Source: Pseudohaliea rubra DSM 19751 (GTDB lineage Bacteria; Pseudomonadota; Gammaproteobacteria; Pseudomonadales; Halieaceae). Taken from it: a DNA stretch of 64,000 bases. Below, one piece after another: positions 1-64,000 of this stretch (position 1 is the first letter of the stretch; the number at the start of each line of letters is the position of its first letter). Position numbers and translations under genes: made by a program. A model generated the notes under the pieces. That model was not told the origin of the DNA and ran no database searches. It was given only the letters and a program-made list of their open reading frames with translations. The stretch lies in the NCBI RefSeq assembly GCF_000764025.1, contig NZ_KN234753.1, forward strand, positions 1 through 64,000, given 5' to 3'.

Positions 1-316
1 TCGGTCGCGCCGCGTAGGCCTGGCCGAGATAGGACTCGGCGAAGCGGTTCACGGCGGCCACCGGGTCGTCCTGAGCAAGGCAGGCATGACGCCAGGCGCC
101 AACGGAGGAGCCGAGCACCGCCAGCGGGCCTGTGGAGCGCTGCAGGTAGTCGCCGAAGAGAAAGCGGTCGAGGGCCGCGAGGATAAACCACTTGGGCCCG
201 CCGGAGGCGCCCAGGAGCAGGCTGAACAGGGAGGGATCCCAGCCGTGGCGGGCGAGGGTGGCCGCGGCCTCCCGTCCGGCGTGAATCGCCAGCGGCCCGC
301 CGGCCCGATCAGCCAT
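1..316 (-). CDS. Patatin-like phospholipase family protein, N-terminal part (cut by window edge)
   Basis: The first 105 residues are visible; the gene runs off the left edge. The sequence has a glycine-rich GASGGPKW motif (about residues 37-44), resembling the oxyanion-hole segment of patatins, and a GSSVGAW motif (about 69-75) that fits the Gly-x-Ser-x-Gly nucleophile elbow. This suggests a serine/aspartate lipid acyl hydrolase. The ATG at 316 overlaps the stop of the AraC gene by 8 bases (ATGGCTGA), so the two are probably translationally coupled, with the hydrolase second. No signal peptide is evident, which fits a cytoplasmic enzyme. The substrate cannot be inferred. The missing C-terminal part should carry the Asp of the catalytic dyad. 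Confidence 0.7.
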   Translation of the reverse strand, partial: MADRAGGPLAIHAGREAAATLARHGWDPSLFSLLLGASGGPKWFILAALDRFLFGDYLQRSTGPLAVLGSSVGAWRHACLAQDDPVAAVNRFAESYLGQAYAARP

Positions 317-1307
317 CTGCGCGTACCTGCGCCGGGGAGCGCCCGGTCCAGCGCCGGAAGGCCCGGCGGAAGTTCGACGGGTCGTTGAAGCCCACCATGT
401 AGGCGATGGTCGACAGCGGAAGGCGCGTCTGCGTGAGGTGGCGGGTGGCGTGCTCGACCCGCACCCGGTCGAGCAGAGTCTGGAAGGACTCTCCCTCCCC
501 GGCCAGCCGGCGCCGGTAGGTGCGCGGGCTGAGGTTGAGCATCCGGGCAAGCTGCGGCATCTGCGGATACTGCCCCTCCAGCTTGCGCAGCAGTCGCAGG
601 GTCTGTTCCGCGACTGAGTCGGCGCCCTTGAGATCCTGCAGCAGGCGCGCGCATTCCTCCTCGTAGAGGGCGCGCAGGGCGGGGTTCGACGAAGGCAGGC
701 GTGTACGCAGCAGCGCTCGGTTGAAGCGGATTCGACCTTGCGGTCGTTCGAAGTGGACGTGGTCGCCAAAGAGTGCCCGGTAGGCATCATGGTGCGCCGG
801 GGCCGGATAGGGGAACTCCAGCTCCAGGGTCAGCTCCGGGAGGCCGAGGAGGCCGCGGAGCGTGTTGCGCATGGCGGCGCCCATCAGCTCGAAGCCGAAT
901 TCCGCGAGCTCCGGATAGGGAATGTTCACGGTGGTGATGATGCACTCCCGGTCCGTGAGCGCATACTCGAGCTCCAGCGCCGGCGACAGCAAGTGGTAGT
1001 AGCGCATGAAGAGGTCGAGAACTTCGGCGAGGTCCCGGCAGGTCATGAAGGCCTGGCCGAGGACTGCATGGGCGCTCAGGTTCAGGCGCTCCCCGAGGCG
1101 CAGACCGAGGGCCGGATCGTTGGTGAGCCTGAGGGCGTTGGCCACCAGCCGGGCGAAGTCTGCCTGGGCCACGCGCGCGCCGAGACCGCCGATGCCGGTC
1201 TCGGCCAGCGAAGTGCCCTCGAGGATCGCTGCCTGCGGGTGTCCGCGGCCTGTCACCAGATCGATGAGGATGAGAACGTAGGGCGCTGGAGTCGTGGGGG
1301 CAGCCAT
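309..1307 (-). CDS. AraC-family transcriptional regulator
   Basis: 332 aa. The C-terminal 100 residues form a double helix-turn-helix of AraC type, with the conserved AYMVGFNDPSNFRRAFRRW segment near residues 300-318. The N-terminal 200 residues resemble the arabinose-binding-like domain of the OruR/ArgR-type AraC group, whose members often sense amino acids, fatty acids or other small molecules. It is divergent from the ferritin-like gene across 119 bp (1308-1426) and overlaps the patatin-like gene downstream, so its likely targets are those two neighbours and itself. The 119-bp gap holds small inverted and direct repeats, such as GCAAG/CTTGC around 1340-1356, that could be operators. The effector is unknown. 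Confidence 0.85.
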   Translation of the reverse strand: MAAPTTPAPYVLILIDLVTGRGHPQAAILEGTSLAETGIGGLGARVAQADFARLVANALRLTNDPALGLRLGERLNLSAHAVLGQAFMTCRDLAEVLDLFMRYYHLLSPALELEYALTDRECIITTVNIPYPELAEFGFELMGAAMRNTLRGLLGLPELTLELEFPYPAPAHHDAYRALFGDHVHFERPQGRIRFNRALLRTRLPSSNPALRALYEEECARLLQDLKGADSVAEQTLRLLRKLEGQYPQMPQLARMLNLSPRTYRRRLAGEGESFQTLLDRVRVEHATRHLTQTRLPLSTIAYMVGFNDPSNFRRAFRRWTGRSPAQVRADG

Positions 1308-1426
1308 GGCAGCATTTGGCCATATATGACCCTATTGTGGCAAGAGCGAACCTTGCTCGGGCGGAAAGTCGCTGGCCATAGTGGTGCCATGCCGATAACG
1401 CCTATAACGATAGCAGGAGTTGCCCC

Positions 1427-2635
1427 ATGAAAATCGAATGGAAAGACCAGTCCCCGCGCAAGATCCAGCAGTTCGCACACGCTGACTACCCCCGCGAGAA
1501 TCCCGATCTCGAGGATCTGCTCACCGCGCAGGATGTGGATCACATTGCCGAGATCTTCCAGACGCCGCTCACCGGCGCCTACAACTGGGATTACCAGGTG
1601 CAGGATGACCGTATCAAGAAGCTCTACGATCTCGGCAAGCAGCTGAACTGGGATCCGGAGATCGACATCAACTGGAATCGCCCCTGGCCTGACGAGGAGC
1701 GGGCCCCAGAGCTCATGAACCTGCACGAGTACCCGCCCTACCTGGCCATGGACGACAAGACCAAGGATGAGTTCTGGCTGCACATGAACGCCTGGAGCCT
1801 GTCCCAGTTCCTTCACGGCGAACAGGGCGCCCTGCTCGTGGCCTCGCAGCTCTGCTCCTGTGCACCGACGCTCAACGCCAAGCTCTACGCCGCTTCGCAG
1901 ACCTTCGACGAGGCCCGCCATGTCGAGGTTTTCAACAAGTACCTGCAGAAGCGCATCGGCGTCATGTACCCGATCAATACGCACTTGAAGAGCATCATTG
2001 ACAAGATTCTCACGGATCCGCGCTGGGACATGAAGTTCATCGGCATGCAGATTGTGATCGAGGGCCTGGCGCTGTCCGCCTTCAACACGACCCGCGAGAC
2101 CACGCCGGATCCGGTGCTCAAGGACGTGGTCTACCTGGTCACCCGGGACGAGGCGCGGCATGTGACGTTCGGCGTGAACTACCTGGAGGAGTTCGTGAAG
2201 ACGCTCTCTGACGAGGAGCGCGAGGAGCGCGCCGAGTTTGCCTACCAGGCCTGCGTGGTGAGTCGCGAGCGGCTGGTGGCGACGGACGTGTTCCGGCACT
2301 TCGGTTGGGATGTGGAAGAGGCCCGCAAGCAGGTGCTCGAGGGCTTCGTCATGGCCACTTTCCGCAATCTGCTGTTCCAGCGGGTGGTGCCGAACCTGAA
2401 GCGCATCGGCCTGCTCACGGACAAGATCCGGCCGAAGTTCGAGGAGCTCGGCATTCTCGACTTCGAGAACCTGGCCACGGACGGCGATATCGACTGGACG
2501 GCCCTGGAGCGCCCCCTCGACACCGAGGAGGCCCAGTCTCACGAGCAGAGCATGCTCGCGGCGTTTCATGCGGCGCACGAGGAGGAGCAGGCGTCCACCG
2601 CTGATGAACAGGCTAAGGCCGCTGGTTACGGCTGA
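1427..2635 (+). CDS. Ferritin-like diiron-carboxylate protein
   Basis: 402 aa, start preceded by AGGAG at about 1412-1416. Two ExxH helices with identical spacing are visible: Glu132 followed by DEARH (Glu162/His165), and Glu212 followed by a second DEARH (Glu242/His245). This E-x29-ExxH twice pattern is the ligand set of a four-helix-bundle diiron site, as in ribonucleotide reductase R2, AurF-like oxygenases and rubrerythrin relatives. An oxidase, oxygenase or radical-storage role is therefore possible, but no substrate can be read. There is no signal peptide. The C-terminal 45 residues are acidic and probably disordered. Divergent AraC control is likely. Loss of any of the six ligands in homologues would argue against a diiron enzyme. 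Confidence 0.75.
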   Translation: MKIEWKDQSPRKIQQFAHADYPRENPDLEDLLTAQDVDHIAEIFQTPLTGAYNWDYQVQDDRIKKLYDLGKQLNWDPEIDINWNRPWPDEERAPELMNLHEYPPYLAMDDKTKDEFWLHMNAWSLSQFLHGEQGALLVASQLCSCAPTLNAKLYAASQTFDEARHVEVFNKYLQKRIGVMYPINTHLKSIIDKILTDPRWDMKFIGMQIVIEGLALSAFNTTRETTPDPVLKDVVYLVTRDEARHVTFGVNYLEEFVKTLSDEEREERAEFAYQACVVSRERLVATDVFRHFGWDVEEARKQVLEGFVMATFRNLLFQRVVPNLKRIGLLTDKIRPKFEELGILDFENLATDGDIDWTALERPLDTEEAQSHEQSMLAAFHAAHEEEQASTADEQAKAAGYG

Positions 2636-2724
2636 ACGACGCACTCCCTGTCAGGGGATGTTTGGCGAGCCCAGAAAAGGTTTATTGTAGCTTTTCGTGG
2701 CGGACACGTTGGTCGTCCTGTTCC

Positions 2725-2920
2725 GGGGCGAGCACGGGACACTTCCCTCAGTCGCTCCACGATATTCGCTTGGTGAGGGAAGTGTCCCGCGTTCGCCCCT
2801 GGCGCCTGGCGTACTTCGGGCTCGGCAGGGACCCAGCATGCGGTAGGGGCGGCTGCGGGAGGGTGCCCCCACCAAGCGAATATCGTGGAGCGACTGGGGG
2901 CACCCTCCCGCAGCCGCCCC
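2725..2920. repeat. Pair of inverted hairpin elements with one conserved loop and covarying stems
   Basis: Hairpin 1 has arms 2725-2750 and 2774-2799 (24 of 26 positions complementary, plus one possible G-U pair). Hairpin 2 has arms 2846-2870 and 2896-2920 (25 of 25 complementary). The 25-nt segment 2750-2774 containing loop 1 is the exact reverse complement of loop 2 (2871-2895). Read in the same orientation, the two units share the loop fully, while the stems share only about 15 of 25 positions (GGGGCG, CGGGA and CCC blocks) yet each keeps self-complementarity. A 46-nt spacer (2800-2845) separates them. The element lies in the 384-bp gap between the ferritin-like gene and rpsT and contains no convincing gene. 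It is not a simple intrinsic terminator because neither hairpin has a T-tract. Confidence 0.9.
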
Positions 2921-2936
2921 GGAAATTTACGATTAA

Positions 2937-2977
2937 CCAAAAAAAAGCCGGCGCTCCTTTCCGGGCGCCGGCCTTTC
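2937..2977 (-). terminator. Rho-independent terminator of rpsT
   Basis: A GCCGGCGC/GCGCCGGC stem (2947-2954 with 2965-2972) is followed on the minus strand by an uninterrupted T-tract (the A-run at 2939-2946). It sits about 45 bp after the rpsT stop codon. Confidence 0.85.
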
Positions 2978-3019
2978 TTGTGAGATGCAGTCGTGGGACG
3001 GAGCGCAGGGCCCGCCCGC

Positions 3020-3286
3020 TCAGGCGGCCAGGTTCTTGACCTGGGCGCTCAGGCGGCTCTTGTGCCGCGCTGCCTTGTTCTTGTGGATGATGCCCTTGTC
3101 GGCCATGCGGTCGATGACCGGAACGGCCTGCGTGTAGGCCTCGCGGGCTTTTTCCACGTCGCCGCTCTTGATCGCTGCGACAACGCCCTTGATCTTCGTG
3201 CGCACGAGCGAGCGCAGGCTGGCGTTGCGGGAGCGGCGCTTCTCCGCCTGGCGGGCGCGCTTGCGGGCTTGCGGTGAGTTGGCCAC
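3020..3286 (-). CDS. rpsT: 30S ribosomal protein S20
   Basis: 88 aa, the usual length for S20. The N-terminus [18 protein letters not shown] and the motif [12 protein letters not shown] near the C-terminus are diagnostic. S20 binds 16S rRNA early in 30S assembly. The gene is monocistronic, with a strong promoter just upstream and an intrinsic terminator downstream. It is divergent from the tyrosine phosphatase gene. The protein is highly basic and has no unusual features. Confidence 0.98.
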
Positions 3287-3328
3287 GGTGTGTCCTCTGA
3301 ATCAGTAACAGAAAAATCGGGAGGGCGG

Positions 3329-3357
3329 AGTATCCATAGGTGCGGTATCATTGTCAA
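3329..3357 (-). promoter_or_regulatory. Sigma70-type promoter of rpsT
   Basis: On the minus strand a consensus TTGACA (3352-3357) is followed after exactly 17 bp by GATACT (3329-3334). The implied start lies about 35 bp before the rpsT ATG. Confidence 0.7.
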
Positions 3358-3408
3358 CTGCGCCACCCGGCCGCTGCCGGCCCCTCGCAACGCCTCCAGG
3401 AGTACCCC

Positions 3409-4404
3409 ATGGCCCTCAACCCCGACAGCGTTCACATCTGGCGCACGCCGGATGGTCACCACTACCTTCACTGGGAGACCAGCGATCCGGCGACGGCGGT
3501 CGCCGTCGAGCCCATCGACGCCGTGGCCGAGACCCGGGAGCTGCCGCCGGGCGGTCCCGGACGGGCACGGATCTCGGGTCTGCCCGCGTCGCGCCGGCAC
3601 TTTTTCCGCCTTCGCGACAGTTATGGCACGGAGGTGGTTGCCGCGGCCCGGGGCCTTGGCCTGCCGGGGGGCGTGAACTTCCGCGATTTCGGCGGCTACC
3701 GCGCGGCAGACGGGCGCCGCGTGCGCTGGGGTTACCTGTTCCGCTCCGGCAACCTGTCCCGCCTCACTGATGAAGCCCAGGCCATGTTCACCGGGCTTGC
3801 CATTGATGTGGTCTGCGACTTCCGGCGCGAAGATGAGCAGGTCAGTGACCCGAGCCTGCTGCCCAGCGGGCCCCGGCGCATCAACCTCGCGATTACCCCC
3901 GGCAGCCAGGGCAGTGCGCTCTATGACGCGCGGCACCGGCTCACCGATGCCGAGGCCATGGCCGAGGCCATGCGCGACATCAACCGGGAGTTCGTGCGTT
4001 CACAGAGCGACCGCTATGCTGCACTTTTCAGCCACCTGCTGGAGCCCCGTAACGAGCGCTGCCTCGTGCACTGCGCCGCCGGCAAGGACCGCACGGGTTT
4101 TGCCGCTGCGCTGGTGCTCTTTGCGCTGGGCGTGCCGCAGGAAACGGTGCTCCACGATTACCTGTTGACGCGGCACTACTTCGACGCCACCGGTGAACTG
4201 GGCCGGGTGCGCGAGAAGTACGATATGCATCACCTGGATGACGAGGTGTTGCTGCCGATGCTGCAGGTGGACGAGAGCTACCTCGGCGCTGCGCTGGGGG
4301 TCATTGCGGAAGACTACGGCAGCACCGAGGCCTATCTTGAAGAGGCGCTGGGCGTTGGCCCGGCGGAGCGGGCGGCGCTGGCCGCCCGCTACCTGGAAGA
4401 CTAG
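3409..4404 (+). CDS. Tyrosine-protein phosphatase (dual-specificity-like)
   Basis: 331 aa when started at ATG 3409, which has AGGAG at 3398-3402 in front; an upstream ATG at 3340 lies inside the rpsT promoter region and is less likely. The signature HCAAGKDRTG gives the P-loop Cys222 and Arg228 of Cys-x5-Arg phosphatases. The preceding segment GVNFRDFGGYRAADG with LFRSGNLSRL is typical of the bacterial Y_phosphatase3 family related to Listeria LipA. The first 90 residues look like a beta-rich N-terminal domain. Substrates of this family include phosphotyrosine proteins and phosphoinositides; which applies here is unknown. The stop overlaps the end of the convergent small membrane protein gene. 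Confidence 0.88.
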   Translation: MALNPDSVHIWRTPDGHHYLHWETSDPATAVAVEPIDAVAETRELPPGGPGRARISGLPASRRHFFRLRDSYGTEVVAAARGLGLPGGVNFRDFGGYRAADGRRVRWGYLFRSGNLSRLTDEAQAMFTGLAIDVVCDFRREDEQVSDPSLLPSGPRRINLAITPGSQGSALYDARHRLTDAEAMAEAMRDINREFVRSQSDRYAALFSHLLEPRNERCLVHCAAGKDRTGFAAALVLFALGVPQETVLHDYLLTRHYFDATGELGRVREKYDMHHLDDEVLLPMLQVDESYLGAALGVIAEDYGSTEAYLEEALGVGPAERAALAARYLED

Positions 4405-4628
4405 CTGAGACCCAGGCCGAGGCAGAGGAGGCCGATCGCGGCGACGCCGACACTCTGGCCGGCCTTGTCGAGGTGGAACAGGCCGTAGAGATAGGCCAGG
4501 GGCGGCAGCAGCGTGGCGACGAGGCCCCAGGCGTAATCCTCGCGCCAGGCCGTGATGAGCATCAGAATCCAGCTCACCAGCAGGATGGCAGCGCCAAAGG
4601 TCGTCAGGGCAGCACTCGCAGCGTCCAT
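4401..4628 (-). CDS. Small hypothetical membrane protein
   Basis: 75 aa with two clear hydrophobic helices (about residues 8-27 and 33-52) and a third at the C-terminus (about 58-75). The loops carry few charges, so it should be an inner-membrane protein. The end overlaps the phosphatase stop by 4 bases in convergent orientation. I do not recognise the family. The codon pattern and hydrophobic periodicity favour a real gene, but no partner or function is visible. Confidence 0.55.
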   Translation of the reverse strand: MDAASAALTTFGAAILLVSWILMLITAWREDYAWGLVATLLPPLAYLYGLFHLDKAGQSVGVAAIGLLCLGLGLS

Positions 4629-4798
4629 GGTTCCTCCATGATGGACTCGGGGGGTCGATAAAACGCTGGCAAGCCTACCAGAAAGCGGCGCTGGCGCTAG
4701 TGTTTTCTGGGCGCCGCGGGCTGCCGGGGCTGTTTCTGGCGGATGACGCTGAGAGGCTTTTTCGTTAAGGTTAGGCGCTTTTTTTCGAGGATAACCGC

Positions 4799-5950
4799 TT
4801 GAGCGAGCACGATCCTTTCGCCGACATCAGGCCCTACCGCGACGACGAACTGGCGCCGGTGCTCGCCCGGCTGCTCCGGGACCGGGAGCTCACGGGGGCC
4901 GTTGCCGCTTTTCGCTTCGGTGGCCCGGCCCGTCTGCTGCCTTTCCTGCTCCGCCCGGCGGTGCGCTGGTACCTGAAGCGCGAGCTGCGCGGCGTCGCCA
5001 GCATCCGCGACCTGCAGCTGGTGATCCGCCGATACATGGATGCCATGATCGAGCAAACCACTGCCGGCCTCACGGTTTCCGGCCTGGAACGGCTCGACCC
5101 GGATCGCGCCTACCTTTTCGTCAGTAACCACCGGGACATCGCCCTCGACCCGGCTTTCACCAATTATGCGCTGCACATAAACGGCTTCGACACGGTGCAG
5201 ATCGCCATCGGTGACAACCTGCTGACCAAGCCCTGGGTCGCCGACCTCATGCGCCTGAATAAGAGCTTTCTTGTGCGCCGCTCGGCGGCGGGACCGCGGG
5301 AACTGTTCGCCGCATCCCGGCACCTTTCCGCCTACATCCGCCACGCCCTCACGGTCGAGGGCGCCAACGTCTGGATCGCCCAGCGCGAGGGGCGGGCCAA
5401 GGACGGTGTGGATCGCACGGAGCCGGCCGTAATAAAGATGCTCTCGCTGAGTCGCGACAAGGCCGCCGAGGCCTTCGGCGAACACATCGCCAGCCTTGGC
5501 ATCGTCCCGGTCGCCATTTCCTACGAGCTCGATCCCTGTGACGCCCTCAAGGCCCGGGAGCTGGCGGAGCGCGCCCGCACCGGTGCCTATGCCAAGGGCG
5601 AGCAGGAAGACGTGGCCTCCATCGGCGTAGGTATCGCCGGCAGCAAGGGTCGGGTCCATGTCAGCTTCGGGACGCCCCTGGGCAGCGGCTTCGAGAGCCC
5701 GGCGGCGGTCGCTGCGGAAGTCGACCGGCAGATACTTGCCGGCTTCCGGCTGCACCCCTCCAATCTCCAGGCCTATGAGGCGCTCGAGGGTCGGGCGCCG
5801 CCGGCGGGGCTGACCTGCGAGAGCGGGTCAATCTCCGCCGCGGTATTCCGCGCCCGCATGGAGGCGATCCCGCTCGCGCACCGACCCTTTGCGCTTGCCG
5901 GCTACGCCAACGCCGTACGCAGCCAGCTTGCCCTGCGCGAGGCGGCTTGA
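4799..5950 (+). CDS. 1-acyl-sn-glycerol-3-phosphate acyltransferase-like protein
   Basis: 383 aa, TTG start with GAGG at 4787-4790. The acyltransferase motif NHRDIALD (His111-x4-Asp116) and an EGR motif (197-199) are the catalytic and phosphate-binding elements of the PlsC superfamily, which acylates lysophosphatidate or other lysolipids. The protein is longer than E. coli PlsC (about 245 aa), with an extra C-terminal region of about 130 residues, so it belongs to the long glycerol-phosphate-acyltransferase-like branch rather than housekeeping PlsC. The stop overlaps the dinG start (TTGA), so the pair forms one transcription unit. The acyl donor and acceptor are not inferable. Confidence 0.8.
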   Translation: MSEHDPFADIRPYRDDELAPVLARLLRDRELTGAVAAFRFGGPARLLPFLLRPAVRWYLKRELRGVASIRDLQLVIRRYMDAMIEQTTAGLTVSGLERLDPDRAYLFVSNHRDIALDPAFTNYALHINGFDTVQIAIGDNLLTKPWVADLMRLNKSFLVRRSAAGPRELFAASRHLSAYIRHALTVEGANVWIAQREGRAKDGVDRTEPAVIKMLSLSRDKAAEAFGEHIASLGIVPVAISYELDPCDALKARELAERARTGAYAKGEQEDVASIGVGIAGSKGRVHVSFGTPLGSGFESPAAVAAEVDRQILAGFRLHPSNLQAYEALEGRAPPAGLTCESGSISAAVFRARMEAIPLAHRPFALAGYANAVRSQLALREAA

Positions 5951-8073
5951 CGGACTTGCTGAGCGAGAGCCTCAAGGAGCGGATCCGCGCCGCCTACAGC
6001 GCCACCGTTGCCGCGCGCAAGCTCAGCCCCCGCCGTGGGCAGCGGCAGATGATCGGTGCCGTCGCCCGGGCCCTGGCGCGCCGCCCCGAGGATGGCAGCG
6101 CCCCGACCGAGTCCCCCATCTGCGTCGTCGAGGCCGGGACGGGCACGGGCAAGACCATCGCCTACGCACTCGCGGCTATTCCTGTCGCCCAGGATCGTGG
6201 CAAGCGCCTTGTGGTGGCAACCGCCACCGTTGCCCTGCAGGAGCAGTTTGTACACAAGGACCTGCCGGACATTGCCGCCGGTAGCGGACTCGTCTTTACC
6301 GCCGCGCTTGCCAAGGGCCGTCGGCGTTATGTCTGCCTGAGCAAGCTGGATCGCCAGCTCGCCCAGGGGCAGGACGCTTCGGCCGCCATTCCCCTGTATC
6401 CCGACGAACTGCCCGCGGCAGGGGCGGCCGACGCGCTCCCGCGCTACGAAGCGATGATAGATGCACTGGGGCGCGGCAGCTGGGACGGTGATCGGGACAG
6501 CTGGCCCGAGGCCCTCGATGAGGCGGCCTGGCTGCCGGTCACTACGGACCATAACCAGTGCACCGGGCGGCGCTGTCCCAATGTGGGTCAGTGCAGTTTT
6601 TTTCGCGCCCGGGAGGCGCTGCAGGGCGCTGATGTCGTCGTCGCCAACCATGACCTGGTGCTGGCTGACCTCGCCCTCGGCGGCGGTGCTATCCTGCCAC
6701 CACCGGAGGACACCATCTATATTTTCGACGAGGGCCATCACCTCCCGGATAAAGCCCTCAACCATTTCTCCAGCTTCTGCCGCCTGCACAGCACCCGCCA
6801 GTGGCTGCGCGACAGCGCGCGCGGGCTCACCGCCGGGGTGGCGGACATCGGCGGTATCGCCGGCGTCGGCCCGCTCCTGGAGCAGTTACCCGACAAGCTC
6901 GAGGACCTTGCCGGAGGGCTGGAGGTTGTGGAGGACGCGGTTGCGGCTCTGCTCGCCGAGGACGATGCGCACACCGGCCGCGAGGCTGAACGCCTGCGTT
7001 TTCCGCACGGCCGTGTGCCCGCAGTGCTCGAGCCCCTCGCCGGCAACCTCGCCGCAGGGTTCGGCCGCCTGGCCTCGAACCTTGCCCGCCTGGAGGGCTG
7101 CCTTGAGGACGAATTGGAAAACGGCGACCGCGAAACCGTCGAGCCCTGGCACCTTGCCGTGGCCGGCATGCGCGGGCGGGCGGAGAACACCCTCGCACTC
7201 TGGCAGGACTATGCAGCGCCGGATCCGGAAGGGCAGCCGCCGCGGGCCCGCTGGATCACCCGGATCCGCACGGCTGCCGGCGGCACCGTGGGGCACGATC
7301 TCCTGTGCAGCCCGATCCTGGCCACGGATATTCTCGCCGAGCACCTCTGGCCGCGCGCTGCGGGGGTGGTTGTCACCTCGGCCACGCTGACCGCCCTGCG
7401 CAGCTTTGATCGCTTCCGGCAGCGCAGCGGTGTGCCCGACGACGCCATCTTCGAGGTTGTGGGCAGCCCCTTCGACTACCGCCGGGCGACGCTCACTGTC
7501 CCGGCCATGGCGGCGGACGGGGGCAATGCCGCCGCCCACACGGCTGAACTCATAGAGCACCTGCCGCACTGGCTTGACGAGGACGAGGCCGCGCTGGTGC
7601 TGTTCGGCTCCCGGCGGCAGATGCTGGAGGTGTGTGATGGGGTTGCCGGTCGTATGGGTGACCGGCTGCTGGTGCAGGACAGCCTCGGCAAGCAGGAGAT
7701 CCTGCGCCGGCATCGGGAGGCGGTGGACGCGGGCCGCGGCAGCGTTATCTTCGGCCTGGCGAGCTTCGCCGAGGGCGTGGACCTGCCCGGCGACTACTGC
7801 CGTCACGTGGTGATCGCCAAGCTGCCCTTCGCCGTGCCCGACAGCCCGCTGGAGGCGGCGCTTGCCGAGTGGGTGGAGGACCAGGGGGGTAACGCTTTTA
7901 TGGAGATCAGCGTCCCCGACGCAGCGCTCCGCCTGACCCAGGCCAGCGGCCGACTGCTGCGCACCGAAGGCGACTGGGGCCGCATCACCCTCTGTGACCG
8001 GCGCGTGGTTACCCGGCGCTACGGCCGGGCTATCCTCGATTCCCTGCCGCCTTTCCGGCGCGAGATTGCATAA
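5947..8073 (+). CDS. dinG: ATP-dependent DNA helicase DinG (Fe-S, XPD-like)
   Basis: 708 aa against about 716 in E. coli. Walker A EAGTGTGKT (62-70), Walker B DEGHH (261-265) and four cysteines at 130, 205, 210 and 216 (CTGRRCPNVGQC) that would bind a 4Fe-4S cluster define an XPD-type 5'-3' helicase. DinG removes R-loops and D-loops and helps forks pass transcription. The helicase C-terminal motifs are present (SFAEGVDLPGDYC, QASGRLLR). The start TTG overlaps the acyltransferase stop. No LexA-type box is seen ahead of the two-gene unit, unlike the SOS-controlled E. coli gene. Confidence 0.93.
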   Translation: MTDLLSESLKERIRAAYSATVAARKLSPRRGQRQMIGAVARALARRPEDGSAPTESPICVVEAGTGTGKTIAYALAAIPVAQDRGKRLVVATATVALQEQFVHKDLPDIAAGSGLVFTAALAKGRRRYVCLSKLDRQLAQGQDASAAIPLYPDELPAAGAADALPRYEAMIDALGRGSWDGDRDSWPEALDEAAWLPVTTDHNQCTGRRCPNVGQCSFFRAREALQGADVVVANHDLVLADLALGGGAILPPPEDTIYIFDEGHHLPDKALNHFSSFCRLHSTRQWLRDSARGLTAGVADIGGIAGVGPLLEQLPDKLEDLAGGLEVVEDAVAALLAEDDAHTGREAERLRFPHGRVPAVLEPLAGNLAAGFGRLASNLARLEGCLEDELENGDRETVEPWHLAVAGMRGRAENTLALWQDYAAPDPEGQPPRARWITRIRTAAGGTVGHDLLCSPILATDILAEHLWPRAAGVVVTSATLTALRSFDRFRQRSGVPDDAIFEVVGSPFDYRRATLTVPAMAADGGNAAAHTAELIEHLPHWLDEDEAALVLFGSRRQMLEVCDGVAGRMGDRLLVQDSLGKQEILRRHREAVDAGRGSVIFGLASFAEGVDLPGDYCRHVVIAKLPFAVPDSPLEAALAEWVEDQGGNAFMEISVPDAALRLTQASGRLLRTEGDWGRITLCDRRVVTRRYGRAILDSLPPFRREIA

Positions 8074-8102
8074 AAAAACCGGCCGTGCGGGGCACGACCG
8101 GC
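8072..8102 (-). terminator. Intrinsic terminator of the first TonB receptor gene
   Basis: A 10-bp stem (8079-8088 with 8092-8101, one mismatch) has seven T on the minus strand after it (A-run 8072-8078). It lies directly at the dinG stop and probably serves the minus-strand receptor gene. Confidence 0.75.
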
Positions 8103-8124
8103 TTCGGTTGGGCGGTGCGTGGGG

Positions 8125-10491
8125 TCAGAAGTTGTAGGTTACTTCCGCTCCGTAGATCTGCCCCTTGGCCAGCGCAGCAAAGGTGCCCCCCAGCGGTACC
8201 GGGCCGAGTGAAGACGGGAGCTGGGTGTCGCCGCCGTGCTTGACCTCGTCCATCAGGTTGCGTCCGTACAGCGAGAAGATCCAGTGGCCGTCGTTCGAGT
8301 AGAAGTCCAGGCCCGCATCCAGAATATGCTGTTCCAGGATGAAACCGAGGTTGTCGTCCGTCCAGGCCATTTCGTCCCGGTAAGCGTAGCTGAAGCGGGC
8401 GGTGGCCACGCCCCAGTCGCCCATGGGCATGTCGTAGTTCATGCCTACGCGCCAGGTCAGCTCCGGCGCCCGGGGCAGTTCCAGGTCTTCGCCGTTGCCC
8501 GGTGCGTCGCCATTGAGATCGAAGCGCACCGTGTCGTACTCGGCATCCAGGTAGCCCAGGGAGGCGAGCAGCACCAGGTTGTCGCTGAGGCGGAAGGTGC
8601 CGTCCAGCTCCAGGCCCATGATGGTCGCATCGGCCGTATTCTGGATGATCTGCGCTACGCCCGAGACCGGGTCCGCGAAGTTCACCTCGCGCTGCATATC
8701 CTCGATTTCGTTGTAGAAGACGGCAGCGTTCAACCTGCCCCAGTCGTGGGTGGATTTGTAACCGAACTCGAAGCTGTCCACCTGCTCTTCGTCGAAAGGA
8801 CCGGGGGAGAAAGCCGGGACCGTGTTGCGCAGGTTATAGCCGCCGGAGCGGAAGCCGCGGCTCCAGTGACCGTAGACCTGCGATGTGTCATTCAGGAAGT
8901 AGGCAAAGCCGAGTTTGGGTGCGAAGGTATCCCAGCTTTCCGTGTCGACGAAGTCGGCCGGGCAGGCCGGGCCATTCACGAAATTACAGCGGGTATCGGT
9001 GCCAGTGATCGGGTTCGCGTAGACCGGGTTGCCGCCGTTGCCCAGGGTCGCGCCCAGGTCGAGGACGTTGGTATTCACGTTCAGCGAGGCGATTTCCGCG
9101 GATTTTTCTTCCGTGGTCCAGCGCGCGCCGGCGGTGATTGTCAGCCGATCCGTCAGGGCATAGTCGACCGCGGCAAAGGCGCCGAGGGACTCGACGTCAT
9201 AGAAGCCGCCACCATCCTGAATCTGGAAGGGCATCGTGTCCGGCAATACGAGGGCGCCGCCGGTGAGGTCGGCTGACACCTGGTTGGTCACGAAGCCCAG
9301 CAGGTCCCGGCGCTCATGATAGGCGATGTCGTTGTCGAACCAGTAAACGCCTGTTGTCACAGTGGCATCACCGAACTGGCCGTTGTAGCGCAGTTCGAAA
9401 CTGTGCTGCTCGGCCGTCAATTCGGTCGGGGCGTGGAACAGCGATACAGGCTGCGCGTCGATATCGCTCAGCGCCGAGCTTTGCGAATCCCGCCAGCCGT
9501 AGATGGCCGTGACACTGCCTTCGCCGAAGGCCACGTCCATATTGAATTCCGCGGTGAGGAAATCGGTTTCGATATGCTGAGAGCCGACTTCATTGTAGTT
9601 GGCATCAAAGCTGTCGCGGTCAGCGTTGAACGGCGTCCCGGGAAGACCGATGCCGTTGGTATGGGACTGGGCTACCGGGCCGTCGCCTTCGATATCCGTG
9701 TATTCATAGCGGACTACCAGTTCCATGCTGTCCTGCGGCGTCCACACGGCGGTACCGCGGACCATCTGCTGCTCGGCTGCCTGCACGTCACTGCCGTCGA
9801 ACTGGTTTTCATGCCAGCCTTCGTCATCGTTCAGGTAGGCCGTCAGGCGCAGGCCAAGGGTGTCGGTGACCGGGCCGCCCACGGCGCCCATGAGGTAGCG
9901 GTTGAGGCCGCCGTCACCGCCGCCGTCGATGGCAGCACGTACGGTGGCATCAAAGGTATCGCCGGGCTTCTTGGTGTTCATGAGGATGGCGCCGCCGGTT
10001 ACGTTGCGGCCGAAGAGGATGCCCTGCGGTCCGCGCAGCACCTCGATGCTCTCCAGGTCGAAAACGTCGAAGAGAATGCCGTTGTTGACCCCGAGATAAA
10101 CGCCGTTGACGAACACGCCCACGGTAGGGTCGATGCTCGGGATGGAACTGTTGATGCCGAGGCCGCGGATGGAGAAGTTCTGTGTGCCCCGGGTGGTGCC
10201 GACATCGTCCAGGGCCACGTTGGGCATGCCCACGGAGAGGTTGGTGAGATCACGGACCTTGAGAGCCTCTATCTGGTCGGCGCCGAAGGCGGTGATGGCC
10301 AGCGGTACGTCCTGGGAGCCTTCCTGCCGCTTGCGGGCGGTTACCACGACTTCCTCGAGGAGGGAGGTCGAGCCGACGCGACGCTGGGCCTCCTGGGCCT
10401 GGGTGGTCATGGTCAGGCCGCCTGCGGCAACGGTGACCGCCAGGGCCAAGGGGGAGAGGAGGGCAGGCTTGTGGGTGGTGTTGGGGCGCAT
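8125..10491 (-). CDS. TonB-dependent outer-membrane receptor, paralogue 1
   Basis: 788 aa from the ATG at 10491. A further ATG at 10500 lies directly on the AGGA ribosome-binding site, so the later one fits better. A signal peptide ends near TMTTQAQA, followed by a TonB-box-like EEVVVTARK segment, the plug domain (about 60-170, with SIRGLGINSSIPSIDPTVG) and a 22-strand-type barrel ending in the aromatic TYNF. The family imports large or scarce ligands such as sterol-like, aromatic or metal complexes with energy from TonB; the ligand is unknown. It is closely similar to the receptors at 11083 and 14125, and its upstream region is homologous to that of paralogue 2. Confidence 0.9.
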   Translation of the reverse strand: MRPNTTHKPALLSPLALAVTVAAGGLTMTTQAQEAQRRVGSTSLLEEVVVTARKRQEGSQDVPLAITAFGADQIEALKVRDLTNLSVGMPNVALDDVGTTRGTQNFSIRGLGINSSIPSIDPTVGVFVNGVYLGVNNGILFDVFDLESIEVLRGPQGILFGRNVTGGAILMNTKKPGDTFDATVRAAIDGGGDGGLNRYLMGAVGGPVTDTLGLRLTAYLNDDEGWHENQFDGSDVQAAEQQMVRGTAVWTPQDSMELVVRYEYTDIEGDGPVAQSHTNGIGLPGTPFNADRDSFDANYNEVGSQHIETDFLTAEFNMDVAFGEGSVTAIYGWRDSQSSALSDIDAQPVSLFHAPTELTAEQHSFELRYNGQFGDATVTTGVYWFDNDIAYHERRDLLGFVTNQVSADLTGGALVLPDTMPFQIQDGGGFYDVESLGAFAAVDYALTDRLTITAGARWTTEEKSAEIASLNVNTNVLDLGATLGNGGNPVYANPITGTDTRCNFVNGPACPADFVDTESWDTFAPKLGFAYFLNDTSQVYGHWSRGFRSGGYNLRNTVPAFSPGPFDEEQVDSFEFGYKSTHDWGRLNAAVFYNEIEDMQREVNFADPVSGVAQIIQNTADATIMGLELDGTFRLSDNLVLLASLGYLDAEYDTVRFDLNGDAPGNGEDLELPRAPELTWRVGMNYDMPMGDWGVATARFSYAYRDEMAWTDDNLGFILEQHILDAGLDFYSNDGHWIFSLYGRNLMDEVKHGGDTQLPSSLGPVPLGGTFAALAKGQIYGAEVTYNF

Positions 10492-10556
10492 AAGGTACAT
10501 CCTGTTGCAATCACTATAGGTATCATCAGTGGATGCTGCGGTGGTGAGAGGCCTTT

Positions 10557-10567
10557 GTGCATTGCAC
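10557..10567. promoter_or_regulatory. Shared 11-bp palindrome upstream of receptor 1
   Basis: GTGCATTGCAC (5-bp half sites around one base) lies 66 bp before the start of receptor 1. An identical sequence lies 60 bp before receptor 2 in an otherwise diverged region, so it may be an operator or promoter element. Confidence 0.5.
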
Positions 10568-10695
10568 CAGCTAAGCCGGGCATCTCCCAAGCAGTGGGCC
10601 AATTCTGACTCGGTGCCCATAAGTTTCAAGGGATTAGGTCGTAATTTTGACAATCTGAGTCAACAGTAGGGGTGGAAGTGAGGGCAGCTCGCAGC

Positions 10696-10717
10696 TGGAG
10701 CGGGTGATGGGAATCGA
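10696..10717 (-). repeat. 22-bp copy of the 3' end of tRNA-Gly
   Basis: These 22 bases are identical to 10785-10806, the CCA end, acceptor strand and part of the T arm of the neighbouring tRNA-Gly, in the same orientation and 89 bp away. The first base beyond each end differs. Such 3'-end duplications are usual att-site scars left when an element integrates at a tRNA and is later lost or shrinks; only 67 bp now lie between the copies. Confidence 0.75.
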
Positions 10718-10784
10718 CGGGGCCGCCCAGGCCCACGTTACAGCTTAATCGAACGGCCCGTTTACGCTTCGTAGTACTGAGGGA

Positions 10785-10858
10785 TGGAGCGGGTGATGGG
10801 AATCGAACCCACGTCATCAGCTTGGGAAGCTGAGGTTCTACCATTGAACTACACCCGC
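10785..10858 (-). tRNA. tRNA-Gly (CCC anticodon)
   Basis: A 74-nt cloverleaf with encoded CCA. It begins GCGGGTGTAG, and the anticodon loop TTCCCAA gives anticodon CCC. The T loop TTCGATTC and the matching acceptor strand CACCCGC are present. A consensus promoter lies just upstream. It stands alone between two TonB receptor genes. Confidence 0.95.
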
Positions 10859-10869
10859 CGGGGGAGGGC

Positions 10870-10898
10870 AGCTTAGGCCAAGTCCCTGCTGCCGTCAA
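10870..10898 (-). promoter_or_regulatory. Promoter of tRNA-Gly
   Basis: On the minus strand TTGACG (10893-10898) and TAAGCT (10870-10875) are spaced by 17 bp. The predicted start is only a few bases before the mature tRNA 5' end at 10858. Confidence 0.65.
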
Positions 10899-11028
10899 AA
10901 GACCTGTGCGCTGGTATCTCACTGTCCTGTCCCGCAGAGGGGCCGTGCTCTCGCCTCAACACAACGGTTCTGCTTCGGCAGGCTGCCCTTGCCGTTGCTG
11001 GACAGTCCGCTGCCTCCATGGGAGGCAC

Positions 11029-11060
11029 AAAAAAGCCGGCGGGCTTGCGCGCCGCCGGCT
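11029..11060 (-). terminator. Intrinsic terminator of the second TonB receptor gene
   Basis: AGCCGGCG (11034-11041) pairs with CGCCGGCT (11053-11060) and is followed on the minus strand by six T. It lies 23 bp after the receptor stop codon. Confidence 0.8.
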
Positions 11061-11082
11061 CGGGCAGTTTCTGGCCGATTGC

Positions 11083-13446
11083 TCAGAAGTTGTAGGTGAC
11101 CTCACCGCCGATTACCTCACCCTTCATCATCGGTGAGAAGGTGCCGCCGACCGGCACCCCGGCGAGCGTGGGAGACAACTGCGTATCGCCGCCGTGACGC
11201 ACGGATCCCAGCAGGTTCCGGCCATAGACCGAGAACACCCAATGGCCGTCATTGGTGTAGATGTCCAGGCCGGCGTCAAGGATATCCTGCTCGTTGATGA
11301 AGCCGAGGTTGTCGTCGGTAAACGCCATCTCGTCACGGAAGGCATAGCTCAACCGCGCCGTCGCGTAGGCCCAGCTGCCAAGCGCGAAGTCGTAGTTGGC
11401 GGCGATGCTGTAGGACCACTCCGGTGCGCGCACCACATCGAGGTCTTCATCTTCCTCGTTGATGACGCCGTCGTTGGTCAGATCGAAAATGACCGAGTCG
11501 TAACCGGAGTTGGTGTAGCCGACGGAGGCGAGGACCGTAAGGCTGTCGCTCACGCTGAAGGCGCCGTCGGCTTCGAAGCCCCAGAGCGTTGCGTCGGCGG
11601 TATTACGGATGATCTGCACTACGCCCGCGTCCGGGTCGGCGAAGTTCAGCTGGCGCTGCATATCGTCGACCTCGGTATAGAAGGCGGCAACATTGAAGCG
11701 GCCCCAGGCGTGGGTCGACTTGTAGCCGATCTCGAAGCTGTCAACCTGCTCTTCATCGAAGGCCTGCGGGGTGAATAGCGGCGTGGTATTGCGCAGGTTG
11801 TAACCACCGGAGCGGAAGCCCCGACTCCAGTGGCCGTAGAGCTGCGAGCTGTCGTTGAGCATATAGGTGGCCCCGAGCTTGGGCGACCAGGTCTGCCAGT
11901 CCTCATCGTCAACAAAGTCAAAGGGACACTCGGGAAAACCCTCGCTCCGATCGACGATGTTGCAGCGGAAGTCAACCGGGTAGCTGATTCCAGGTGTTGC
12001 GACTCCCGGCGGCAGCGCGGGGAAGCTGTCCTCGAGGCTCTGGTTCGCGGCCAGGGAGGCTACGTCGGCGTACTTCTCTTCGTCCGTATAACGAACCCCT
12101 GCGGTCAGGGTGAGCCGATCGGTGAGCGCGTAGTCAAGAGCGACAAAGACGCCCAAGGTTTCAACCCCGTAAAGGCCGCCGCCGTCCTGGATGATCAGCG
12201 GGCCCTGGTTGCCGGTTGCGGCGCCGGCCAGGTTGCGGCGCTCATGATAGCCCTGGTCCATATCGAACCAGTACAGACCGGTGGTGATATTGGCATCGCC
12301 GAACTGGCCGTTATAGCGAAGCTCGAGGCTGTTCTGTTCTGCCTCCAGCCAGGCAGCGGAGTGGAAGGCCCAGATCGGCTGCCCGTCGATATCACTGCCG
12401 GACTCGGAGTACGAGTCGCGCCAACCGTAAATGGCGGTGACGGTGCCTTCGCCGAAATCGACCTGGTGATTGAGCTCGGCGGTGAGGAAATCGGTCTCTA
12501 TGGTTTGATAGCCGATGAAATCGTTGCTGCTACCGAAGCTGTTCTTACGGTCGTAATTGACCCACACACCATCGACACCACTGCCGTTGGTGTGCGACTG
12601 AGAGACTGCGCCATCACCGTCGATATCAGTGTATTCGTAGCGGATAACGACTTCTGTGCGGTCCGTCGGCGTCCACACTACCGTCGGACGCAACATCAGC
12701 TGGTCTACGGCGCCCACGTCCTCTTCCGTGACGCCGAAGGGTTCAAAGGCGTCGCGCTTAAACCAGCCTTCGTCTTCGTTGTAATAGGCCGTGAGGCGGA
12801 TGCCCAGGGTGTCTGACACCGGCCCGCCGGCGGCTGCCATGGCGTAGTAGTTCAGGCCGCCATCACTGCCGAAGCCGTCGACGGCAGTCTTGATCGTGGC
12901 ATCCCACTCCTCGCCAGGCTTCTTGGTATTCATCAGCACGGCGCCACCGGTGACGTTACGGCCGAAGAGAATCCCCTGGGGGCCGCGGAGTACCTCGATG
13001 CTTTCGAGGTCAAACACATCGAAGATGATGCCGTTGTTAACCCCCAGGTAGACGCCGTTGACGAAAACCCCCACGGAGGGGTCAATGGAGGGAATCGAAG
13101 CGTTGATGCCGAGCCCGCGGATTGAAAAGTTTGCGCTGCCGCGAGTGGTGCCCACGTCATCGAGGGTGACATTCGGCAGACCGACGCCGAGGTTGGTCAG
13201 ATCTCGCACCTTCAGGGCCTCGATCTGATCGGCGCCGAAGGCGGTAATGGACAGCGGCACGTCCTGCGCGCCTTCCTCGCGCTTCCGGGCGGTGACAACG
13301 ACCTCCTCCAGGAGCGCGGCCGAAGCACCGCGGCGCTGGGTTTCCTGGGCTTGTGCGGTCGTCGCCAGGCCGGCGACGGCGATGGTGACGGCAAGAGTCA
13401 GAGGGGAGAATACTGGAGCGGCACTGCGCGTTGTTTCGGGGCTCAT
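11083..13446 (-). CDS. TonB-dependent outer-membrane receptor, paralogue 2
   Basis: 787 aa from the ATG at 13446; as in paralogue 1, AGGA stands 8 bases before this codon and an earlier ATG (13455) lies too close to it. The signal peptide ends near TTAQAQ. The plug and barrel are nearly collinear with receptor 1, the plug being almost identical (VFVNGVYLGVNNGI, GPQGILFGRNVTGGA), and the protein ends in TYNF. The two genes are a tandem duplication including about 220 bp of upstream DNA, now separated by tRNA-Gly. Most differences are in extracellular-loop regions (for example around residues 220-300 and 500-530), which suggests the two copies have diverged in ligand preference. Confidence 0.9.
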   Translation of the reverse strand: MSPETTRSAAPVFSPLTLAVTIAVAGLATTAQAQETQRRGASAALLEEVVVTARKREEGAQDVPLSITAFGADQIEALKVRDLTNLGVGLPNVTLDDVGTTRGSANFSIRGLGINASIPSIDPSVGVFVNGVYLGVNNGIIFDVFDLESIEVLRGPQGILFGRNVTGGAVLMNTKKPGEEWDATIKTAVDGFGSDGGLNYYAMAAAGGPVSDTLGIRLTAYYNEDEGWFKRDAFEPFGVTEEDVGAVDQLMLRPTVVWTPTDRTEVVIRYEYTDIDGDGAVSQSHTNGSGVDGVWVNYDRKNSFGSSNDFIGYQTIETDFLTAELNHQVDFGEGTVTAIYGWRDSYSESGSDIDGQPIWAFHSAAWLEAEQNSLELRYNGQFGDANITTGLYWFDMDQGYHERRNLAGAATGNQGPLIIQDGGGLYGVETLGVFVALDYALTDRLTLTAGVRYTDEEKYADVASLAANQSLEDSFPALPPGVATPGISYPVDFRCNIVDRSEGFPECPFDFVDDEDWQTWSPKLGATYMLNDSSQLYGHWSRGFRSGGYNLRNTTPLFTPQAFDEEQVDSFEIGYKSTHAWGRFNVAAFYTEVDDMQRQLNFADPDAGVVQIIRNTADATLWGFEADGAFSVSDSLTVLASVGYTNSGYDSVIFDLTNDGVINEEDEDLDVVRAPEWSYSIAANYDFALGSWAYATARLSYAFRDEMAFTDDNLGFINEQDILDAGLDIYTNDGHWVFSVYGRNLLGSVRHGGDTQLSPTLAGVPVGGTFSPMMKGEVIGGEVTYNF

Positions 13447-13505
13447 AGAAGACATCCTGTTGCTATCATTATCATCGGTAGATACTGCCGTGCTGAGGCG
13501 CTTTT

Positions 13506-13516
13506 GTGCATTGCAC
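13506..13516. promoter_or_regulatory. Shared 11-bp palindrome upstream of receptor 2
   Basis: Identical GTGCATTGCAC to the one at 10557-10567, 60 bp before the receptor 2 start. Conservation with nearby divergence suggests a protein-binding site. Confidence 0.5.
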
Positions 13517-13634
13517 GACGTCAGTCAAGCAGTACTCAAACAGTAAACGAAATTCAACTTTTCGCCCACCAGTTTCAAGGCATTACGGCATGATTTTGTC
13601 GGTTGGAAACTGCAGCGCATGCTGCGAATCGCTG

Positions 13635-13670
13635 GGGCCGCCCAGGTGGGGCCGCCCAGGTGGGGCCGGC
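13635..13670. repeat. 14-bp tandem repeat
   Basis: The unit GGGGCCGCCCAGGT occurs at 13635-13648 and 13649-13662, followed by a partial third copy. One copy of its first 13 bases also occurs at the equivalent place upstream of receptor 1 (about 10719-10731), so the expansion happened after the receptor duplication. Confidence 0.7.
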
Positions 13671-13810
13671 TGCCAGCATCCTCACCGCGAGCGTGACAAA
13701 CAGAGACGCTGTCACTGAGCCCCACCCACGGGGGAGCCAGTGGCCAGGCCGAGTGTCCTGTGCCTTCCGAAGGGCCCGCCTCTGATAGTCTGTGCAGCTA
13801 GGGAGGGACC

Positions 13811-14128
13811 ATGCACACCCAGGTTGCAGAAATACTGATCGATATTGAAGCCGAACTGCGGCAGCTCCAGCTCTGGGAGCGGGAGCCGCCGCCGGCCGAC
13901 GCCCTCGCTTCCACGCAACCCTTCTGCTTCGACACGCTGACGCTGCCCCAGTGGCTGCAATTCGTGTTCCTGCCGCGCATGCAGGAGCTGGTCGCAGCCG
14001 AGGCGCAGCTCCCCGGGGACTGCGGCATCCGGCCCATGGCTGAAGAGCACTTCCGCAACGCACAGCTGCCGATCCGCGAGCTGCTCCTGGCCCTGGATCG
14101 GATCGACCGGCTGCTCGGTGGGGCTTAG
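13811..14128 (+). CDS. yqcC: YqcC family protein (DUF446)
   Basis: 105 aa, with GGGAGGG at 13801-13807 before the ATG. The conserved STQPFCFDTLTLPQWLQFVF and LPRMQELV segments identify the small all-helical YqcC family, whose E. coli member lies next to the tRNA pseudouridine synthase truC. Its biochemical role is not established. Here it stands between two minus-strand receptor genes rather than with truC, and its stop overlaps that of receptor 3 in convergent orientation. Confidence 0.85.
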   Translation: MHTQVAEILIDIEAELRQLQLWEREPPPADALASTQPFCFDTLTLPQWLQFVFLPRMQELVAAEAQLPGDCGIRPMAEEHFRNAQLPIRELLLALDRIDRLLGGA

Positions 14129-16344
14129 CTGCCCAGGCGCCAGTCCAGAGAGACCCCCACGATCCGGCCGCGCGCGAGGGGGCTGAAGGCGCCGCCCAGG
14201 GGTTCGCCGATGAACACCGCGGGCAGCTGCGAGTCGCCTCCGTGCTTGACCTCGTTCAGGAGGTTGCGCGCGTAGCCGGCGACGGTCCAGTGGCCGTCCG
14301 GGCTGGTCCAGGCGAGGTCCAGATCGACGAGGTCCTGGGCGAGGATGTAACCGAGGTTGTTGTCCGTGTAGGCGACGCGGTCGCGGTAGTTCCAGGCGAC
14401 GCGGGCGTCGAGGCGGCCGCTAGCCACTGCTCCCTGCCATCGCGCTTCCAGGCTGCCGGTCCACTCCGGCGCGCGCGGCAGCGCCAGGTCCTTGTCGGCG
14501 CCGTCCACGGTGCCGTTGCCGTCCAGGTCGAAGCGGACTTTCGTGTAGCGGGCGTCGAGGTAGCTCGCGGTGGCCGCCAGGGTGACACCCGCACCGGCCT
14601 CGATGGTGAGGTCCAGTTCCGCGCCGCTGAGCTCTGCACTCGCGGTATTGCGGATCAGCTGCAGGATCCCGGCAGTGCCGCTCGGCAGGTTTACCTCCCG
14701 CTGCATGTCTTCGACCCGCGTGTGGTAGAGCGCCGCGTCCAGGGCCCAGGCGTCGCCGCGCAGCTTGTAGCCCACTTCGACTGTGTCCACCTGCTCCTCG
14801 TCGTAGGGGCCGGGGGGCTGGGCGGCGTTAGAGTTGCGCAGGTTATAGCCGCCGGAGCGGAAGCCGCGGGTCCAGCTCAGGTAGCCGTGACGGTCCTCGT
14901 CCGGACGGTAGCTTACGCCGAGCCGCGGTGCGACGGTCTGCCACTGCTCGCTGTCCTTGAAGTCGAAGGGGCAGTCGCCGCTGACAACAATATTGCAGGG
15001 CGTCGGGTTCAGGTTGAAGGAAGCAACGTGTACCTGTTTCTCCTCCCGGGACAGGCGCAGGCCGGTGCTCACGGTCCAGCGCTCGCCCAGGTCATAGTCC
15101 GCAGCGACGAAGACTGCGGCGGTACTGAGCTCTTGCGTGCCCCCGCCATCCTGGGTGAACTGCGCGCTGTCGGGAACGCCGCTCTCGCCCAGAAACAGAC
15201 GCCGGTCATGGTAGGCGAGATCGCCGGCGAACAGGTAGAGGCCGGCGGTGAGGTCCAGCGCGGGGCCGAACTCGCCCCGGTAGCGCAGTTCATTACTCCA
15301 CTGCTCGGCGTCGATCCAGCCCGGGGAATGGAACAGGAAGGCGGGCTGGCCGTCGATGTCGCTCATGGCAACGGAAGACTGCTCGCGCCAGCCGAAGATG
15401 TTGGTCAGCGTGCCCTCGCCGAAGCCCACGGCGCGGTCCCAGCGGAGGGTCAGGAAGTCGCTCTCCACGGACTGGTAACCGCGCTCGTCGATGGCGAACT
15501 CGTGGCTGTCCCGCGGGAAGTTGCGCGGCGTGCCGGGAATCCCCGAACCGTTGGTGTGCGACTGCGTGGCCGCCCCCTCGCCGTCGATATCCGTGCGCTC
15601 GTAGAACAGCGTCACCGTGTCGGCCGCCGTCGGCTCCCAGACCAGTGTGCCGCGGGCCATGGCCTGCTCGACCGCGCCGAAGTCCTCGCCGTCCGCGAGG
15701 TTCTCGAACCAGCCCTGGTCGTCGTTGCCGTAGAGCACCAGCCGGCCCTTGAGGCTATCGCTCAGCGGGCCCGACAGGCTGCCCATGAGGTAGCGCGACA
15801 GGCCGCCGTTGCCGCCGCCTTCCACGGCACCGCGCAGCGCTGCCTCGAAGCGCTCGCCGGGCTTGCGGGTTTCCAGGAGCACTGCGCCGCCGGTGACGTT
15901 GCGGCCGAAGAGGATCCCCTGCGGGCCGCGCAGAACCTCAATGCGCTCGAGGTCGAAGATATCGAAGACCGTGTCGTTGTTGACCGCGAGATAGACCCCG
16001 TTGACGAAGACGCCGACGGCCGGATCGATGGACGGGATGGAGCTGTTGATGCCGAGGCCGCGGATGGAGAAGTTCGCGGTACCGCGGCGGGTGCCGACGT
16101 CGTCCAGGAGTACGCCGGGCAGCCCGGCGGACAGGCGCGTGAGGTCGCGCGCCTTGAGCGTGTCGAGGTCTTCGGCTGAGAAGGCAGTGACCGCCACCGG
16201 GGCCTCGATGGCGCGCTCGCTGCGCTTGCGGGCGGTGACCAGGACCTCTTCCAGTACCGGGCGGGCGCCGGCCTCGTCGGCGATAGCGGGCGTCGCCGCC
16301 GCGGTGGTTGCGAGGAGGAGGGCGGTGCTGAGGCTGCGCTGCAT
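14125..16344 (-). CDS. TonB-dependent outer-membrane receptor, paralogue 3
   Basis: 739 aa. A signal peptide of about 22 residues is followed by EEVLVTARKR and a plug very like those of receptors 1 and 2 (SIRGLGINSSIPSIDPAVG, GPQGILFGRNVTGGA). It is about 50 residues shorter than they are, with deletions in the barrel. Unlike the other two it ends in DWRLGS rather than a terminal aromatic residue, which is unusual for BAM-assembled barrels and could reflect a changed 3' end where it overlaps yqcC. Its promoter region does not carry the 11-bp palindrome of the other two, so regulation may differ. The ligand is unknown. Confidence 0.88.
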   Translation of the reverse strand: MQRSLSTALLLATTAAATPAIADEAGARPVLEEVLVTARKRSERAIEAPVAVTAFSAEDLDTLKARDLTRLSAGLPGVLLDDVGTRRGTANFSIRGLGINSSIPSIDPAVGVFVNGVYLAVNNDTVFDIFDLERIEVLRGPQGILFGRNVTGGAVLLETRKPGERFEAALRGAVEGGGNGGLSRYLMGSLSGPLSDSLKGRLVLYGNDDQGWFENLADGEDFGAVEQAMARGTLVWEPTAADTVTLFYERTDIDGEGAATQSHTNGSGIPGTPRNFPRDSHEFAIDERGYQSVESDFLTLRWDRAVGFGEGTLTNIFGWREQSSVAMSDIDGQPAFLFHSPGWIDAEQWSNELRYRGEFGPALDLTAGLYLFAGDLAYHDRRLFLGESGVPDSAQFTQDGGGTQELSTAAVFVAADYDLGERWTVSTGLRLSREEKQVHVASFNLNPTPCNIVVSGDCPFDFKDSEQWQTVAPRLGVSYRPDEDRHGYLSWTRGFRSGGYNLRNSNAAQPPGPYDEEQVDTVEVGYKLRGDAWALDAALYHTRVEDMQREVNLPSGTAGILQLIRNTASAELSGAELDLTIEAGAGVTLAATASYLDARYTKVRFDLDGNGTVDGADKDLALPRAPEWTGSLEARWQGAVASGRLDARVAWNYRDRVAYTDNNLGYILAQDLVDLDLAWTSPDGHWTVAGYARNLLNEVKHGGDSQLPAVFIGEPLGGAFSPLARGRIVGVSLDWRLGS

Positions 16345-16362
16345 GGAAAGCTCCCTGGCTGT

Positions 16363-16385
16363 TTGGCGCGCGAAGGGTGCGCCAA
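16363..16385. promoter_or_regulatory. Inverted repeat in the receptor 3 promoter region
   Basis: TTGGCGC (16363-16369) and GCGCCAA (16379-16385) form a 7-bp inverted repeat with a 9-bp centre, 19-41 bp before the receptor start. A TTGACA lies upstream on the minus strand near 16398-16403, placing the repeat at about the -10 region. A repressor site is possible. Confidence 0.4.
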
Positions 16386-16454
16386 GCGTCGGGCGCTGTC
16401 AACCCAAGACTGACTCTGTGGTTAACAAGTGTGCTTGCGGGAAGCATGACACGT

Positions 16455-16700
16455 GTCGACCGCCGGCGCAGGCCCGCCTTGCGGACGGAGTCGCGGCGGG
16501 TCGCCGCTCCTACAGAAGGTGGGAGCCCTTTGTAGGAGGCACGACTCGTGCCGACCGCCGGAGCAGGCCCGCCTTGCGGACGGAGTCGCGGCGGGTCGCC
16601 GCTCCTACAGAAGGCGGGAGCCCTTTGTAGGAGGCACGACTCGTGCCGACCGCCGGCGTGAGCCGGCCTTGTGGCCGGCCTTCGGCCGGGGTCGCGGCGG
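16455..16700. repeat. Tandem REP/REPIN array, 95-bp period
   Basis: Two nearly identical 95-bp units and a diverged third fill the gap between fadA and receptor 3. Each unit carries two REP-like palindromes headed by GTAGGAG in inverted orientation: one ends CGCTCCTAC (about 16505-16513 in unit 1), the other begins GTAGGAGGCACGACTCGTGC (from about 16532). This inverted pair matches the layout of REPINs mobilised by RAYT transposases. The last unit degenerates into a GCCGGCC/GGCCGGC hairpin (16662-16679) that may end fadA transcription. Confidence 0.8.
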
Positions 16701-16701
16701 G

Positions 16702-17889
<1,188 letters not shown>

Positions 17890-17905
17890 TTACGCGAACC
17901 GGCGC

Positions 17906-20053
<2,148 letters not shown>

Positions 20054-20411
20054 GGTGAGGTCCTGTTGCTGTAGGCAATGGATACCGGCGCTGGGCCGGC
20101 GGGGGCTCTACAGTGTAGCGCCCGCTCCCGGTCCTGTGAATGTTTGCAGTGTAAATATGTGCCCTTTTGCGTATCGCAGTTCTCCGGGACGGCTGCTGGA
20201 CGGCTCCCCCATGAGAGAAGACTCCCGCCCTCACCCCGTGATCCTGGCAATAAGGCGCTGTTTTCGGTGCGAAACGTCAGGCGGCGATGGCGGTCCTGCG
20301 GTGCTCGCGCAGGCGCAGGAAGATGTCGGGGCCGGGCTTGAGGGGGGCCGCCAGCGGCAGAGGCCGGTCCGGCGGTGCTTACGAAGGTGATCAGTGGAGC
20401 GTGCGGGCCTG
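20054..20411. other. Intergenic region between fadB and argF
   Basis: These 358 bp hold the fadB upstream region and no gene I can support. On the minus strand, 20277-20378 is open after a stop and would encode about 33 residues ending DIFLRLREHRRTAIAA; this has protein-like composition and could be the tail of a lost gene. No intrinsic terminator for argF is evident. Confidence 0.35.
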
Positions 20412-21329
20412 TCAGGCGTTTGCCGCGCTGTCGAGGAGCGCTTCAAGGAGGGCCTTCTGGGCGTGCAGGCGGTTTTCCGCTTCCTCCCAGATTACGCTGT
20501 CCGGCGCATCCATCAACCCGGCGCTGATCTCCTCGCCGCGGTGGGCGGGCAGACAGTGCATATAAAGCGCCCCGGGGGCGGCGCGGGTGAGGAGCTCGGC
20601 GTTGAGCTGGAAGGGCGCAAAGGCCTTCGCGCGGTCCTGCTGTTCCGCTTCCTGACCCATGGACGCCCAGACATCAGTCACCAGCAGGTCAGCGCCGGTG
20701 GCGGCGGCGGCCGGGTCGTGGCCGACGCTGACCCGGTCGCCATTGGCCGCGAGCAGCGCCGCGTCCGGTTCGAAGCCGGGCGGGCAGGCGATGCGCAGCT
20801 CAAAATCGAATTGCCGCGCGGCGTTGATATAGGACTGACACATGTTGTTACCGTCGCCGACCCAGCATACGGTTCGCCCGGCAATGGAGCCACGGTGCTC
20901 CCGGTAGGTCTGCATGTCGGCGAGAAGCTGGCAGGGGTGGAAGCTGTCCGTGAGTGCGTTGATCACCGGTACGCTCGAGGACACGGCGAAGCGCTCGACG
21001 ATATCGTGGCCGAAGGTGCGGATCATCACAACGTCGACCATGGAGGAGATCACCCGGGCCGAGTCCTCGATCGGCTCGCCGCGGCCGAGCTGCGTATCAT
21101 TCGGTGAGAGAAACATGGCGTGGCCGCCGAGCTGGGCCATGCCGGCCTCAAAGGAGACCCGGGTGCGGGTCGATGACTTGGCGAAGACCATGCCCAGGAC
21201 CTTACCGGGAAAGCGGCGCTGGTCCTCGCCGGCGCGATGGCCGCGCTTCAGCTCGCTGGCGCGGTCGAGGAGCGCGTCGAGCTCGGCGGGAGAGAAGTCC
21301 AGAAGGGTCAGAAAGTGCCGCGGTGCCAT
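20412..21329 (-). CDS. argF: Ornithine carbamoyltransferase
   Basis: 305 aa. Carbamoyl-phosphate motif SSTRTR (52-57), HPCQLLAD (131-138) and the ornithine/[10 protein letters not shown] loop near residue 263 are intact, so it should convert ornithine and carbamoyl phosphate to citrulline in arginine synthesis. It is a single gene here, not in an arg cluster. The motifs are those of the anabolic type. It is divergent from grxD across about 240 bp. Confidence 0.96.
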
Positions 21330-21573
21330 CGTGGTTCCTCTGGGCGGTCTATGCCCCGCGCGCTGAGGCCTGCGCGGACCTGCGCGGAAAAACGGGCGAG
21401 CATAGCCGCTGGGCGGGACGCAGGCAAATTGCAGATCGTGCCGGCGGACCCGCGACTTTTGCCGAATAACCGACTAAAATGCGCAGGTATACGCGACGGA
21501 GCCGCGAGCCGCGGACATCCGCCGGGGCTCAACCGAGAACTCACGTAAGCCAGGACTCAACAAGGAAGCGACG

Positions 21574-21903
21574 ATGGATATCATGGAGCAAATCCGGGAG
21601 CAGATCGAAAAGAACACGATCCTGCTGTATATGAAGGGCTCGCCTAATCAACCGCAGTGTGGTTTCTCGGCGCGCACGGTGCAGGCCCTCATGGCCTGTG
21701 GCGAGCGCTTTGCCTATGTGGACGTGCTGTCCAACCCGGATGTCCGCGCCAATCTGCCCCAGTACGGCAACTGGCCCACGTTTCCTCAGCTCTGGGTGAA
21801 GGGCGAGCTCATCGGCGGTTGCGATATTGTCAGTGAGATGCACGAGAGCGGCGAACTCGCCACCCTCATCAAGGAAGCGGCAGGGGACGAAGCTGTCTCC
21901 TGA
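21574..21903 (+). CDS. grxD: Monothiol glutaredoxin Grx4
   Basis: 109 aa. The CGFS active site (Cys29) and the glutathione-binding WPTFPQLW and GGCDI motifs identify the monothiol class, which carries a 2Fe-2S cluster with glutathione and works in Fe-S trafficking with BolA-type partners. AAGGAAG stands before the ATG. It is convergent with bfr, and with bfr and bfd forms a small iron-homeostasis neighbourhood. Confidence 0.95.
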   Translation: MDIMEQIREQIEKNTILLYMKGSPNQPQCGFSARTVQALMACGERFAYVDVLSNPDVRANLPQYGNWPTFPQLWVKGELIGGCDIVSEMHESGELATLIKEAAGDEAVS

Positions 21904-21906
21904 GCC

Positions 21907-21934
21907 GCCCCCGACCGCAGGGCCTGCCGGGGGC
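21907..21934. terminator. Hairpin between convergent grxD and bfr
   Basis: GCCCCCG (21907-21913) pairs with CGGGGGC (21928-21934) in the 33-bp gap between the two stops. There is no T-tract on either side, so an intrinsic terminator is only possible, not shown. Confidence 0.3.
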
Positions 21935-21936
21935 CC

Positions 21937-22422
21937 TCAGGCCTCCGGCTTGACGGTGCGTGTGGCGGTCTGCAGGTAGTTCTGCAGGCCGAGACGTTCG
22001 ATGAGGCCGAGCTGCGTCTCCAGCCAGTCGATGTGTTCCTCTTCGGACTCAAGGATGCTCGCCACGAGGTCTCGGGAGGCGTAATCGCCGACACTCTCGC
22101 AGTAGGCCACTGCGTCTTTCAGATCCTTGTGGGCAATGTGCTCGAGTTTCAGATCGCACTCGAGCATGTCCTTTGTGTCCTCACCGATCAGCAGCTTGCC
22201 GAGGTCCTGCAGGTTAGGCAGCCCTTCCAGGAAGAGAATGCGCTCTACCAGGGAATCGGCATGTTTCATTTCGTCGATGGACTCGTGGTATTCGTGCTCG
22301 GCGAGCTCGGTGAGGCCCCAGTCCTTGTACATCTTGGCGTGGAGGAAATACTGGTTGATAGCTACCAGCTCGTTGCCGAGAATGCGGTTGAGGTGTTCGA
22401 TGACCTTGGGGTCGCCCTTCAT
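21937..22422 (-). CDS. bfr: Bacterioferritin
   Basis: 161 aa from the ATG at 22422, which has AGGAG 7 bases upstream and matches the family start MKGDxKVI; an ATG 9 bases earlier is less likely. The Met of DEMKHAD corresponds to the haem-ligating Met52 of E. coli, and the ferroxidase residues ([31 protein letters not shown]) are present. It should form the 24-mer haem-containing iron store. bfd, which releases its iron, is the neighbouring gene 99 bp upstream on the same strand. Confidence 0.96.
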
Positions 22423-22521
22423 GCTTGTCACTCCTGTACTGGCGGTCTCCCACCGAGGCGGGCGGAAGTCGAAACGTCAGTGTAAGGGGAGGTTGTGCCC
22501 GGTGCCAGTGGCGCGGGACGG

Positions 22522-22731
22522 TCAGGCCGGACGCACCGCCGCGTAGAAGCGATCTTCGGGTATGGCCATGCCACCGCCTTCCTCCAGCACGGCCTGTGCC
22601 ATGGCGCCGCACTGGCCGCATTGGCTGGCGACGCCGAGGTGCTCTGTAAGCTCCTCGAGCGTTGAGATGCCGGTAGACGCCGCGGCGCGGATCTGGCTTT
22701 CGGTGATGCCGTTGCAGAGACAGACGAACAT
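22522..22731 (-). CDS. bfd: Bacterioferritin-associated ferredoxin
   Basis: 69 aa from the ATG at 22731 (MFVCLCNGITESQI). The four cysteines are arranged as CLC and CGQC, the 2Fe-2S pattern of Bfd, which reduces Fe3+ in bacterioferritin to mobilise iron. AGGGA lies upstream. An upstream in-frame ATG (22785) would run through the Fur-like box and is rejected. It is first in a bfd-bfr pair and should be induced by iron starvation. Confidence 0.94.
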   Translation of the reverse strand: MFVCLCNGITESQIRAAASTGISTLEELTEHLGVASQCGQCGAMAQAVLEEGGGMAIPEDRFYAAVRPA

Positions 22732-22764
22732 GTGCGATTCCCTGGTGCCTGTAGGAAAAATAGT

Positions 22765-22783
22765 GCTAATGAGAATTATTGTC
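22765..22783 (-). promoter_or_regulatory. Fur-type box upstream of bfd
   Basis: The 19-mer GACAATAATTCTCATTAGC on the minus strand matches 14 of 19 positions of the classical Fur consensus and stands 34 bp before the bfd start, in an AT-rich stretch unusual for this GC-rich region. This fits repression of bfd when iron is plentiful. Confidence 0.65.
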
Positions 22784-22875
22784 AAATGTTATCTCGACCT
22801 GTCCTTTGATGCCGGGGGCGCCGGCGACCGGCCGGCTCGGTTATACTGCCGCGCCCAGCATGACGGGTTGGCGCC

Positions 22876-24132
22876 ATGACTCTCGACAGCTACATGCAGG
22901 AGCTCGGCCGGGCGGCGCGTACCGCTTCCCGCCGCCTCGCCGCATCGACTACCGCGGAGCGCAACGGCGCACTGCACGCCATTGCCGGGGCCCTGGACGG
23001 GGCCCGCGAGCGTATCGCTGTGGCGAACGCAGAGGACCTCGCCCGCGGTCGGGAGCGGGGCCTTGACCCGGCACTCCTCGACCGCCTGGAGCTCACCCCG
23101 GCGCGCATCGATGCGATGCTCGCGGGGCTGGGGGAGGTGGCTGCGCTTCCGGACCCGGTGGGCGCGATCAGCGACCTGGCCAGCCGGCCCTCCGGTATCC
23201 GTGTCGGACGCATGCGCGTCCCCCTCGGTGTGATCGGCATCATTTATGAATCCCGGCCCAATGTGACCGTGGATGCCGCTGCGCTCTGCCTGAAGGCAGG
23301 CAATGCGTCGATCCTCCGCGGTGGCTCGGAAGCGCTGGCCTCCAACACCGCCATCGCCGGCGCCATTGCCGAGGGCCTGCGTGCCATGGCTCTCCCCGCG
23401 GGCACGGTACAGGTGGTGGACACGGCGGATCGGGCTGCCGTTTCCGCTCTGGTGCGCATGGAAGGCTATGTGGACGTGGTGGTGCCGCGCGGCGGCAAGG
23501 GCCTTATCGAACGCGTGCTGGCGGACGCCCGGGTGCCGGTACTCAAGCATCTTCACGGTGTCTGCCATGTCTATATCGACGCCGCTGCTGACCTGGCCAT
23601 GGCCCACGCCATTGCCGTCAACGCCAAAACCCAGCGCTATGGCACCTGCAACACCATGGAAACGCTGCTGGTGGATGCCGCCGTCGCTGACAGTGTGCTG
23701 CCGGGCCTCGGCGAGGCTTACCGGGAAGCAGGCGTCGAACTGCGCGGCTGCAAACGCAGCTGCGCGCTGCTACCCGGCATCCGCCCGGCCACGGAGGCGG
23801 ACTGGAGCGAGGAATACCTGGCGCCGGTGCTGGCCGTGCGGGTCGTCGACGACTACGAGGGCGCCCTGGCGCACATTGCACGCTACGGTTCGGGTCATAC
23901 CGAGGCCATCGTCACGGCGGACCACGGCCGGGCCATGCGCTTCCTGCGCGAGGTCGATGCGAGCTCGGTAATGGTCAACGCCTCCACGCGCTTCGCCGAC
24001 GGTCACGAATACGGCCTCGGCGCGGAAATCGGCATTTCCACGGACAAGCTCCACGCCCGCGGTCCCGTCGGCCTCGAGGGTCTCACCTCGCAGAAGTGGA
24101 TCGTACTCGGTGAAGGGCACCTGCGCTCTTGA
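22876..24132 (+). CDS. proA: Gamma-glutamyl phosphate reductase
   Basis: 418 aa, full length. The catalytic Cys is in RYGTCNTME and the NADPH-binding and aldehyde-dehydrogenase-like segments are intact ([39 protein letters not shown]). It reduces glutamyl-5-phosphate to the semialdehyde in proline synthesis. First gene of a long plus-strand run; its stop overlaps the nadD start (TTGA). proB is not in the window. Confidence 0.96.
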
Positions 24133-24794
24133 CCAGTGCCGGTCCGGTTGCCGTTTTCGGCGGCACCTTCAACCCCGTGCACCTGGGACACCTGCGCTCG
24201 GCCGTGGAGCTGGTCGAGCGTCTCGATCTCGAGGAGCTGCGGTTCATGCCCTGCGCGCTGCCGCCGCACCGCGAGGCCCCGGGGGTGGACGCGGCGACGC
24301 GCGCCCGCCTCGTGGAGCTGGCGATCGCCGGGGCGCCCCGGCTGACCTGTGATCGCCGGGAACTTGCGCGCGACGGCCCCTCCTACACCATCGACAGTCT
24401 CCTGTCCCTGCGTGCGGAGCTGGGCGCTCATCGCCCGCTGCTGCTGGTAATGGGCAGCGACGCCCTCGCCGGGCTTGCGGGTTGGCACCGCTGGGAAGAG
24501 CTCCTGGCGCATTGCCATATTGTTGCTCTGGCCCGTCCCGCGGCAGCGCTGCCCGCCGGGGACGTCGTGGCCGCCTGGCTGGAGCGGCACCGGGTCGGGG
24601 TCGCGGCGCTGCGGGAGAAGCCCGCCGGGGGCGTCCATCTACTTCAGCTGCGGCCGCTGCCTATTTCCGCCACGGAAATCCGGGGGCTGGTACAATCGGG
24701 ACGGTCGGCGCGCTACCTGGTCCCGGATCCGGTGCTAGCCTATCTCGAACGCCATGCGCTTTATCGACAGGAAGCTAACGATTGTCAGCAGTGA
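24129..24794 (+). CDS. nadD: Nicotinate-nucleotide adenylyltransferase
   Basis: 221 aa, TTG start overlapping the proA stop. The nucleotidyltransferase motif [12 protein letters not shown] (11-22) and the C-terminal PISATEIR are diagnostic. It makes deamido-NAD from NaMN and ATP. The usual neighbours proA and rsfS flank it. Confidence 0.95.
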
Positions 24795-25164
24795 ATACTC
24801 CGGCCGCAAGCAGCGGCCCGCGCACACCGTGACCGCCGAGGAACTCCGCGACCTCGCCCTTGCTGCCCTTGAAGACCTCAAGGGCGTGAACGTGATCAGC
24901 CTTGACGTACGTGACCGCACCGACGTCACTGATTTCCTTGTGGTGGCCAGCGGTACCTCCAACCGTCACGTCAAGTCCCTCTCTGACAGCGTCATCGAGA
25001 AGGCCAAGGCAGCCGATCTCCGCCCCCTCGGGGTGGAAGGCCAGGATGCCGGTGAGTGGGTACTGGTGGACCTCGGTGACGTGGTGGTCCACGTCATGCT
25101 GCCCGCGACCCGGGACTTCTACGATCTCGAGAGGCTCTGGGCGGTCCCTGACCGGCCGGGCTGA
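24754..25164 (+). CDS. rsfS: Ribosomal silencing factor RsfS
   Basis: Up to 136 aa from ATG 24754, which overlaps nadD by 41 bp. A GTG at 24829 would give 111 aa, closer to the usual length, with [16 protein letters not shown] as N-terminus; neither has a good ribosome-binding site. Core motifs [17 protein letters not shown] and [14 protein letters not shown] are present. RsfS binds uL14 and blocks subunit joining in starvation. The end overlaps the rlmH start by one base. Confidence 0.92.
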
Positions 25165-25634
25165 TGCGCCTCACGGTGCACGCGGTGGCGGGCAAGCTGC
25201 CGCGCTGGGTGGCGGAGGGCAGTGCCGACTACGAACGCCGACTCCCCCGGGAGTTGAAACTCGTCTGGCGCGACGTGCCCCTGGCCCGACGGGGAGCCGA
25301 CGGCAGGGCGGCCATCCTTGCCGAGCGCGAGGGTGAACGCATGCTCAAGGGCGTCGGCCACGGCGACCGGGTTATCGCCCTGGACCCGGCCGGTGAACCC
25401 TGGCAGACGGTGGATCTTGCCCGGCACCTTGCGGACTGGCAGATGGACGGACGCCCCGTGGCCTTTCTTGTGGGCGGCCCCGACGGTCTTTCCCCGGCCT
25501 GCCGCGAGCGAGCCGAGCGAAGCTGGTCTCTGGGCCGGCTGACGCTGCCTCATCCGCTGGTCCGCATCGTTCTCGTGGAGCAGCTCTATCGGGCTTGGAC
25601 AATTCTCACCAACCACCCCTATCATCGCGGCTGA
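25164..25634 (+). CDS. rlmH: 23S rRNA (pseudouridine-1915-N3)-methyltransferase
   Basis: 156 aa, the standard RlmH length. The SPOUT-class SAM site appears as FLVGGPDGL, and the C-terminal TLPHPLVRIVLVEQLYRAW and NHPYHRG are conserved. It methylates pseudouridine 1915 in helix 69 of 23S rRNA. It directly follows rsfS, the usual arrangement. Confidence 0.96.
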   Translation: MRLTVHAVAGKLPRWVAEGSADYERRLPRELKLVWRDVPLARRGADGRAAILAEREGERMLKGVGHGDRVIALDPAGEPWQTVDLARHLADWQMDGRPVAFLVGGPDGLSPACRERAERSWSLGRLTLPHPLVRIVLVEQLYRAWTILTNHPYHRG

Positions 25635-25661
25635 TTGCCCGCCGGGATGCGATAACGGCTC

Positions 25662-27515
25662 ATGGCGCAGCTCATCACTCTAAAGGATACGCGGCGGGAA
25701 CTGCGCAGCTATGGCGGTCGCACGGCGGTCGCCATCCTCGTCGTGCTCGGGGCTCTGTTTCTCATTTTCCTTCGCTACTTCAACCTGCAGGTTACCGGTT
25801 ACGAGACCTATCGCACGCAGTCGGAGCGCAACCGCGTGCAGCTGCAGGCGCTGCCGCCGAAGCGGGGTCTTATCTACGACCGCCATGGCGCCTTGCTGGC
25901 CGCGAATCGGCCCAGCCATATCCTCTCCCTCGTGCGCGAGCAGGTGCCGGATCTCGATGGCACGCTGACAGCGCTCGGGGAACTGGTGTTTGTGGATGAG
26001 GACGATCTCGAGGCCTTCCGCCGGCGCCTCGACCAGCGCCGGCCCTACGAACCGGTCCCCCTGCGTTTCCGGCTGACTGAGGAGGAGCGCGCCCGGCTGG
26101 CCGTGAATCGTCACCGCCTTCCGGGCGTGGTGGTGGATGCACAGCTCATGCGCCATTACCCGCAGGGCGAGCTCTTTACGCATGCGATCGGCTACGTGGG
26201 GCGCATTAATGAGCGCGAGGCGGCACGGCTGGACGCCTCGGACTACCGCGGTACCTTCCATATCGGCAAAACCGGCATCGAGCGTCGCTACGAGGAGACG
26301 CTCCACGGCGAGGTGGGTTACCAGAACGTCGAGAGCAACGCTCACGGCCGGGTGCTGCGGGTCCTGGACCGTTTTGATCCCGAGCCCGGTGAGGACCTTG
26401 GGCTGCACCTCGACAGTACGCTGCAGCGCGTGGCGACGACCGCCCTCGGCGACCAGCGCGGCGCGGTGGTTGCCATGGACCCGGAGACCGGCGGTGTCCT
26501 GGCGCTTGTCTCCACGCCGGTCTTCGACGGCAACCTGTTCGTCAACGGCATCAGCAGCCGCGAGTACAGCGCCCTGCGCGACTCGCCGGATGTCCCCCTC
26601 TTCAATCGCGCTGTGCAGGGGCAGTACCCGCCGGGTTCTACGGTAAAGCCGCTGATGGCGCTGGCGGGGCTCGAGGCGGGGCTGGTGACGCCGGAGACCA
26701 TGGTGCCAGACCCGGGCTGGTACCGGCTCCCGGGCGACACGCGGCGTTATCGCGACTGGATCCTGCGGATCCGCGGCACCGGCCACGCCCCGGAGGTAGA
26801 CCTGCAGATGGCCCTGGCAGAATCCTGTGATGTTTATTTTTACGACCTCGCCCGGCGCCTGACCGTGGATCGCATGGCCGACTACCTCGCGCCCTTCGGC
26901 CTCGGCAGCCATACGGGTATCGATACCACCAACGAACGTCCCGGGGTGCTGCCCTCCAGCGACTGGAAGCGCAGGACCCTCGGCCAGCCCTGGTACCCGG
27001 GCGAGACCCTCAGCGTGGGCATTGGCCAGGGCTATATGCTGGCCACGCCGGTGCAGCTGGCGGCTGCTACCGCGGCCGTCGCCAACCGGGGAGTCTTCCG
27101 CGTGCCGCAGCTGGTGCGTCGTATCGGTGGTCGGGCAGTCCCCCCCGCGCCAGCCCGGGTGATCGAGGCGGCGCCGGAAACCTGGGATGCGATCCACGAG
27201 GGTATGCGCGCCGTTGTTCACGGAGAGCGGGGGACGGCGAAGCTCATTGCCCGCGGTCTTCCCTACACCATGGCCGGGAAGACCGGCACGGCGCAGGTCA
27301 TCGGCATTGCCCAGGGCGAGGTCTACGACGAGGATGAGATCGCCGAGCGGCACCGCAACCACGGGCTGTTTGTCGCCTTTGCGCCGCTGGAGGCGCCCAC
27401 GATCGCCGTGGCGGTGATCGTCGAAAACGGAGGTGGCAGCACCGCGGCCTCACCGATCGCCCGGGCGGTGATCGATGCCTGGCTACTGCGCGGAGAGGCG
27501 CTTGCCGGTGGTTGA
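25662..27515 (+). CDS. mrdA: Penicillin-binding protein 2 (peptidoglycan transpeptidase)
   Basis: 617 aa. One N-terminal membrane helix (about 20-42), a dimerisation domain, then the transpeptidase with STVK (Ser about 325) and KTGTAQ (about 540). It is the elongation-specific transpeptidase that works with RodA. The coding end overlaps the RodA start region by 8 bases, as is common for the pair. Confidence 0.95.
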   Translation: MAQLITLKDTRRELRSYGGRTAVAILVVLGALFLIFLRYFNLQVTGYETYRTQSERNRVQLQALPPKRGLIYDRHGALLAANRPSHILSLVREQVPDLDGTLTALGELVFVDEDDLEAFRRRLDQRRPYEPVPLRFRLTEEERARLAVNRHRLPGVVVDAQLMRHYPQGELFTHAIGYVGRINEREAARLDASDYRGTFHIGKTGIERRYEETLHGEVGYQNVESNAHGRVLRVLDRFDPEPGEDLGLHLDSTLQRVATTALGDQRGAVVAMDPETGGVLALVSTPVFDGNLFVNGISSREYSALRDSPDVPLFNRAVQGQYPPGSTVKPLMALAGLEAGLVTPETMVPDPGWYRLPGDTRRYRDWILRIRGTGHAPEVDLQMALAESCDVYFYDLARRLTVDRMADYLAPFGLGSHTGIDTTNERPGVLPSSDWKRRTLGQPWYPGETLSVGIGQGYMLATPVQLAAATAAVANRGVFRVPQLVRRIGGRAVPPAPARVIEAAPETWDAIHEGMRAVVHGERGTAKLIARGLPYTMAGKTGTAQVIGIAQGEVYDEDEIAERHRNHGLFVAFAPLEAPTIAVAVIVENGGGSTAASPIARAVIDAWLLRGEALAGG

Positions 27516-28647
27516 TTATGTGCGCCAGCTGCCGGAACACGATGCGGGTCTGCGCCGCGGCTCGCGGACGGCTGTGCGCCTGCGCCTGGACCTGCCGCTG
27601 CTGCTCCTGCTGCTGGCACTCACCGCCTACGGCCTGGTGGTGCTGTACAGCGCTGCCGACGGCGATCTGGGCGCGGTGATACGCCAGGGGCGTTATTTTG
27701 TTGTCGGTTACCTGGTGCTGCTCGCCGCAGCCTATTTCCCCCTGGTGCGCTATCAGCGCTGGTCGCCCTGGGGCTACCTTGGGGGGGTGCTGCTGCTCGT
27801 CGGCGTGATGTTCTTTGGCGTCGGAGCCAAAGGTGCCCAGCGCTGGCTGGACCTGGGTGGTTTCCGCTTCCAGCCCTCAGAGATCATGAAGCTGCTGGTG
27901 CCCATGACCGTGGCCTGGTACCTCGCCGATCGTGTGCTGCCGCCGCGGCTGCCCGATCTTCTCGCCTGCTTCGGGCTCATTCTGCTGCCGGCCTTGCTTA
28001 TCCTGCAGCAGCCGGATCTTGGCACCGCGCTGCTTATCGCCGCGAGCGGTCTCTTTGTGGTGTTCATGGCCGGCATGGGCTGGCGCTATATCATCGGGGC
28101 TCTGATCCTCGCCCTGGCATCCGCCTGGCCCATGTGGGCTTTTGTGCTCAAGGATTACCAGCGCCAGCGCATCCTCACGCTACTCAACCCCGAGAGCGAC
28201 AAGCTTGGCGCCGGTTGGAATATTATCCAGTCCAAGACCGCCATCGGTTCCGGCGGCTGGTCTGGCAAAGGCTGGCTCGACGGCACGCAGTCGCACCTCG
28301 ACTTCCTCCCGGAGAGTCACACGGACTTCATCATTGCCGTCCTCGGCGAGGAGTTCGGGCTGCGCGGTGTTGTGCTGCTGCTGGCGCTTTACCTGCTTAT
28401 TCTCCTGCGCGGGTTCTGGATCGGCCTCAACGCCCAGAGCACCTACGGTCGCATCCTCGCGGGGAGTCTGACGCTGACTTTCTTCGTGTATATCTTTGTT
28501 AACATGGGCATGGTGTCCGGGCTTCTGCCTGTGGTTGGTGTCCCGCTGCCCCTGGTAAGCGCCGGCGGCACCTCCGTGGTGACGCTCCTGGCGGGCTTCG
28601 GCCTGCTCATGGCAGTCGCTTCGGAGCAGCGGGTCATCGGACAATGA
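27508..28647 (+). CDS. rodA: Rod-shape SEDS glycosyltransferase RodA
   Basis: 379 aa from GTG 27508, chosen because GAGAGG lies about 9 bases upstream and the length matches the family. About ten membrane helices are present. SEDS signatures include FQPSEIMKLL, the segment PESHTDFIIAVLGEEFG with its essential acidic residues, and GVPLPLVSAGGTS. It polymerises glycan strands in the elongasome with PBP2. Its stop overlaps an ATG at 28644. Confidence 0.95.
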   Translation: MVDYVRQLPEHDAGLRRGSRTAVRLRLDLPLLLLLLALTAYGLVVLYSAADGDLGAVIRQGRYFVVGYLVLLAAAYFPLVRYQRWSPWGYLGGVLLLVGVMFFGVGAKGAQRWLDLGGFRFQPSEIMKLLVPMTVAWYLADRVLPPRLPDLLACFGLILLPALLILQQPDLGTALLIAASGLFVVFMAGMGWRYIIGALILALASAWPMWAFVLKDYQRQRILTLLNPESDKLGAGWNIIQSKTAIGSGGWSGKGWLDGTQSHLDFLPESHTDFIIAVLGEEFGLRGVVLLLALYLLILLRGFWIGLNAQSTYGRILAGSLTLTFFVYIFVNMGMVSGLLPVVGVPLPLVSAGGTSVVTLLAGFGLLMAVASEQRVIGQ

Positions 28648-28676
28648 GCCGCCATTCCGGCCAGCGAGGGAGTTCG

Positions 28677-29681
28677 ATGTTGCCAACTTGTTCCGTTCCC
28701 CGATCCCTGCAGCGCCTGGCGCTGCTCGCCGGGCTCTGCCTTGCTCTGCCGGCCTGTGCCGAGCACTACGACGATCATCCTGGCGCGACGGCGTTTATCG
28801 ACGAGCTTGTGGCCGACGATGGTTTCGAGCGAGACAGCCTCGAGGCGCTGTTCGCCCGGGCGGAGCGCCAGGAGAGCATTCTCGAGGCTATCGCCCGCCC
28901 GGCAGAGAAGACCAAGCCCTGGCATGAGTACCGGGCTATCTTCCTCACCGACCGGCGTATCGACGAGGGAATCGCCTTTCTCGCCGAACACCGCGAGACG
29001 CTGGCTGCTGCCGAGGCCGACAGCGGCGTGCCCGCGGCGGTGATCGCCGCAGTGCTGGGTGTCGAGACCTATTACGGCCGCATCACCGGTCGCTACGCAG
29101 TGCTGGATGCGCTGTCGACCCTGGCCTTCGACTATCCGCCGCGTTCGCCCTTTTTCCGCCGGGAGCTGCGACACTTTCTCATCCTCGCCCGGGAGCAGGG
29201 CCTTGACCCGAGCAGCCTGAAGGGCTCCTATGCCGGCGCCATGGGCTACGGCCAGTTCATGCCCAGCAGCTACCGCAGCTACGCTGTCGATTTCGACGGT
29301 GACGGGCTTGCCGATATCTGGAACAACCCTGCCGATGCCATCGGCAGTGTCGCCAACTATCTCGCCCGCCACGGCTGGCGCCCCGGGGAGCCCGTGGCAG
29401 CGCCCGCGAGCCTGGCCGCGCCGGTGCCTGACGACTGGTTCGACGCCGGTCTAAAACCGGAACGCACCGTGGCTGAGCTGCGCGCCGGGGGCTTGGTGCC
29501 CGCCCGCGAGCTGCCGGCGGACGCACCGGCCCTGGCCCTTGCGCTGCGGGGCGAGGCTGGGCCGGAGTACTGGCTGGGGCTGCCGAATTTCTATGTCATC
29601 ACCCGCTATAACCACAGTGCGCTCTACGCCATGGCCGTGTACCAGCTCAGCGAGCGCCTGGCGGCGGTGGCTGACGCGTGA
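28677..29681 (+). CDS. mltB: Membrane-bound lytic murein transglycosylase B
   Basis: 334 aa from ATG 28677, preferred over ATG 28644 because GAGGGAG precedes it and the signal peptide then has normal length. A lipobox LPAC (Cys27) predicts an outer-membrane lipoprotein. Catalytic Glu130 is in GVETYYGR, and GAMGYGQFMPSSYR is the family signature. It cleaves glycan strands to 1,6-anhydro products. The stop overlaps the rlpA start (GTGA). Confidence 0.93.
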   Translation: MLPTCSVPRSLQRLALLAGLCLALPACAEHYDDHPGATAFIDELVADDGFERDSLEALFARAERQESILEAIARPAEKTKPWHEYRAIFLTDRRIDEGIAFLAEHRETLAAAEADSGVPAAVIAAVLGVETYYGRITGRYAVLDALSTLAFDYPPRSPFFRRELRHFLILAREQGLDPSSLKGSYAGAMGYGQFMPSSYRSYAVDFDGDGLADIWNNPADAIGSVANYLARHGWRPGEPVAAPASLAAPVPDDWFDAGLKPERTVAELRAGGLVPARELPADAPALALALRGEAGPEYWLGLPNFYVITRYNHSALYAMAVYQLSERLAAVADA

Positions 29682-30448
29682 GCCCACCCTGGAGCCTGGG
29701 CTGTCTGCTGCTCATCGGCCTGAGCGCCTGCAGCGCTCCGGAGCCGCCCGATGGCCCGCCGCTCAAGGCGATCGCCGCCCACGAGGTGCCTGATTCCGTG
29801 CCTCGCGCCGAGCCCATTCTGCGCGCCGGGAACAGCAGCCCCTACGAAGTGGCCGGTGAGACCTACCGGGTGCTTCCTAGCGCGGAGGGCTACCGGGCCG
29901 AGGGCATCGCCTCCTGGTACGGCACGCGGTTTCACGGCCGCAAGACTGCCAACGGGGAGCCTTATGATCTCTACGGGCCGACCGCGGCCCACCGCACGCT
30001 GCCGATTCCCTCCTATGTACGGGTGACCAGCCTGAGCAATGGCCGGTCCATGGTAGTGCGGGTGAACGATCGCGGCCCCTTCCATCCGGAGCGGGTGATC
30101 GACCTCAGCTACGGCGCGGCCGTGCGCCTGGGCTTCGCCGAGGCCGGCACGGCGCGGGTGCAGCTGGAGGCCCTGACCGTTGCCGGCGTCGATGACCGGC
30201 GCAGGAGCGAGGCCGGCGTTTATCGCTACCTGCAGCTCGGCGCCTTCGACAGCGCCGCCACGGCGCAGAGCCTGCGTGACCGGGTGGCGACGCTGGTCGA
30301 TGCGCCGGTCACGGTGACCCCCGTCGAGGTGCATGGCCGCGCCCTCAGTCGGGTCCGCGTGGGGCCGGTTCGCGATGAGGCCCACCTGGAGGCGGTGCGC
30401 GCTGCCCTTCGCGCCGGTGGCCTGGAGCCCGGCCAGGCCCTGCCTTGA
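29678..30448 (+). CDS. rlpA: Septal ring lytic transglycosylase RlpA
   Basis: 256 aa, GTG start. Lipobox LSAC (Cys18), a double-psi beta-barrel with GIASWYGTRFHGRKTANGE and RVNDRGPF, and a C-terminal SPOR domain (about 184-256) that binds denuded glycan at the septum. Proteins of this type cleave naked glycan in Pseudomonas. Position after mltB and before dacA is canonical. Confidence 0.93.
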   Translation: MSPPWSLGCLLLIGLSACSAPEPPDGPPLKAIAAHEVPDSVPRAEPILRAGNSSPYEVAGETYRVLPSAEGYRAEGIASWYGTRFHGRKTANGEPYDLYGPTAAHRTLPIPSYVRVTSLSNGRSMVVRVNDRGPFHPERVIDLSYGAAVRLGFAEAGTARVQLEALTVAGVDDRRRSEAGVYRYLQLGAFDSAATAQSLRDRVATLVDAPVTVTPVEVHGRALSRVRVGPVRDEAHLEAVRAALRAGGLEPGQALP

Positions 30449-30545
30449 GCGCAGCGCCTTCCGCCGGGCGAGGACGACCTTCCTTTCGCTGACCCGGGGC
30501 ATGCGGTAACATCCCGCGCTCCTAGCCATCGGGAGACTGCCCTTC

Positions 30546-31706
30546 ATGCGTCGACTCGCCTTCGCCATTCTCGGTCTGCTGCTGGCCGTGCAGGGCCAGG
30601 CCCAGAGCATTGTGCCGGCACCCCCGCAGGTCGCCGCAGAAGCCTATATCCTTATCGACGCCGCCACCGGCTTCGTTATTGCCCGCGGCAACCCCGACCA
30701 GCCGCTGCCACCGGCGAGCCTGACCAAGCTCATGACCAGCTACGTGCTGGCGAATGAGATCGCCGAGGGGCGCCTGACCCGGGAAGAGCGTACGGTGGTG
30801 AGCGAGAATGCCTGGTCGCAGAACCCGGTGTTCAACGGCTCCTCTCTGATGTGGATCGAGCCCGGCAAGGACGTGACCATCGGCGAACTCGAGCGGGGCA
30901 TCGTTATTGCCTCTGGTAACGACGCCACGGTGGCCGTCGCCGAGCACATCGCCGGCAGCGAAGATGCCTTTGCCGAGCTTATGAATCAGCACGCCGAGCG
31001 TCTGGGCCTCAGCAACAGCCATTTCACCAACTCCCACGGGCTGCCGGACCCGAACCACTACACCACCGCCCGGGACCTGGCCAGGCTCTCTGCCGCCATT
31101 ATCAGTAATTTTCCCGAGCATTATTCGCGCTACCAGGAACTCGACTACACCTACAACGACATCCGGCAGTACAACCGCAACAAGCTGCTGCGGGAAGATC
31201 CGTCCGTTGACGGTTTGAAGACCGGTTACACCAGCGAGGCGGGCTATGGCCTGGTGGCGTCGGCCCTGCGCGGCGACATGCGGCTCATTTCCGTGGTTCT
31301 GGGGACCAGCAGCCCCACGGCGCGCAAGAACGAAACGCGCAGCCTGCTCAACTACGGCTTCCGCTTCTATGAAACGGCCCATCTCCTCGACGCGAGTGAG
31401 GAACTGGACAAGCCGCGGATCTGGAAAGGCCGGGCCGACTACGTCTCCGTCGGGGTCCTCGAGGAGATCGTGCTCACGCTGCCTCGGGGCAAGCGCCAGC
31501 AGGTGGAGCGGCGCGTGGCGCTGGTGGACGACATTGTGGCCCCGCTGGCCGTGGGCGACAGCGTGGGGGACCTGACGCTCCTCCTCGATGGTGAGCTGAT
31601 CTACCAGGGCCCGGTGGTCGCGCTCGAGGCCATTGAGCCCGGCGGTTTCTTTGCCCGCCTCTGGGACATCCTCCTGATGTGGCTCTCGCGGCTCTTCGGC
31701 GCCTGA
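30546..31706 (+). CDS. dacA: D-alanyl-D-alanine carboxypeptidase (PBP5/6 type)
   Basis: 386 aa with a signal peptide ending near GQAQS. Active-site motifs are SLTK (58-61), SGN (123-125) and KTG (225-227). A C-terminal beta domain and a final amphipathic helix (LWDILLMWLSRLFG) would anchor it to the inner membrane. It trims the terminal D-Ala from pentapeptides. The symbol dacA or dacC depends on naming habit; the family is certain. Confidence 0.94.
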   Translation: MRRLAFAILGLLLAVQGQAQSIVPAPPQVAAEAYILIDAATGFVIARGNPDQPLPPASLTKLMTSYVLANEIAEGRLTREERTVVSENAWSQNPVFNGSSLMWIEPGKDVTIGELERGIVIASGNDATVAVAEHIAGSEDAFAELMNQHAERLGLSNSHFTNSHGLPDPNHYTTARDLARLSAAIISNFPEHYSRYQELDYTYNDIRQYNRNKLLREDPSVDGLKTGYTSEAGYGLVASALRGDMRLISVVLGTSSPTARKNETRSLLNYGFRFYETAHLLDASEELDKPRIWKGRADYVSVGVLEEIVLTLPRGKRQQVERRVALVDDIVAPLAVGDSVGDLTLLLDGELIYQGPVVALEAIEPGGFFARLWDILLMWLSRLFGA

Positions 31707-31714
31707 GCCAAGCC

Positions 31715-31984
31715 GTGAACGAGCAGGAGCCGCCCAGGATCGAATTTCCCTGCGAGTACCCGATCAAGGTGCTCGGCCGTAACCGGGAGGGCATGCAGGA
31801 TGCCGTGGTTGCTGTCTTCGAGCGCCACGCGCCGGGCTTCGATCAGGCGGGCATCAGTATCCGCGACAGCCGCAACGGTACCTTCCTGGCCATGACTGTG
31901 ACCATCACCGCCACCGGCCCGGAACAGCTCCGGGCCCTGCACCAGGATCTCATGGCGACCGGTCACGTGCAGATGGTGCTGTGA
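31715..31984 (+). CDS. ybeD: YbeD family protein (DUF493)
   Basis: 89 aa from GTG 31715, close to the E. coli length of 87; an ATG at 31679 would overlap dacA. Conserved [13 protein letters not shown] and the final HVQMVL identify the family, an ACT-like fold of unknown molecular role, normally between dacA and lipB as here. Its stop overlaps the lipB start. Confidence 0.88.
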
Positions 31985-32607
31985 GCGCCGGGCTCCGCTA
32001 CCGCCGCCTCGGCGAGGCCGACTACCAGGACACCCTCGCGGCCATGCGCCGCTTCACCGACGAGCGCGGTGTCGACACCCCGGACGAGTTCTGGCTCCTG
32101 CAGCACCCACGGGTCTTCACCCAGGGGCAGGCGGGGCGTGCCGAGCACGTGCTCGCCCCCGGGGACATCCCGGTGGTGCAGGTGGACCGCGGCGGCCAGG
32201 TTACCTACCACGGGCCCGGGCAATGGGTGGTCTATCTCCTGGTGGATCTGAAGCGCCGGGGACTGGGTGTGCGCGAGCTGGTCAGCCTGATCGAGCGCGC
32301 TATCGTCCGCGTTCTGACGGCCTCCGGCATCGATGCTGCGGCGGACCCGGTCCGCCCAGGGGTCTACGTCGACGGGGCGAAGATCGCGTCCCTCGGGCTG
32401 CGGGTGCGCCGCGGCTGCAGCTATCACGGCCTCGCCCTGAATGTGACGATGGATCTTGAGCCCTTCGGGCGTATCAATCCCTGTGGCTACGAGGGCCTCG
32501 CGGTGACCTCCATGGCAGCGCAGCTGCCGGGAGAGGTGCTGGACGAGGGGGCGGTCGGTGAGGCGCTGCTCGTCGCCCTCGCCGAGGAACTGGGAGAGGC
32601 CGGCTAG
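31981..32607 (+). CDS. lipB: Octanoyl-[ACP]:protein N-octanoyltransferase LipB
   Basis: 208 aa, GTG start overlapping ybe[13 protein letters not shown], Lys134 (DGAKIASLG) and Cys168 (NPCGYEG) are the substrate and catalytic elements. It moves octanoyl groups from ACP to lipoyl domains. lipA, which usually follows, is missing: a convergent PepSY gene overlaps the lipB stop instead, so lipoate maturation must be encoded elsewhere. Confidence 0.95.
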
Positions 32608-33911
32608 ACCGAGCGGTATCGGCTCGCCCAGGCTACCGCGCCGATGCTGCTCGCAAGGGCCAGCGCTGCCCAGGCGTCCAGCGCCCCGGTGACGAACAGC
32701 GCGGCGCCAAGGCCGGTGCCGCTCAGCAGCAGGAGCAGCGTCGGCGCCCGGAAGACCTGGTAGAGCGTTTGCGGCGCCAGCCGGCGGCTCGTTCCTGCGC
32801 TGCCGACGCCCGCCTGCGCGTTTATCCCCCGGCGGCGCATCACCCAGAGATAAACCCCCGTGACCAGGATCGCGATGGCGAACAGGTCCAGCAGCGCCCA
32901 TACCAGCTTCAGCGGCATGCCGCCGTAGTCGCCAAAATGCAGCGGCTCCGCCAGGGCCAGGGTTTTCACATACCAGGGCATTTCCCGGCTGCCGACGAGG
33001 CTTCCGTCTACGGCGCTCACCAGCACCGGGCGGGCCAGCTGCTCCGTGAGCGGTGTGCGTCCGTGCAGGAAGATGGCGTAGTGAAAGGCTGTCGACCAGT
33101 CGCTCCCCGGGAAGGCGACGAACTGCAGATCCATGCCGGGAGCGGTGCGCTCGGCCTGGGCGACAGCCTCAGCCAGGGAGCTTGCGCGCGCTGGCGCTTC
33201 ACCGCTGGCGTAGCGTTCCGTCAGGGCCGCAAGCTCCGTGTTGCGCCAGGTATCGATGATCGGTTCGGCCAGGGTGTTTATCACCCCCGTGAGGCCGACC
33301 ACGAGCAGCCAGCCGAGAGCCGCGATGCCGAGGAGGTTGTGCCAGTCCAGCCAGCGCACGCGCCGGGACTGTTCCCGACGCAGCGTGCCGAAGCGCAGGC
33401 GTCGGGTGAAGGGCCAGTAGAGCACCGCGCCCGAGATCAGCGACAGGGCGAACAGCAGCCCCATGAAGCCGAGGAACAGCATCCCCGGCAAGCCGAGGAA
33501 CAGATCCGTGTGCAGCTGGAGCAGGAAGTGCATGACACCTTCGCCGACCGCGCCGGCGGGGACAAGGTCGCCGCTGGTCAGGTCGTAGGAGAGCATGGTC
33601 ATGGCGCTTCCCGGGGCGTCGGCGCTCGGTGCCGTCGTGAGATTCACGACGGGCCGGTCGTCGTCGAAGCTCAGAAAAACGGGCACCTCACCGGGACGCC
33701 CGGCGAGCCCTATGGTGACTATCTCGTCCAGGGAGAGATGTTCGCCACCTGGGTTGGCCGGCGCCCAGGCTCCCGGATTGAGGGCTGCGTCGATCTCGTC
33801 GTGGAAGATCAGCGGCAGCCCCGTCAGGCAGAGCATGAGCAGGAACACGGTGCACAGCAGGCTGGTCCAGCTGTGCACCGCTTGCCAGGCAGCGATGGTG
33901 CTGCGCTTCAT
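32604..33911 (-). CDS. PepSY-associated membrane protein (putative ferric-siderophore reductase)
   Basis: 435 aa with at least four main membrane helices (near residues 14-36, 139-162, 190-212 and 335-358) and two more at the C-terminus. The PepSY_TM family includes FoxB/FhuF-like inner-membrane reductases that release iron from imported siderophores; the histidines of [18 protein letters not shown] and DWHNLLG could bind haem. It lies 9 bp after the siderophore receptor gene, which supports a role in iron release. Which siderophore is unknown. Confidence 0.82.
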
Positions 33912-33920
33912 GGCCGCTCC

Positions 33921-36074
33921 TCAGAAGCTGTAGGCGGCGCTCAGGAACAGCGTCCGCGGTGCACCCAGGATGAGGTAGTTGGCCCCGGGGAAACCACCCG
34001 TGGAGGCCCAGTAGTCCTCGCCGGTGGCGTTCTGTAGCCGGGCCGCGAGGTCCAGAGGGCGGTCGGCCAGGCGCAGCGTGTAGCGCAGACCCAGGTCGAT
34101 GCGGGTCCACGCGTCGAGTTCCCGGCTGTTCGCCTCATCGACATACTGTTCGCCGTTGTACACGGCACGCCCTTCAACGGTGAAGCCCGTCAGCCCCGGT
34201 ACGTCCCATTCCGCATTCAGGCTCGCCTGCCACTCGGGGATGCCGATGGGTCGGTTGCCTTCGTTGAGGCCTCCGGCCGTTTCTTCAAGCTCTGCATCAA
34301 GCCAGGTCAGGCCGCCGACCAGGCGCAGGCCGTCGCTGGGCTCCCCGAAAACGCTGAGTTCTGCGCCGCTGTTCAGCTGCTCCCCGGCGTCCGTGAACAG
34401 CTGGCCGGCCACGATGGCGTAGGGTCGCGTGAAGGTAAATACACCGGCGGTGAAGCCGAAGCGCTCCCGGTCTACCTTGACCCCCAGCTCCCACTGTTCG
34501 CCGCGGAAGGGATCCAGTACCTCGCCGGCATTTAGCACCGGCGTGCCGCCGCTGGATGCCGGGGCGATTGCGCCGGGCTGCAGGCTTTCGGCGTAGTTGC
34601 CGTAGAGCGACAGCTCTTCGGTGACCCGCCAGACGACACCGGCCGCCGGAGTGACGGCGTCGCTGTCGTAGCCCGACAGCTCCACACCGCTGTTGAAGTC
34701 GAAGCTGCGTGTTTCCAGTTCCTGATAGCGCAGGCCGGCTGTCACCAGCACGCTACCCCCTGCGAAGGCCAGCGTGTCGGCGATTGCGACGCTGCGGTTC
34801 TGTACTTCCTCGGTGGTCAGCGGGTCCGCGAGGTTGCCGCCGGTGAAGAAGTCCGGCGCCGGCGCCGTGACGGCGACGGGGTTATAGAGGTTGCTTGCGA
34901 ACGTGTCGAGAAAGCTCGAGAAGGAGAAAGCGTTCTTCGACTCCAGGTCCACGGCGGAGGCGGACAGGACCAGCCGATGACCAATGTCGCCGGTGGCGAA
35001 GTTTGCGGCAATGCCGAGGTCTGTGGACAGCACGGTGTCTTCCCGGGTGTTGTCGAAGCGGAAGGCGCTGAGGTTGCCGTCGCCATCGCTGTTCGGGTTG
35101 GCGAGGACATTGGCTTCCTCGCCGGAACGGCCGCCGACCGCTGCCCAGGCCGTGACGTGCTCGGAGACGAGCCATTCACCGCGGATCACACCGAATAACT
35201 GTTCTTCCTCGGTAAAGGTCCAGGGCTGCGCGAAGTTGTCGGCGCTGTCGGGTTCGCCAGGGATCGCGCCGAAGGGCGTCACCTGGGGCCGGGGGGCGTC
35301 GATGCGGTTGTCCTGGTAGCCGAGGTCGGCGCTGAAGCGCAGCCGCTCGCCGGCGTAGTCGGCGCCGATGGAGAAGACCGACAGATCCGCTTCCTGGCCA
35401 TCGATGCCGCCCTCGCCCTCGCGGGTCATGGCGTTGACGCGGACGCCCCATTCCCGCGCCGCGCCAAAGCGCTGGCCGAGGTCGACGGCGGCGTCGAGTT
35501 GGTCTTCACCGGTGAAGCCGAGGGTGACGCGGCGGATGCCGTCTTCCGGGGCGCGCTTGGGAACGAGGTTAACGGTGCCGCCGACAGCACTGCCTCCGGG
35601 AGCGGCACCGTTCAGGAAAGCGTTGGCTCCACGAAAGACTTCCACCCGCTCCAGCAGCTCTGCGGCCACGAACTGCCGGGGCAGCACGCCATAGAGGCCG
35701 TTCAGCGTGAGGTCGTCCGAGAATACCGGGAAACCGCGGACGATATACACCTCCTGGAAGTTCCCGAAGCCCTTGGCGGTGCGCACCATCGGGTCGTTCT
35801 CGAGCACGTCACCGACGCTTTCTGCCTGCTGGCCGTGGATGAGGGACTCGGTGTAGGCCGTGGCGGAGAAGGGCGCCTCGAGGTAGTCGAGGTTGCCGAG
35901 GAGCCCGGCGCGCCAGCCGCGCGCGACCTGGCCACCGGCGTAGGCCGGGGGCAGTTCGACCTGGGAGCCGCTGGCGGTGACCAGGACCTCCTCCAGCACC
36001 GGCGCCTCGCTTTGTGCAAAGGCCAGTGCGGCGGGAAGCGCGGCGAGAAGGAAAAGAGCGTGCTTGCGTGCCAT
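33921..36074 (-). CDS. TonB-dependent siderophore receptor
   Basis: 717 aa from ATG 36074, giving a good signal peptide (MARKHALFLLAALPAALAFA); an ATG at 36107 is possible but adds a poor N-terminus. The plug carries NDPMVRTAKGFGNFQEVYIV and EVFRGANAFLNGAAPGGSAVGG, typical of FhuE/FoxA/FpvA-type ferric-siderophore receptors and distinct from the three receptors at 8-16 kb. It ends in the aromatic AAYSF. Forms an operon with the PepSY reductase. I found no good Fur box in the short gap to regA. Confidence 0.88.
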   Translation of the reverse strand: MARKHALFLLAALPAALAFAQSEAPVLEEVLVTASGSQVELPPAYAGGQVARGWRAGLLGNLDYLEAPFSATAYTESLIHGQQAESVGDVLENDPMVRTAKGFGNFQEVYIVRGFPVFSDDLTLNGLYGVLPRQFVAAELLERVEVFRGANAFLNGAAPGGSAVGGTVNLVPKRAPEDGIRRVTLGFTGEDQLDAAVDLGQRFGAAREWGVRVNAMTREGEGGIDGQEADLSVFSIGADYAGERLRFSADLGYQDNRIDAPRPQVTPFGAIPGEPDSADNFAQPWTFTEEEQLFGVIRGEWLVSEHVTAWAAVGGRSGEEANVLANPNSDGDGNLSAFRFDNTREDTVLSTDLGIAANFATGDIGHRLVLSASAVDLESKNAFSFSSFLDTFASNLYNPVAVTAPAPDFFTGGNLADPLTTEEVQNRSVAIADTLAFAGGSVLVTAGLRYQELETRSFDFNSGVELSGYDSDAVTPAAGVVWRVTEELSLYGNYAESLQPGAIAPASSGGTPVLNAGEVLDPFRGEQWELGVKVDRERFGFTAGVFTFTRPYAIVAGQLFTDAGEQLNSGAELSVFGEPSDGLRLVGGLTWLDAELEETAGGLNEGNRPIGIPEWQASLNAEWDVPGLTGFTVEGRAVYNGEQYVDEANSRELDAWTRIDLGLRYTLRLADRPLDLAARLQNATGEDYWASTGGFPGANYLILGAPRTLFLSAAYSF

Positions 36075-36164
36075 TACTGCCGTCCATGCTGCTTGGAAGG
36101 CGCGCATTCTAGCCGGGAATGGTTCCCGTTAACACCTGAGAAACGATCTTTTTGTTGGCCGGTG

Positions 36165-36695
36165 TCATTGCCTGACCGGTCGCTTCGCCAGCTTGCGCTG
36201 CAGCGTGCGCCGGTGCATGCCGAGGGCGCGGGCGGTGGCCGATATGTTGCCATCGTGGTCGCGGAGCACCCGCTGCAGGTGTTCCCATTCGAGTCGGTCC
36301 AGGGAAGTGGGCTGGCTGGGGACAGCCGCGGGCTCCGCCTCGGCCTCGCCGAAGGCGGCGAGGATTTCATCGATGCTGGCGGGTTTGCACAGGTAGTTGG
36401 TGGCCCCGCTCTTGGTTGCCTCCACGGCGGTGGCGATGCTCGAGTAACCCGTGAGCACGACCACGCGCGCCCCGGGAGCGCAGGCAAGGAGTGCCGGCAG
36501 CGCGACCAGGCCGGAGGTGCCGGGCATGTTCAGATCCAGCAGCACGTGGCTCGGTGCGAAGCTGCCACAGCGCTCCAGGGCGGCGTCCGCATCGTTGCAG
36601 ACCAGCACGCTGAACCCCCGCCGCTCAAGGCTGCGCGCCAGGACCCGGGTGAAAGCCGGATCGTCATCCACGATCAGAAGCCGTTCTGTGCTCAT
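36165..36695 (-). CDS. regA: Redox response regulator RegA/PrrA/ActR
   Basis: 176 aa. The receiver has Asp54 in LLDLNMPG and Lys104. The Fis-type helix-turn-helix ends GMHRRTLQRKLAKRPVR, nearly invariant in the RegA/PrrA/ActR family. It is a global regulator of respiration and redox balance in related systems. The start overlaps the end of the regB gene (ATGA), so sensor and regulator are co-translated. Confidence 0.95.
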   Translation of the reverse strand: MSTERLLIVDDDPAFTRVLARSLERRGFSVLVCNDADAALERCGSFAPSHVLLDLNMPGTSGLVALPALLACAPGARVVVLTGYSSIATAVEATKSGATNYLCKPASIDEILAAFGEAEAEPAAVPSQPTSLDRLEWEHLQRVLRDHDGNISATARALGMHRRTLQRKLAKRPVRQ

Positions 36696-37984
36696 GGCTG
36701 TTCCCTTCCCTCGCCCGGGGCCAGCGGCAGCAGCAGGCGTGCTTCGCTACCCCCCTCGACATTGCGCAGCTCGATGCGGCCGCCGTGCCGCTCTACCGCC
36801 GCATGGCTCAGCATGAGACCGATACCGAGCCCCCTGGGGCTGGCCAGTAGCACCGGCTTGCCGGGGTCCGCAAGGAGCTCCCGGGGGAGGCCGGGCCCGT
36901 TGTCGCGGACCGTGATCCGTCCCTCGCGCTCGTCCCAGTGGGCGCTGACGTCGACCCTGTCCCCACCGCTGTCCGCGGCATTGTTGAGCAGGTTCTCCAG
37001 CGCCTGTGCCAGGGTGGGCTCCGTGAGCACCGCCGGCGCGGCCCCCCCCTGCGTGTCGAAGCTGTGGCGGACGGTGGGGCGACGCACCGCCCAGCGCTCG
37101 AGAGTCTCCCGGGCGAAGCGGTCCAGCGCCTGGCGGCGGGGTCGGGTGGCCGAGGTCAGCTCCGCGGTACTGGACAGCTCGCGCAGCGTGCTGCGGCAGG
37201 TGGCAAGCTGGTCGCGCAGGACCTCGCAGTCGGCCCTGGCGCCGGTGGTGAGCGCCGGGTCTGCGAGGAGTTCATCGACGGTAACGGTCATGGTGGCAAG
37301 GGGCGTTGCAAGTTCGTGGGCGGTGCCGGCGGCGAGGCTGGCAACGGCCATGATCTGGTCATTGCGCAGCCGGTCTTCGCGCTGCTTGGCGTCCCGGTCC
37401 GCCTGCGCGCGCAGGATGGCCGCCATGCGGACCACAAAGTAGGTGATCAGGCCCGCGCTGAACAGGAAGTTGAACCACATGCCGAGCGTGTGCATGTTGC
37501 CGCCGGCGCCATGGTCCGGACTGGCGTGGGGCGAGAACAGCGGGAAGGGCACATAGATAAAGAGCAGGGTGCTGTAGGCAATCAGTGATGCGCCGGTCAC
37601 GAGCCAGGTATAGCGCCAGGGCAGTACTGCTGCGGAGACCACGACCGGGACGATGTAGTAGGAAATGAAGGGGTTGTCGGCGCCGCCGCTGAAGTACATG
37701 AGCGTGCTCCAGATGCCCACGTCACCCAGGAGCTGACCGAAAAACTCGAAATCCGTTACCGGCCAGGGCTGGCGACTGCGCCACAGCGTCGCCAGCGTGA
37801 ATACGGCGAGCCCCGAGAGGCCGATGCCGAAGCCGGCCAGGCTCGGGGTCCCGTGGCTCCAGAGCAGGACCCACAGGAATACGCCGGCCTGGCCAAGGAG
37901 GGCGATGGCGCGGATAGCCAGCAGACTGCGAAGGTTGGCGAGGGAGGCGCGGTAGACCTCGGGATCGGCGTGGGGGCTCAGCAT
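36692..37984 (-). CDS. regB: Redox-sensing histidine kinase RegB/PrrB/ActS
   Basis: 430 aa from ATG 37984. Six membrane helices come first, with the quinone-binding signature GGADNPF (100-106), then the H-box TAHELATPL with His223 and an ATPase domain (NLLNNAADSGG, DNGPGLP, GLGIGLMLSH). Cys263 sits after the H-box about where the redox-active Cys265 of Rhodobacter RegB lies (inference by position). It senses respiratory redox state and phosphorylates RegA. Divergent from prfC. Confidence 0.94.
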   Translation of the reverse strand: MLSPHADPEVYRASLANLRSLLAIRAIALLGQAGVFLWVLLWSHGTPSLAGFGIGLSGLAVFTLATLWRSRQPWPVTDFEFFGQLLGDVGIWSTLMYFSGGADNPFISYYIVPVVVSAAVLPWRYTWLVTGASLIAYSTLLFIYVPFPLFSPHASPDHGAGGNMHTLGMWFNFLFSAGLITYFVVRMAAILRAQADRDAKQREDRLRNDQIMAVASLAAGTAHELATPLATMTVTVDELLADPALTTGARADCEVLRDQLATCRSTLRELSSTAELTSATRPRRQALDRFARETLERWAVRRPTVRHSFDTQGGAAPAVLTEPTLAQALENLLNNAADSGGDRVDVSAHWDEREGRITVRDNGPGLPRELLADPGKPVLLASPRGLGIGLMLSHAAVERHGGRIELRNVEGGSEARLLLPLAPGEGREQP

Positions 37985-38075
37985 GGCGGGATTATAGCCA
38001 GCGCAGGACCCCGGCGGCACCGCTGCGGTCCCTCTGCTACACTCGCGCCCCCGAGAAACGTGAGCCAGGCTCCCC

Positions 38076-39659
38076 ATGACCGAGACCGCCGCGAACGACG
38101 CCGTCGCCCGGCGCCGCACCTTCGCCATCATCTCCCACCCGGACGCGGGCAAGACCACCATGACCGAGAAACTGCTGCTCCTCGGCAGCGTGATCCAGAC
38201 CGCGGGCATGGTGAAGGGCAAGAAGGGCCCGCATGCGACCTCGGACTGGATGAGCATGGAGCAGGAACGGGGTATTTCCGTGACCTCTTCGGTGATGCAG
38301 TTCCCCTATCGCGACTGTGTGGTGAACCTCCTGGACACCCCGGGGCACGAGGACTTCTCCGAGGACACCTACCGCACGCTTACGGCGGTGGACTCGGCAC
38401 TCATGGTCATCGACGGCGCCAAGGGCGTCGAGGACCGCACCATCAAGCTCATGAACGTATGCCGCCTGCGCGACACGCCGATCATCAGCTTCGTCAACAA
38501 GCTGGACCGGGATATCCGCGATGCCATCGAGCTGCTCGACGAGATCGAGGAAGTGCTTGCTATCGCCGCCGCGCCGGTGAACTGGCCCATCGGCATGGGC
38601 GCTCACTTTCGCGGTGTCTACAACCTGTACACGGACACGGTGCATGTCTTTGAGCCGGGCCACGGCCGCGAGCTGCACCCGGATACGCGTATCGAGGGCC
38701 TGGCCAGTGACCGGGCCCGGGCGCTTCTGGGGGAGGAGTACGACGCTTTCTGCGAGGAGATCGAGCTGGTGCGCGGTGCCAGCCATGAATTCGACAAGGA
38801 CGCATTCCTTGCCGGGCGGCTGACGCCGGTGTTCTTCGGCACGGCGCTGGCGAACTTCGGTGTCCGCGAGATGCTTGACGACTTCGTGGCCTGGGCGCCG
38901 CCGCCCCTGGATCGGGAGGCCACCGTCCGCACCGTGGCCGCTTCGGAGCCGGCCTTCAGCGGCTTCGTCTTCAAGATCCAGGCCAACATGGATCCGCGGC
39001 ACCGGGACCGCATCGCGTTCTTGCGCGTCTGTGCGGGCCGCTATGAGAAAGGCATGAAAATGCGCCACGTCCGCATCGGCAAGGACGTGCGCATCGCCGA
39101 CGCGGTGACCTTCAAGGCGGGGGAGCGCGCGCTGGTGGAAGAAGCGGTAGCCGGCGACATCATCGGCCTGCACAACCATGGCACAATCCAGATCGGTGAC
39201 ACGTTCACCGGTGGCGAGACGCTGCAGTTCACGGGCATCCCGCACTTTGCGCCGGAGCTGTTCCGCCGCATCCGCCTGCGCGACCCGATGAAAGCCAAAC
39301 AGCTGCACAAGGGTCTGCAGCAGCTCTCCGAGGAGGGTTCAACGCAGGTCTTTGCGCCGCTGACTTCTACCGATCTCATCGTCGGTGCTGTTGGCCAGCT
39401 GCAGTTCGACGTGGTCGCCTACCGGCTCAAGGATGAGTACAAGGTGGAGGCACTCTACGAGCCGGTGAACGTCTACACGGCGCGCTGGGTTTACTGCGAG
39501 GACGCACGCAAGCTCGAGGAATTCCGCAAGAAAGCCGCCGAGCATCTCTCCGAGGACGGGGGCGGCTACCTGACCTACCTGGCTCCGACGCGGGTGAATC
39601 TGTCGCTGATGGAAGAGCGCTGGCCGGAGATCCAGTTCCGCGCCACCCGGGAGCACTGA
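38076..39659 (+). CDS. prfC: Peptide chain release factor 3
   Basis: 527 aa, normal RF3 length. GTPase motifs are [17 protein letters not shown] and NKLD, with the RF3-specific [20 protein letters not shown]. It recycles RF1/RF2 from the ribosome. Monocistronic by appearance; the following 194 bp hold a folded leader for egtB. Confidence 0.96.
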
Positions 39660-39680
39660 CCTGCCGCGAGCGGGGAAAGT

Positions 39681-39747
39681 TGCTATGCTAGCGGGGAACG
39701 GGCCCGGGTAGCGACCGCTGAGGTCGCCCCCGGGTGAGTCCATAGCA
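39681..39747 (+). promoter_or_regulatory. Putative structured leader in front of egtB
   Basis: An outer stem TGCTATG/CATAGCA (39681-39687 with 39741-39747) encloses a long inner hairpin: CCCGGG (39703-39708 with 39729-39734) stacked on GCGACC/GGTCGC (39711-39716 with 39722-39727) with a GCTGA loop. There is no T-tract, so it is not an obvious prfC terminator. It could be a regulatory RNA leader for the egt operon. I could not match it to a known riboswitch by eye. Confidence 0.45.
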
Positions 39748-39853
39748 GCGGGAAACAGCAGGCGCCGTCATCAGTTCAGCGAACGATTCTGCCATTCCGG
39801 TAGCGCCCGGCTCCGCCCTCAGCGATGCTTTCGCTGCGACCCGGGCCGCCTCT

Positions 39854-41035
39854 GTGGACGCCTGTGCGGGCCTCGAGAATGAGGACTACGGGCTCCAGGC
39901 CGCCGCCTTTGCCAGTCCGCCCAAGTGGCACCTCGCGCACACGACCTGGTTCTTCGAGACGTTTATCCTTCGCCCCCTCAGCCCGGGTTACCGGGTCTTC
40001 CATCCGGCCTTCGAAGTGCTTTTCAACTCCTACTACAACGGCGTCGGCGAGCAGCACCCGCGCTCGCAGCGGGGCCTCCTGTCCCGCCCCACGCTCGACG
40101 AGGTGCTGGCCTACCGGGAACACGTGGATTCGGCACTGCGGCCGCTCCTTGATGATCCCGCAGCGGATCCGGCGATCGCCGCCCGCTGTCGCCTGGGCAT
40201 CGAGCACGAGCGGCAACACCAGGAGCTCTTCTACACGGACATCAAGTACTCCCTGGCGGCGAACCCGCTGGCGCCGGCGCTGGCCGAGGCGCCGGCGGTT
40301 GAGGCGGCTGCCACGATCGCACCGGCACCGGCATGGTTGACCTTTGAGGGCGGGCTGGTGGAAACGGGGCACGATGGGGACGGCTTCGCTTTTGATAATG
40401 AGTTGCCCCGGCACCGCAGCTGGCTGGAGCCTTTCCGCCTCGCCACGCGGCCGGTTACCAACGGCGAGTATCAGGCCTTCGTCGACGACGGCGGCTACCA
40501 GCGTCCGGAGTTGTGGCTGGCCGATGGCTGGGAGCTGGTGCAGCGTGAGCACTGGCACGCGCCGCTCTACTGGCGGGGCGGGGAGGAATTCACGCTCTAC
40601 GGCCAGCGTGAGCGCGATTCCGCGGCGCCGGTCATCCATGTCAGTGGCTACGAGGCCGATGCCTATGCCCGCTGGGCCGGGGCCCGGCTGCCTACGGAGA
40701 CGGAGTGGGAAGCGGGCGCAGCGGCCCTCGCGCCGGGGCCCGTGGGTGTCGAGGCGGGTCGCCTTCATCCGCACCCCGCGGTACCCGGTCCGGCCCAGTT
40801 CTACGGTGCCTGCTGGCAGTGGACTGCAAGCGCCTACGGCCCCTACCCCGGGTTCAAGGCCGGCGCGGGTGCTATCGGCGAGTACAACGGCAAGTTCATG
40901 TGCAACCAGTGGGTGCTGCGGGGCGGCGCCTGTGTCACACCGGCCGGGCAGCTGCGGCACAGCTACCGTAATTTCTTCTACCCCGCGGACCGCTGGCAGT
41001 TCAGCGGAATCCGCCTGGCCGCGGACCATGGCTGA
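39854..41035 (+). CDS. egtB: Ergothioneine synthase EgtB (sulfoxide synthase)
   Basis: 393 aa from GTG 39854. The DinB-like part gives HLAHTTWFFE and the iron motif H118-x3-H122-x-E124 (HERQHQE); the C-terminal formylglycine-generating-like domain has RPVTNGEYQAFVDDGGY and RLPTETEWE. It joins hercynine with gamma-glutamylcysteine or cysteine using O2. The reading frame stays open and protein-like upstream to 39746 (for example LSDAFAATRAAS) but has no ATG, GTG or TTG there; a rare ATC (39770) or ATT (39794) start would restore the usual N-terminus. Overlaps egtD by 8 bp. Confidence 0.9.
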   Translation: MDACAGLENEDYGLQAAAFASPPKWHLAHTTWFFETFILRPLSPGYRVFHPAFEVLFNSYYNGVGEQHPRSQRGLLSRPTLDEVLAYREHVDSALRPLLDDPAADPAIAARCRLGIEHERQHQELFYTDIKYSLAANPLAPALAEAPAVEAAATIAPAPAWLTFEGGLVETGHDGDGFAFDNELPRHRSWLEPFRLATRPVTNGEYQAFVDDGGYQRPELWLADGWELVQREHWHAPLYWRGGEEFTLYGQRERDSAAPVIHVSGYEADAYARWAGARLPTETEWEAGAAALAPGPVGVEAGRLHPHPAVPGPAQFYGACWQWTASAYGPYPGFKAGAGAIGEYNGKFMCNQWVLRGGACVTPAGQLRHSYRNFFYPADRWQFSGIRLAADHG

Positions 41036-42005
41036 GGGGGGCAGCCCCGCGCCGGGGAACATCGCCTTCCACGATCTGCACCCGACGGTCGGGGACAGCC
41101 GCGCCGAGGCCCTGGCCGGGCTGCAGGCGCCCCAGAAGCGCGTAGATCCGAAGCATTTCTACGACGCTCATGGCTCCCGGCTGTTCGAGGACATCACCCG
41201 CCTGCCGGAGTACTACCCCACGCGGACAGAGACGGAGATTCTGCGCCGGGAGGCCCGCGCCATCGCCGGCAGCTGCGGTACCCGCGCCGTGCTCATCGAG
41301 CCCGGCAGCGGCAATTGCGAGAAGGTGCAGCTCTTGCTTGATGCGCTGCGCCCGGCGGCTTATGTACCCTTTGATATTTCCGCTACCTTCCTCCGCGAGG
41401 CGGCCTCGCGTCTTGCCGGGGCCTTTCCCTGGCTTCCGGTGCGTGCCATCTGCGCTGACTTCAACGCGGCCCCGGAGCTCGACGATTATCTGCCGGCCGG
41501 GCGCCGCCTCGTGTTTTACCCCGGTTCTACCATCGGCAACCTCGAGCCCCCGGCGGCCCGGAATTTCCTGCGCCGCCTCGCCGGCTGGCTCGGCGAGGCC
41601 GGTGGTGCGCTGGTGGGCGTGGACCTGCACAAGGACGCGGCCGTACTCGAGCGCGCCTACAACGACAGCGCCGGAGTCACCGCTGCCTTCAATCTCAATG
41701 TTCTCAACAGTCTGAATCGGCTCCTGGATGCGGACTTCGACCCCGACGCCTTCCGCCACCGCGCCTTTTATGACCGTCAGCGGCAGCGCATCGAGATGCA
41801 TCTTGTCAGCGACCGCGAGCAGGCTGTCCGCTGTGGCGCCGTAACCGTCCGCTTTACGGCCGGCGAGACGCTGCACACGGAGAATTCCTACAAGTACACG
41901 GTGGACGGTTTTGCCGAGCTTGCCGCCGCCGCGGGGCTTACCGTGCGCGAGCACTGGGTGGATCCGGACTGCTTGTTCAGCGTGCATTATCTGGAGCGCA
42001 CCTGA
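41028..42005 (+). CDS. egtD: L-histidine N-alpha-methyltransferase EgtD
   Basis: 325 aa against 321 in mycobacteria. The N-terminal PKHFYDAHGSRLFEDITRLPEYYPTR, split here only by quoting limits, includes the family-specific YDxxGSxLF and LPEYYPTR motifs. The SAM site is IEPGSGNCEK, and VFYPGSTIGN is also conserved. It makes hercynine by triple methylation of histidine. ATG 41028 overlaps the egtB stop (ATGGCTGA), so the two are coupled. The ABC genes follow after 5 bp. Confidence 0.94.
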   Translation: MAEGGSPAPGNIAFHDLHPTVGDSRAEALAGLQAPQKRVDPKHFYDAHGSRLFEDITRLPEYYPTRTETEILRREARAIAGSCGTRAVLIEPGSGNCEKVQLLLDALRPAAYVPFDISATFLREAASRLAGAFPWLPVRAICADFNAAPELDDYLPAGRRLVFYPGSTIGNLEPPAARNFLRRLAGWLGEAGGALVGVDLHKDAAVLERAYNDSAGVTAAFNLNVLNSLNRLLDADFDPDAFRHRAFYDRQRQRIEMHLVSDREQAVRCGAVTVRFTAGETLHTENSYKYTVDGFAELAAAAGLTVREHWVDPDCLFSVHYLERT

Positions 42006-42010
42006 GGCGC

Positions 42011-42760
42011 GTGGCCACGGCCCCGGCCATCGCTTTTGAGCGCGTCTGCAAGGGTTGGGGCGCGCAGCCGGTGCTCCGAGACATCAACCTCGCCTTCGCT
42101 AGCGGTCGCATTACCGCGATCGTGGGCCGCTCCGGCTGCGGCAAGTCCACGCTGCTGCGCCTTTGTAATGGTCTTCTGACGCCCGATGCGGGCACGGTCC
42201 GTGTCTTCGGCGAGCCGCTGCCGGCCCCCGACCCCGTGGCCCTTCGCCGGCGTATCGGATACGCGGTGCAGCAGGCGGCGCTCTTTCCTCACCTCACCGG
42301 CGAGGAGAACATCACCCTGGTCGCCCGCCTTGAGGGCTGGTCCGCCGCGGCGCTGGCCGAGCGGTTGGAAAAGCTGCGCGTGCTGGTGGACCTGCCCGCC
42401 GACGCGCTCGCGCGCCTGCCCTTCGAACTGAGCGGTGGGCAGCAGCAGCGTGTCGGCCTGTGTCGTGCTCTGTTCCTCCACCCGGCCATGCTTCTGCTTG
42501 ATGAGCCCTTCGCTGCGGTGGATCCGCTCACCCGCCGGGATATCCACCGGCGCCTGCTGGCCGTGCACGCGCAGGAGCCCGTGACCACGGTGCTCGTGAC
42601 CCACGACATGGCCGAGGCGCTGCACCTCGCGGAGGAGGTGGTGATCCTCGGGGCTGCCGGCGGGCCGCAGGTGCACAGTCGGGAAGCCTTGCGCGCGCGG
42701 CAGGGTGACGGCGATGCGGAAAGCCTGCTGCTGACCCTCATGGGGGAGGCGGACCCTTGA
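42011..42760 (+). CDS. ABC transporter ATP-binding protein (betaine/choline type)
   Basis: 249 aa, GTG start 5 bp after egtD. Walker A GRSGCGKST (39-47), signature LSGGQQQR, Walker B LLLDEPFA and the H-loop VTHDM are complete. It most resembles the ProV/OpuCA/OsmV quaternary-amine group but lacks their C-terminal CBS domains, so osmotic gating is unlikely. It pairs with the fused binding protein/permease next to it. Co-transcription with egtBD suggests ergothioneine, hercynine or another betaine as cargo (inference). Confidence 0.85.
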   Translation: MATAPAIAFERVCKGWGAQPVLRDINLAFASGRITAIVGRSGCGKSTLLRLCNGLLTPDAGTVRVFGEPLPAPDPVALRRRIGYAVQQAALFPHLTGEENITLVARLEGWSAAALAERLEKLRVLVDLPADALARLPFELSGGQQQRVGLCRALFLHPAMLLLDEPFAAVDPLTRRDIHRRLLAVHAQEPVTTVLVTHDMAEALHLAEEVVILGAAGGPQVHSREALRARQGDGDAESLLLTLMGEADP

Positions 42761-44247
42761 GCCGCGTCTGCGCTCGGCTGCTCCTGCTCCTGCTCCTGCT
42801 CCTTGAGTGCAGTACAGCGTCTGCGCTGACCGTGGGCTCGAAAAGCTTCGCCGAGAGTCACGTACTCGCAGAGATCGCGGCGCAGCTGCTGGAGCGCGAG
42901 GGTTTCGCTGTGGAGCGGGCCCATGGTCTCGGCGGCTCCCTGATCGCCTGGGAGGCTCTCAGCGCCGGTGCTATCGACGTCTACCCGGCCTACACGGGCA
43001 CGCTCGCCCGGGCGGTGCTCCAGGCGCCGGAGCTTGCCGGAGAGGCGCTTCGCGAACGGCTCAGGGCCGAAGGCTTCGAGCTGCTGCCGGGGCTGGGCTT
43101 TGACAACAGCTACGCCATTGCCATCGCCGGGCGCCTGGGGCGGGAGCATGGTCTTGCGCGTCTTTCGGAGCTCGCGGGGCGTCCGGCGCTGCGGCTGGGC
43201 TTCAGCCATGAGTTCCTGCGCCGCGGTGATGGCTGGGAGGCCCTCGCCCGTCACTATGGCCTGCCGCAGCAGCCACGGGGTCTGGAGCACGCGCTTGCTT
43301 ACCGGGCCGTAGCCGCCGGCGAACTCGACGGCACCGATGCCTACACCACCGACGGCGAACTGACGGTGCATGACCTCGTCCTGCTCGAGGACGACCGTGG
43401 CTTTTTCCCCCGCTACGAGGCGGCGCTGCTGGTGCGCAACGATCTGCCGGCAGCGGCGCGGACAGCGCTCGCGGGGCTCTCCGGGCGCATCGATGCGGCG
43501 ACCATGCGTGGTCTCAATCACCGGGTGAGCGCCGGAGGCGAGAGTCCGGCGGCGGTGGCTGCGACGTTCCTCGACCGCGCGGGCCTGGCCCCGGCGAGCG
43601 CCGTGGGGGGGCCGCCGACGCTGGCGCGACAGGTGCTTGCGCGCACGGGCGAACATCTTCGGCTGACGGGGCTTGCCCTCTTTGCCGGCTGCCTGGTGGC
43701 CATCCCCGGGGCGCTGCTCCTCGCCGACCGGCCGCTATCCGCCCGGGCTTTCCTCTACGCCACGGGGCTGGTTCAGACCATCCCGGCCCTGGCCCTGCTG
43801 GCACTGCTGGTACCACTGCTCGGGCTCGGTACCGGCACGGCGATCGGCGCCCTGTTCCTCTACTCGCTGCTGCCGGTGGCGCGTAATACGCTGAGTGGGC
43901 TGCTGTCTGTGGATCCCATCCTGTTGGAGGTGGCCGATGGCATCGGCCTTACCCGACGCCAGCGACTGCTCCGGGTGCAGCTGCCCCTGGCGGCGCCGGC
44001 CGTGCTGGCCGGGGTGAAGACCGCGGCAGTGGTGAGCGTGGGCACGGCAACGCTGGCAGCTTTTGTTGGCGCCGGTGGCCTCGGCGAGCCGATTATTACC
44101 GGACTTACCCTGAACGATCAGCGGTTGATCCTCGCCGGCGCCATCCCGGCGGCGCTGCTTGCCCTGGCGGTGGAGCTGCTGTTTGAACTGCTGGAGCGGG
44201 CCCTGGTGCCCGCGCACCTGCGCCCGAGGAAGGCCGGAGGTGTCTAG
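42757..44247 (+). CDS. Fused solute-binding protein and permease of a betaine-type ABC importer
   Basis: 496 aa. After a signal peptide, residues about 24-285 form an OsmX/OpuCC-type binding domain (GSKSFAESHVLAEI, DVYPAYTGTLAR, GTDAYTTDGEL). Residues about 295-485 form a five- to six-helix permease with the OpuCB-like IPALALLALLVPLLGLG, DPILLEVADGIGL and GAGGLGEPIITGL. Binding-permease fusions of this family include the ergothioneine importer EgtU of Streptococcus and Helicobacter, though there the permease comes first. Start overlaps the ATPase stop. The position after egtBD makes ergothioneine or a precursor the leading ligand candidate. Confidence 0.85.
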   Translation: MSRVCARLLLLLLLLLECSTASALTVGSKSFAESHVLAEIAAQLLEREGFAVERAHGLGGSLIAWEALSAGAIDVYPAYTGTLARAVLQAPELAGEALRERLRAEGFELLPGLGFDNSYAIAIAGRLGREHGLARLSELAGRPALRLGFSHEFLRRGDGWEALARHYGLPQQPRGLEHALAYRAVAAGELDGTDAYTTDGELTVHDLVLLEDDRGFFPRYEAALLVRNDLPAAARTALAGLSGRIDAATMRGLNHRVSAGGESPAAVAATFLDRAGLAPASAVGGPPTLARQVLARTGEHLRLTGLALFAGCLVAIPGALLLADRPLSARAFLYATGLVQTIPALALLALLVPLLGLGTGTAIGALFLYSLLPVARNTLSGLLSVDPILLEVADGIGLTRRQRLLRVQLPLAAPAVLAGVKTAAVVSVGTATLAAFVGAGGLGEPIITGLTLNDQRLILAGAIPAALLALAVELLFELLERALVPAHLRPRKAGGV

Positions 44248-44750
44248 TGTCCTGCCTCAGGACCCTGCTCGAGCAGCGCTTCGATATCCCGGCGCAGATC
44301 TTCGGGCTTGGTGGTCGGTGCGTAGCGCTTGACCACCTCGCCGTCCCGGTTCACCAGAAACTTGGTGAAGTTCCACTTGATGCGCTGGCTGCCAAGGGCG
44401 CCGGGAGCTTCCGCCTTGAGGTGAGCGAAAAGCGGATCCGTATGGGCGCCATTGACGGCGATCTTGCCGAACATAGGGAAGCTCACGCCGTAGTTCAGCT
44501 GGCAGAACTCGATGATCTCATCGTTGCTTCCCGGATCCTGGCTGCCGAATTGGTTGCAGGGGAAGCCCAGGATCGCGAAAGCCTTTGTCGAAAGATCCTC
44601 GTAGAGCGCCTCGAGGCCCGCGAACTGGGGTGTAAAGCCGCACTTCGAAGCGGTGTTGACGATGAGCAGCACCTTGCCGCGGTACTGGCTGAGGTCCACG
44701 GGCTTGCCGCTGGCGTCGGTGCAGGTGAAATCGTAGACGGTCTCGCTCAT
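44244..44750 (-). CDS. Glutathione peroxidase family thiol peroxidase
   Basis: 168 aa. The peroxidatic Cys37 is in NTASKCGFTPQ, with the Gln of FPCNQFG and the Trp-Asn of KWNFTKFL completing the catalytic set. There is no selenocysteine or signal peptide, so a cytoplasmic BtuE-like peroxidase is expected. It is convergent with, and overlaps, the end of the transporter gene, adding a second thiol-redox function beside egtBD. Confidence 0.93.
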   Translation of the reverse strand: MSETVYDFTCTDASGKPVDLSQYRGKVLLIVNTASKCGFTPQFAGLEALYEDLSTKAFAILGFPCNQFGSQDPGSNDEIIEFCQLNYGVSFPMFGKIAVNGAHTDPLFAHLKAEAPGALGSQRIKWNFTKFLVNRDGEVVKRYAPTTKPEDLRRDIEALLEQGPEAGH

Positions 44751-44768
44751 GGGTGCCTCCCGGATGTT

Positions 44769-45950
44769 TCAGTGCGATGCTGCTGACAAGGTCGGCAGCT
44801 GGGCCATGAGCAGACCCAGGCGCTTCTGCTGCATTTTCAAGGAGAACTCGAGTTCCCGCAGCCGGGTGCGCAGGGCAGCCTGCTCCCATTTCTGCTGCAG
44901 AGCGACCCGGCGTTCGCCGATGGCATCCTCGAGGGCGTGCACGTGGCGCTCGTAGCGCTCGCCCTGGAGCTCCTTCCATTGATTCACCGCGTTGGTGAAC
45001 AGCTGGTACTCCCGCTCCAGCTTCTCGAGCAGCGGTGCCCCGGCGCGGTGCCGTGACAGGGAGCGCCGGGCGCGCTCGAACTGTGTGTCCAGGAGAGCCC
45101 GGCGGATGCGGAAGTCCGGCACCCGCTGCAGGTCCCGGGCGAGGCCCAGGCGTGCGCAGAGCGCGATCATCCACTTCGTCGGGTCCCACTGGTACCAGCG
45201 GATGCCGTTGCGGTAGTCGCTCTGAAAGATGTGATGGAAATTATGGTAGCCCTCGCCGTAGGTAAGGAAGGCGAGGACACCGTTGTCCCGGGCGCTGTTG
45301 CTTTCCGTGTAGGGGCGGCTGCCCCAGAAGTGCGCAAGGGAGTTGATGAAGAAGGTTACGTGGTGGTTGAGCACGAGCCGGGCGAGCCCCACCAGCAGCA
45401 CCGTGCCGATAATGTCGCCGAGAAGCCAGCCGAGGAGCAGTGGCAGCCCGAGGTTCATCACCGTCGTGAGGGCCACGTAATGGCGGTGCTGCCAGGTGAC
45501 AATCGGGTCGCGCAGCAGATCCGGGACGTTGCTGAAATCCTCCGTGTTAGTGGCGTACTCGCGCAGCATCCAGCCCATGTGGCTGAACCAGAGACCCCGC
45601 CCGGCGGAGTACGGATCGCGGTCGTTGTCGTCCACGTGCCGGTGGTGCCGTCGGTGGTCCGAGGCCCACACCAGTATGCTGTTCTGCAGGGCGCCGGCGC
45701 CCCAGAGCGCAAACCACAGGCGCAGGGCCCAGTGTGCCTGGTAGGCCTTGTGGGACCAGAGCCGGTGGTAGCCGCCGGTGATGGCAAGGCCGTTTAAATA
45801 GAGGAAGACCACAGCCCAGGCCCACTGCGCAGCGGTGAAGCCATGGCTGATCCCCCACCAGGGGACGAGAACAAGGGCGGCGAGAGGAAAGCCCAGGAAG
45901 ATGACGGCGTTGACGGGAATGAGAGCGGGCCGGGGTGCTGCTTGCGACAT
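44769..45950 (-). CDS. Membrane fatty acid desaturase (delta-9 acyl-CoA type) with coiled-coil tail
   Basis: 393 aa from ATG 45950. The three histidine boxes are HRLWSH (62-67), HRRHH (99-103) and HNFHH (236-240), binding the diiron centre of stearoyl-CoA-type desaturases. Four membrane helices are visible. The last 110 residues (about 285-393) are hydrophilic and rich in Glu, Arg, Leu and Gln with heptad character, giving a long coiled coil not present in eukaryotic enzymes. It would introduce double bonds in acyl chains to tune membrane fluidity. An ATG at 45980 is possible. Confidence 0.9.
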   Translation of the reverse strand: MSQAAPRPALIPVNAVIFLGFPLAALVLVPWWGISHGFTAAQWAWAVVFLYLNGLAITGGYHRLWSHKAYQAHWALRLWFALWGAGALQNSILVWASDHRRHHRHVDDNDRDPYSAGRGLWFSHMGWMLREYATNTEDFSNVPDLLRDPIVTWQHRHYVALTTVMNLGLPLLLGWLLGDIIGTVLLVGLARLVLNHHVTFFINSLAHFWGSRPYTESNSARDNGVLAFLTYGEGYHNFHHIFQSDYRNGIRWYQWDPTKWMIALCARLGLARDLQRVPDFRIRRALLDTQFERARRSLSRHRAGAPLLEKLEREYQLFTNAVNQWKELQGERYERHVHALEDAIGERRVALQQKWEQAALRTRLRELEFSLKMQQKRLGLLMAQLPTLSAASH

Positions 45951-46052
45951 GAGATACCAACGTGAGCCAGGACCCGACAATGATAGCGGCTTGCGCCGCG
46001 GCTGTCTGTCTGTGCCGGTCGATGCGATCGGTGCGGCGCGCGGCGGGGTCTG

Positions 46053-47399
46053 TCAGAGCCGCTGCAGGTAGGTCTGGTATTCCATGGTGGTGATGTGGCG
46101 CAGGAACTCCGTGATTTCCTGTTCTTTGGTCAGCGAGAACGTGTGCTGCATGGTTCTGCCGAGCGCGCGGCGGATGAATTCGGAGTCGGCGAAGCGTTTG
46201 AGTGCGTCCTGCATGAAGATCGGAAGCTGTTCCTCTCCCTCGCGGCTGTAGCCGTCGCCGGTGACTGGCGGCGGCGGCTCCAGGCGCTCTTCAATGCCCT
46301 CCAGGGCTGCGGCGAGGAAGACGGCCAGGACCAGGTAGGGGTTGGCGTCGGCGCCGGCAACGCGGTGCTCGATCCGTCGCGCTGCGGGGCTGCCCGCGGG
46401 CACGCGCAGGGCAACGGTGCGGTTTTCGTAGCCCCAGCCGGGGTACGTGGGCGCGTGGCTGCCTTTCTGGAAACGGCGGTAGCCATTGAAGCTCGGCGCA
46501 AAGATAAGGAAGGAGTCGGGCATATGGCGCAGGCAGCCGGCGATGGCGTGTTTCAGCTCCGGCGTGCCGCTCTCGGCGCCGTTGTCGAAGACGTTGCGTC
46601 CCTCCCGGTCGAGCACGCTGCAGTGCACGTGCAGACCGTTGCCGGCCTCGCCCTGAAAGGGCTTGGGCATGAAGCTCGCCACCAGGCCGTGGCGCTCCGC
46701 GATCCCCTTGATGAGTCGCTTCATCATCAGGATCTGCCGCGCCGCCAGTACCGGGTTGTCGACGTGCTGCATGTTGAACTCGTACTGCGACGGGGCCGAC
46801 TCCTTGACCACTCCGTCGAAGGGCAGATCCTGGAGCTCGCAGGCGCGCTGCATTTCCTCCAGCATCGCCTGATGTTTGTGCAGTACATCGAGGCCGTAGA
46901 GGTTGCCGGTGACCGGTTCGCGGCTGGCGGGGTTGGCCCCGGCATGCGAGGGCGTGCGGCCGTCCCATTCGACCAGACTGAACTCCAGCTCCGCCGCCAC
47001 CACCGGGCGCCAGCCGCGCTCGCGATAGCGGGCCACGACCTGCTTCAGCACTTGCCGGGGGTCGCCGAGGTAGGGGCTGCCGTCGGGCTCAAAGAGGGAC
47101 AGCATGACCTGTCCGTGCTGAGCGGCCGGTGACCAGGGGGTGGGGAGGAGAGAGCCCTCGATAGGCCGACAGACCCCGTCCTCGTCGCCCGACGCGAAGA
47201 CGAGCTCTTCCACATCGCGGCCCCAGATATCGAGGCTAAGAGCCGTCTTGGGAAACTTGAGGTCGCCCTGATAGATCTTCGCCAGCTTGCCGCGCGGCAC
47301 CCACTTGCCCCGCAGGATGCCATTGGCGTCGGGCAGGAGTGCCTCCACCATGGTGATTTCCGGGTGCGCGCGGAGGAACCAGTCGACTTCAATCGCCAT
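46053..47399 (-). CDS. Glutamine synthetase family protein (possible gamma-glutamylpolyamine synthetase)
   Basis: 448 aa. GS-fold motifs include AAELEFSLVEW, the ammonium/metal region with QYEFNMQH, GNGLHVHCSV, the ATP-binding KGSHAPTYPGWGYENRTVALR and RIEHRVAGADANPYL. It is shorter than the 469-aa GlnA and lacks the adenylylation loop, so it belongs with PuuA-like enzymes that glutamylate amines. Upstream, on the same strand, is a LuxR-type regulator. The amine substrate is not inferable. Confidence 0.85.
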   Translation of the reverse strand: MAIEVDWFLRAHPEITMVEALLPDANGILRGKWVPRGKLAKIYQGDLKFPKTALSLDIWGRDVEELVFASGDEDGVCRPIEGSLLPTPWSPAAQHGQVMLSLFEPDGSPYLGDPRQVLKQVVARYRERGWRPVVAAELEFSLVEWDGRTPSHAGANPASREPVTGNLYGLDVLHKHQAMLEEMQRACELQDLPFDGVVKESAPSQYEFNMQHVDNPVLAARQILMMKRLIKGIAERHGLVASFMPKPFQGEAGNGLHVHCSVLDREGRNVFDNGAESGTPELKHAIAGCLRHMPDSFLIFAPSFNGYRRFQKGSHAPTYPGWGYENRTVALRVPAGSPAARRIEHRVAGADANPYLVLAVFLAAALEGIEERLEPPPPVTGDGYSREGEEQLPIFMQDALKRFADSEFIRRALGRTMQHTFSLTKEQEITEFLRHITTMEYQTYLQRL

Positions 47400-47483
47400 G
47401 GTGAGAGGGCCAGCTTCAGTTAGTAAGTACTATCTGTCAGTCAGCCCGCCAGCTCAATGCCCCGCATTGGGTAGCACACGGCT

Positions 47484-48329
47484 TTACCCGGTGCCCATGT
47501 AGACGCGGAGGGGGTCTTCGCCGGCAGCTTCCGCCAGGCAGGACATGCTGTTGATGAACAGGGCAAAGAGGTCTGTCTGCGAACTCACATCCAGTTTCTT
47601 GTAGATGTTCTTGCGGTGCCGGCGCAGCGTTTCCCGGGCGATGCTGAGGCGCTGTGCCGAAACATCTGTGCTGTAGCCGCGGAGCATGAGTTCGAGCACA
47701 TCCTTTTCCCGGGGCGACAGCACCGAGGCTCCGAAGGTGCTGAAGGCGAGTTCGACCTGGTGATCGATCCCTGGCTGGATGAGATTCCTGACCGCGAAGT
47801 CGCCGAGCCCGGTGTGGCGGCGCAGCAGCGCAGCCACCGGCTCGGCGAGCAGGTACAGGCGCTGGTATTCGTCCTCGCTGAAAGGGCCCTGCTTCGGCAG
47901 CCGCATCATGCTCAGGTTGATCACATCGCCGTCCGGCAGCCGCGCAAGAAAGACCGCCTCGTCCACCGTGCCGGTTTCCGCATAGTAGTCCCGGTAGTAG
48001 GCCGACTCCTCGAGTCTGCCGGCCGTGAGCCGCGTCAGACGATAGATCGATGACTTGGGCCGGTTCATGGAGGCGCGAAAGAAAGGATCTTCCCGGTAGG
48101 GTCCCTCGAGATACCGGTCGACCTGTGCGGCAACGGCGTTCGCCGGGATCTCGTGATAGAGCACCTGCGGCGGCAGCTCGCGGTGGTAGAGCCAGAACTG
48201 GGGATAGGCCACGGGGACCTGGTTGCGCACCGCCGCGACCAGAGCGGGGAAGAAATCGTCGCTGCCCAGGCTGTCGATGGCCCGCGAAAGGTCCAGGTGC
48301 CACTGGCCGAGCTTGGCTGGATCGATCAT
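47484..48329 (-). CDS. LuxR-family transcriptional regulator
   Basis: 281 aa. The C-terminal helix-turn-helix (about 206-262) begins LSPREKDVLELMLRGYS and includes ARETLRRHRKNIYKKL. The N-terminal 190 residues are a likely sensor domain of unknown type, not a receiver and without an obvious autoinducer-binding signature. It lies 84 bp upstream of the glutamine-synthetase-like gene and may control it. Confidence 0.85.
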   Translation of the reverse strand: MIDPAKLGQWHLDLSRAIDSLGSDDFFPALVAAVRNQVPVAYPQFWLYHRELPPQVLYHEIPANAVAAQVDRYLEGPYREDPFFRASMNRPKSSIYRLTRLTAGRLEESAYYRDYYAETGTVDEAVFLARLPDGDVINLSMMRLPKQGPFSEDEYQRLYLLAEPVAALLRRHTGLGDFAVRNLIQPGIDHQVELAFSTFGASVLSPREKDVLELMLRGYSTDVSAQRLSIARETLRRHRKNIYKKLDVSSQTDLFALFINSMSCLAEAAGEDPLRVYMGTG

Positions 48330-48408
48330 GCGTCGACCGGTACCCCCAGATGCTTCATGGCAGTTTGGGCAGCCCCCGGCTGCCTGTCAACGGGCCCCGG
48401 CGGCGCGC

Positions 48409-49038
48409 TCACCAGGGTAGGGGCCCCGTGCGCCAATGCCGGCGCCAGGCGCTCTCGACCCGGTCTGGATAGCGACGGCTGCCGCTGGATCCGTTGTAGG
48501 CCGCGAGCGCGCGGCGCAGGTTCCCGTTCTCGCGCTCCAGGTAGAACTGCAGAATGCGGCAGCCGTAGGTGAGGTTGGTGCCGTTGTGCGTGAGATTGTC
48601 ATCCTGCCGGCCGATCTCCGCCCGCCAGAACGGCATCACCTGCATGAGCCCCTGGGCGCCGGCGGAGGATACGGCAAAGCGGTCGAAGGCACTTTCCACC
48701 TCTATTACCGCCAGGACCAGTTCCGGAGCCAGGCCGCTGCCGGTCGCCGCCGCGTGAAGCTGGCGCAGCAGCGCGAGCCGCTCTGCGGGGTCGCGGAGGA
48801 AGGGCGCCAGACGGGTAGACATGTCTACCAGCCAGACTTCCGCCGCGTAGCGGTCCGTAAAACTGTCACTCTCAGTGATGGTGCGCTCAAGGAAGGCGCG
48901 CAGGGCCGACCGCTCCTCACCCTCCGGCAGCGGTGTGGCGGCGGCGCCGGCTGCGAGGACAAGGAGCAGCAGGGCGGGCGCGAGCCGCCGGGCGTCAGCC
49001 CGCCAGCTTCGCGCGCAGGAAGTCCAGAGCATGGTCAC
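48409..49038 (-). CDS. Lytic murein transglycosylase, SLT-domain
   Basis: 209 aa with a hydrophobic export signal near the N-terminus ([15 protein letters not shown]). The SLT fold shows the catalytic Glu in [21 protein letters not shown], followed by GLMQVMPFW and AAYNGSSGS. It is a periplasmic or lipid-free transglycosylase. The start lies 44 bp inside the end of proS, a pairing seen in several gammaproteobacteria. Confidence 0.86.
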
Positions 49039-50707
49039 GGTCGATACGCTGCGCTTCGTCGTCCTTGCGCCCCTTGTATTCGAACTCGCCCTCGGCGAGG
49101 GACTTGTCGCCGATCACAATGCGATGGGGAATGCCGATCAGTTCCATATCGGCGAACTTAACCCCCGGGCGTTCGTCGCGGTCGTCAAGGAGGACGTCGA
49201 TGCCCGCCGCGCGGCAGTGCTCGTAGAGCGCTTCCGCGGCGCTGGTCACCGCCTCGGACTTGTGCATGTTGAGGGGCACGATGGCGACCTCAAAGGGGGC
49301 CATGGCGGCGGGCCAGGTGATGCCACGGTCATCGTGGTTCTGCTCGATGGCGGCGGCGACGATGCGGCTCACGCCGATGCCATAGCAGCCCATATGCAGG
49401 GTCACGCTGCGTCCGTGTTCGTCGAGCACGGTGGCGTCCATTGCTTCGCTGTATTTGGTGCCGAGCTGGAAGATATGGCCGACCTCGATACCGCGCTTGA
49501 GCTGCAGCACACCCTTGCCGTCGGGGCTTGGGTCGCCTTCCACGACTTCGCGGAGGTCCTCGATGCGTGGTAGCGGCAAGTCGCGCTCCCAGTTCACGCC
49601 GACAAGGTGATAGCCGTCCCGGTTGGCGCCGCAGCTGAAGTCTGCGAGCACGGCGGCAGAGCGGTCCGCGATCACCGGCAGGGCCACGCCCACGGGGCCG
49701 AGGGAGCCGAAACCGGCGCCGAAGGTGTCGCGCACCTCGGCCTCTTCCACGAGGCGGAGCGGCGAGGCAACGCCCGGGAGTTTTTCTGCTTTTACGGTGT
49801 TGAGGCTGTGGTCCCCGCGGAGTACGAGGGCGACGAGGGACCCGGGCTCCTCGCCCGCGACAACGAGCGTTTTGACCGTTCGAGTGGCGTCCACGGCGAG
49901 ATGACTGCAGAGGCTGGCGATGCTGTCGACGCCGGGTGTGGCCACCTCCTCGAGCGCGGCCGTCGGTGCCGGGCGCGCCGCAGTCGGGGGCAGCGCCTCG
50001 GCCATCTCGATGTTGGCGGCGTAGTCGCTGCCGTCGCTGAAGGCGATGGCGTCCTCCCCGGAATCGGCGAGCACATGAAACTCCTGCGAGGTGCTGCCAC
50101 CGATGCTGCCGCTGTCGGCGACCACCGGCCGGAAGGCGAGGCCGAGGCGCTCAAAGACAGCACAGTAGGCAACATGCATCGCCCGGTAGGTCTCCTCCAG
50201 GGAGGCCTGGCTTGCGTGGAAGGAGTAGGCATCCTTCATGATGAATTCCCGCGAGCGCATCACGCCGAAGCGTGGGCGGATTTCGTCGCGTACCTTGGTT
50301 TGTATCTGATAGAGATTGATGGGCAGCTGCCGATAGCTGTTGACCTCGTTGCGCACGAGCTCGGTAACGACTTCCTCGTGCGTCGGGCCGAGACAGAAGT
50401 CGCGCTCGTGACGGTCCTTGATGCGCAGGAGTTCCGGGCCGTACTGAACCCAGCGTCCGGACTCCTGCCAGAGTTCTGCCGGCTGCACCACGGGCATGAC
50501 GACTTCCTGCGCGCCGGCGCGATCCATTTCCTCGCGGACCACCTGTTCCACCTTGCGCAGCACGCGCAGGCCTGTGGGCAGCCAGGTGTAGAGCCCGGCA
50601 CTGAGTTTTCGGATGAGGCCGGCGCGCAGCATGAGCCGGTGGCTCACGATTTCCGCATCGGCAGGCGTTTCTTTCTGGGTGGCAAGCAGGTAATGACGGG
50701 TGCGCAT
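48995..50707 (-). CDS. proS: Prolyl-tRNA synthetase
   Basis: 570 aa, bacterial type with the INS editing domain between motifs 2 and 3 (about residues 220-410). Motif 2 is seen around [21 protein letters not shown] and motif 3 near [17 protein letters not shown]. It charges tRNA-Pro and edits Ala-tRNA-Pro. It is divergent from the histone-like gene. Confidence 0.96.
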
Positions 50708-50840
50708 GATGGCGGTTCCGGGCGTCTTGCGGGTGCGGCAAAGTTTACGTGTGAAACACTCCCCGGTACAGACGGAGGCCTCCGACCCTTTAAAAATCAG
50801 GGTAAGATCGGCTTTTTCGCCCTCGAACGTGGGAAAACCC

Positions 50841-50869
50841 TTGTATTACAGTATTTTGTGTTTTATATA
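50841..50869 (+). promoter_or_regulatory. Promoter of the HU-like gene
   Basis: TTGTAT (50841-50846) and TATATA (50864-50869) are spaced by 17 bp in a strikingly AT-rich stretch. The start of transcription would lie about 105 bp before the ATG. Confidence 0.6.
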
Positions 50870-50980
50870 AGCACGAAGTCGGGTGCAGGCGCTGTGAATG
50901 TAGCGGTAAACGCATTGCGAGCGGAGTCTGGTGCGCGGCTTGGACGAGGCCATTAAAAAGCAATGAGGAAGGGTTGAAAC

Positions 50981-51460
50981 ATGGCGATACGCAAAGCTGC
51001 AGCGAAGAAAGCGCCGGCGAAAAAGAAAGTAGCTGCCAAGAAGGCACCGGTGAAGAAAGCGCCGGCCCGGAAGGCCGCACCGGCGAAGAAAGCTCCTGCG
51101 AAGAAGGCGGCGGCTGCTCAGGCCGCTCCGGCTCGCAAGGCCACCGCACTCAAGGACAAGCTCACCAAGACGCAGATCGTCGGCACCATTGCCGACAACA
51201 CCGGCCTCAGCAAGAAGCAGGTCGGCGACGTTATGGGCGAGCTGGAGCTGCTTATTGAGCGCTCCATCAAGAAGCGTTCCGTCGGTGAGTTCACGCTCCC
51301 GGGTCTGATGAAGATCACCACCGTGAAGAAGCCCGCCCGCAAGGCGCGCAAGGGGATCAACCCCTTCACCGGTGAGGAGACGGTCTTCCAGGCCAAGCCG
51401 GCCAGCGTCGCCGTCAAGGTGCGCCCGCTGAAGAAGATGAAGGAGTTCGCCGACTCCTGA
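50981..51460 (+). CDS. Histone-like HU-family protein with lysine/alanine-rich N-terminal tail
   Basis: 159 aa, with AGGAAGG before the ATG. Residues 1-55 are repeats of the PAKKA/APAKK type, resembling the tail of eukaryotic histone H1 and AlgP. Residues about 57-159 form an HU/IHF-like domain (LTKTQIVGTIADNTGLSKKQ, GEFTLPGLMKITTV, GINPFTGEE). It should bind and compact DNA, with the tail acting as a non-specific anchor. The gene is followed by a strong terminator and stands alone. Confidence 0.9.
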   Translation: MAIRKAAAKKAPAKKKVAAKKAPVKKAPARKAAPAKKAPAKKAAAAQAAPARKATALKDKLTKTQIVGTIADNTGLSKKQVGDVMGELELLIERSIKKRSVGEFTLPGLMKITTVKKPARKARKGINPFTGEETVFQAKPASVAVKVRPLKKMKEFADS

Positions 51461-51470
51461 TCGACCTCTG

Positions 51471-51502
51471 ACCACCGGCACCGGTCGGTGCCGGTGGTTT
51501 TC
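51471..51502 (+). terminator. Terminator of the HU-like gene
   Basis: A perfect 13-bp stem (51471-51483 with 51486-51498) is followed by TTTTCC. It begins 11 bp after the stop codon. Confidence 0.85.
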
Positions 51503-51638
51503 CCTAGCCTGGTCTGCCTTCCGGGGTGGACAGCTCTGACCCTTGCGATAACTGCCGCCGGCGCCCTTGGCCGCTTCTTGCGCCATGGGGTAAAATCCCG
51601 CGCTTCCTGTACGCAGGCCCGATGCCGGGCGAGCAACC

Positions 51639-52004
51639 ATGCCAATCTACGAGTACCAGTGCCAGGCCTGCGGTGAGCTCACCGAGGCGCTTCAGAAGCT
51701 CAGTGACGCACCGCTGACCCGTTGCCCCGCCTGCGGGGAAGACGCGCTCCGCAAGAAGGTGTCCGCAGCAGCGTTTCGTCTGAAGGGCGGTGGCTGGTAC
51801 GAGACCGACTTCAAGACCGGCAACAAGAAGAACCTCGCCGGGGAAGGTGATAGCAAGACCGGAGGCGATGGCAAGGGCGCTGCTGACGGCAAGGCCGATA
51901 GCAAGGACAGCAAAAAAGACGCCAAAAAAGACGGTAAGAAAGAAACAGGTGGCGCAAAGGCTGCCGACAAGAGTAAGGGCGGAAAGGGTTCAAGCGCCGC
52001 CTGA
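51639..52004 (+). CDS. FmdB-family zinc ribbon protein with charged tail
   Basis: 121 aa. [13 protein letters not shown] and RCPACGE give two CxxC pairs (8-11 and 29-32) for one zinc ion. Residues 64-121 are a low-complexity Lys/Asp/Gly/Ser/Ala tail ([17 protein letters not shown]). It precedes aspS by 43 bp, a common arrangement. The function of this family is uncertain; the name comes from a proposed regulator of formamidase genes. Confidence 0.85.
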
Positions 52005-52047
52005 CAGCCCGCCGGCGCGGGCGCCAAGCAACCGGGAAACAGCAACC

Positions 52048-53856
<1,809 letters not shown>

Positions 53857-53880
53857 CACGCCAGCGCAAAGGAGGAAACC

Positions 53881-54630
53881 ATGGCGGGCCACAGTAAATG
53901 GGCCAACATCAAGCACCGCAAGGCAGCCCAGGACGCCAAGCGCGGCAAGATGTTCACCAAGCTGATCCGTGAGCTGGTGGTTGCCGCCAAGGAGGGCGGT
54001 CCGCTGCCGGAGGACAACCCGCGGCTGCGCGCCGCTGTCGACAAGGCCCTTGGCGCGAACATGACCCGGGACACCATCGACCGGGCCATCGCCCGCGGCG
54101 CAGGCAATAATGAGGCCGATGACGTCGAGGAGCTGACCTACGAGGGTTATGCCGCCGGTGGCATCGCTGTGCTGGTAGACGTCATGACGGACAACCGCAA
54201 CCGGACCGTGGCTGAAGTGCGGCACGCTTTCAGCAAGCGCGGCGGCAACCTGGGCACCGATGGCTCCGTCGCCTATCTGTTCAGTCGCCGGGGCCAGCTC
54301 ACCTTCGCGGCCGGTACGGACGAAGAGCAGCTCATGGAAGTAGCCCTGGAGGCTGGCGCCGAGGACATCATCCCCCACGACGACGGTTCCTTCGATGTGA
54401 TGACCCCCTGGGAGGACTTCTCCGCGATCAAGGCGGCGCTCGAGGAGGCGGGCCTTTCGCCCGAGAGCGGCGAGGTCAGCATGATCGCAAGCACCACGGT
54501 CCCCGTTGATGCCGCCGGAGCCGAGTCGCTTATGGGCCTGGTCGATGCATTGGAAGATCTGGACGACGTGCAGAACGTCTACACCAACGTTGCTATCTCC
54601 GACGAGGTGCTCGCCGAGCTGGAGAGCTGA
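53881..54630 (+). CDS. yebC: YebC/PmpR family DNA-binding regulator or translation factor
   Basis: 249 aa. [22 protein letters not shown] is the family start, here partly quoted, with [18 protein letters not shown] and [13 protein letters not shown] also conserved. AGGAGG precedes the ATG. Members have been described as regulators and, for some, as helpers at polyproline stalls. It stands between aspS and ruvC, the usual place. Confidence 0.93.
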
Positions 54631-54653
54631 GCGGCTTCGCCCCGCCGCCGAAA

Positions 54654-54673
54654 TACTGTAAATTCTTACAGGG
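54654..54673 (+). promoter_or_regulatory. LexA-type SOS box upstream of ruvC
   Basis: CTGTAAATTCTTACAG (54656-54671) fits CTGT-N8-ACAG exactly, inside an AT-rich stretch 35 bp before the ruvC start. This would place ruvCAB, and possibly the downstream genes, under SOS control. Confidence 0.7.
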
Positions 54674-54706
54674 TATGAGCGCAGGCGCAGCGCCGGAGCG
54701 GTCCCC

Positions 54707-55225
54707 ATGGCGGTAATTCTCGGCATCGACCCGGGCTCCGTGAAAACGGGCTTTGGTATTATCGAAGCCGGTGCGGGCAGGCCCCGCTATGTGACCAGCG
54801 GTGTGATCCGCCTGCCCCCGGGGCCGCTCCCGGAGCGCCTCCGGGTGCTCGTTGCGGGCATCACCGAGCTGGTGGAGCTACACGCCCCGTCGGAGCTGGC
54901 CATCGAGCAGGTGTTCATGGCCCGTAGCGCCGGATCGGCACTAAAGCTCGGTCAGGCCCGGGGAGCGGCTATCGTTCCCTGCGTTACGGCGGGCATGCAG
55001 GTCAGCGAGTACTCGGCGCGGCAGATCAAGCAGGCGGTCGTCGGCACCGGCGCCGCCGACAAGGTGCAGGTGCAACATATGGTCAAGACGCTCCTCAAGC
55101 TTCCCGGCACACCGCAGGAAGACGCGGCGGATGCGCTGGCGGCCGCGCTGTGCCACGTGCATACGCAGGCCGGGCTCATCGCCCTCGCCGGCGCCAGCGC
55201 TGTGCGCCGGCGCCGCGTTCGCTGA
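54707..55225 (+). CDS. ruvC: Crossover junction endodeoxyribonuclease RuvC
   Basis: 172 aa. The acidic catalytic set is visible in GIDPGSVKTGFG (Asp8), SELAIEQVF (Glu) and EDAADALAAA (Asp). It resolves Holliday junctions moved by RuvAB. First gene of ruvCAB, behind a LexA-type box. Confidence 0.96.
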   Translation: MAVILGIDPGSVKTGFGIIEAGAGRPRYVTSGVIRLPPGPLPERLRVLVAGITELVELHAPSELAIEQVFMARSAGSALKLGQARGAAIVPCVTAGMQVSEYSARQIKQAVVGTGAADKVQVQHMVKTLLKLPGTPQEDAADALAAALCHVHTQAGLIALAGASAVRRRRVR

Positions 55226-55235
55226 GGCGCGCCTG

Positions 55236-55838
55236 ATGATCGGCAGCCTGCGCGGCATCCTCGTGGCCAAGCAACCTCCGGAAATCCTCGTCGATGTCGG
55301 CGGTATCGGCTACGAGCTGCAGGTGCCCATGACCACCCTGTTCCAGCTCCCGGCCCTGGGGCAGGAGGTTGCCCTGGTTACCCATTTCGCCGTGCGCGAG
55401 GACGCGCAGGTGCTCTATGGCTTTATCGATCCGCGGGACCGGGAGTTGTTCCGCAACCTCGTGCGCGTCTCCGGTGTCGGTCCCAAGCTCGCCCTGGCGA
55501 TACTGTCGGGCATGGACGCAGACAGCTTCGTGCGCTGCGTGCAGCGCGATGACACGGCCTCTCTCGTGGCTCTGCCCGGCGTCGGCCGCAAGACCGCCGA
55601 GCGTCTGCTGGTGGAGATGCGCGACCGGCTCAAGGACTGGCTGGAGGACCCGGCGGCGGCCGCGACGCCGGCGGTGGGGCGCCCGGCGGACATCACCGCC
55701 GATGCCGAAGGCGCCCTCGTTGCCCTGGGCTACAAGCCCGCAGAGGCGGCTCGCCTGGTCGCTGCCGTGAACGACGACAGTATCGGTGACAGCGAGGAAC
55801 TGATCCGCCGGGCGCTGCGTTCCACGGTGCGCGCATGA
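55236..55838 (+). CDS. ruvA: Holliday junction DNA helicase subunit RuvA
   Basis: 200 aa from ATG 55236 (MIGSLRGIL, the family start). Helix-hairpin-helix motifs ([13 protein letters not shown] and [13 protein letters not shown]) and the C-terminal RuvB-binding domain are intact. It forms the tetramer that holds the junction for RuvB. Confidence 0.96.
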
Positions 55839-55851
55839 GCGGAGGGGTGTC

Positions 55852-56922
55852 ATGATCGAGCCGGACCGGCTGCTCGCCGCCGAGGGCGCTCCGGGGCGTG
55901 AGGACGCCCAGGATCGCGCCATTCGCCCGAAGACTCTGGAAGACTACGTCGGCCAGCCCGCGGTGCGCGAGCAGATGGGGATTTTTCTCGCCGCCGCGAA
56001 GGCCCGCGGCGAGCCTCTGGACCACACCCTGATTTTCGGTCCTCCGGGGCTTGGCAAGACCACCCTCGCGGCCATCGTCGCCCAGGAACTGGGTGTCTCC
56101 CTCAAGACCACCTCGGGCCCGGTGCTCGAGAAGGCCGGCGATATCGCCGCGCTCATGACCAATCTCGAGCCCGGGGATGTGCTGTTCATAGACGAGATTC
56201 ACCGCTTGAGCCCCTTCGTCGAGGAAATCCTCTATCCGGCGATGGAGGACTATCAGCTCGACATCATGATCGGCGAGGGGCCGGCGGCGCGCTCCATCAA
56301 GCTGGATCTGCCGCCTTTCACCCTTGTCGGCGCGACCACTCGCGCCGGGCTCCTGACCTCGCCGCTGCGAGACCGCTTCGGCATTGTGCAGCGCCTCGAG
56401 TTCTACGCGGTCGCCGACCTCGCGCATATCGTGGGTCGCAGCGCGGGCATCCTTGGCATCCCCATGGATGAGGGCGGCGCCCGGGAGATCGCGCGCCGGT
56501 CCCGGGGTACGCCACGCATCGCCAACCGGCTCCTCCGGCGCGTGCGCGACTTCGCCGAAGTGCGTGGCGACGGCCGTATCGATGTCGCCACGGCGGACCG
56601 GGCCCTGGACATGCTCAGCGTTGATGCCGCCGGTTTCGATCACCTCGACCGGCGCCTGCTCCTGACCCTCATCGAGAAATTCGATGGCGGCCCCGTGGGG
56701 GTCGACAGCCTCGCGGCGTCGCTTTCGGAGGAGCGGGGCACCATCGAGGACGTGCTCGAGCCCTACCTTATCCAGCAGGGCTTTATCGTGCGCACGCCCC
56801 GGGGTCGCGTGGTCACCCGCAACGCCTACCTGCACTTCGGCCTGCGTGCCCCCGACCGCGGCGGTGAAGCGCCGCCGCAGCCGAGTCTGCCGCTCGACGA
56901 GCCGCCGTGCGACGGGACGTGA
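55852..56922 (+). CDS. ruvB: Holliday junction branch-migration ATPase RuvB
   Basis: 356 aa. Walker [11 protein letters not shown], Walker B FIDEIHR, sensor 1 GATTRAG and the arginine-finger LRDRFG are present. A winged helix ends the protein. GGAGGGG precedes the ATG; the stop overlaps the ybgC start. Confidence 0.97.
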
Positions 56923-57335
56923 GCGACGGTGAATTTTCCCTGCCGGTGCGTGTCTACATCGAGGACACCGATGCCGGCGGTATTGTCTACTACGTGAACT
57001 ACCTCAAGTTCATGGAGCGCGCCCGTACCGAATATCTGCGCGAGCTGGGCAGCGGTTGGGACACGCTGCTGCCCGGGGGCCTGATGTTCGTTGTCCGGGA
57101 TGCGGCGCTGACCTGGTATGCCCCGGCGCGGCTGGACGATCTGCTCTCGGTGACTGCGGCGCCGCACCGGGCGTCCGGTGCGACGGTGGCCCTCACGCAG
57201 CTTGTCCGCCGCGGCGCCGAGCTTCTTGTGGCCGGGGAGATCACCATCGCCTGCGTGGATGGCGGCACGCTGCGTCCCCGTCGCATACCGCGCGACATGC
57301 TTGCTACACTGCGCGGCGTTATTGCCGGGGAGTAG
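56919..57335 (+). CDS. ybgC: Tol-Pal-associated acyl-CoA thioesterase YbgC
   Basis: 138 aa from GTG 56919, which overlaps the ruvB stop (GTGA); a GTG at 56907 would add four residues. The hotdog-fold active site [22 protein letters not shown] has the catalytic Asp in quoted part EDTDAGG. It hydrolyses acyl-CoA thioesters and is the usual first gene of the tol-pal cluster. Confidence 0.94.
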
Positions 57336-57339
57336 GGAC

Positions 57340-58047
57340 TTGGAAGAACAGCTCAGCCTTCTGGAGCTCGTGCTCAACGCAAGCTTCACCGTGCAGGCGG
57401 TCATGCTGATCCTGCTCGCAGCGTCGGTGACCTCCTGGTACATGATCGCCCAGCGTGTTCTCTACTACCGGCAGAGCCTCGGCGACATGCACGGCTTCGA
57501 AGAGCAGTTCTGGTCCGGCATCGACCTGGCCGAGCTCTACCGGGAGGGCAACCAGCGCGTCGCTGAAGGTGACATCATCCTTGGGATGGAAAGCATCTTC
57601 CGAGCCGGCTTCAAGGAATTCTCGCGCCTTGCCAAGCAGTCCGACATGGACGCCGAAGCGGTGGTCGAGGGCGCGCGGCGCGCCATGCGCGTGGCGACCC
57701 TGCGCGAGGAGGAGCGGCTGGAGAAGAACCTGCCCTTCCTCGCCTCCGTCGGCTCCACCAGCCCCTACATCGGCCTTTTCGGCACGGTGTGGGGAATCAT
57801 GCACTCCTTCCGCGGCCTCGCCAACGCTACCCAGGCCACCCTCGCCACCGTCGCGCCGGGCATCTCCGAAGCCCTGGTCGCTACGGCCATGGGCCTGTTC
57901 GCGGCCATTCCCGCCGTGATGGCCTACAACCGCTTCGCCGCCCGCGTGGACATGTTCGAGAACCGCTACGAGACCTTTGTCGACGAGTTCTCGAGCATCC
58001 TCTACCGCCAGGCCTATGCCCTGCGCGGGCGCACCCGGGAGCACTGA
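57340..58047 (+). CDS. tolQ: Tol-Pal system proton channel subunit TolQ
   Basis: 235 aa from TTG 57340, which follows the ybgC stop by 4 bp and gives the usual length. Three membrane helices are present, with the conserved GLFGTVWGIMHSFRGL and ISEALVATAMGLFAAIPAV. With TolR it uses the proton gradient to drive TolA during outer-membrane constriction. Confidence 0.95.
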   Translation: MEEQLSLLELVLNASFTVQAVMLILLAASVTSWYMIAQRVLYYRQSLGDMHGFEEQFWSGIDLAELYREGNQRVAEGDIILGMESIFRAGFKEFSRLAKQSDMDAEAVVEGARRAMRVATLREEERLEKNLPFLASVGSTSPYIGLFGTVWGIMHSFRGLANATQATLATVAPGISEALVATAMGLFAAIPAVMAYNRFAARVDMFENRYETFVDEFSSILYRQAYALRGRTREH

Positions 58048-58053
58048 CCCGCC

Positions 58054-58476
58054 ATGGGCCGTCAGCGCAACAAGCACCGGCCCATGGCCGAGATCAATGT
58101 GGTGCCCTACATCGACGTGATGCTTGTGCTGCTGATCATCTTCATGGTGACCGCACCCATGCTCATGCAGGGGGTGAAGGTCGAGCTGCCCGACGCGACC
58201 GCCGAGCCGGTGGATAACCAGGACAGCGAGCCGCTGATTGTTTCTGTGAACAGTGCCGGCCAGTTCTTTCTCAATCTCGGCGGCGACAAGGAGCGCCCCG
58301 TCTCGCTGGCTACAATCCAGCAGCGGGTGGGGGCGGTCATGCGCCGGAGCCCGGACAAGCCGGTGCTTGTCTGGGGTGACGAGGCCGTTTCCTACGGTGA
58401 GGTGGTAACACTCATGGCGGCCCTGCAGGAGGCCGGGGCGCCCGGCGTCGGCCTGGTCACGGAAGATCCGCGGTGA
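58054..58476 (+). CDS. tolR: Tol-Pal system protein TolR
   Basis: 140 aa, one N-terminal membrane helix carrying the essential Asp21 (NVVPYIDVMLVLLIIFMVT), then a periplasmic domain. Its stop overlaps the tolA start (GTGA). Confidence 0.95.
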   Translation: MGRQRNKHRPMAEINVVPYIDVMLVLLIIFMVTAPMLMQGVKVELPDATAEPVDNQDSEPLIVSVNSAGQFFLNLGGDKERPVSLATIQQRVGAVMRRSPDKPVLVWGDEAVSYGEVVTLMAALQEAGAPGVGLVTEDPR

Positions 58477-59243
58477 GCGCTATGCCGGCCCCGGACAGCC
58501 CCCTTCTCAAGGTACTGCCGGCGGCGGTCACGCTGCTGCTGCACGGGCTCCTGCTGCTTGCTCTCGTCTCGCGCTGGGAGTGGCAGTCGGAGCGCACCAT
58601 CGAGGCGCGCACGATGACGCCGAAGATTATCGAGGCGAAGCTGGTGACCCTGGACCAGCTGCGACCGGCACCGAAACCAAAAGCGAAACCGAAACCGAAA
58701 CCCAAAGCACAGGCCCCTGCGAAGCCCCGGGCCGAGCCGCGGCAGCAGGCAAAGGCAGCGCCAGCGGCGAAGCCGACCCCGGCAAAGGCCCTGGCAAAAC
58801 CTGCTGAAGCGGTGCCGGAAACGCAGCCGGCGCCCCGGGAAACGCAGCGCATGAGTGCGGAGGAGCTGGCCGCGCTCACCCGCAGAGAGCTCGAGGCGGC
58901 GGTTGCCGACGAAGAAGAGGCCCGGGTGGCCGTGACCGCCGAGGAGATGGCGGCGAGCTATGCGGCCCTGATCCAGCGCACGGTAGTTGGCTACTGGAGC
59001 CGGCCGCCGAGCGCGCGCAATGGCATGGAAGCGCTGCTCGCCGTGCAGCTCGTACCCACCGGGGAAGTGGTCAGCGTGAGTGTGCTCAGGTCCAGCGGTG
59101 ACGCCGCCTTTGACCGCTCGGCGGTGCTGGCGGTAGAAAAGGCCGAGCGTTTCCCGGAGCTTTCCAGCCTTCCCACCCGTGAATTCGAGAAGACTTTCCG
59201 GCGCTTCCGCCTCCTCTTCAGACCCGAGGATCTTCGCTACTGA
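58473..59243 (+). CDS. tolA: Tol-Pal system protein TolA (short form)
   Basis: 256 aa, much shorter than the 421 aa of E. coli. One membrane helix (about 12-32) is followed by a KPKPKPKAQAPAKP-type linker, a short Ala/Glu-rich helix and a TonB-like C-terminal domain (YWSRPPSARNGMEALLAVQL, SGDAAFDRSAVLAVEKA). It links TolQR to TolB and Pal across the periplasm. The long helical stalk of E. coli TolA is largely missing. Confidence 0.92.
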   Translation: MSAMPAPDSPLLKVLPAAVTLLLHGLLLLALVSRWEWQSERTIEARTMTPKIIEAKLVTLDQLRPAPKPKAKPKPKPKAQAPAKPRAEPRQQAKAAPAAKPTPAKALAKPAEAVPETQPAPRETQRMSAEELAALTRRELEAAVADEEEARVAVTAEEMAASYAALIQRTVVGYWSRPPSARNGMEALLAVQLVPTGEVVSVSVLRSSGDAAFDRSAVLAVEKAERFPELSSLPTREFEKTFRRFRLLFRPEDLRY

Positions 59244-60544
59244 TGACAACCATGAGCCGTGTTCCCCGCCTTGCTGTTGCCCTGACTCTGGCCCTCTTCG
59301 TGCCGTTCGCCGCCCGCGCGGAGCTTGTTATTGAAATCACCCAGGGGGTCGACGACCCCACTCCGATCGCCGTGGTGCCCTTTGCGGGCACCGGTGCCAT
59401 TCCGGAGGACCTCGCCGGCGTGGTGCAGGCGGACCTTGCCCGCAGCGGCCAGTTCGCCCCCGTGGACCGCGGTGACATGCTCAGCCTGCCGAGCAGCGAG
59501 GCCGAGATCTTCTATCGGGATTGGCGTGCCATCGACACCGAGTATCTACTCATCGGCCGGGCCAGTGCAGGGGAAGAACTGCGGATCGATTATGCGCTTT
59601 ACGATGTGAACCGGCAGCGCGAGGTGACCACGGGCACGGTCACGGGCCCCGTGAACGAGGCTCGCATGCTGGCGCACCGCGTCTCCGATGCCATCTACGA
59701 GCGGCTCACGGGCATTCCGGGGGCCTTCGCCACCCGCCTGCTCTATGTTTCCGTGACCCGCAACCCCGGCGGTAAGGATTACTACCGGCTCACCCTCGCC
59801 GACAGTGATGGCGCGCGGCCCATCGTGCTGCTTGAGTCCCGGGAACCGGTGATGGCGCCCACCTGGGCGCCGGATGCGAGTCAGGTGGCCTACGTCTCCT
59901 TCGAGACCGGCCGGCCGGCGATTTTCCGCCAGGACCTGCGCACCGGTGCCCGTGAGCAGCTCACCAACTTCCGGGGCCTCAACAGTTCGCCGGCCTGGTC
60001 GCCGGACGGCAATACGCTGGCTCTGGTCCTGTCCAAGGATGGCAGCCCCGACATTTACCTGCTGGATCTGGCCAGCAAGCGGCTCAAGCGCATCACCCGG
60101 CACTACGCGATCGACACGGAGCCGACCTGGATGCCGGACGGGAAATCCTTGTTATTCACCTCGGATCGCGGCGGAAGGCCGCAGATCTACCGCTATAACC
60201 TGCAGTCGGGGATCACTGACCGGGTGACCTTCGAGGGGGTGTACAACGCCCGCGCGCGGGTTGCCCAGGACGGGCGCAATGTCGCCCTCGTGCACCAGCA
60301 GGACGGGCAGTACCACATTGCCATCCATGATCTGGTGACCGAGCGGCTGCACGTGCTCACTAGCACCGACCTCGATGAAAGTCCGAGTATCGCCCCCAAT
60401 GGCTCTATGGTATTGTACGCTACCAAGCTGGGGGATCGTGGAATCCTCTCTGCCGTGTCTGTAGACGGCGGCGTCAAGTTCCGTCTACCGGCGCGTAGCG
60501 GAGATGTTCGCGAGCCGGCCTGGTCGACGTACATCAGCCAGTGA
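59243..60544 (+). CDS. tolB: Tol-Pal system periplasmic protein TolB
   Basis: 433 aa with a signal peptide ending near PFAARA, an N-terminal domain and a six-bladed propeller with repeats such as PTWAPDASQVAYVSFETG, SPAWSPDGNTLAL and PTWMPDGKSLLFTSDRGG. It binds Pal and TolA in turn. The start overlaps the tolA stop by one base. Confidence 0.96.
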   Translation: MTTMSRVPRLAVALTLALFVPFAARAELVIEITQGVDDPTPIAVVPFAGTGAIPEDLAGVVQADLARSGQFAPVDRGDMLSLPSSEAEIFYRDWRAIDTEYLLIGRASAGEELRIDYALYDVNRQREVTTGTVTGPVNEARMLAHRVSDAIYERLTGIPGAFATRLLYVSVTRNPGGKDYYRLTLADSDGARPIVLLESREPVMAPTWAPDASQVAYVSFETGRPAIFRQDLRTGAREQLTNFRGLNSSPAWSPDGNTLALVLSKDGSPDIYLLDLASKRLKRITRHYAIDTEPTWMPDGKSLLFTSDRGGRPQIYRYNLQSGITDRVTFEGVYNARARVAQDGRNVALVHQQDGQYHIAIHDLVTERLHVLTSTDLDESPSIAPNGSMVLYATKLGDRGILSAVSVDGGVKFRLPARSGDVREPAWSTYISQ

Positions 60545-60597
60545 GCGGGCCCTTGCGCGGTCACTTGAACAACGATACGAAGGGAAGGAAAAACGCC

Positions 60598-61140
60598 ATG
60601 AATCAACTGCCAAGCCCCGGTAAGGCACTGACCCTGCTGTTCACCGCCGCGTTTCTTGTTGCCTGTTCGGGCTCTGACACGAAGGAGGACGAGGCCGCCG
60701 CCGAGGCCGCACGTCAGGCCGAGGTCGCCGCCGCCGAGGCCGCGCGGGAAGCCGAACGCCGGGCCGTAGAAGAGGTCGCAGCTGCCGAGCAGCGCGAACT
60801 TGAACAGGCCGCCATGGCCGCCGGGACGGTCTTCTACTTTGACTTCGACAGCTCTGTACTCAAGCCGGAGGCGCAGCAGGCGCTGGATGCCCACATTGCA
60901 CTCCTCCGCACCAGTGACGAGAGCGTCCGTCTTGAGGGCCACACCGACGAGCGTGGCACCCGTGACTACAATATGGCCCTCGGTGAGCGCCGGGCCAATG
61001 CGGTACGCGATTACATGGTTGTCAACGGTATTGCCAGCTACCGCATTGAGACCATCAGCTATGGCGAGGAAAAGCCGGTTGCCTACGGTTCCGGTGAGGC
61101 GAACTGGTCTCAGAACCGCCGCGTGGAACTGGTGAAGTAA
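60598..61140 (+). CDS. pal: Peptidoglycan-associated lipoprotein Pal
   Basis: 180 aa from ATG 60598, with AGGGAAGGA upstream. Lipobox LVAC (Cys23) is followed by an Ala/Glu/Arg-rich helical linker of about 45 residues and an OmpA-type domain (FYFDFDSSVLKPEA, LEGHTDERGTRDYN). It tethers the outer membrane to peptidoglycan. The linker is longer than in E. coli Pal. Confidence 0.96.
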   Translation: MNQLPSPGKALTLLFTAAFLVACSGSDTKEDEAAAEAARQAEVAAAEAAREAERRAVEEVAAAEQRELEQAAMAAGTVFYFDFDSSVLKPEAQQALDAHIALLRTSDESVRLEGHTDERGTRDYNMALGERRANAVRDYMVVNGIASYRIETISYGEEKPVAYGSGEANWSQNRRVELVK

Positions 61141-61157
61141 CCGACCAGCGGATATTG

Positions 61158-62003
61158 ATGCGGCAAGGTAGCTTCAAGCGACTCCTGACCGGGCTGGCCT
61201 TTTTGGCCGGCCCGGTGTGCTTTGGGGCTCAGGCCCAGGATTACCTTGACGTGGAGGCCGAGCGCGCCCGCAGCGGCAGTCCGACGACCGCTCAGCCGGC
61301 GCTGGCCCGCAGCTATGGGCTCGACAGCAGCGCGGGACCGGCCACGGTCAGTCGCCCGCCGGCACCCGCCAGTAACAGCGAAGAGACCATCGGCAACCTG
61401 TTCATCCAGCTGCAGCGCCTGCAGCAGGAAGTGATGCAGCTGAACGGGAAGGTCGAAGAGCAGGCCTACGAGCTTCGGCGCCTCAAGGAGCAGAGTCTGG
61501 AGCGCTATCTTGACCTCGATCGGCGTCTCGCCGGCAGTGGCGCGCCCACCAGCGGCAATACCGGCGAAAGCACGGTCATCGGCATGCCGGATGCGGGCAG
61601 TGGCGCCGAGGCCGCCGAGCAGCCGGGGGAGGGCGATGCCTACCGGGCTGCCTACGCGCGCGTTCGCAACCAGGAGTTCGATGCGGCGGTGGCGGCCTTC
61701 AAGCAGTTCCTGGAGCGTTTCCCGGACGGCCGCTACGCACCGAATGCCCATTACTGGCTCGGTGAGCTCTATCTTGTACTGCAGCCGCCGGACCCGGAAG
61801 CGGCGCGGCAGTCCTTCATGCTCCTTCTTGACCAGTACCCCGGTAACAGCAAGGAGCCCGACGCCCTCTACAAGCTCGGGCGCGTGCACTACATCAAGGG
61901 CAACCGGGAGCGCTCGAGGGAATTCATGGATCGGGTGCTTCGCCAATACCCGGACAGCTCCGCGGCGGGGCTGGCCGGAGAATTCATCGACCAGAATCTC
62001 TGA
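61158..62003 (+). CDS. cpoB: Cell division coordinator CpoB
   Basis: 281 aa from ATG 61158. A signal peptide ends near FGAQAQ. A coiled coil follows (about 78-120: NLFIQLQRLQQEVMQLNGKV) and then TPR-like repeats (about 160-281). It trimerises through the coiled coil and couples Tol energy to PBP1B during constriction. Last gene of the tol-pal cluster. Confidence 0.93.
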   Translation: MRQGSFKRLLTGLAFLAGPVCFGAQAQDYLDVEAERARSGSPTTAQPALARSYGLDSSAGPATVSRPPAPASNSEETIGNLFIQLQRLQQEVMQLNGKVEEQAYELRRLKEQSLERYLDLDRRLAGSGAPTSGNTGESTVIGMPDAGSGAEAAEQPGEGDAYRAAYARVRNQEFDAAVAAFKQFLERFPDGRYAPNAHYWLGELYLVLQPPDPEAARQSFMLLLDQYPGNSKEPDALYKLGRVHYIKGNRERSREFMDRVLRQYPDSSAAGLAGEFIDQNL

Positions 62004-62013
62004 GCTGCGCAAG

Positions 62014-62682
62014 ATGACCGCGGCCGTCCAGCCTGGCGCAACGACCCTGCGCCTTACTGAGATTTTCCACTCGCTCCAGGGTGAGGCGCGGACCGTGGGC
62101 CTGCCTACGGTTTTTGTGCGTCTGACCGGCTGCCCCCTGCGCTGTGTGTACTGCGATACCGCCTACGCTTTCAGCGGCGGCGAGCTGTGGGACCTCCCAC
62201 AGGTTCTCGACACCGTCGCCGGCTATGGAGCACGCTACGTCACTGTCACCGGCGGTGAGCCCCTTGCCCAGCCCGCCTGCCTGCCGCTGCTTTCCGCGCT
62301 CTGTGACGCGGGCTACGAGGTCTCCCTGGAAACCAGTGGCGCCATGCCCGTGGGCGAGGTGGATGCGCGGGTGGTGAAGGTGCTGGACCTGAAAACACCA
62401 GCTTCGGGAGAGCTGGCGCGCAACGACTATGGCAATATCGTGCACCTCACACGCAACGACCAGGTGAAGTTCGTGATCTGCGACCGCGCCGACTACGACT
62501 GGGCCTGCTTCAAGGTAGATGAGTACCGTCTGGTCGAACGTGCGGGCGATGTACTGTTTTCGCCCAGCCATGGCCAGCAGGATGCCCGGGAGCTCGCCGA
62601 GTGGATCCTCACCGACCGGCTGCCGGTGCGCCTGCAGCTGCAGCTGCACAAACTCCTCTGGAACGACGAACCGGGGCGCTGA
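62014..62682 (+). CDS. queE: 7-carboxy-7-deazaguanine synthase QueE
   Basis: 222 aa from ATG 62014. The radical-SAM cysteines are Cys40, Cys44 and Cys47 (CPLRCVYC). [12 protein letters not shown] binds the substrate side and VTGGEPLAQ is the SAM glycine motif. It contracts the pterin ring to CDG in queuosine synthesis. It follows cpoB by 10 bp and precedes queC, a common layout. Confidence 0.95.
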
Positions 62683-62687
62683 GGGTC

Positions 62688-63365
62688 ATGGAAAAGCGCG
62701 CGGTCATCCTCAGCTCCGGCGGTCTGGATTCCACCACCGTGCTGGCCATGGCCCGCGCTGAAGGCTATGCCTGCTATACGCTCAGCTTCGATTACGGTCA
62801 GCGCCATCGCGCCGAGCTGAACGCCGCCGTGCGGGTAGCGGCTGCCCTGGGCGACGTTGAACACAAGGTCGTTTCCCTGAACCTCGACAGCATCGGCGGA
62901 TCGGCGCTCACGGATGCCGCCATCGCGGTACCCGAGGAGGCCAGCGAGGGCATTCCCGTCACCTACGTGCCGGCACGCAACACGGTTTTCCTCGCCATCG
63001 CCCTGGGTTGGGCCGAGGTGCTCAATGCCCGCGATATTTTTATCGGGGTGAATGCGGTGGACTATTCCGGCTATCCGGACTGCCGCCCGGCTTTCATCGA
63101 GGCTTTCGAGCGCGTGGCCAACCTCGCGACGCGCGTCGGCGTGGAAGAGGGCGGTATTCGCATCCGCGCCCCGCTCATGGAACTGGGCAAGGACGCGATC
63201 ATCCGTCGAGGCATGGAACTGGGGGTGGATTACGGGCTGACAGTCTCCTGCTACCAGGCCACGGACGAGGGTCTGGCCTGCGGTCGCTGCGACGCCTGCC
63301 GGCTGCGCCGGGAGGGTTTTGCCGCGGCCGGCGTGGCAGACCCGACCCGCTACCGCAAAGGCTGA
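62688..63365 (+). CDS. queC: 7-cyano-7-deazaguanine synthase QueC
   Basis: 225 aa from ATG 62688, with GAGGG upstream. The PP-loop SSGGLDST (9-16) binds ATP, and four cysteines near the C-terminus ([18 protein letters not shown]) bind zinc. It turns CDG into preQ0. queD and queF are not in the window. Confidence 0.96.
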
Positions 63366-63373
63366 ATTTACCC

Positions 63374-63401
63374 TTGAGTTTTCTCGCCAGATCCGTAAGA
63401 T
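63374..63401 (+). promoter_or_regulatory. Promoter of tRNA-Lys
   Basis: TTGAGT (63374-63379) and TAAGAT (63396-63401) are spaced by 16 bp and lie about 48 bp before the tRNA 5' end, directly after queC. Confidence 0.5.
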
Positions 63402-63449
63402 GCACGCCTCACTCGGTGCTCAGGCAATCGCCCCGCCGAGGCCCCTTCC

Positions 63450-63525
63450 GGGTCGTTAGCTCAGTTGGTAGAGCAGTTGGCTTTTAACCAATTGGTCGCT
63501 GGTTCGAGCCCAGCACGGCCCACCA
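63450..63525 (+). tRNA. tRNA-Lys (TTT anticodon)
   Basis: A 76-nt cloverleaf with encoded CCA. The anticodon loop CTTTTAA gives anticodon TTT, and the D loop AGCTCAGTTGGTAGAGC and T loop TTCGAGC are standard. An integrase gene faces its 3' end 117 bp away, so it is a probable integration site. Confidence 0.96.
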
Positions 63526-63561
63526 TTTTTTCTGGCTTGCAGCGTGAAGAAGCACTTACAG

Positions 63562-63590
63562 CTTCCCCACAGCAGCGCCTCTTCCCCACA
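63562..63590. repeat. 10-bp direct repeats between tRNA-Lys and the integrase
   Basis: CTTCCCCACA occurs at 63562-63571 and 63581-63590, a 19-bp period. The position, in the attachment region next to the integrase, fits integrase arm-type or accessory sites. Confidence 0.45.
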
Positions 63591-63642
63591 AAATCCCGAA
63601 AAGTTGCTCTAGCAGGTCCCCCTAAGGCTCAGGCTGCATGAG

Positions 63643-64000
63643 TCAGGCCTTCGACTCCTTGATGGTGAAGCCGGGTGCTGGCGTGGCCGTTTGCCCCCGT
63701 CGCCGGTAATGCTGCCGGGTCAGCTGGGTTGAGGAGTGCGCCAGCAGCTGGCTGGCCTGAAGGTCGGTTTCCAGATCGGACCCTACCTTCGCGCGCAGGT
63801 CATGCTCAGTGAACCGCTCCTCAAGCCTGGTTTCCTCCAGGGCCTTCTTCATGGATCGCTGCCATACGGACTGGAAGCCCGAGGCAGAGCGCGTTTCCAG
63901 GTCGTAGTAGGACTCCCCTTTCCGGTTGTGGAATAGCCAGGGGGAGATGACCGGACGGCGCCGCTTGCTGTTCTCCTGTTCGAAGTAGGCCTCGACCACG
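63643..64000 (-). CDS. Tyrosine-type site-specific integrase, C-terminal part (cut by window edge)
   Basis: The last 119 residues are visible; the gene begins beyond the right edge. The catalytic box HDLR (in FTEHDLRAKVG) and the later LLAHSSTQLTRQHYRR, with its His and the nucleophile Tyr, match the C-terminus of tyrosine recombinases. It points toward tRNA-Lys, the usual arrangement for islands or prophages inserted at a tRNA 3' end. The first catalytic Arg lies outside the window. In place of the usual LGH before the nucleophile, the sequence reads LAH. Confidence 0.85.
   Translation of the reverse strand, partial: VVEAYFEQENSKRRRPVISPWLFHNRKGESYYDLETRSASGFQSVWQRSMKKALEETRLEERFTEHDLRAKVGSDLETDLQASQLLAHSSTQLTRQHYRRRGQTATPAPGFTIKESKA

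Follow-up and report, generated by a model that had tools for sequence, protein, structure and literature searches.

The DNA analysed here, a window of 64,000 nucleotides from Pseudohaliea rubra DSM 19751, contains a MITE-like element with two inverted hairpins. These belong to a repeat family in which a 25-nt loop is nearly constant, the long stems are rewritten with their pairing preserved, and the constraint on pairing acts on a single strand, the one that the loop defines. We account for these features by a non-autonomous element carrying a separate hairpin module that would be read as single-stranded DNA, and whose shape would be kept by template switching and selection, an account to which we give, as a whole, moderate confidence. 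The hairpin family is seemingly undescribed: Rfam 15 gave no family at the gathering score, and no description of the loop or of the family was found in the open-licence papers searched, the subscription literature being mostly outside reach.

A hairpin family with a near-constant loop

The element of the window (Table 1) is 260 bp long and extends beyond the two hairpins pointed out in the initial annotation. It abuts the T-run in the terminator that serves an S20-like gene (3020-3286, minus strand), which we take, by recognition, to be rpsT. The two loops were said to be perfect reverse complements, and the match is exact. It had also been observed that the stems differ from each other and are nevertheless self-complementary, which we confirmed: 9 of the 25 outer positions are changed between hairpins A and B (counted by eye), and the arms are 92% complementary in A (2725-2750/2774-2799) and 100% in B (2846-2871/2895-2920). 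The fold of 2700-2950, in which the two hairpins pair with each other, has a z of -11.4 against shuffles. A covariance model recovered both hairpins (E = 1.3e-18 and 9e-16) and gave no other credible match in the whole window. The corresponding locus of a genome of the same genus (G001) is occupied by one type B hairpin only, whose loop is of another version and oppositely oriented, so that the window site is without a clean empty counterpart.

Table 1. Positions of the element, its parts and its target context in the window
Feature	Position	Strand	Description
Whole MITE-like element	2679..2938	.	260 bp; ends from comparison with other copies of the genome
Left terminal inverted repeat, degenerate	2679..2700	+	GGTTTATTGTAGCTTTTCGTGG; consensus of the copies GGTTCATCGCGGATTTCCGGGG
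Right terminal inverted repeat	2917..2938	-	GGTTAATCGTAAATTTCCGGGG on the minus strand; inner end runs into the foot of hairpin B
Hairpin A, type ..CTCA/TGAG..	2725..2799	.	26-bp stem, 24 pairs
Hairpin A loop	2750..2774	+	AGTCGCTCCACGATATTCGCTTGGT; CCAAG reading on the minus strand
Spacer separating hairpins A and B	2800..2845	.	sequence
Hairpin B, type ..CCCCA/TGGGG..	2846..2920	.	perfect 26-bp stem
Hairpin B loop	2871..2895	-	hairpin A loop sequence on the minus strand; CCAAG reading on the plus strand
Target context: intrinsic-terminator-like hairpin and T-run	2939..2976	-	downstream of the S20-like gene; sequence

The initial annotation proposed searching the genome for the loop, with the view that a loop present nowhere else, together with relatives lacking one or both hairpins, would point to a one-off event. 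The search for GTCGCTCCACGATATTCGCTTGG (23-nt loop core, up to 3 mismatches allowed) returned 43 occurrences in the 3.2 Mb of P. rubra and 0 for the reversed control; the covariance model counted 70 copies versus 0 in G001, where the pattern search gave one loop. Scanning one genome per species yielded at least 111 stretches, and the carriers among the matches listed are Luteimonas, Lysobacter, Thermomonas, Halioglobus and other Halieaceae, Burkholderiaceae MAGs (Burkholderiales) and Zeimonas, a few matches being chance-like (e.g., L128). The 368 other genomes of the class, outside the carrier lineages, gave only 2 weak matches, and the exact loop was absent from 2.9 million viral contigs. Carriage by phages or plasmids was rejected, partial matches in phage and plasmid records being at chance level. 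A linked autonomous gene was rejected too, because clustering of the ORFs around the hairpins gave no common mobile gene, only core loci such as hslV/hslU/xerC and lpxH.

Three main versions of the loop (GTCGCTCCACGATATTCGCTTGG, GTCGCTCCCCGATACTCGCTTGG and GTCGCTCCCCGATACACGCTTGG) differ at positions 9, 15 and 16, and rarer variants are changed at 13 and 14, in the triplet between CGA and TCG. The loop is nearly always the tip of a hairpin with a stem of about 20 bp or more (177 of 192 loops have at least 15 of 20 stem pairs). The proposal of a repeat family combining one loop with many different, well-paired stems was borne out by 56 sequences with different stems, in which 95.8% of the cells are paired versus 50.5% in shuffled ones, 494 stem cells show changes on both sides, the covariation score reaches 1.079 versus 0.207 for the shuffle, and 18 of the 25 loop columns show no variation across orders. 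The pairing over 25 nt that was suggested between the two loops is unnecessary to explain the family, since many copies consist of one hairpin. Some copies (L012, L014, L038, L040, L046) form a sub-type with 14-20 extra bases, such as GCCTGCCCGGCCGG, separating the stem from the loop core. Five copies of Lysobacter concretionis (L083, L118, L140, L151, L155) have in common a further small hairpin (CCACCGGA..TCGGTGG) and the motif GGAAAnCAAAAGCG, both located inward of the main hairpin.

In four Thermomonas genomes, a hairpin separates hslV from hslU; its stem differs from genome to genome yet is paired, and its loop is constant. The compact hairpin pair near lpxH in Thermomonas likewise combines different paired stems with a constant loop. 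At two other loci, two genomes each carry the hairpin with opposite loop orientation; one relative shows a shorter hairpin without such a loop (L316), and in others the site is bare. The palindrome of L316, from Thermomonas beijingensis, has an outer stem similar to that of L314 and lacks the conserved loop, which reflects either loss of the loop or insertion of a loop module into a pre-existing hairpin in the relative. The xerC-hslV-hslU region of Lysobacteraceae is a recurrent site (L078, L096, L098, L099, L120, L123, L124, L130), the hairpin being placed in the hslV-hslU gap in Thermomonas, whereas two Lysobacter have it upstream of hslV. Hairpins were also found in frame within a long fused uvrA-like gene of Zeimonas arvi (L209, 3007 and 4883) and of a Burkholderiaceae MAG (L210, 2782, 3073 and 4942), at seemingly corresponding positions. 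The pairs spaced by 2 kb in these two genomes had been considered as flanks of a transposase, a reading that was dropped since they are located inside uvrA.

The mobile carrier in Pseudohaliea rubra

The outer flanks of the P. rubra copies follow a common pattern, GGTTCATCG..TTTCCGGGG, and three of the flank pairs, 388-461 bp apart in this genome, correspond to intergenic regions of 67-107 bp in G001, that is, to empty sites. The clearest copy (L007), 262 bp long, has inverted ends GGTTCATTGCG.../...CGCGATGAACC and a perfect 8-bp target duplication, AAACTTTT, and the target is single in G001, again an empty site. For 8 elements together, the test of an 8-bp duplication gave p = 0.012, mostly due to L007; the 8-mers flanking the window copy are identical at 5 of 8 positions (CCAGAAAA/AAAAAAAA).

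The consensus of these copies, GGTTCATCGCGGATTTCCGGGG, has ISL3-like terminal inverted repeats, the window copy being more degenerate. An ISL3 insertion sequence of L. concretionis, bordered by a perfect 8-bp duplication (TTTTTTAT), has ends (GGTTCTTCGCGGAAGTCCGGGG) agreeing with the consensus at 18 and 19 of 22 positions, and the ends of one Halieaceae ISL3 match it at 16-18 of 22. An intact ISL3 transposase is absent from the P. rubra genome (assembly 98.8% complete), which has only two C-terminal fragments; G001 has no ISL3 transposase fragments, and none of the ISL3 loci examined carries the hairpin. The two fragments are found at L240 and L245; the ends near L240 (GGCTCTACC) differ in type from those of the MITE. 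Together, these data suggest that the 260-bp element, with its ISL3-like terminal inverted repeats around the two inverted hairpins, would have been inserted at the T-run of the neighbouring terminator and most likely mobilised in trans by a transposase of the ISL3 family (DDE).

ISL3-like ends lie near 19 of 35 hairpins in P. rubra, near 5 of 28 in other Halieaceae and near none in Luteimonas, Lysobacter or Thermomonas. Since most hairpins elsewhere are devoid of these ends, the hairpin is a module in its own right. It is older and more widespread than its carrier in P. rubra: mobility of the ISL3 kind would explain the amplification in this genome, not the hairpin module. The initial annotation had raised the idea of an undescribed family, mobile or regulatory; the family and its mobility in P. 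rubra are supported, but the carrier there is of a known kind.

The folding strand and its possible reader

Preserved pairing under stem change had been interpreted as selection on structure. The pairing is indeed kept, but it is no proof alone, as arms can also be made alike by template switching; it is in the strand-asymmetric spectrum of mismatches that a signal of selection is found. Mere tolerance of mutations in one arm predicts as many mismatches of each kind as of its mirror on the opposite strand. The counts on the CCAAG-reading strand (loop CCAAGCGA) are 147 G.T versus 26 A.C, 50 G.A versus 6 C.T and 27 G.G versus 10 C.C, a strong bias to the stable types. The non-redundant ratio of G.T to A.C is 60:15 (binomial p = 1.6e-7, an optimistic value as the sequences are related by descent). 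The G.T excess exists separately in P. rubra, other Halieaceae, Luteimonas, Lysobacter and Thermomonas; the remaining mixed set shows no excess (7:7). The ratio is 30:7 at copies whose CCAAG strand coincides with the mRNA strand versus 41:7 at antisense ones. No clear bias to the lagging strand was seen (46:34). The bias being keyed to the loop strand whatever the gene direction, pairing is constrained on one loop-defined single strand, and neither on the host mRNA nor on both strands equally. G-containing transversion mismatches are also enriched, so that plain cytosine deamination does not provide an explanation. A strict Watson-Crick constraint, as for a double-strand cruciform, was rejected because the strand-split mismatches put pairs of the G.U type on the other strand. 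The energetics of DNA fit the spectrum somewhat better than those of RNA, which is suggestive only.

From this constrained single strand we infer that the near-invariant loop is most likely recognised in single-stranded DNA by a putative protein, the strand recognised being presumably ACCAAGCGA-nnn-TCG-n-GGAGCGACT; no loop-reading protein was found. The sole role of the stem would be to present the loop as a folded single strand, and its sequence would consequently drift. Template switching during replication would copy mutations from one arm to the other and might flip the loop, and selection would purge any fold lacking stability on the active strand. Template switching homogenises the arms of inverted repeats and inverts their spacers (PMC8604942), and it maintains hairpins (PMC8794818). 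It would explain why paired changes occur without intermediates and why the loop has opposite orientations at corresponding sites, although these orientations could alternatively come from independent insertions. Since template switching fails for the frozen loop and for the strand bias, we added to it a recognition of the CCAAG strand in its folded form. More tentatively, the family might represent an undescribed cross-order module of single-strand DNA hairpins, with a loop read by a conserved protein, several mobile carriers and stable residence in or between core genes.

An element acting as RNA, whether on its own as a small RNA or within mRNAs, with a loop that binds an RNA-binding protein or another RNA, seems unlikely to us. 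G.U-like pairs are favoured on a single strand, as RNA would have it, and many copies are located between co-directional genes, e.g., hslV-hslU, a site at which CCAAG is on the mRNA strand in all the Thermomonas seen. However, the strand bias is alike at sense and antisense copies, the two orientations between co-directional genes are about equally common, unlike the fixed orientation of a cis-acting mRNA hairpin, G.A and G.T are enriched to the same degree, a better fit to DNA than to RNA, and no Rfam family reached its threshold. We find it somewhat less plausible still that the hairpins are functionless, their arms being paired by template switching alone and their loop frozen by recent spread or by transfer from lineage to lineage. 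Homogenised arms, flipped spacers (PMC8604942; PMC8794818) and a loop orientation that varies at orthologous sites all agree with such a process, which does not predict a loop-keyed strand bias and is at odds with a loop that remains constant in Thermomonas orthologues with rewritten stems and keeps most of its columns invariant across orders.

The initial annotation stated that terminators, REPs and attC sites do not explain the hairpins. A REP or REPIN element mobilised by a RAYT (Y1 HUH) transposase is very improbable, despite the dispersed intergenic inverted pairs, the two stem types and the single-strand folding which recall BIMEs and REPINs: no Y1_Tnp (PF01797) was found in P. rubra, with its 70 copies, in Zeimonas, in L. 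antarcticus or in other carriers, the covariance model gave no hairpin near the 21 Y1 loci examined, and a GTAG foot is not conserved across lineages, being present in P. rubra before type B stems only. Moreover, REP stems measure 5-13 bp and their loops 2-20 (PMC3733652). Ordinary transcription terminators duplicated by chance are hardly credible: the P. rubra copies do adjoin terminators, but the window copy already has a separate one beside it, the hairpin feet are without T-runs, and stems of 20-26 bp carry a 25-nt loop common to several orders.

Comparison with known repeat systems

The palindromic repeats described earlier have short stems and short or variable loops, whereas this family keeps a long loop frozen across orders and has a long stem that is rewritten, orthologous sites included. 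As a sequence-only test of the folding strand, the asymmetry of mismatches between strands could be used on other hairpin repeats. If a protein reads the loop, the family would be a new case of folded-single-strand recognition; if none does, these loci would be a natural laboratory for the evolution of bacterial hairpins by template switching.

The element of P. rubra resembles ISL3 insertion sequences and derived MITEs by its ends (GGTTC(A/T)TCGCGGA..CCGGGG), by its T-rich target at terminators and by the 8-bp duplication of one clear copy (L007). It differs from them in having no internal transposase gene, and the hairpins of Luteimonas, Lysobacter and Thermomonas are without such ends. In integrons, one folded DNA strand of attC, with a variable stem, is recognised. 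Unlike attC, the constant part here is the loop and not the foot boxes, the copies are dispersed with no cassette array seen, and inspection by eye shows no sequence common to the flanks and feet of different lineages that would correspond to a core box. REP, BIME and REPIN elements are likewise intergenic palindromic repeats, often in inverted pairs of two types, with strand-specific folding; here there is no RAYT, no conserved GTAG tag and a far longer stem, and the loop, instead of the stem, is constant (PMC3733652, PMC8266576). The CGTC-tagged repeats have stems of 8-9 bp, loops of 4-5 nt and a terminal CGTC tag (PMC3733652), whereas in the present family both stem and loop are longer and the tag is absent. 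As for these repeats and for the Rickettsia palindromic elements, no dedicated transposase is known (PMC3733652), and the family shares with the latter a few copies in frame within genes, here uvrA.

Follow-up and report, generated by a model that had tools for sequence, protein, structure and literature searches.

A mobile island of about 16 kb at tRNA-Lys in Pseudohaliea rubra, with putative integrase arm sites and signs of an older relative behind it

The window, a 64,000-nt stretch of Pseudohaliea rubra DSM 19751, corresponds to positions 1-64000 of the 100,544-bp contig C9, with the same coordinates in both. Close to its right end lies queC (62688-63365, + strand), the conserved left host flank of the site, outside the island described here. 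It is followed by a tRNA-Lys gene with anticodon TTT (63450-63525, + strand; ARAGORN), the attachment gene, left intact because the island supplies a copy of the 3' part. The 3' part of a tyrosine integrase gene, 118 codons, fills the end of the window (63643-64000, - strand), and the full gene (C9:63643-64749) encodes 368 amino acids. The full protein matches Phage_integrase (E 9.3e-10), and the tyrosine recombinase residues R203, K226, H316, R319, H338 and Y348 are all present in the alignment. In the same alignment, the related integrase of genome G325 has D at column 203, and those of G333 and G051 have N/Q at column 316, by variation or misalignment (G numbers denote the genomes compared, P. 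rubra being G000).

The first-pass annotation had described a tyrosine integrase facing the 3' end of the tRNA-Lys gene, with 10-bp direct repeats of 19-bp period in the gap, and both descriptions hold. The 3' end of the integrase gene, at 63643, faces the tRNA, with 117 bp between its stop codon and the tRNA end. The direct repeat CTTCCCCACA is exact, its copies lying 19 bp apart at 63562-63571 and 63581-63590 (both + strand), and in the whole window it occurs at just these two places (two on the + strand, none on the - strand). When the 117-bp gap was shuffled, an equal repeat at spacing 18-19 arose in 0 of 2000 shuffles, and one at any spacing from 8 to 59 in 2 of 1000. The two copies are putative integrase arm sites, named P'1 and P'2.

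The tRNA gene had also been proposed as the left boundary of a mobile island, to be checked by looking for a repeat of its 3' end farther right. Such a repeat is present. The 58-bp core at the tRNA (attL, 63473-63530, + strand) runs from tRNA position 24 to just past the CCA, and a second exact copy (attR) lies in the same orientation at C9:79312-79369, 15,839 bp away and to the right of the window. ARAGORN finds no tRNA gene at this second copy. A 47-base core pattern, allowing up to three mismatches, has two copies in the P. rubra genome, the other one not being a tRNA gene. Between the core copies, G+C is 0.573, against 0.664 at positions 1-63400 and 0.661 to the right of the second copy; the low-G+C stretch runs on past the second core to about 84000. 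All the marks of an Islander-type island are found, with an intact tRNA gene at one end, a displaced 3' fragment at the other end and an integrase between them. As read from its sequence, the mobile island of about 16 kb in tRNA-Lys is an ordinary, known kind of element, now mapped with both its ends.

For the contents of the island, 16 of its ORFs were scanned with Pfam, and four of the 16 (int, the DUF4224 gene, the small ORF and AlpA) were also run against PHROGs. Directly upstream of int lies an excisionase-like DUF4224 gene (64759-65271, - strand; PHROG 'excisionase'), followed by a DUF429 gene (65205-66239, + strand) and two ORFs without a family (66354-67052, - strand; 67754-68308, + strand). 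The next three genes, in a row on the + strand, are PDC-M33A (68731-70635, E 6.4e-75), PDC-M33B (70632-71486, E 1.5e-28) and PDC-M33C/DUF6339 (71483-72250, E 9.3e-28). A type II restriction-modification (R-M) set comes directly after, also on the + strand, formed by a 5mC methyltransferase with HTH (72688-74028), Vsr (73853-74479) and an EcoRII-C nuclease (74344-75681). An HNH_2 gene (75732-76838, - strand), an IS3-type transposase pair (76864-78098, + strand), a small ORF (78264-78749, - strand) and, at the far end of the island, AlpA (78592-78885, - strand) complete the series. The HNH protein shows a weak resemblance to phosphorothioate-DNA restriction enzymes, scoring 45 bits where the cut-off is 180. 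The cargo appears to be mainly R-M and candidate defence genes.

PDC-M33 is a PADLOC candidate system, and on sequence grounds it is regarded here as a candidate defence set. Relatives of M33A were found in 3 further genomes of 390 (E 1e-10). In the stretches fetched from these, Vsr and methyltransferase matches lie near M33A in all three, the methyltransferase match being weak in G264 (E 7e-5); M33B was seen in G264 only and M33C in G264 and G438, so that G264 carries A, B and C, at 63-67% identity. GHKL-like motifs can be recognized in M33A by eye, and the sequence has no match in Pfam, NCBIfam or PDB; the integrase likewise has no match in a PDB sequence search. A literature search by name, PDC-M33 or DUF6339, found no paper. 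In the literature, paraMORC/GHKL ATPases are linked with 5mC methyltransferases and Vsr/R-M genes (PMC2292703, PMC8011034). M33A resembles them in its place beside a 5mC methyltransferase and Vsr, but differs in being without a Pfam, NCBIfam or PDB sequence match.

The first-pass annotation had left the choice between a genomic island and a prophage. The island part stands. As for a prophage, the scan of the 16 island ORFs turned up no capsid, portal, terminase large-subunit or tail family (Pfam; four also with PHROGs). The element might nevertheless be a remnant prophage, whose phage ancestor would have shed its structural genes. In the relative G040, a prophage relies on the same integrase family, and of five proteins scanned from that element, one is a terminase and another a tape-measure protein; the nearest phage integrases among the best 20 of 40 matches are those of Halomonas and Xanthomonas phages (36% and 34% identity). 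For AlpA there is also a weak match to a terminase small-subunit family (E 2.5e-6), ranking below its best PHROGs matches, which are excisionase/regulator families. Yet the cargo is of the R-M and candidate defence type, and the related element of G021, likewise small at 12.9 kb, has R-M genes of a type III-like kind (ResIII and N6/N4 methyltransferase genes) as well as an MqsA-like antitoxin. A phage origin by loss of structural genes is considered quite unlikely. The integrases found in plasmids (3 records) and in phages (best 20 of 40) all show less than 60% identity.

It is possible, if on balance doubtful, that the island is a mobilizable element or phage satellite, transferred by a helper and still moving today. 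The intact integrase, the excisionase-like gene, AlpA and the size of 15.8 kb would suit such an element, but no helper was identified, and relaxase, replication and packaging families are absent from the 16 island ORFs in Pfam, as are conjugation and type IV secretion families.

The integrative island appears to have an older neighbor. Just past the second core, at 79550-79663, a 38-residue match to the integrase C-terminus (66% identity) is found, accompanied by its own pair of sites, TTCCCCATA at 79472 and TTCCCCACA at 79491, 19 bp apart. Taken alone this pair is weak, being equalled in 30 of 2000 shuffles. We read this remnant as the left end of an older, truncated relative pushed aside by the present island. 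Since a same-family integrase remnant with its own site pair lies beyond attR, the site holds a stack, and a single plain island was rejected. No third att copy closing the older element was found in C9:63001-100544 except for a 12-base match at 94977, and the whole genome has just the two core copies (up to three mismatches).

Between the second att copy and the conserved flank, C9:79790-84514 carries Fic, glutaredoxin/MauE(-like) and TonB receptor genes at about 60% G+C, unmatched on the G001 contig that bears the same flank. With the G+C dip reaching about 84000, these Fic, MauE-like and TonB genes could be part of the older relative. In G051 (L150, L155), GTGTCAAC repeats flank an apparent first element, with a family-A integrase behind a displaced core, as judged by eye; this is likely another stack.

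The site was then compared among relatives. queC is present in 53 of 58 genomes, P. rubra included, and 30 loci were examined. A tRNA-Lys gene lies 60-487 bp downstream of queC in 26 of them, two of which end less than 200 bp past the tRNA. As for the remaining four, the contig ends in G016, the core lies 1.7-1.8 kb off in G014 and G049, and it is 37.6 kb off in G021. In this last genome, the queC-to-tRNA-Lys gap (C6:223637-261272) thus replaces one of about 100 bp, by an insertion or a rearrangement between the two genes. Conserved synteny of the integrase across the family, which the first-pass annotation had set against an island, was rejected, as an integrase of one of the two families tested follows the tRNA at 7 of the 26 loci. 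Family A (the P. rubra type) is found in P. rubra itself and in G040, a member of the same family as the host, and family B in five genomes (G001, G004, G017, G046 and, partially, G019). A further integrase, below the Pfam cut-off, is likely present at the site in G033.

The sister species G001 carries after the tRNA, on contig C20, a family-B integrase differing from that of P. rubra, with a displaced core at position 1153 of contig C46. The flavin oxidoreductase, thioesterase and MalQ genes of the P. rubra right flank are found on C46 too, at 82-84% DNA identity, and the stretch from core to flank differs between the two genomes. C20 and C46 would join through the insert. As a right-flank marker, the acyl-CoA thioesterase worked, and the TonB receptor was useless, giving weak matches in 7 of 7 genomes. 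No empty allele with both flanks was found among the genomes compared, the sole genome of the same genus among them, G001, being occupied. A stretch of 3,285 bp is 100% identical between G001 (L091 1-3285) and G040 (L098 3776-7060), which belong to two genera. It includes the second kind of tRNA-Lys integrase, whose protein is also identical in G017. This identity across genera reflects either a very recent transfer or cross-assembly.

Of 390 genomes in the order, 14 (P. rubra included) have a related integrase at E 1e-30, besides G040 and a fragment in G035. A scan of genome contigs for the integrase returned five loci, two of which apparently correspond to G021 and G040. Eight related integrases lie beside a tRNA-Lys core, in G000, G021, G040, G325, G132, G333, G035 and G051 (a displaced core). 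Exactly two core copies, at up to three mismatches, are present in all five genomes G325, G132, G333, G051 and G035, on different contigs in G132, G051 and G035. Seven elements with both ends (the eight without G051) were compared, their exact repeats measuring 45-62 bp.

Distances of the sites were measured to TTTTAACC on the far side and from after the CCA on the integrase side. With six-base words, an inverted site (P2) lies at 54-56 in 7 of 7 elements (in G040 with one mismatch) and a direct site (P1) at 119-121 in six, the seventh being G333 at 132. On the integrase side, a P' pair spaced 18-19 bp is found in all seven, some matches having one mismatch. In five elements P'1 lies at +34 to +36 and P'2 at +52 to +55; in G021 and G035 the pair is at +55/+74. 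In P. rubra, the sites lie at 63562 and 63581, at 79255-79264 (inverted) and at 79190-79199 (P1). The words themselves are TCCCCA (G000, G333), GTCCCA (G040, G325), GTGCCA (G021), GTACTA (G132) and GTCTCA (G035). Additional one-mismatch occurrences are present elsewhere in G000, G040, G021, G333 and G132 (5/7) and in G035.

The six-base words were picked after the upstream sequences had been seen, and a motif-free scan served as control. When the two sides of the core were compared, all seven elements had their longest exact inverted match 53-58 bp from the core (10, 7, 11, 12, 10, 9 and 10 bp). The mean is 9.9 within elements versus 7.0 between elements, the between-element matches reaching 12 bp, as long as the best within-element one, and 2 of 20000 partner permutations reached the observed sum. 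Among direct matches, the longest falls at 119-134 in 5 of 7 elements; in G000 and G021 the P1 position did not come out best. In shuffle tests of single elements, the P2 match is strong only in G021 (0/500) and G333 (1/500) and weak alone in G000 (22/500), G040 (109/500), G132 (19/500), G035 (21/500) and G325 (55/500, out of register). Automatic pairing in this test put G325 and G132 out of register, and the word-based and motif-free scans are used in its place.

Among more or less distant integrases, 14 loci were read, two of which (G109 and G375) were dropped as another ORF than the integrase had been picked. A direct repeat of at least 7 bp at spacing 17-21 was flagged in 6 of the 12 readable loci (G021, G000, G325, G132, G333 and G248) and was absent from G141, G051, G210, G309, G322 and G388; by eye, a 6-bp pair at spacing 19 can be made out in G051 and a 13-bp pair at spacing 22 in G322. 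In the tRNA-Phe element of G248, GTTCCGAAATT occurs twice at spacing 19, and in Xanthomonas phage PBR31, CTATGACCCA occurs twice at the same spacing, beside a tRNA-like core. L122, L124 and L125 (phage QHHSV-1) have no pair beside the integrase, L123 shows no more than an 8-mer at spacing 21, and the sequence of L127 does not extend past the gene.

That the 19-bp repeats are a matter of chance or a terminator feature rather than integrase sites is highly improbable. CTTCCCCACA is short, the pairs of G035 (69/2000 shuffles) and of the P. rubra remnant are individually weak, and the loci of distant integrases and of QHHSV-1 that have no such pair point the same way, but the pair, its spacing and the inverted partner at 53-58 bp are preserved across seven elements with a word that varies, and PBR31 and G248 both have their pairs at spacing 19. 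The CTTCCCCACA repeats are best read as integrase arm sites, to which the integrase would bind.

A lambda-type attP consists of a core with short repeated arm sites on both sides, and a small excisionase gene lies beside int. The P. rubra island is similar in that repeated sites flank the core and a small excisionase-like gene adjoins int, and differs in its two P' sites 18-19 bp apart, its inverted P2 at about 56 bp and a word that varies. It also resembles the prophage-like element of G040 (integrase 41% identical, pair at spacing 18) and phage PBR31 (34%, pair at spacing 19); unlike the island, both of these are phage elements, and the core of PBR31 is apparently tRNA-Ser-like, as judged by eye. 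By the proposed mechanism, the lambda-type tyrosine integrase would integrate the island as a circle into the 3' part of tRNA-Lys, the crossover taking place inside the common 58-bp core. The anticodon loop is the most likely crossover position, because the shortest of the seven repeats (G035) begins there. As the sequence shows, the island's copy of the 3' part rebuilt the tRNA, and the displaced 3' end marks the far end. Once joined, the two island ends would make up an attP containing four arm sites: a direct P1 and an inverted P2 would flank the core on one side, and the direct pair P'1 and P'2, spaced 19 bp, on the other. Their positions come from the comparison; the N-terminal domain of the integrase would bind them and bridge them to the core. 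The DUF4224 protein or AlpA might act as the excision factor, and the insertion would displace the left end of the older, truncated relative, giving a stack.

The DNA to the right of 63473 is thus very likely a 15.8-kb integrative island, inserted by its integrase at tRNA-Lys, equipped with predicted P' arm sites and stacked on an older relative. Two att copies, intact integrase residues, a xis-like gene beside int, the stack and a conserved geometry can be read from the DNA, and the island may be mobile to this day.

Comparable islands are described in the Islander catalogue, which lists 125 tandems with at least 2 islands in the same tRNA, and also anticodon-centred sites (PMC4383910). The island shares with them the tyrosine integrase, the whole tRNA at one end, the displaced fragment at the other, the anticodon-centred type of site and the tandem array; it does not differ from them in kind, though in this stack the second member is decayed. 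Two further papers place pKLC102-type ICEs of P. aeruginosa after the tRNA-Lys beside queC (PA0976), with 45-bp repeats and with the region empty in one strain (PMC9495688), and PsICEs of P. syringae at att-2 near queC, with 52-bp repeats (PMC10945833). By these accounts, the queC-linked tRNA-Lys is an already published hot spot in Pseudomonas. The P. rubra site has the same order of queC and tRNA-Lys, with direct repeats. Set against the same accounts, the pKLC102-type ICEs measure 80-165 kb and use a XerC/XerD-type integrase, whereas the island measures 15.8 kb and has another integrase, and, unlike these ICEs and the PsICEs, it shows no conjugation family among its 16 scanned ORFs.

A subfamily of tRNA-Lys integrases might maintain a rigid attP geometry, with the inverted P2 at about 56 bp and the P' pair at 18-19 bp, and the arm-site word, changing between elements, could serve as an address for stacking. 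This idea is speculative and rather unlikely. The word does not track identity over the N-terminal 62 residues, which is 37% for G000-G333 (same word) versus 42% for G000-G040, and 50% for G040-G325 (same word) versus 53% for G040-G021. Moreover, the P. rubra island and the remnant stacked behind it share the word TCCCCA. Both observations argue against a simple address-and-insulation reading.

What had been a one-sided guess is now a mapped element with both ends placed, and its cargo includes the uncharacterised PDC-M33 set. Relatives outside Pseudomonas are seen to use the queC-linked tRNA-Lys for insertion. The seven natural attP sites, nearly constant in geometry but different in arm word, provide material for testing how arm specificity evolves and whether stacked elements are insulated by it. 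If the arm word were indeed an address, it would let related islands and phages share one tRNA gene with limited cross-excision.
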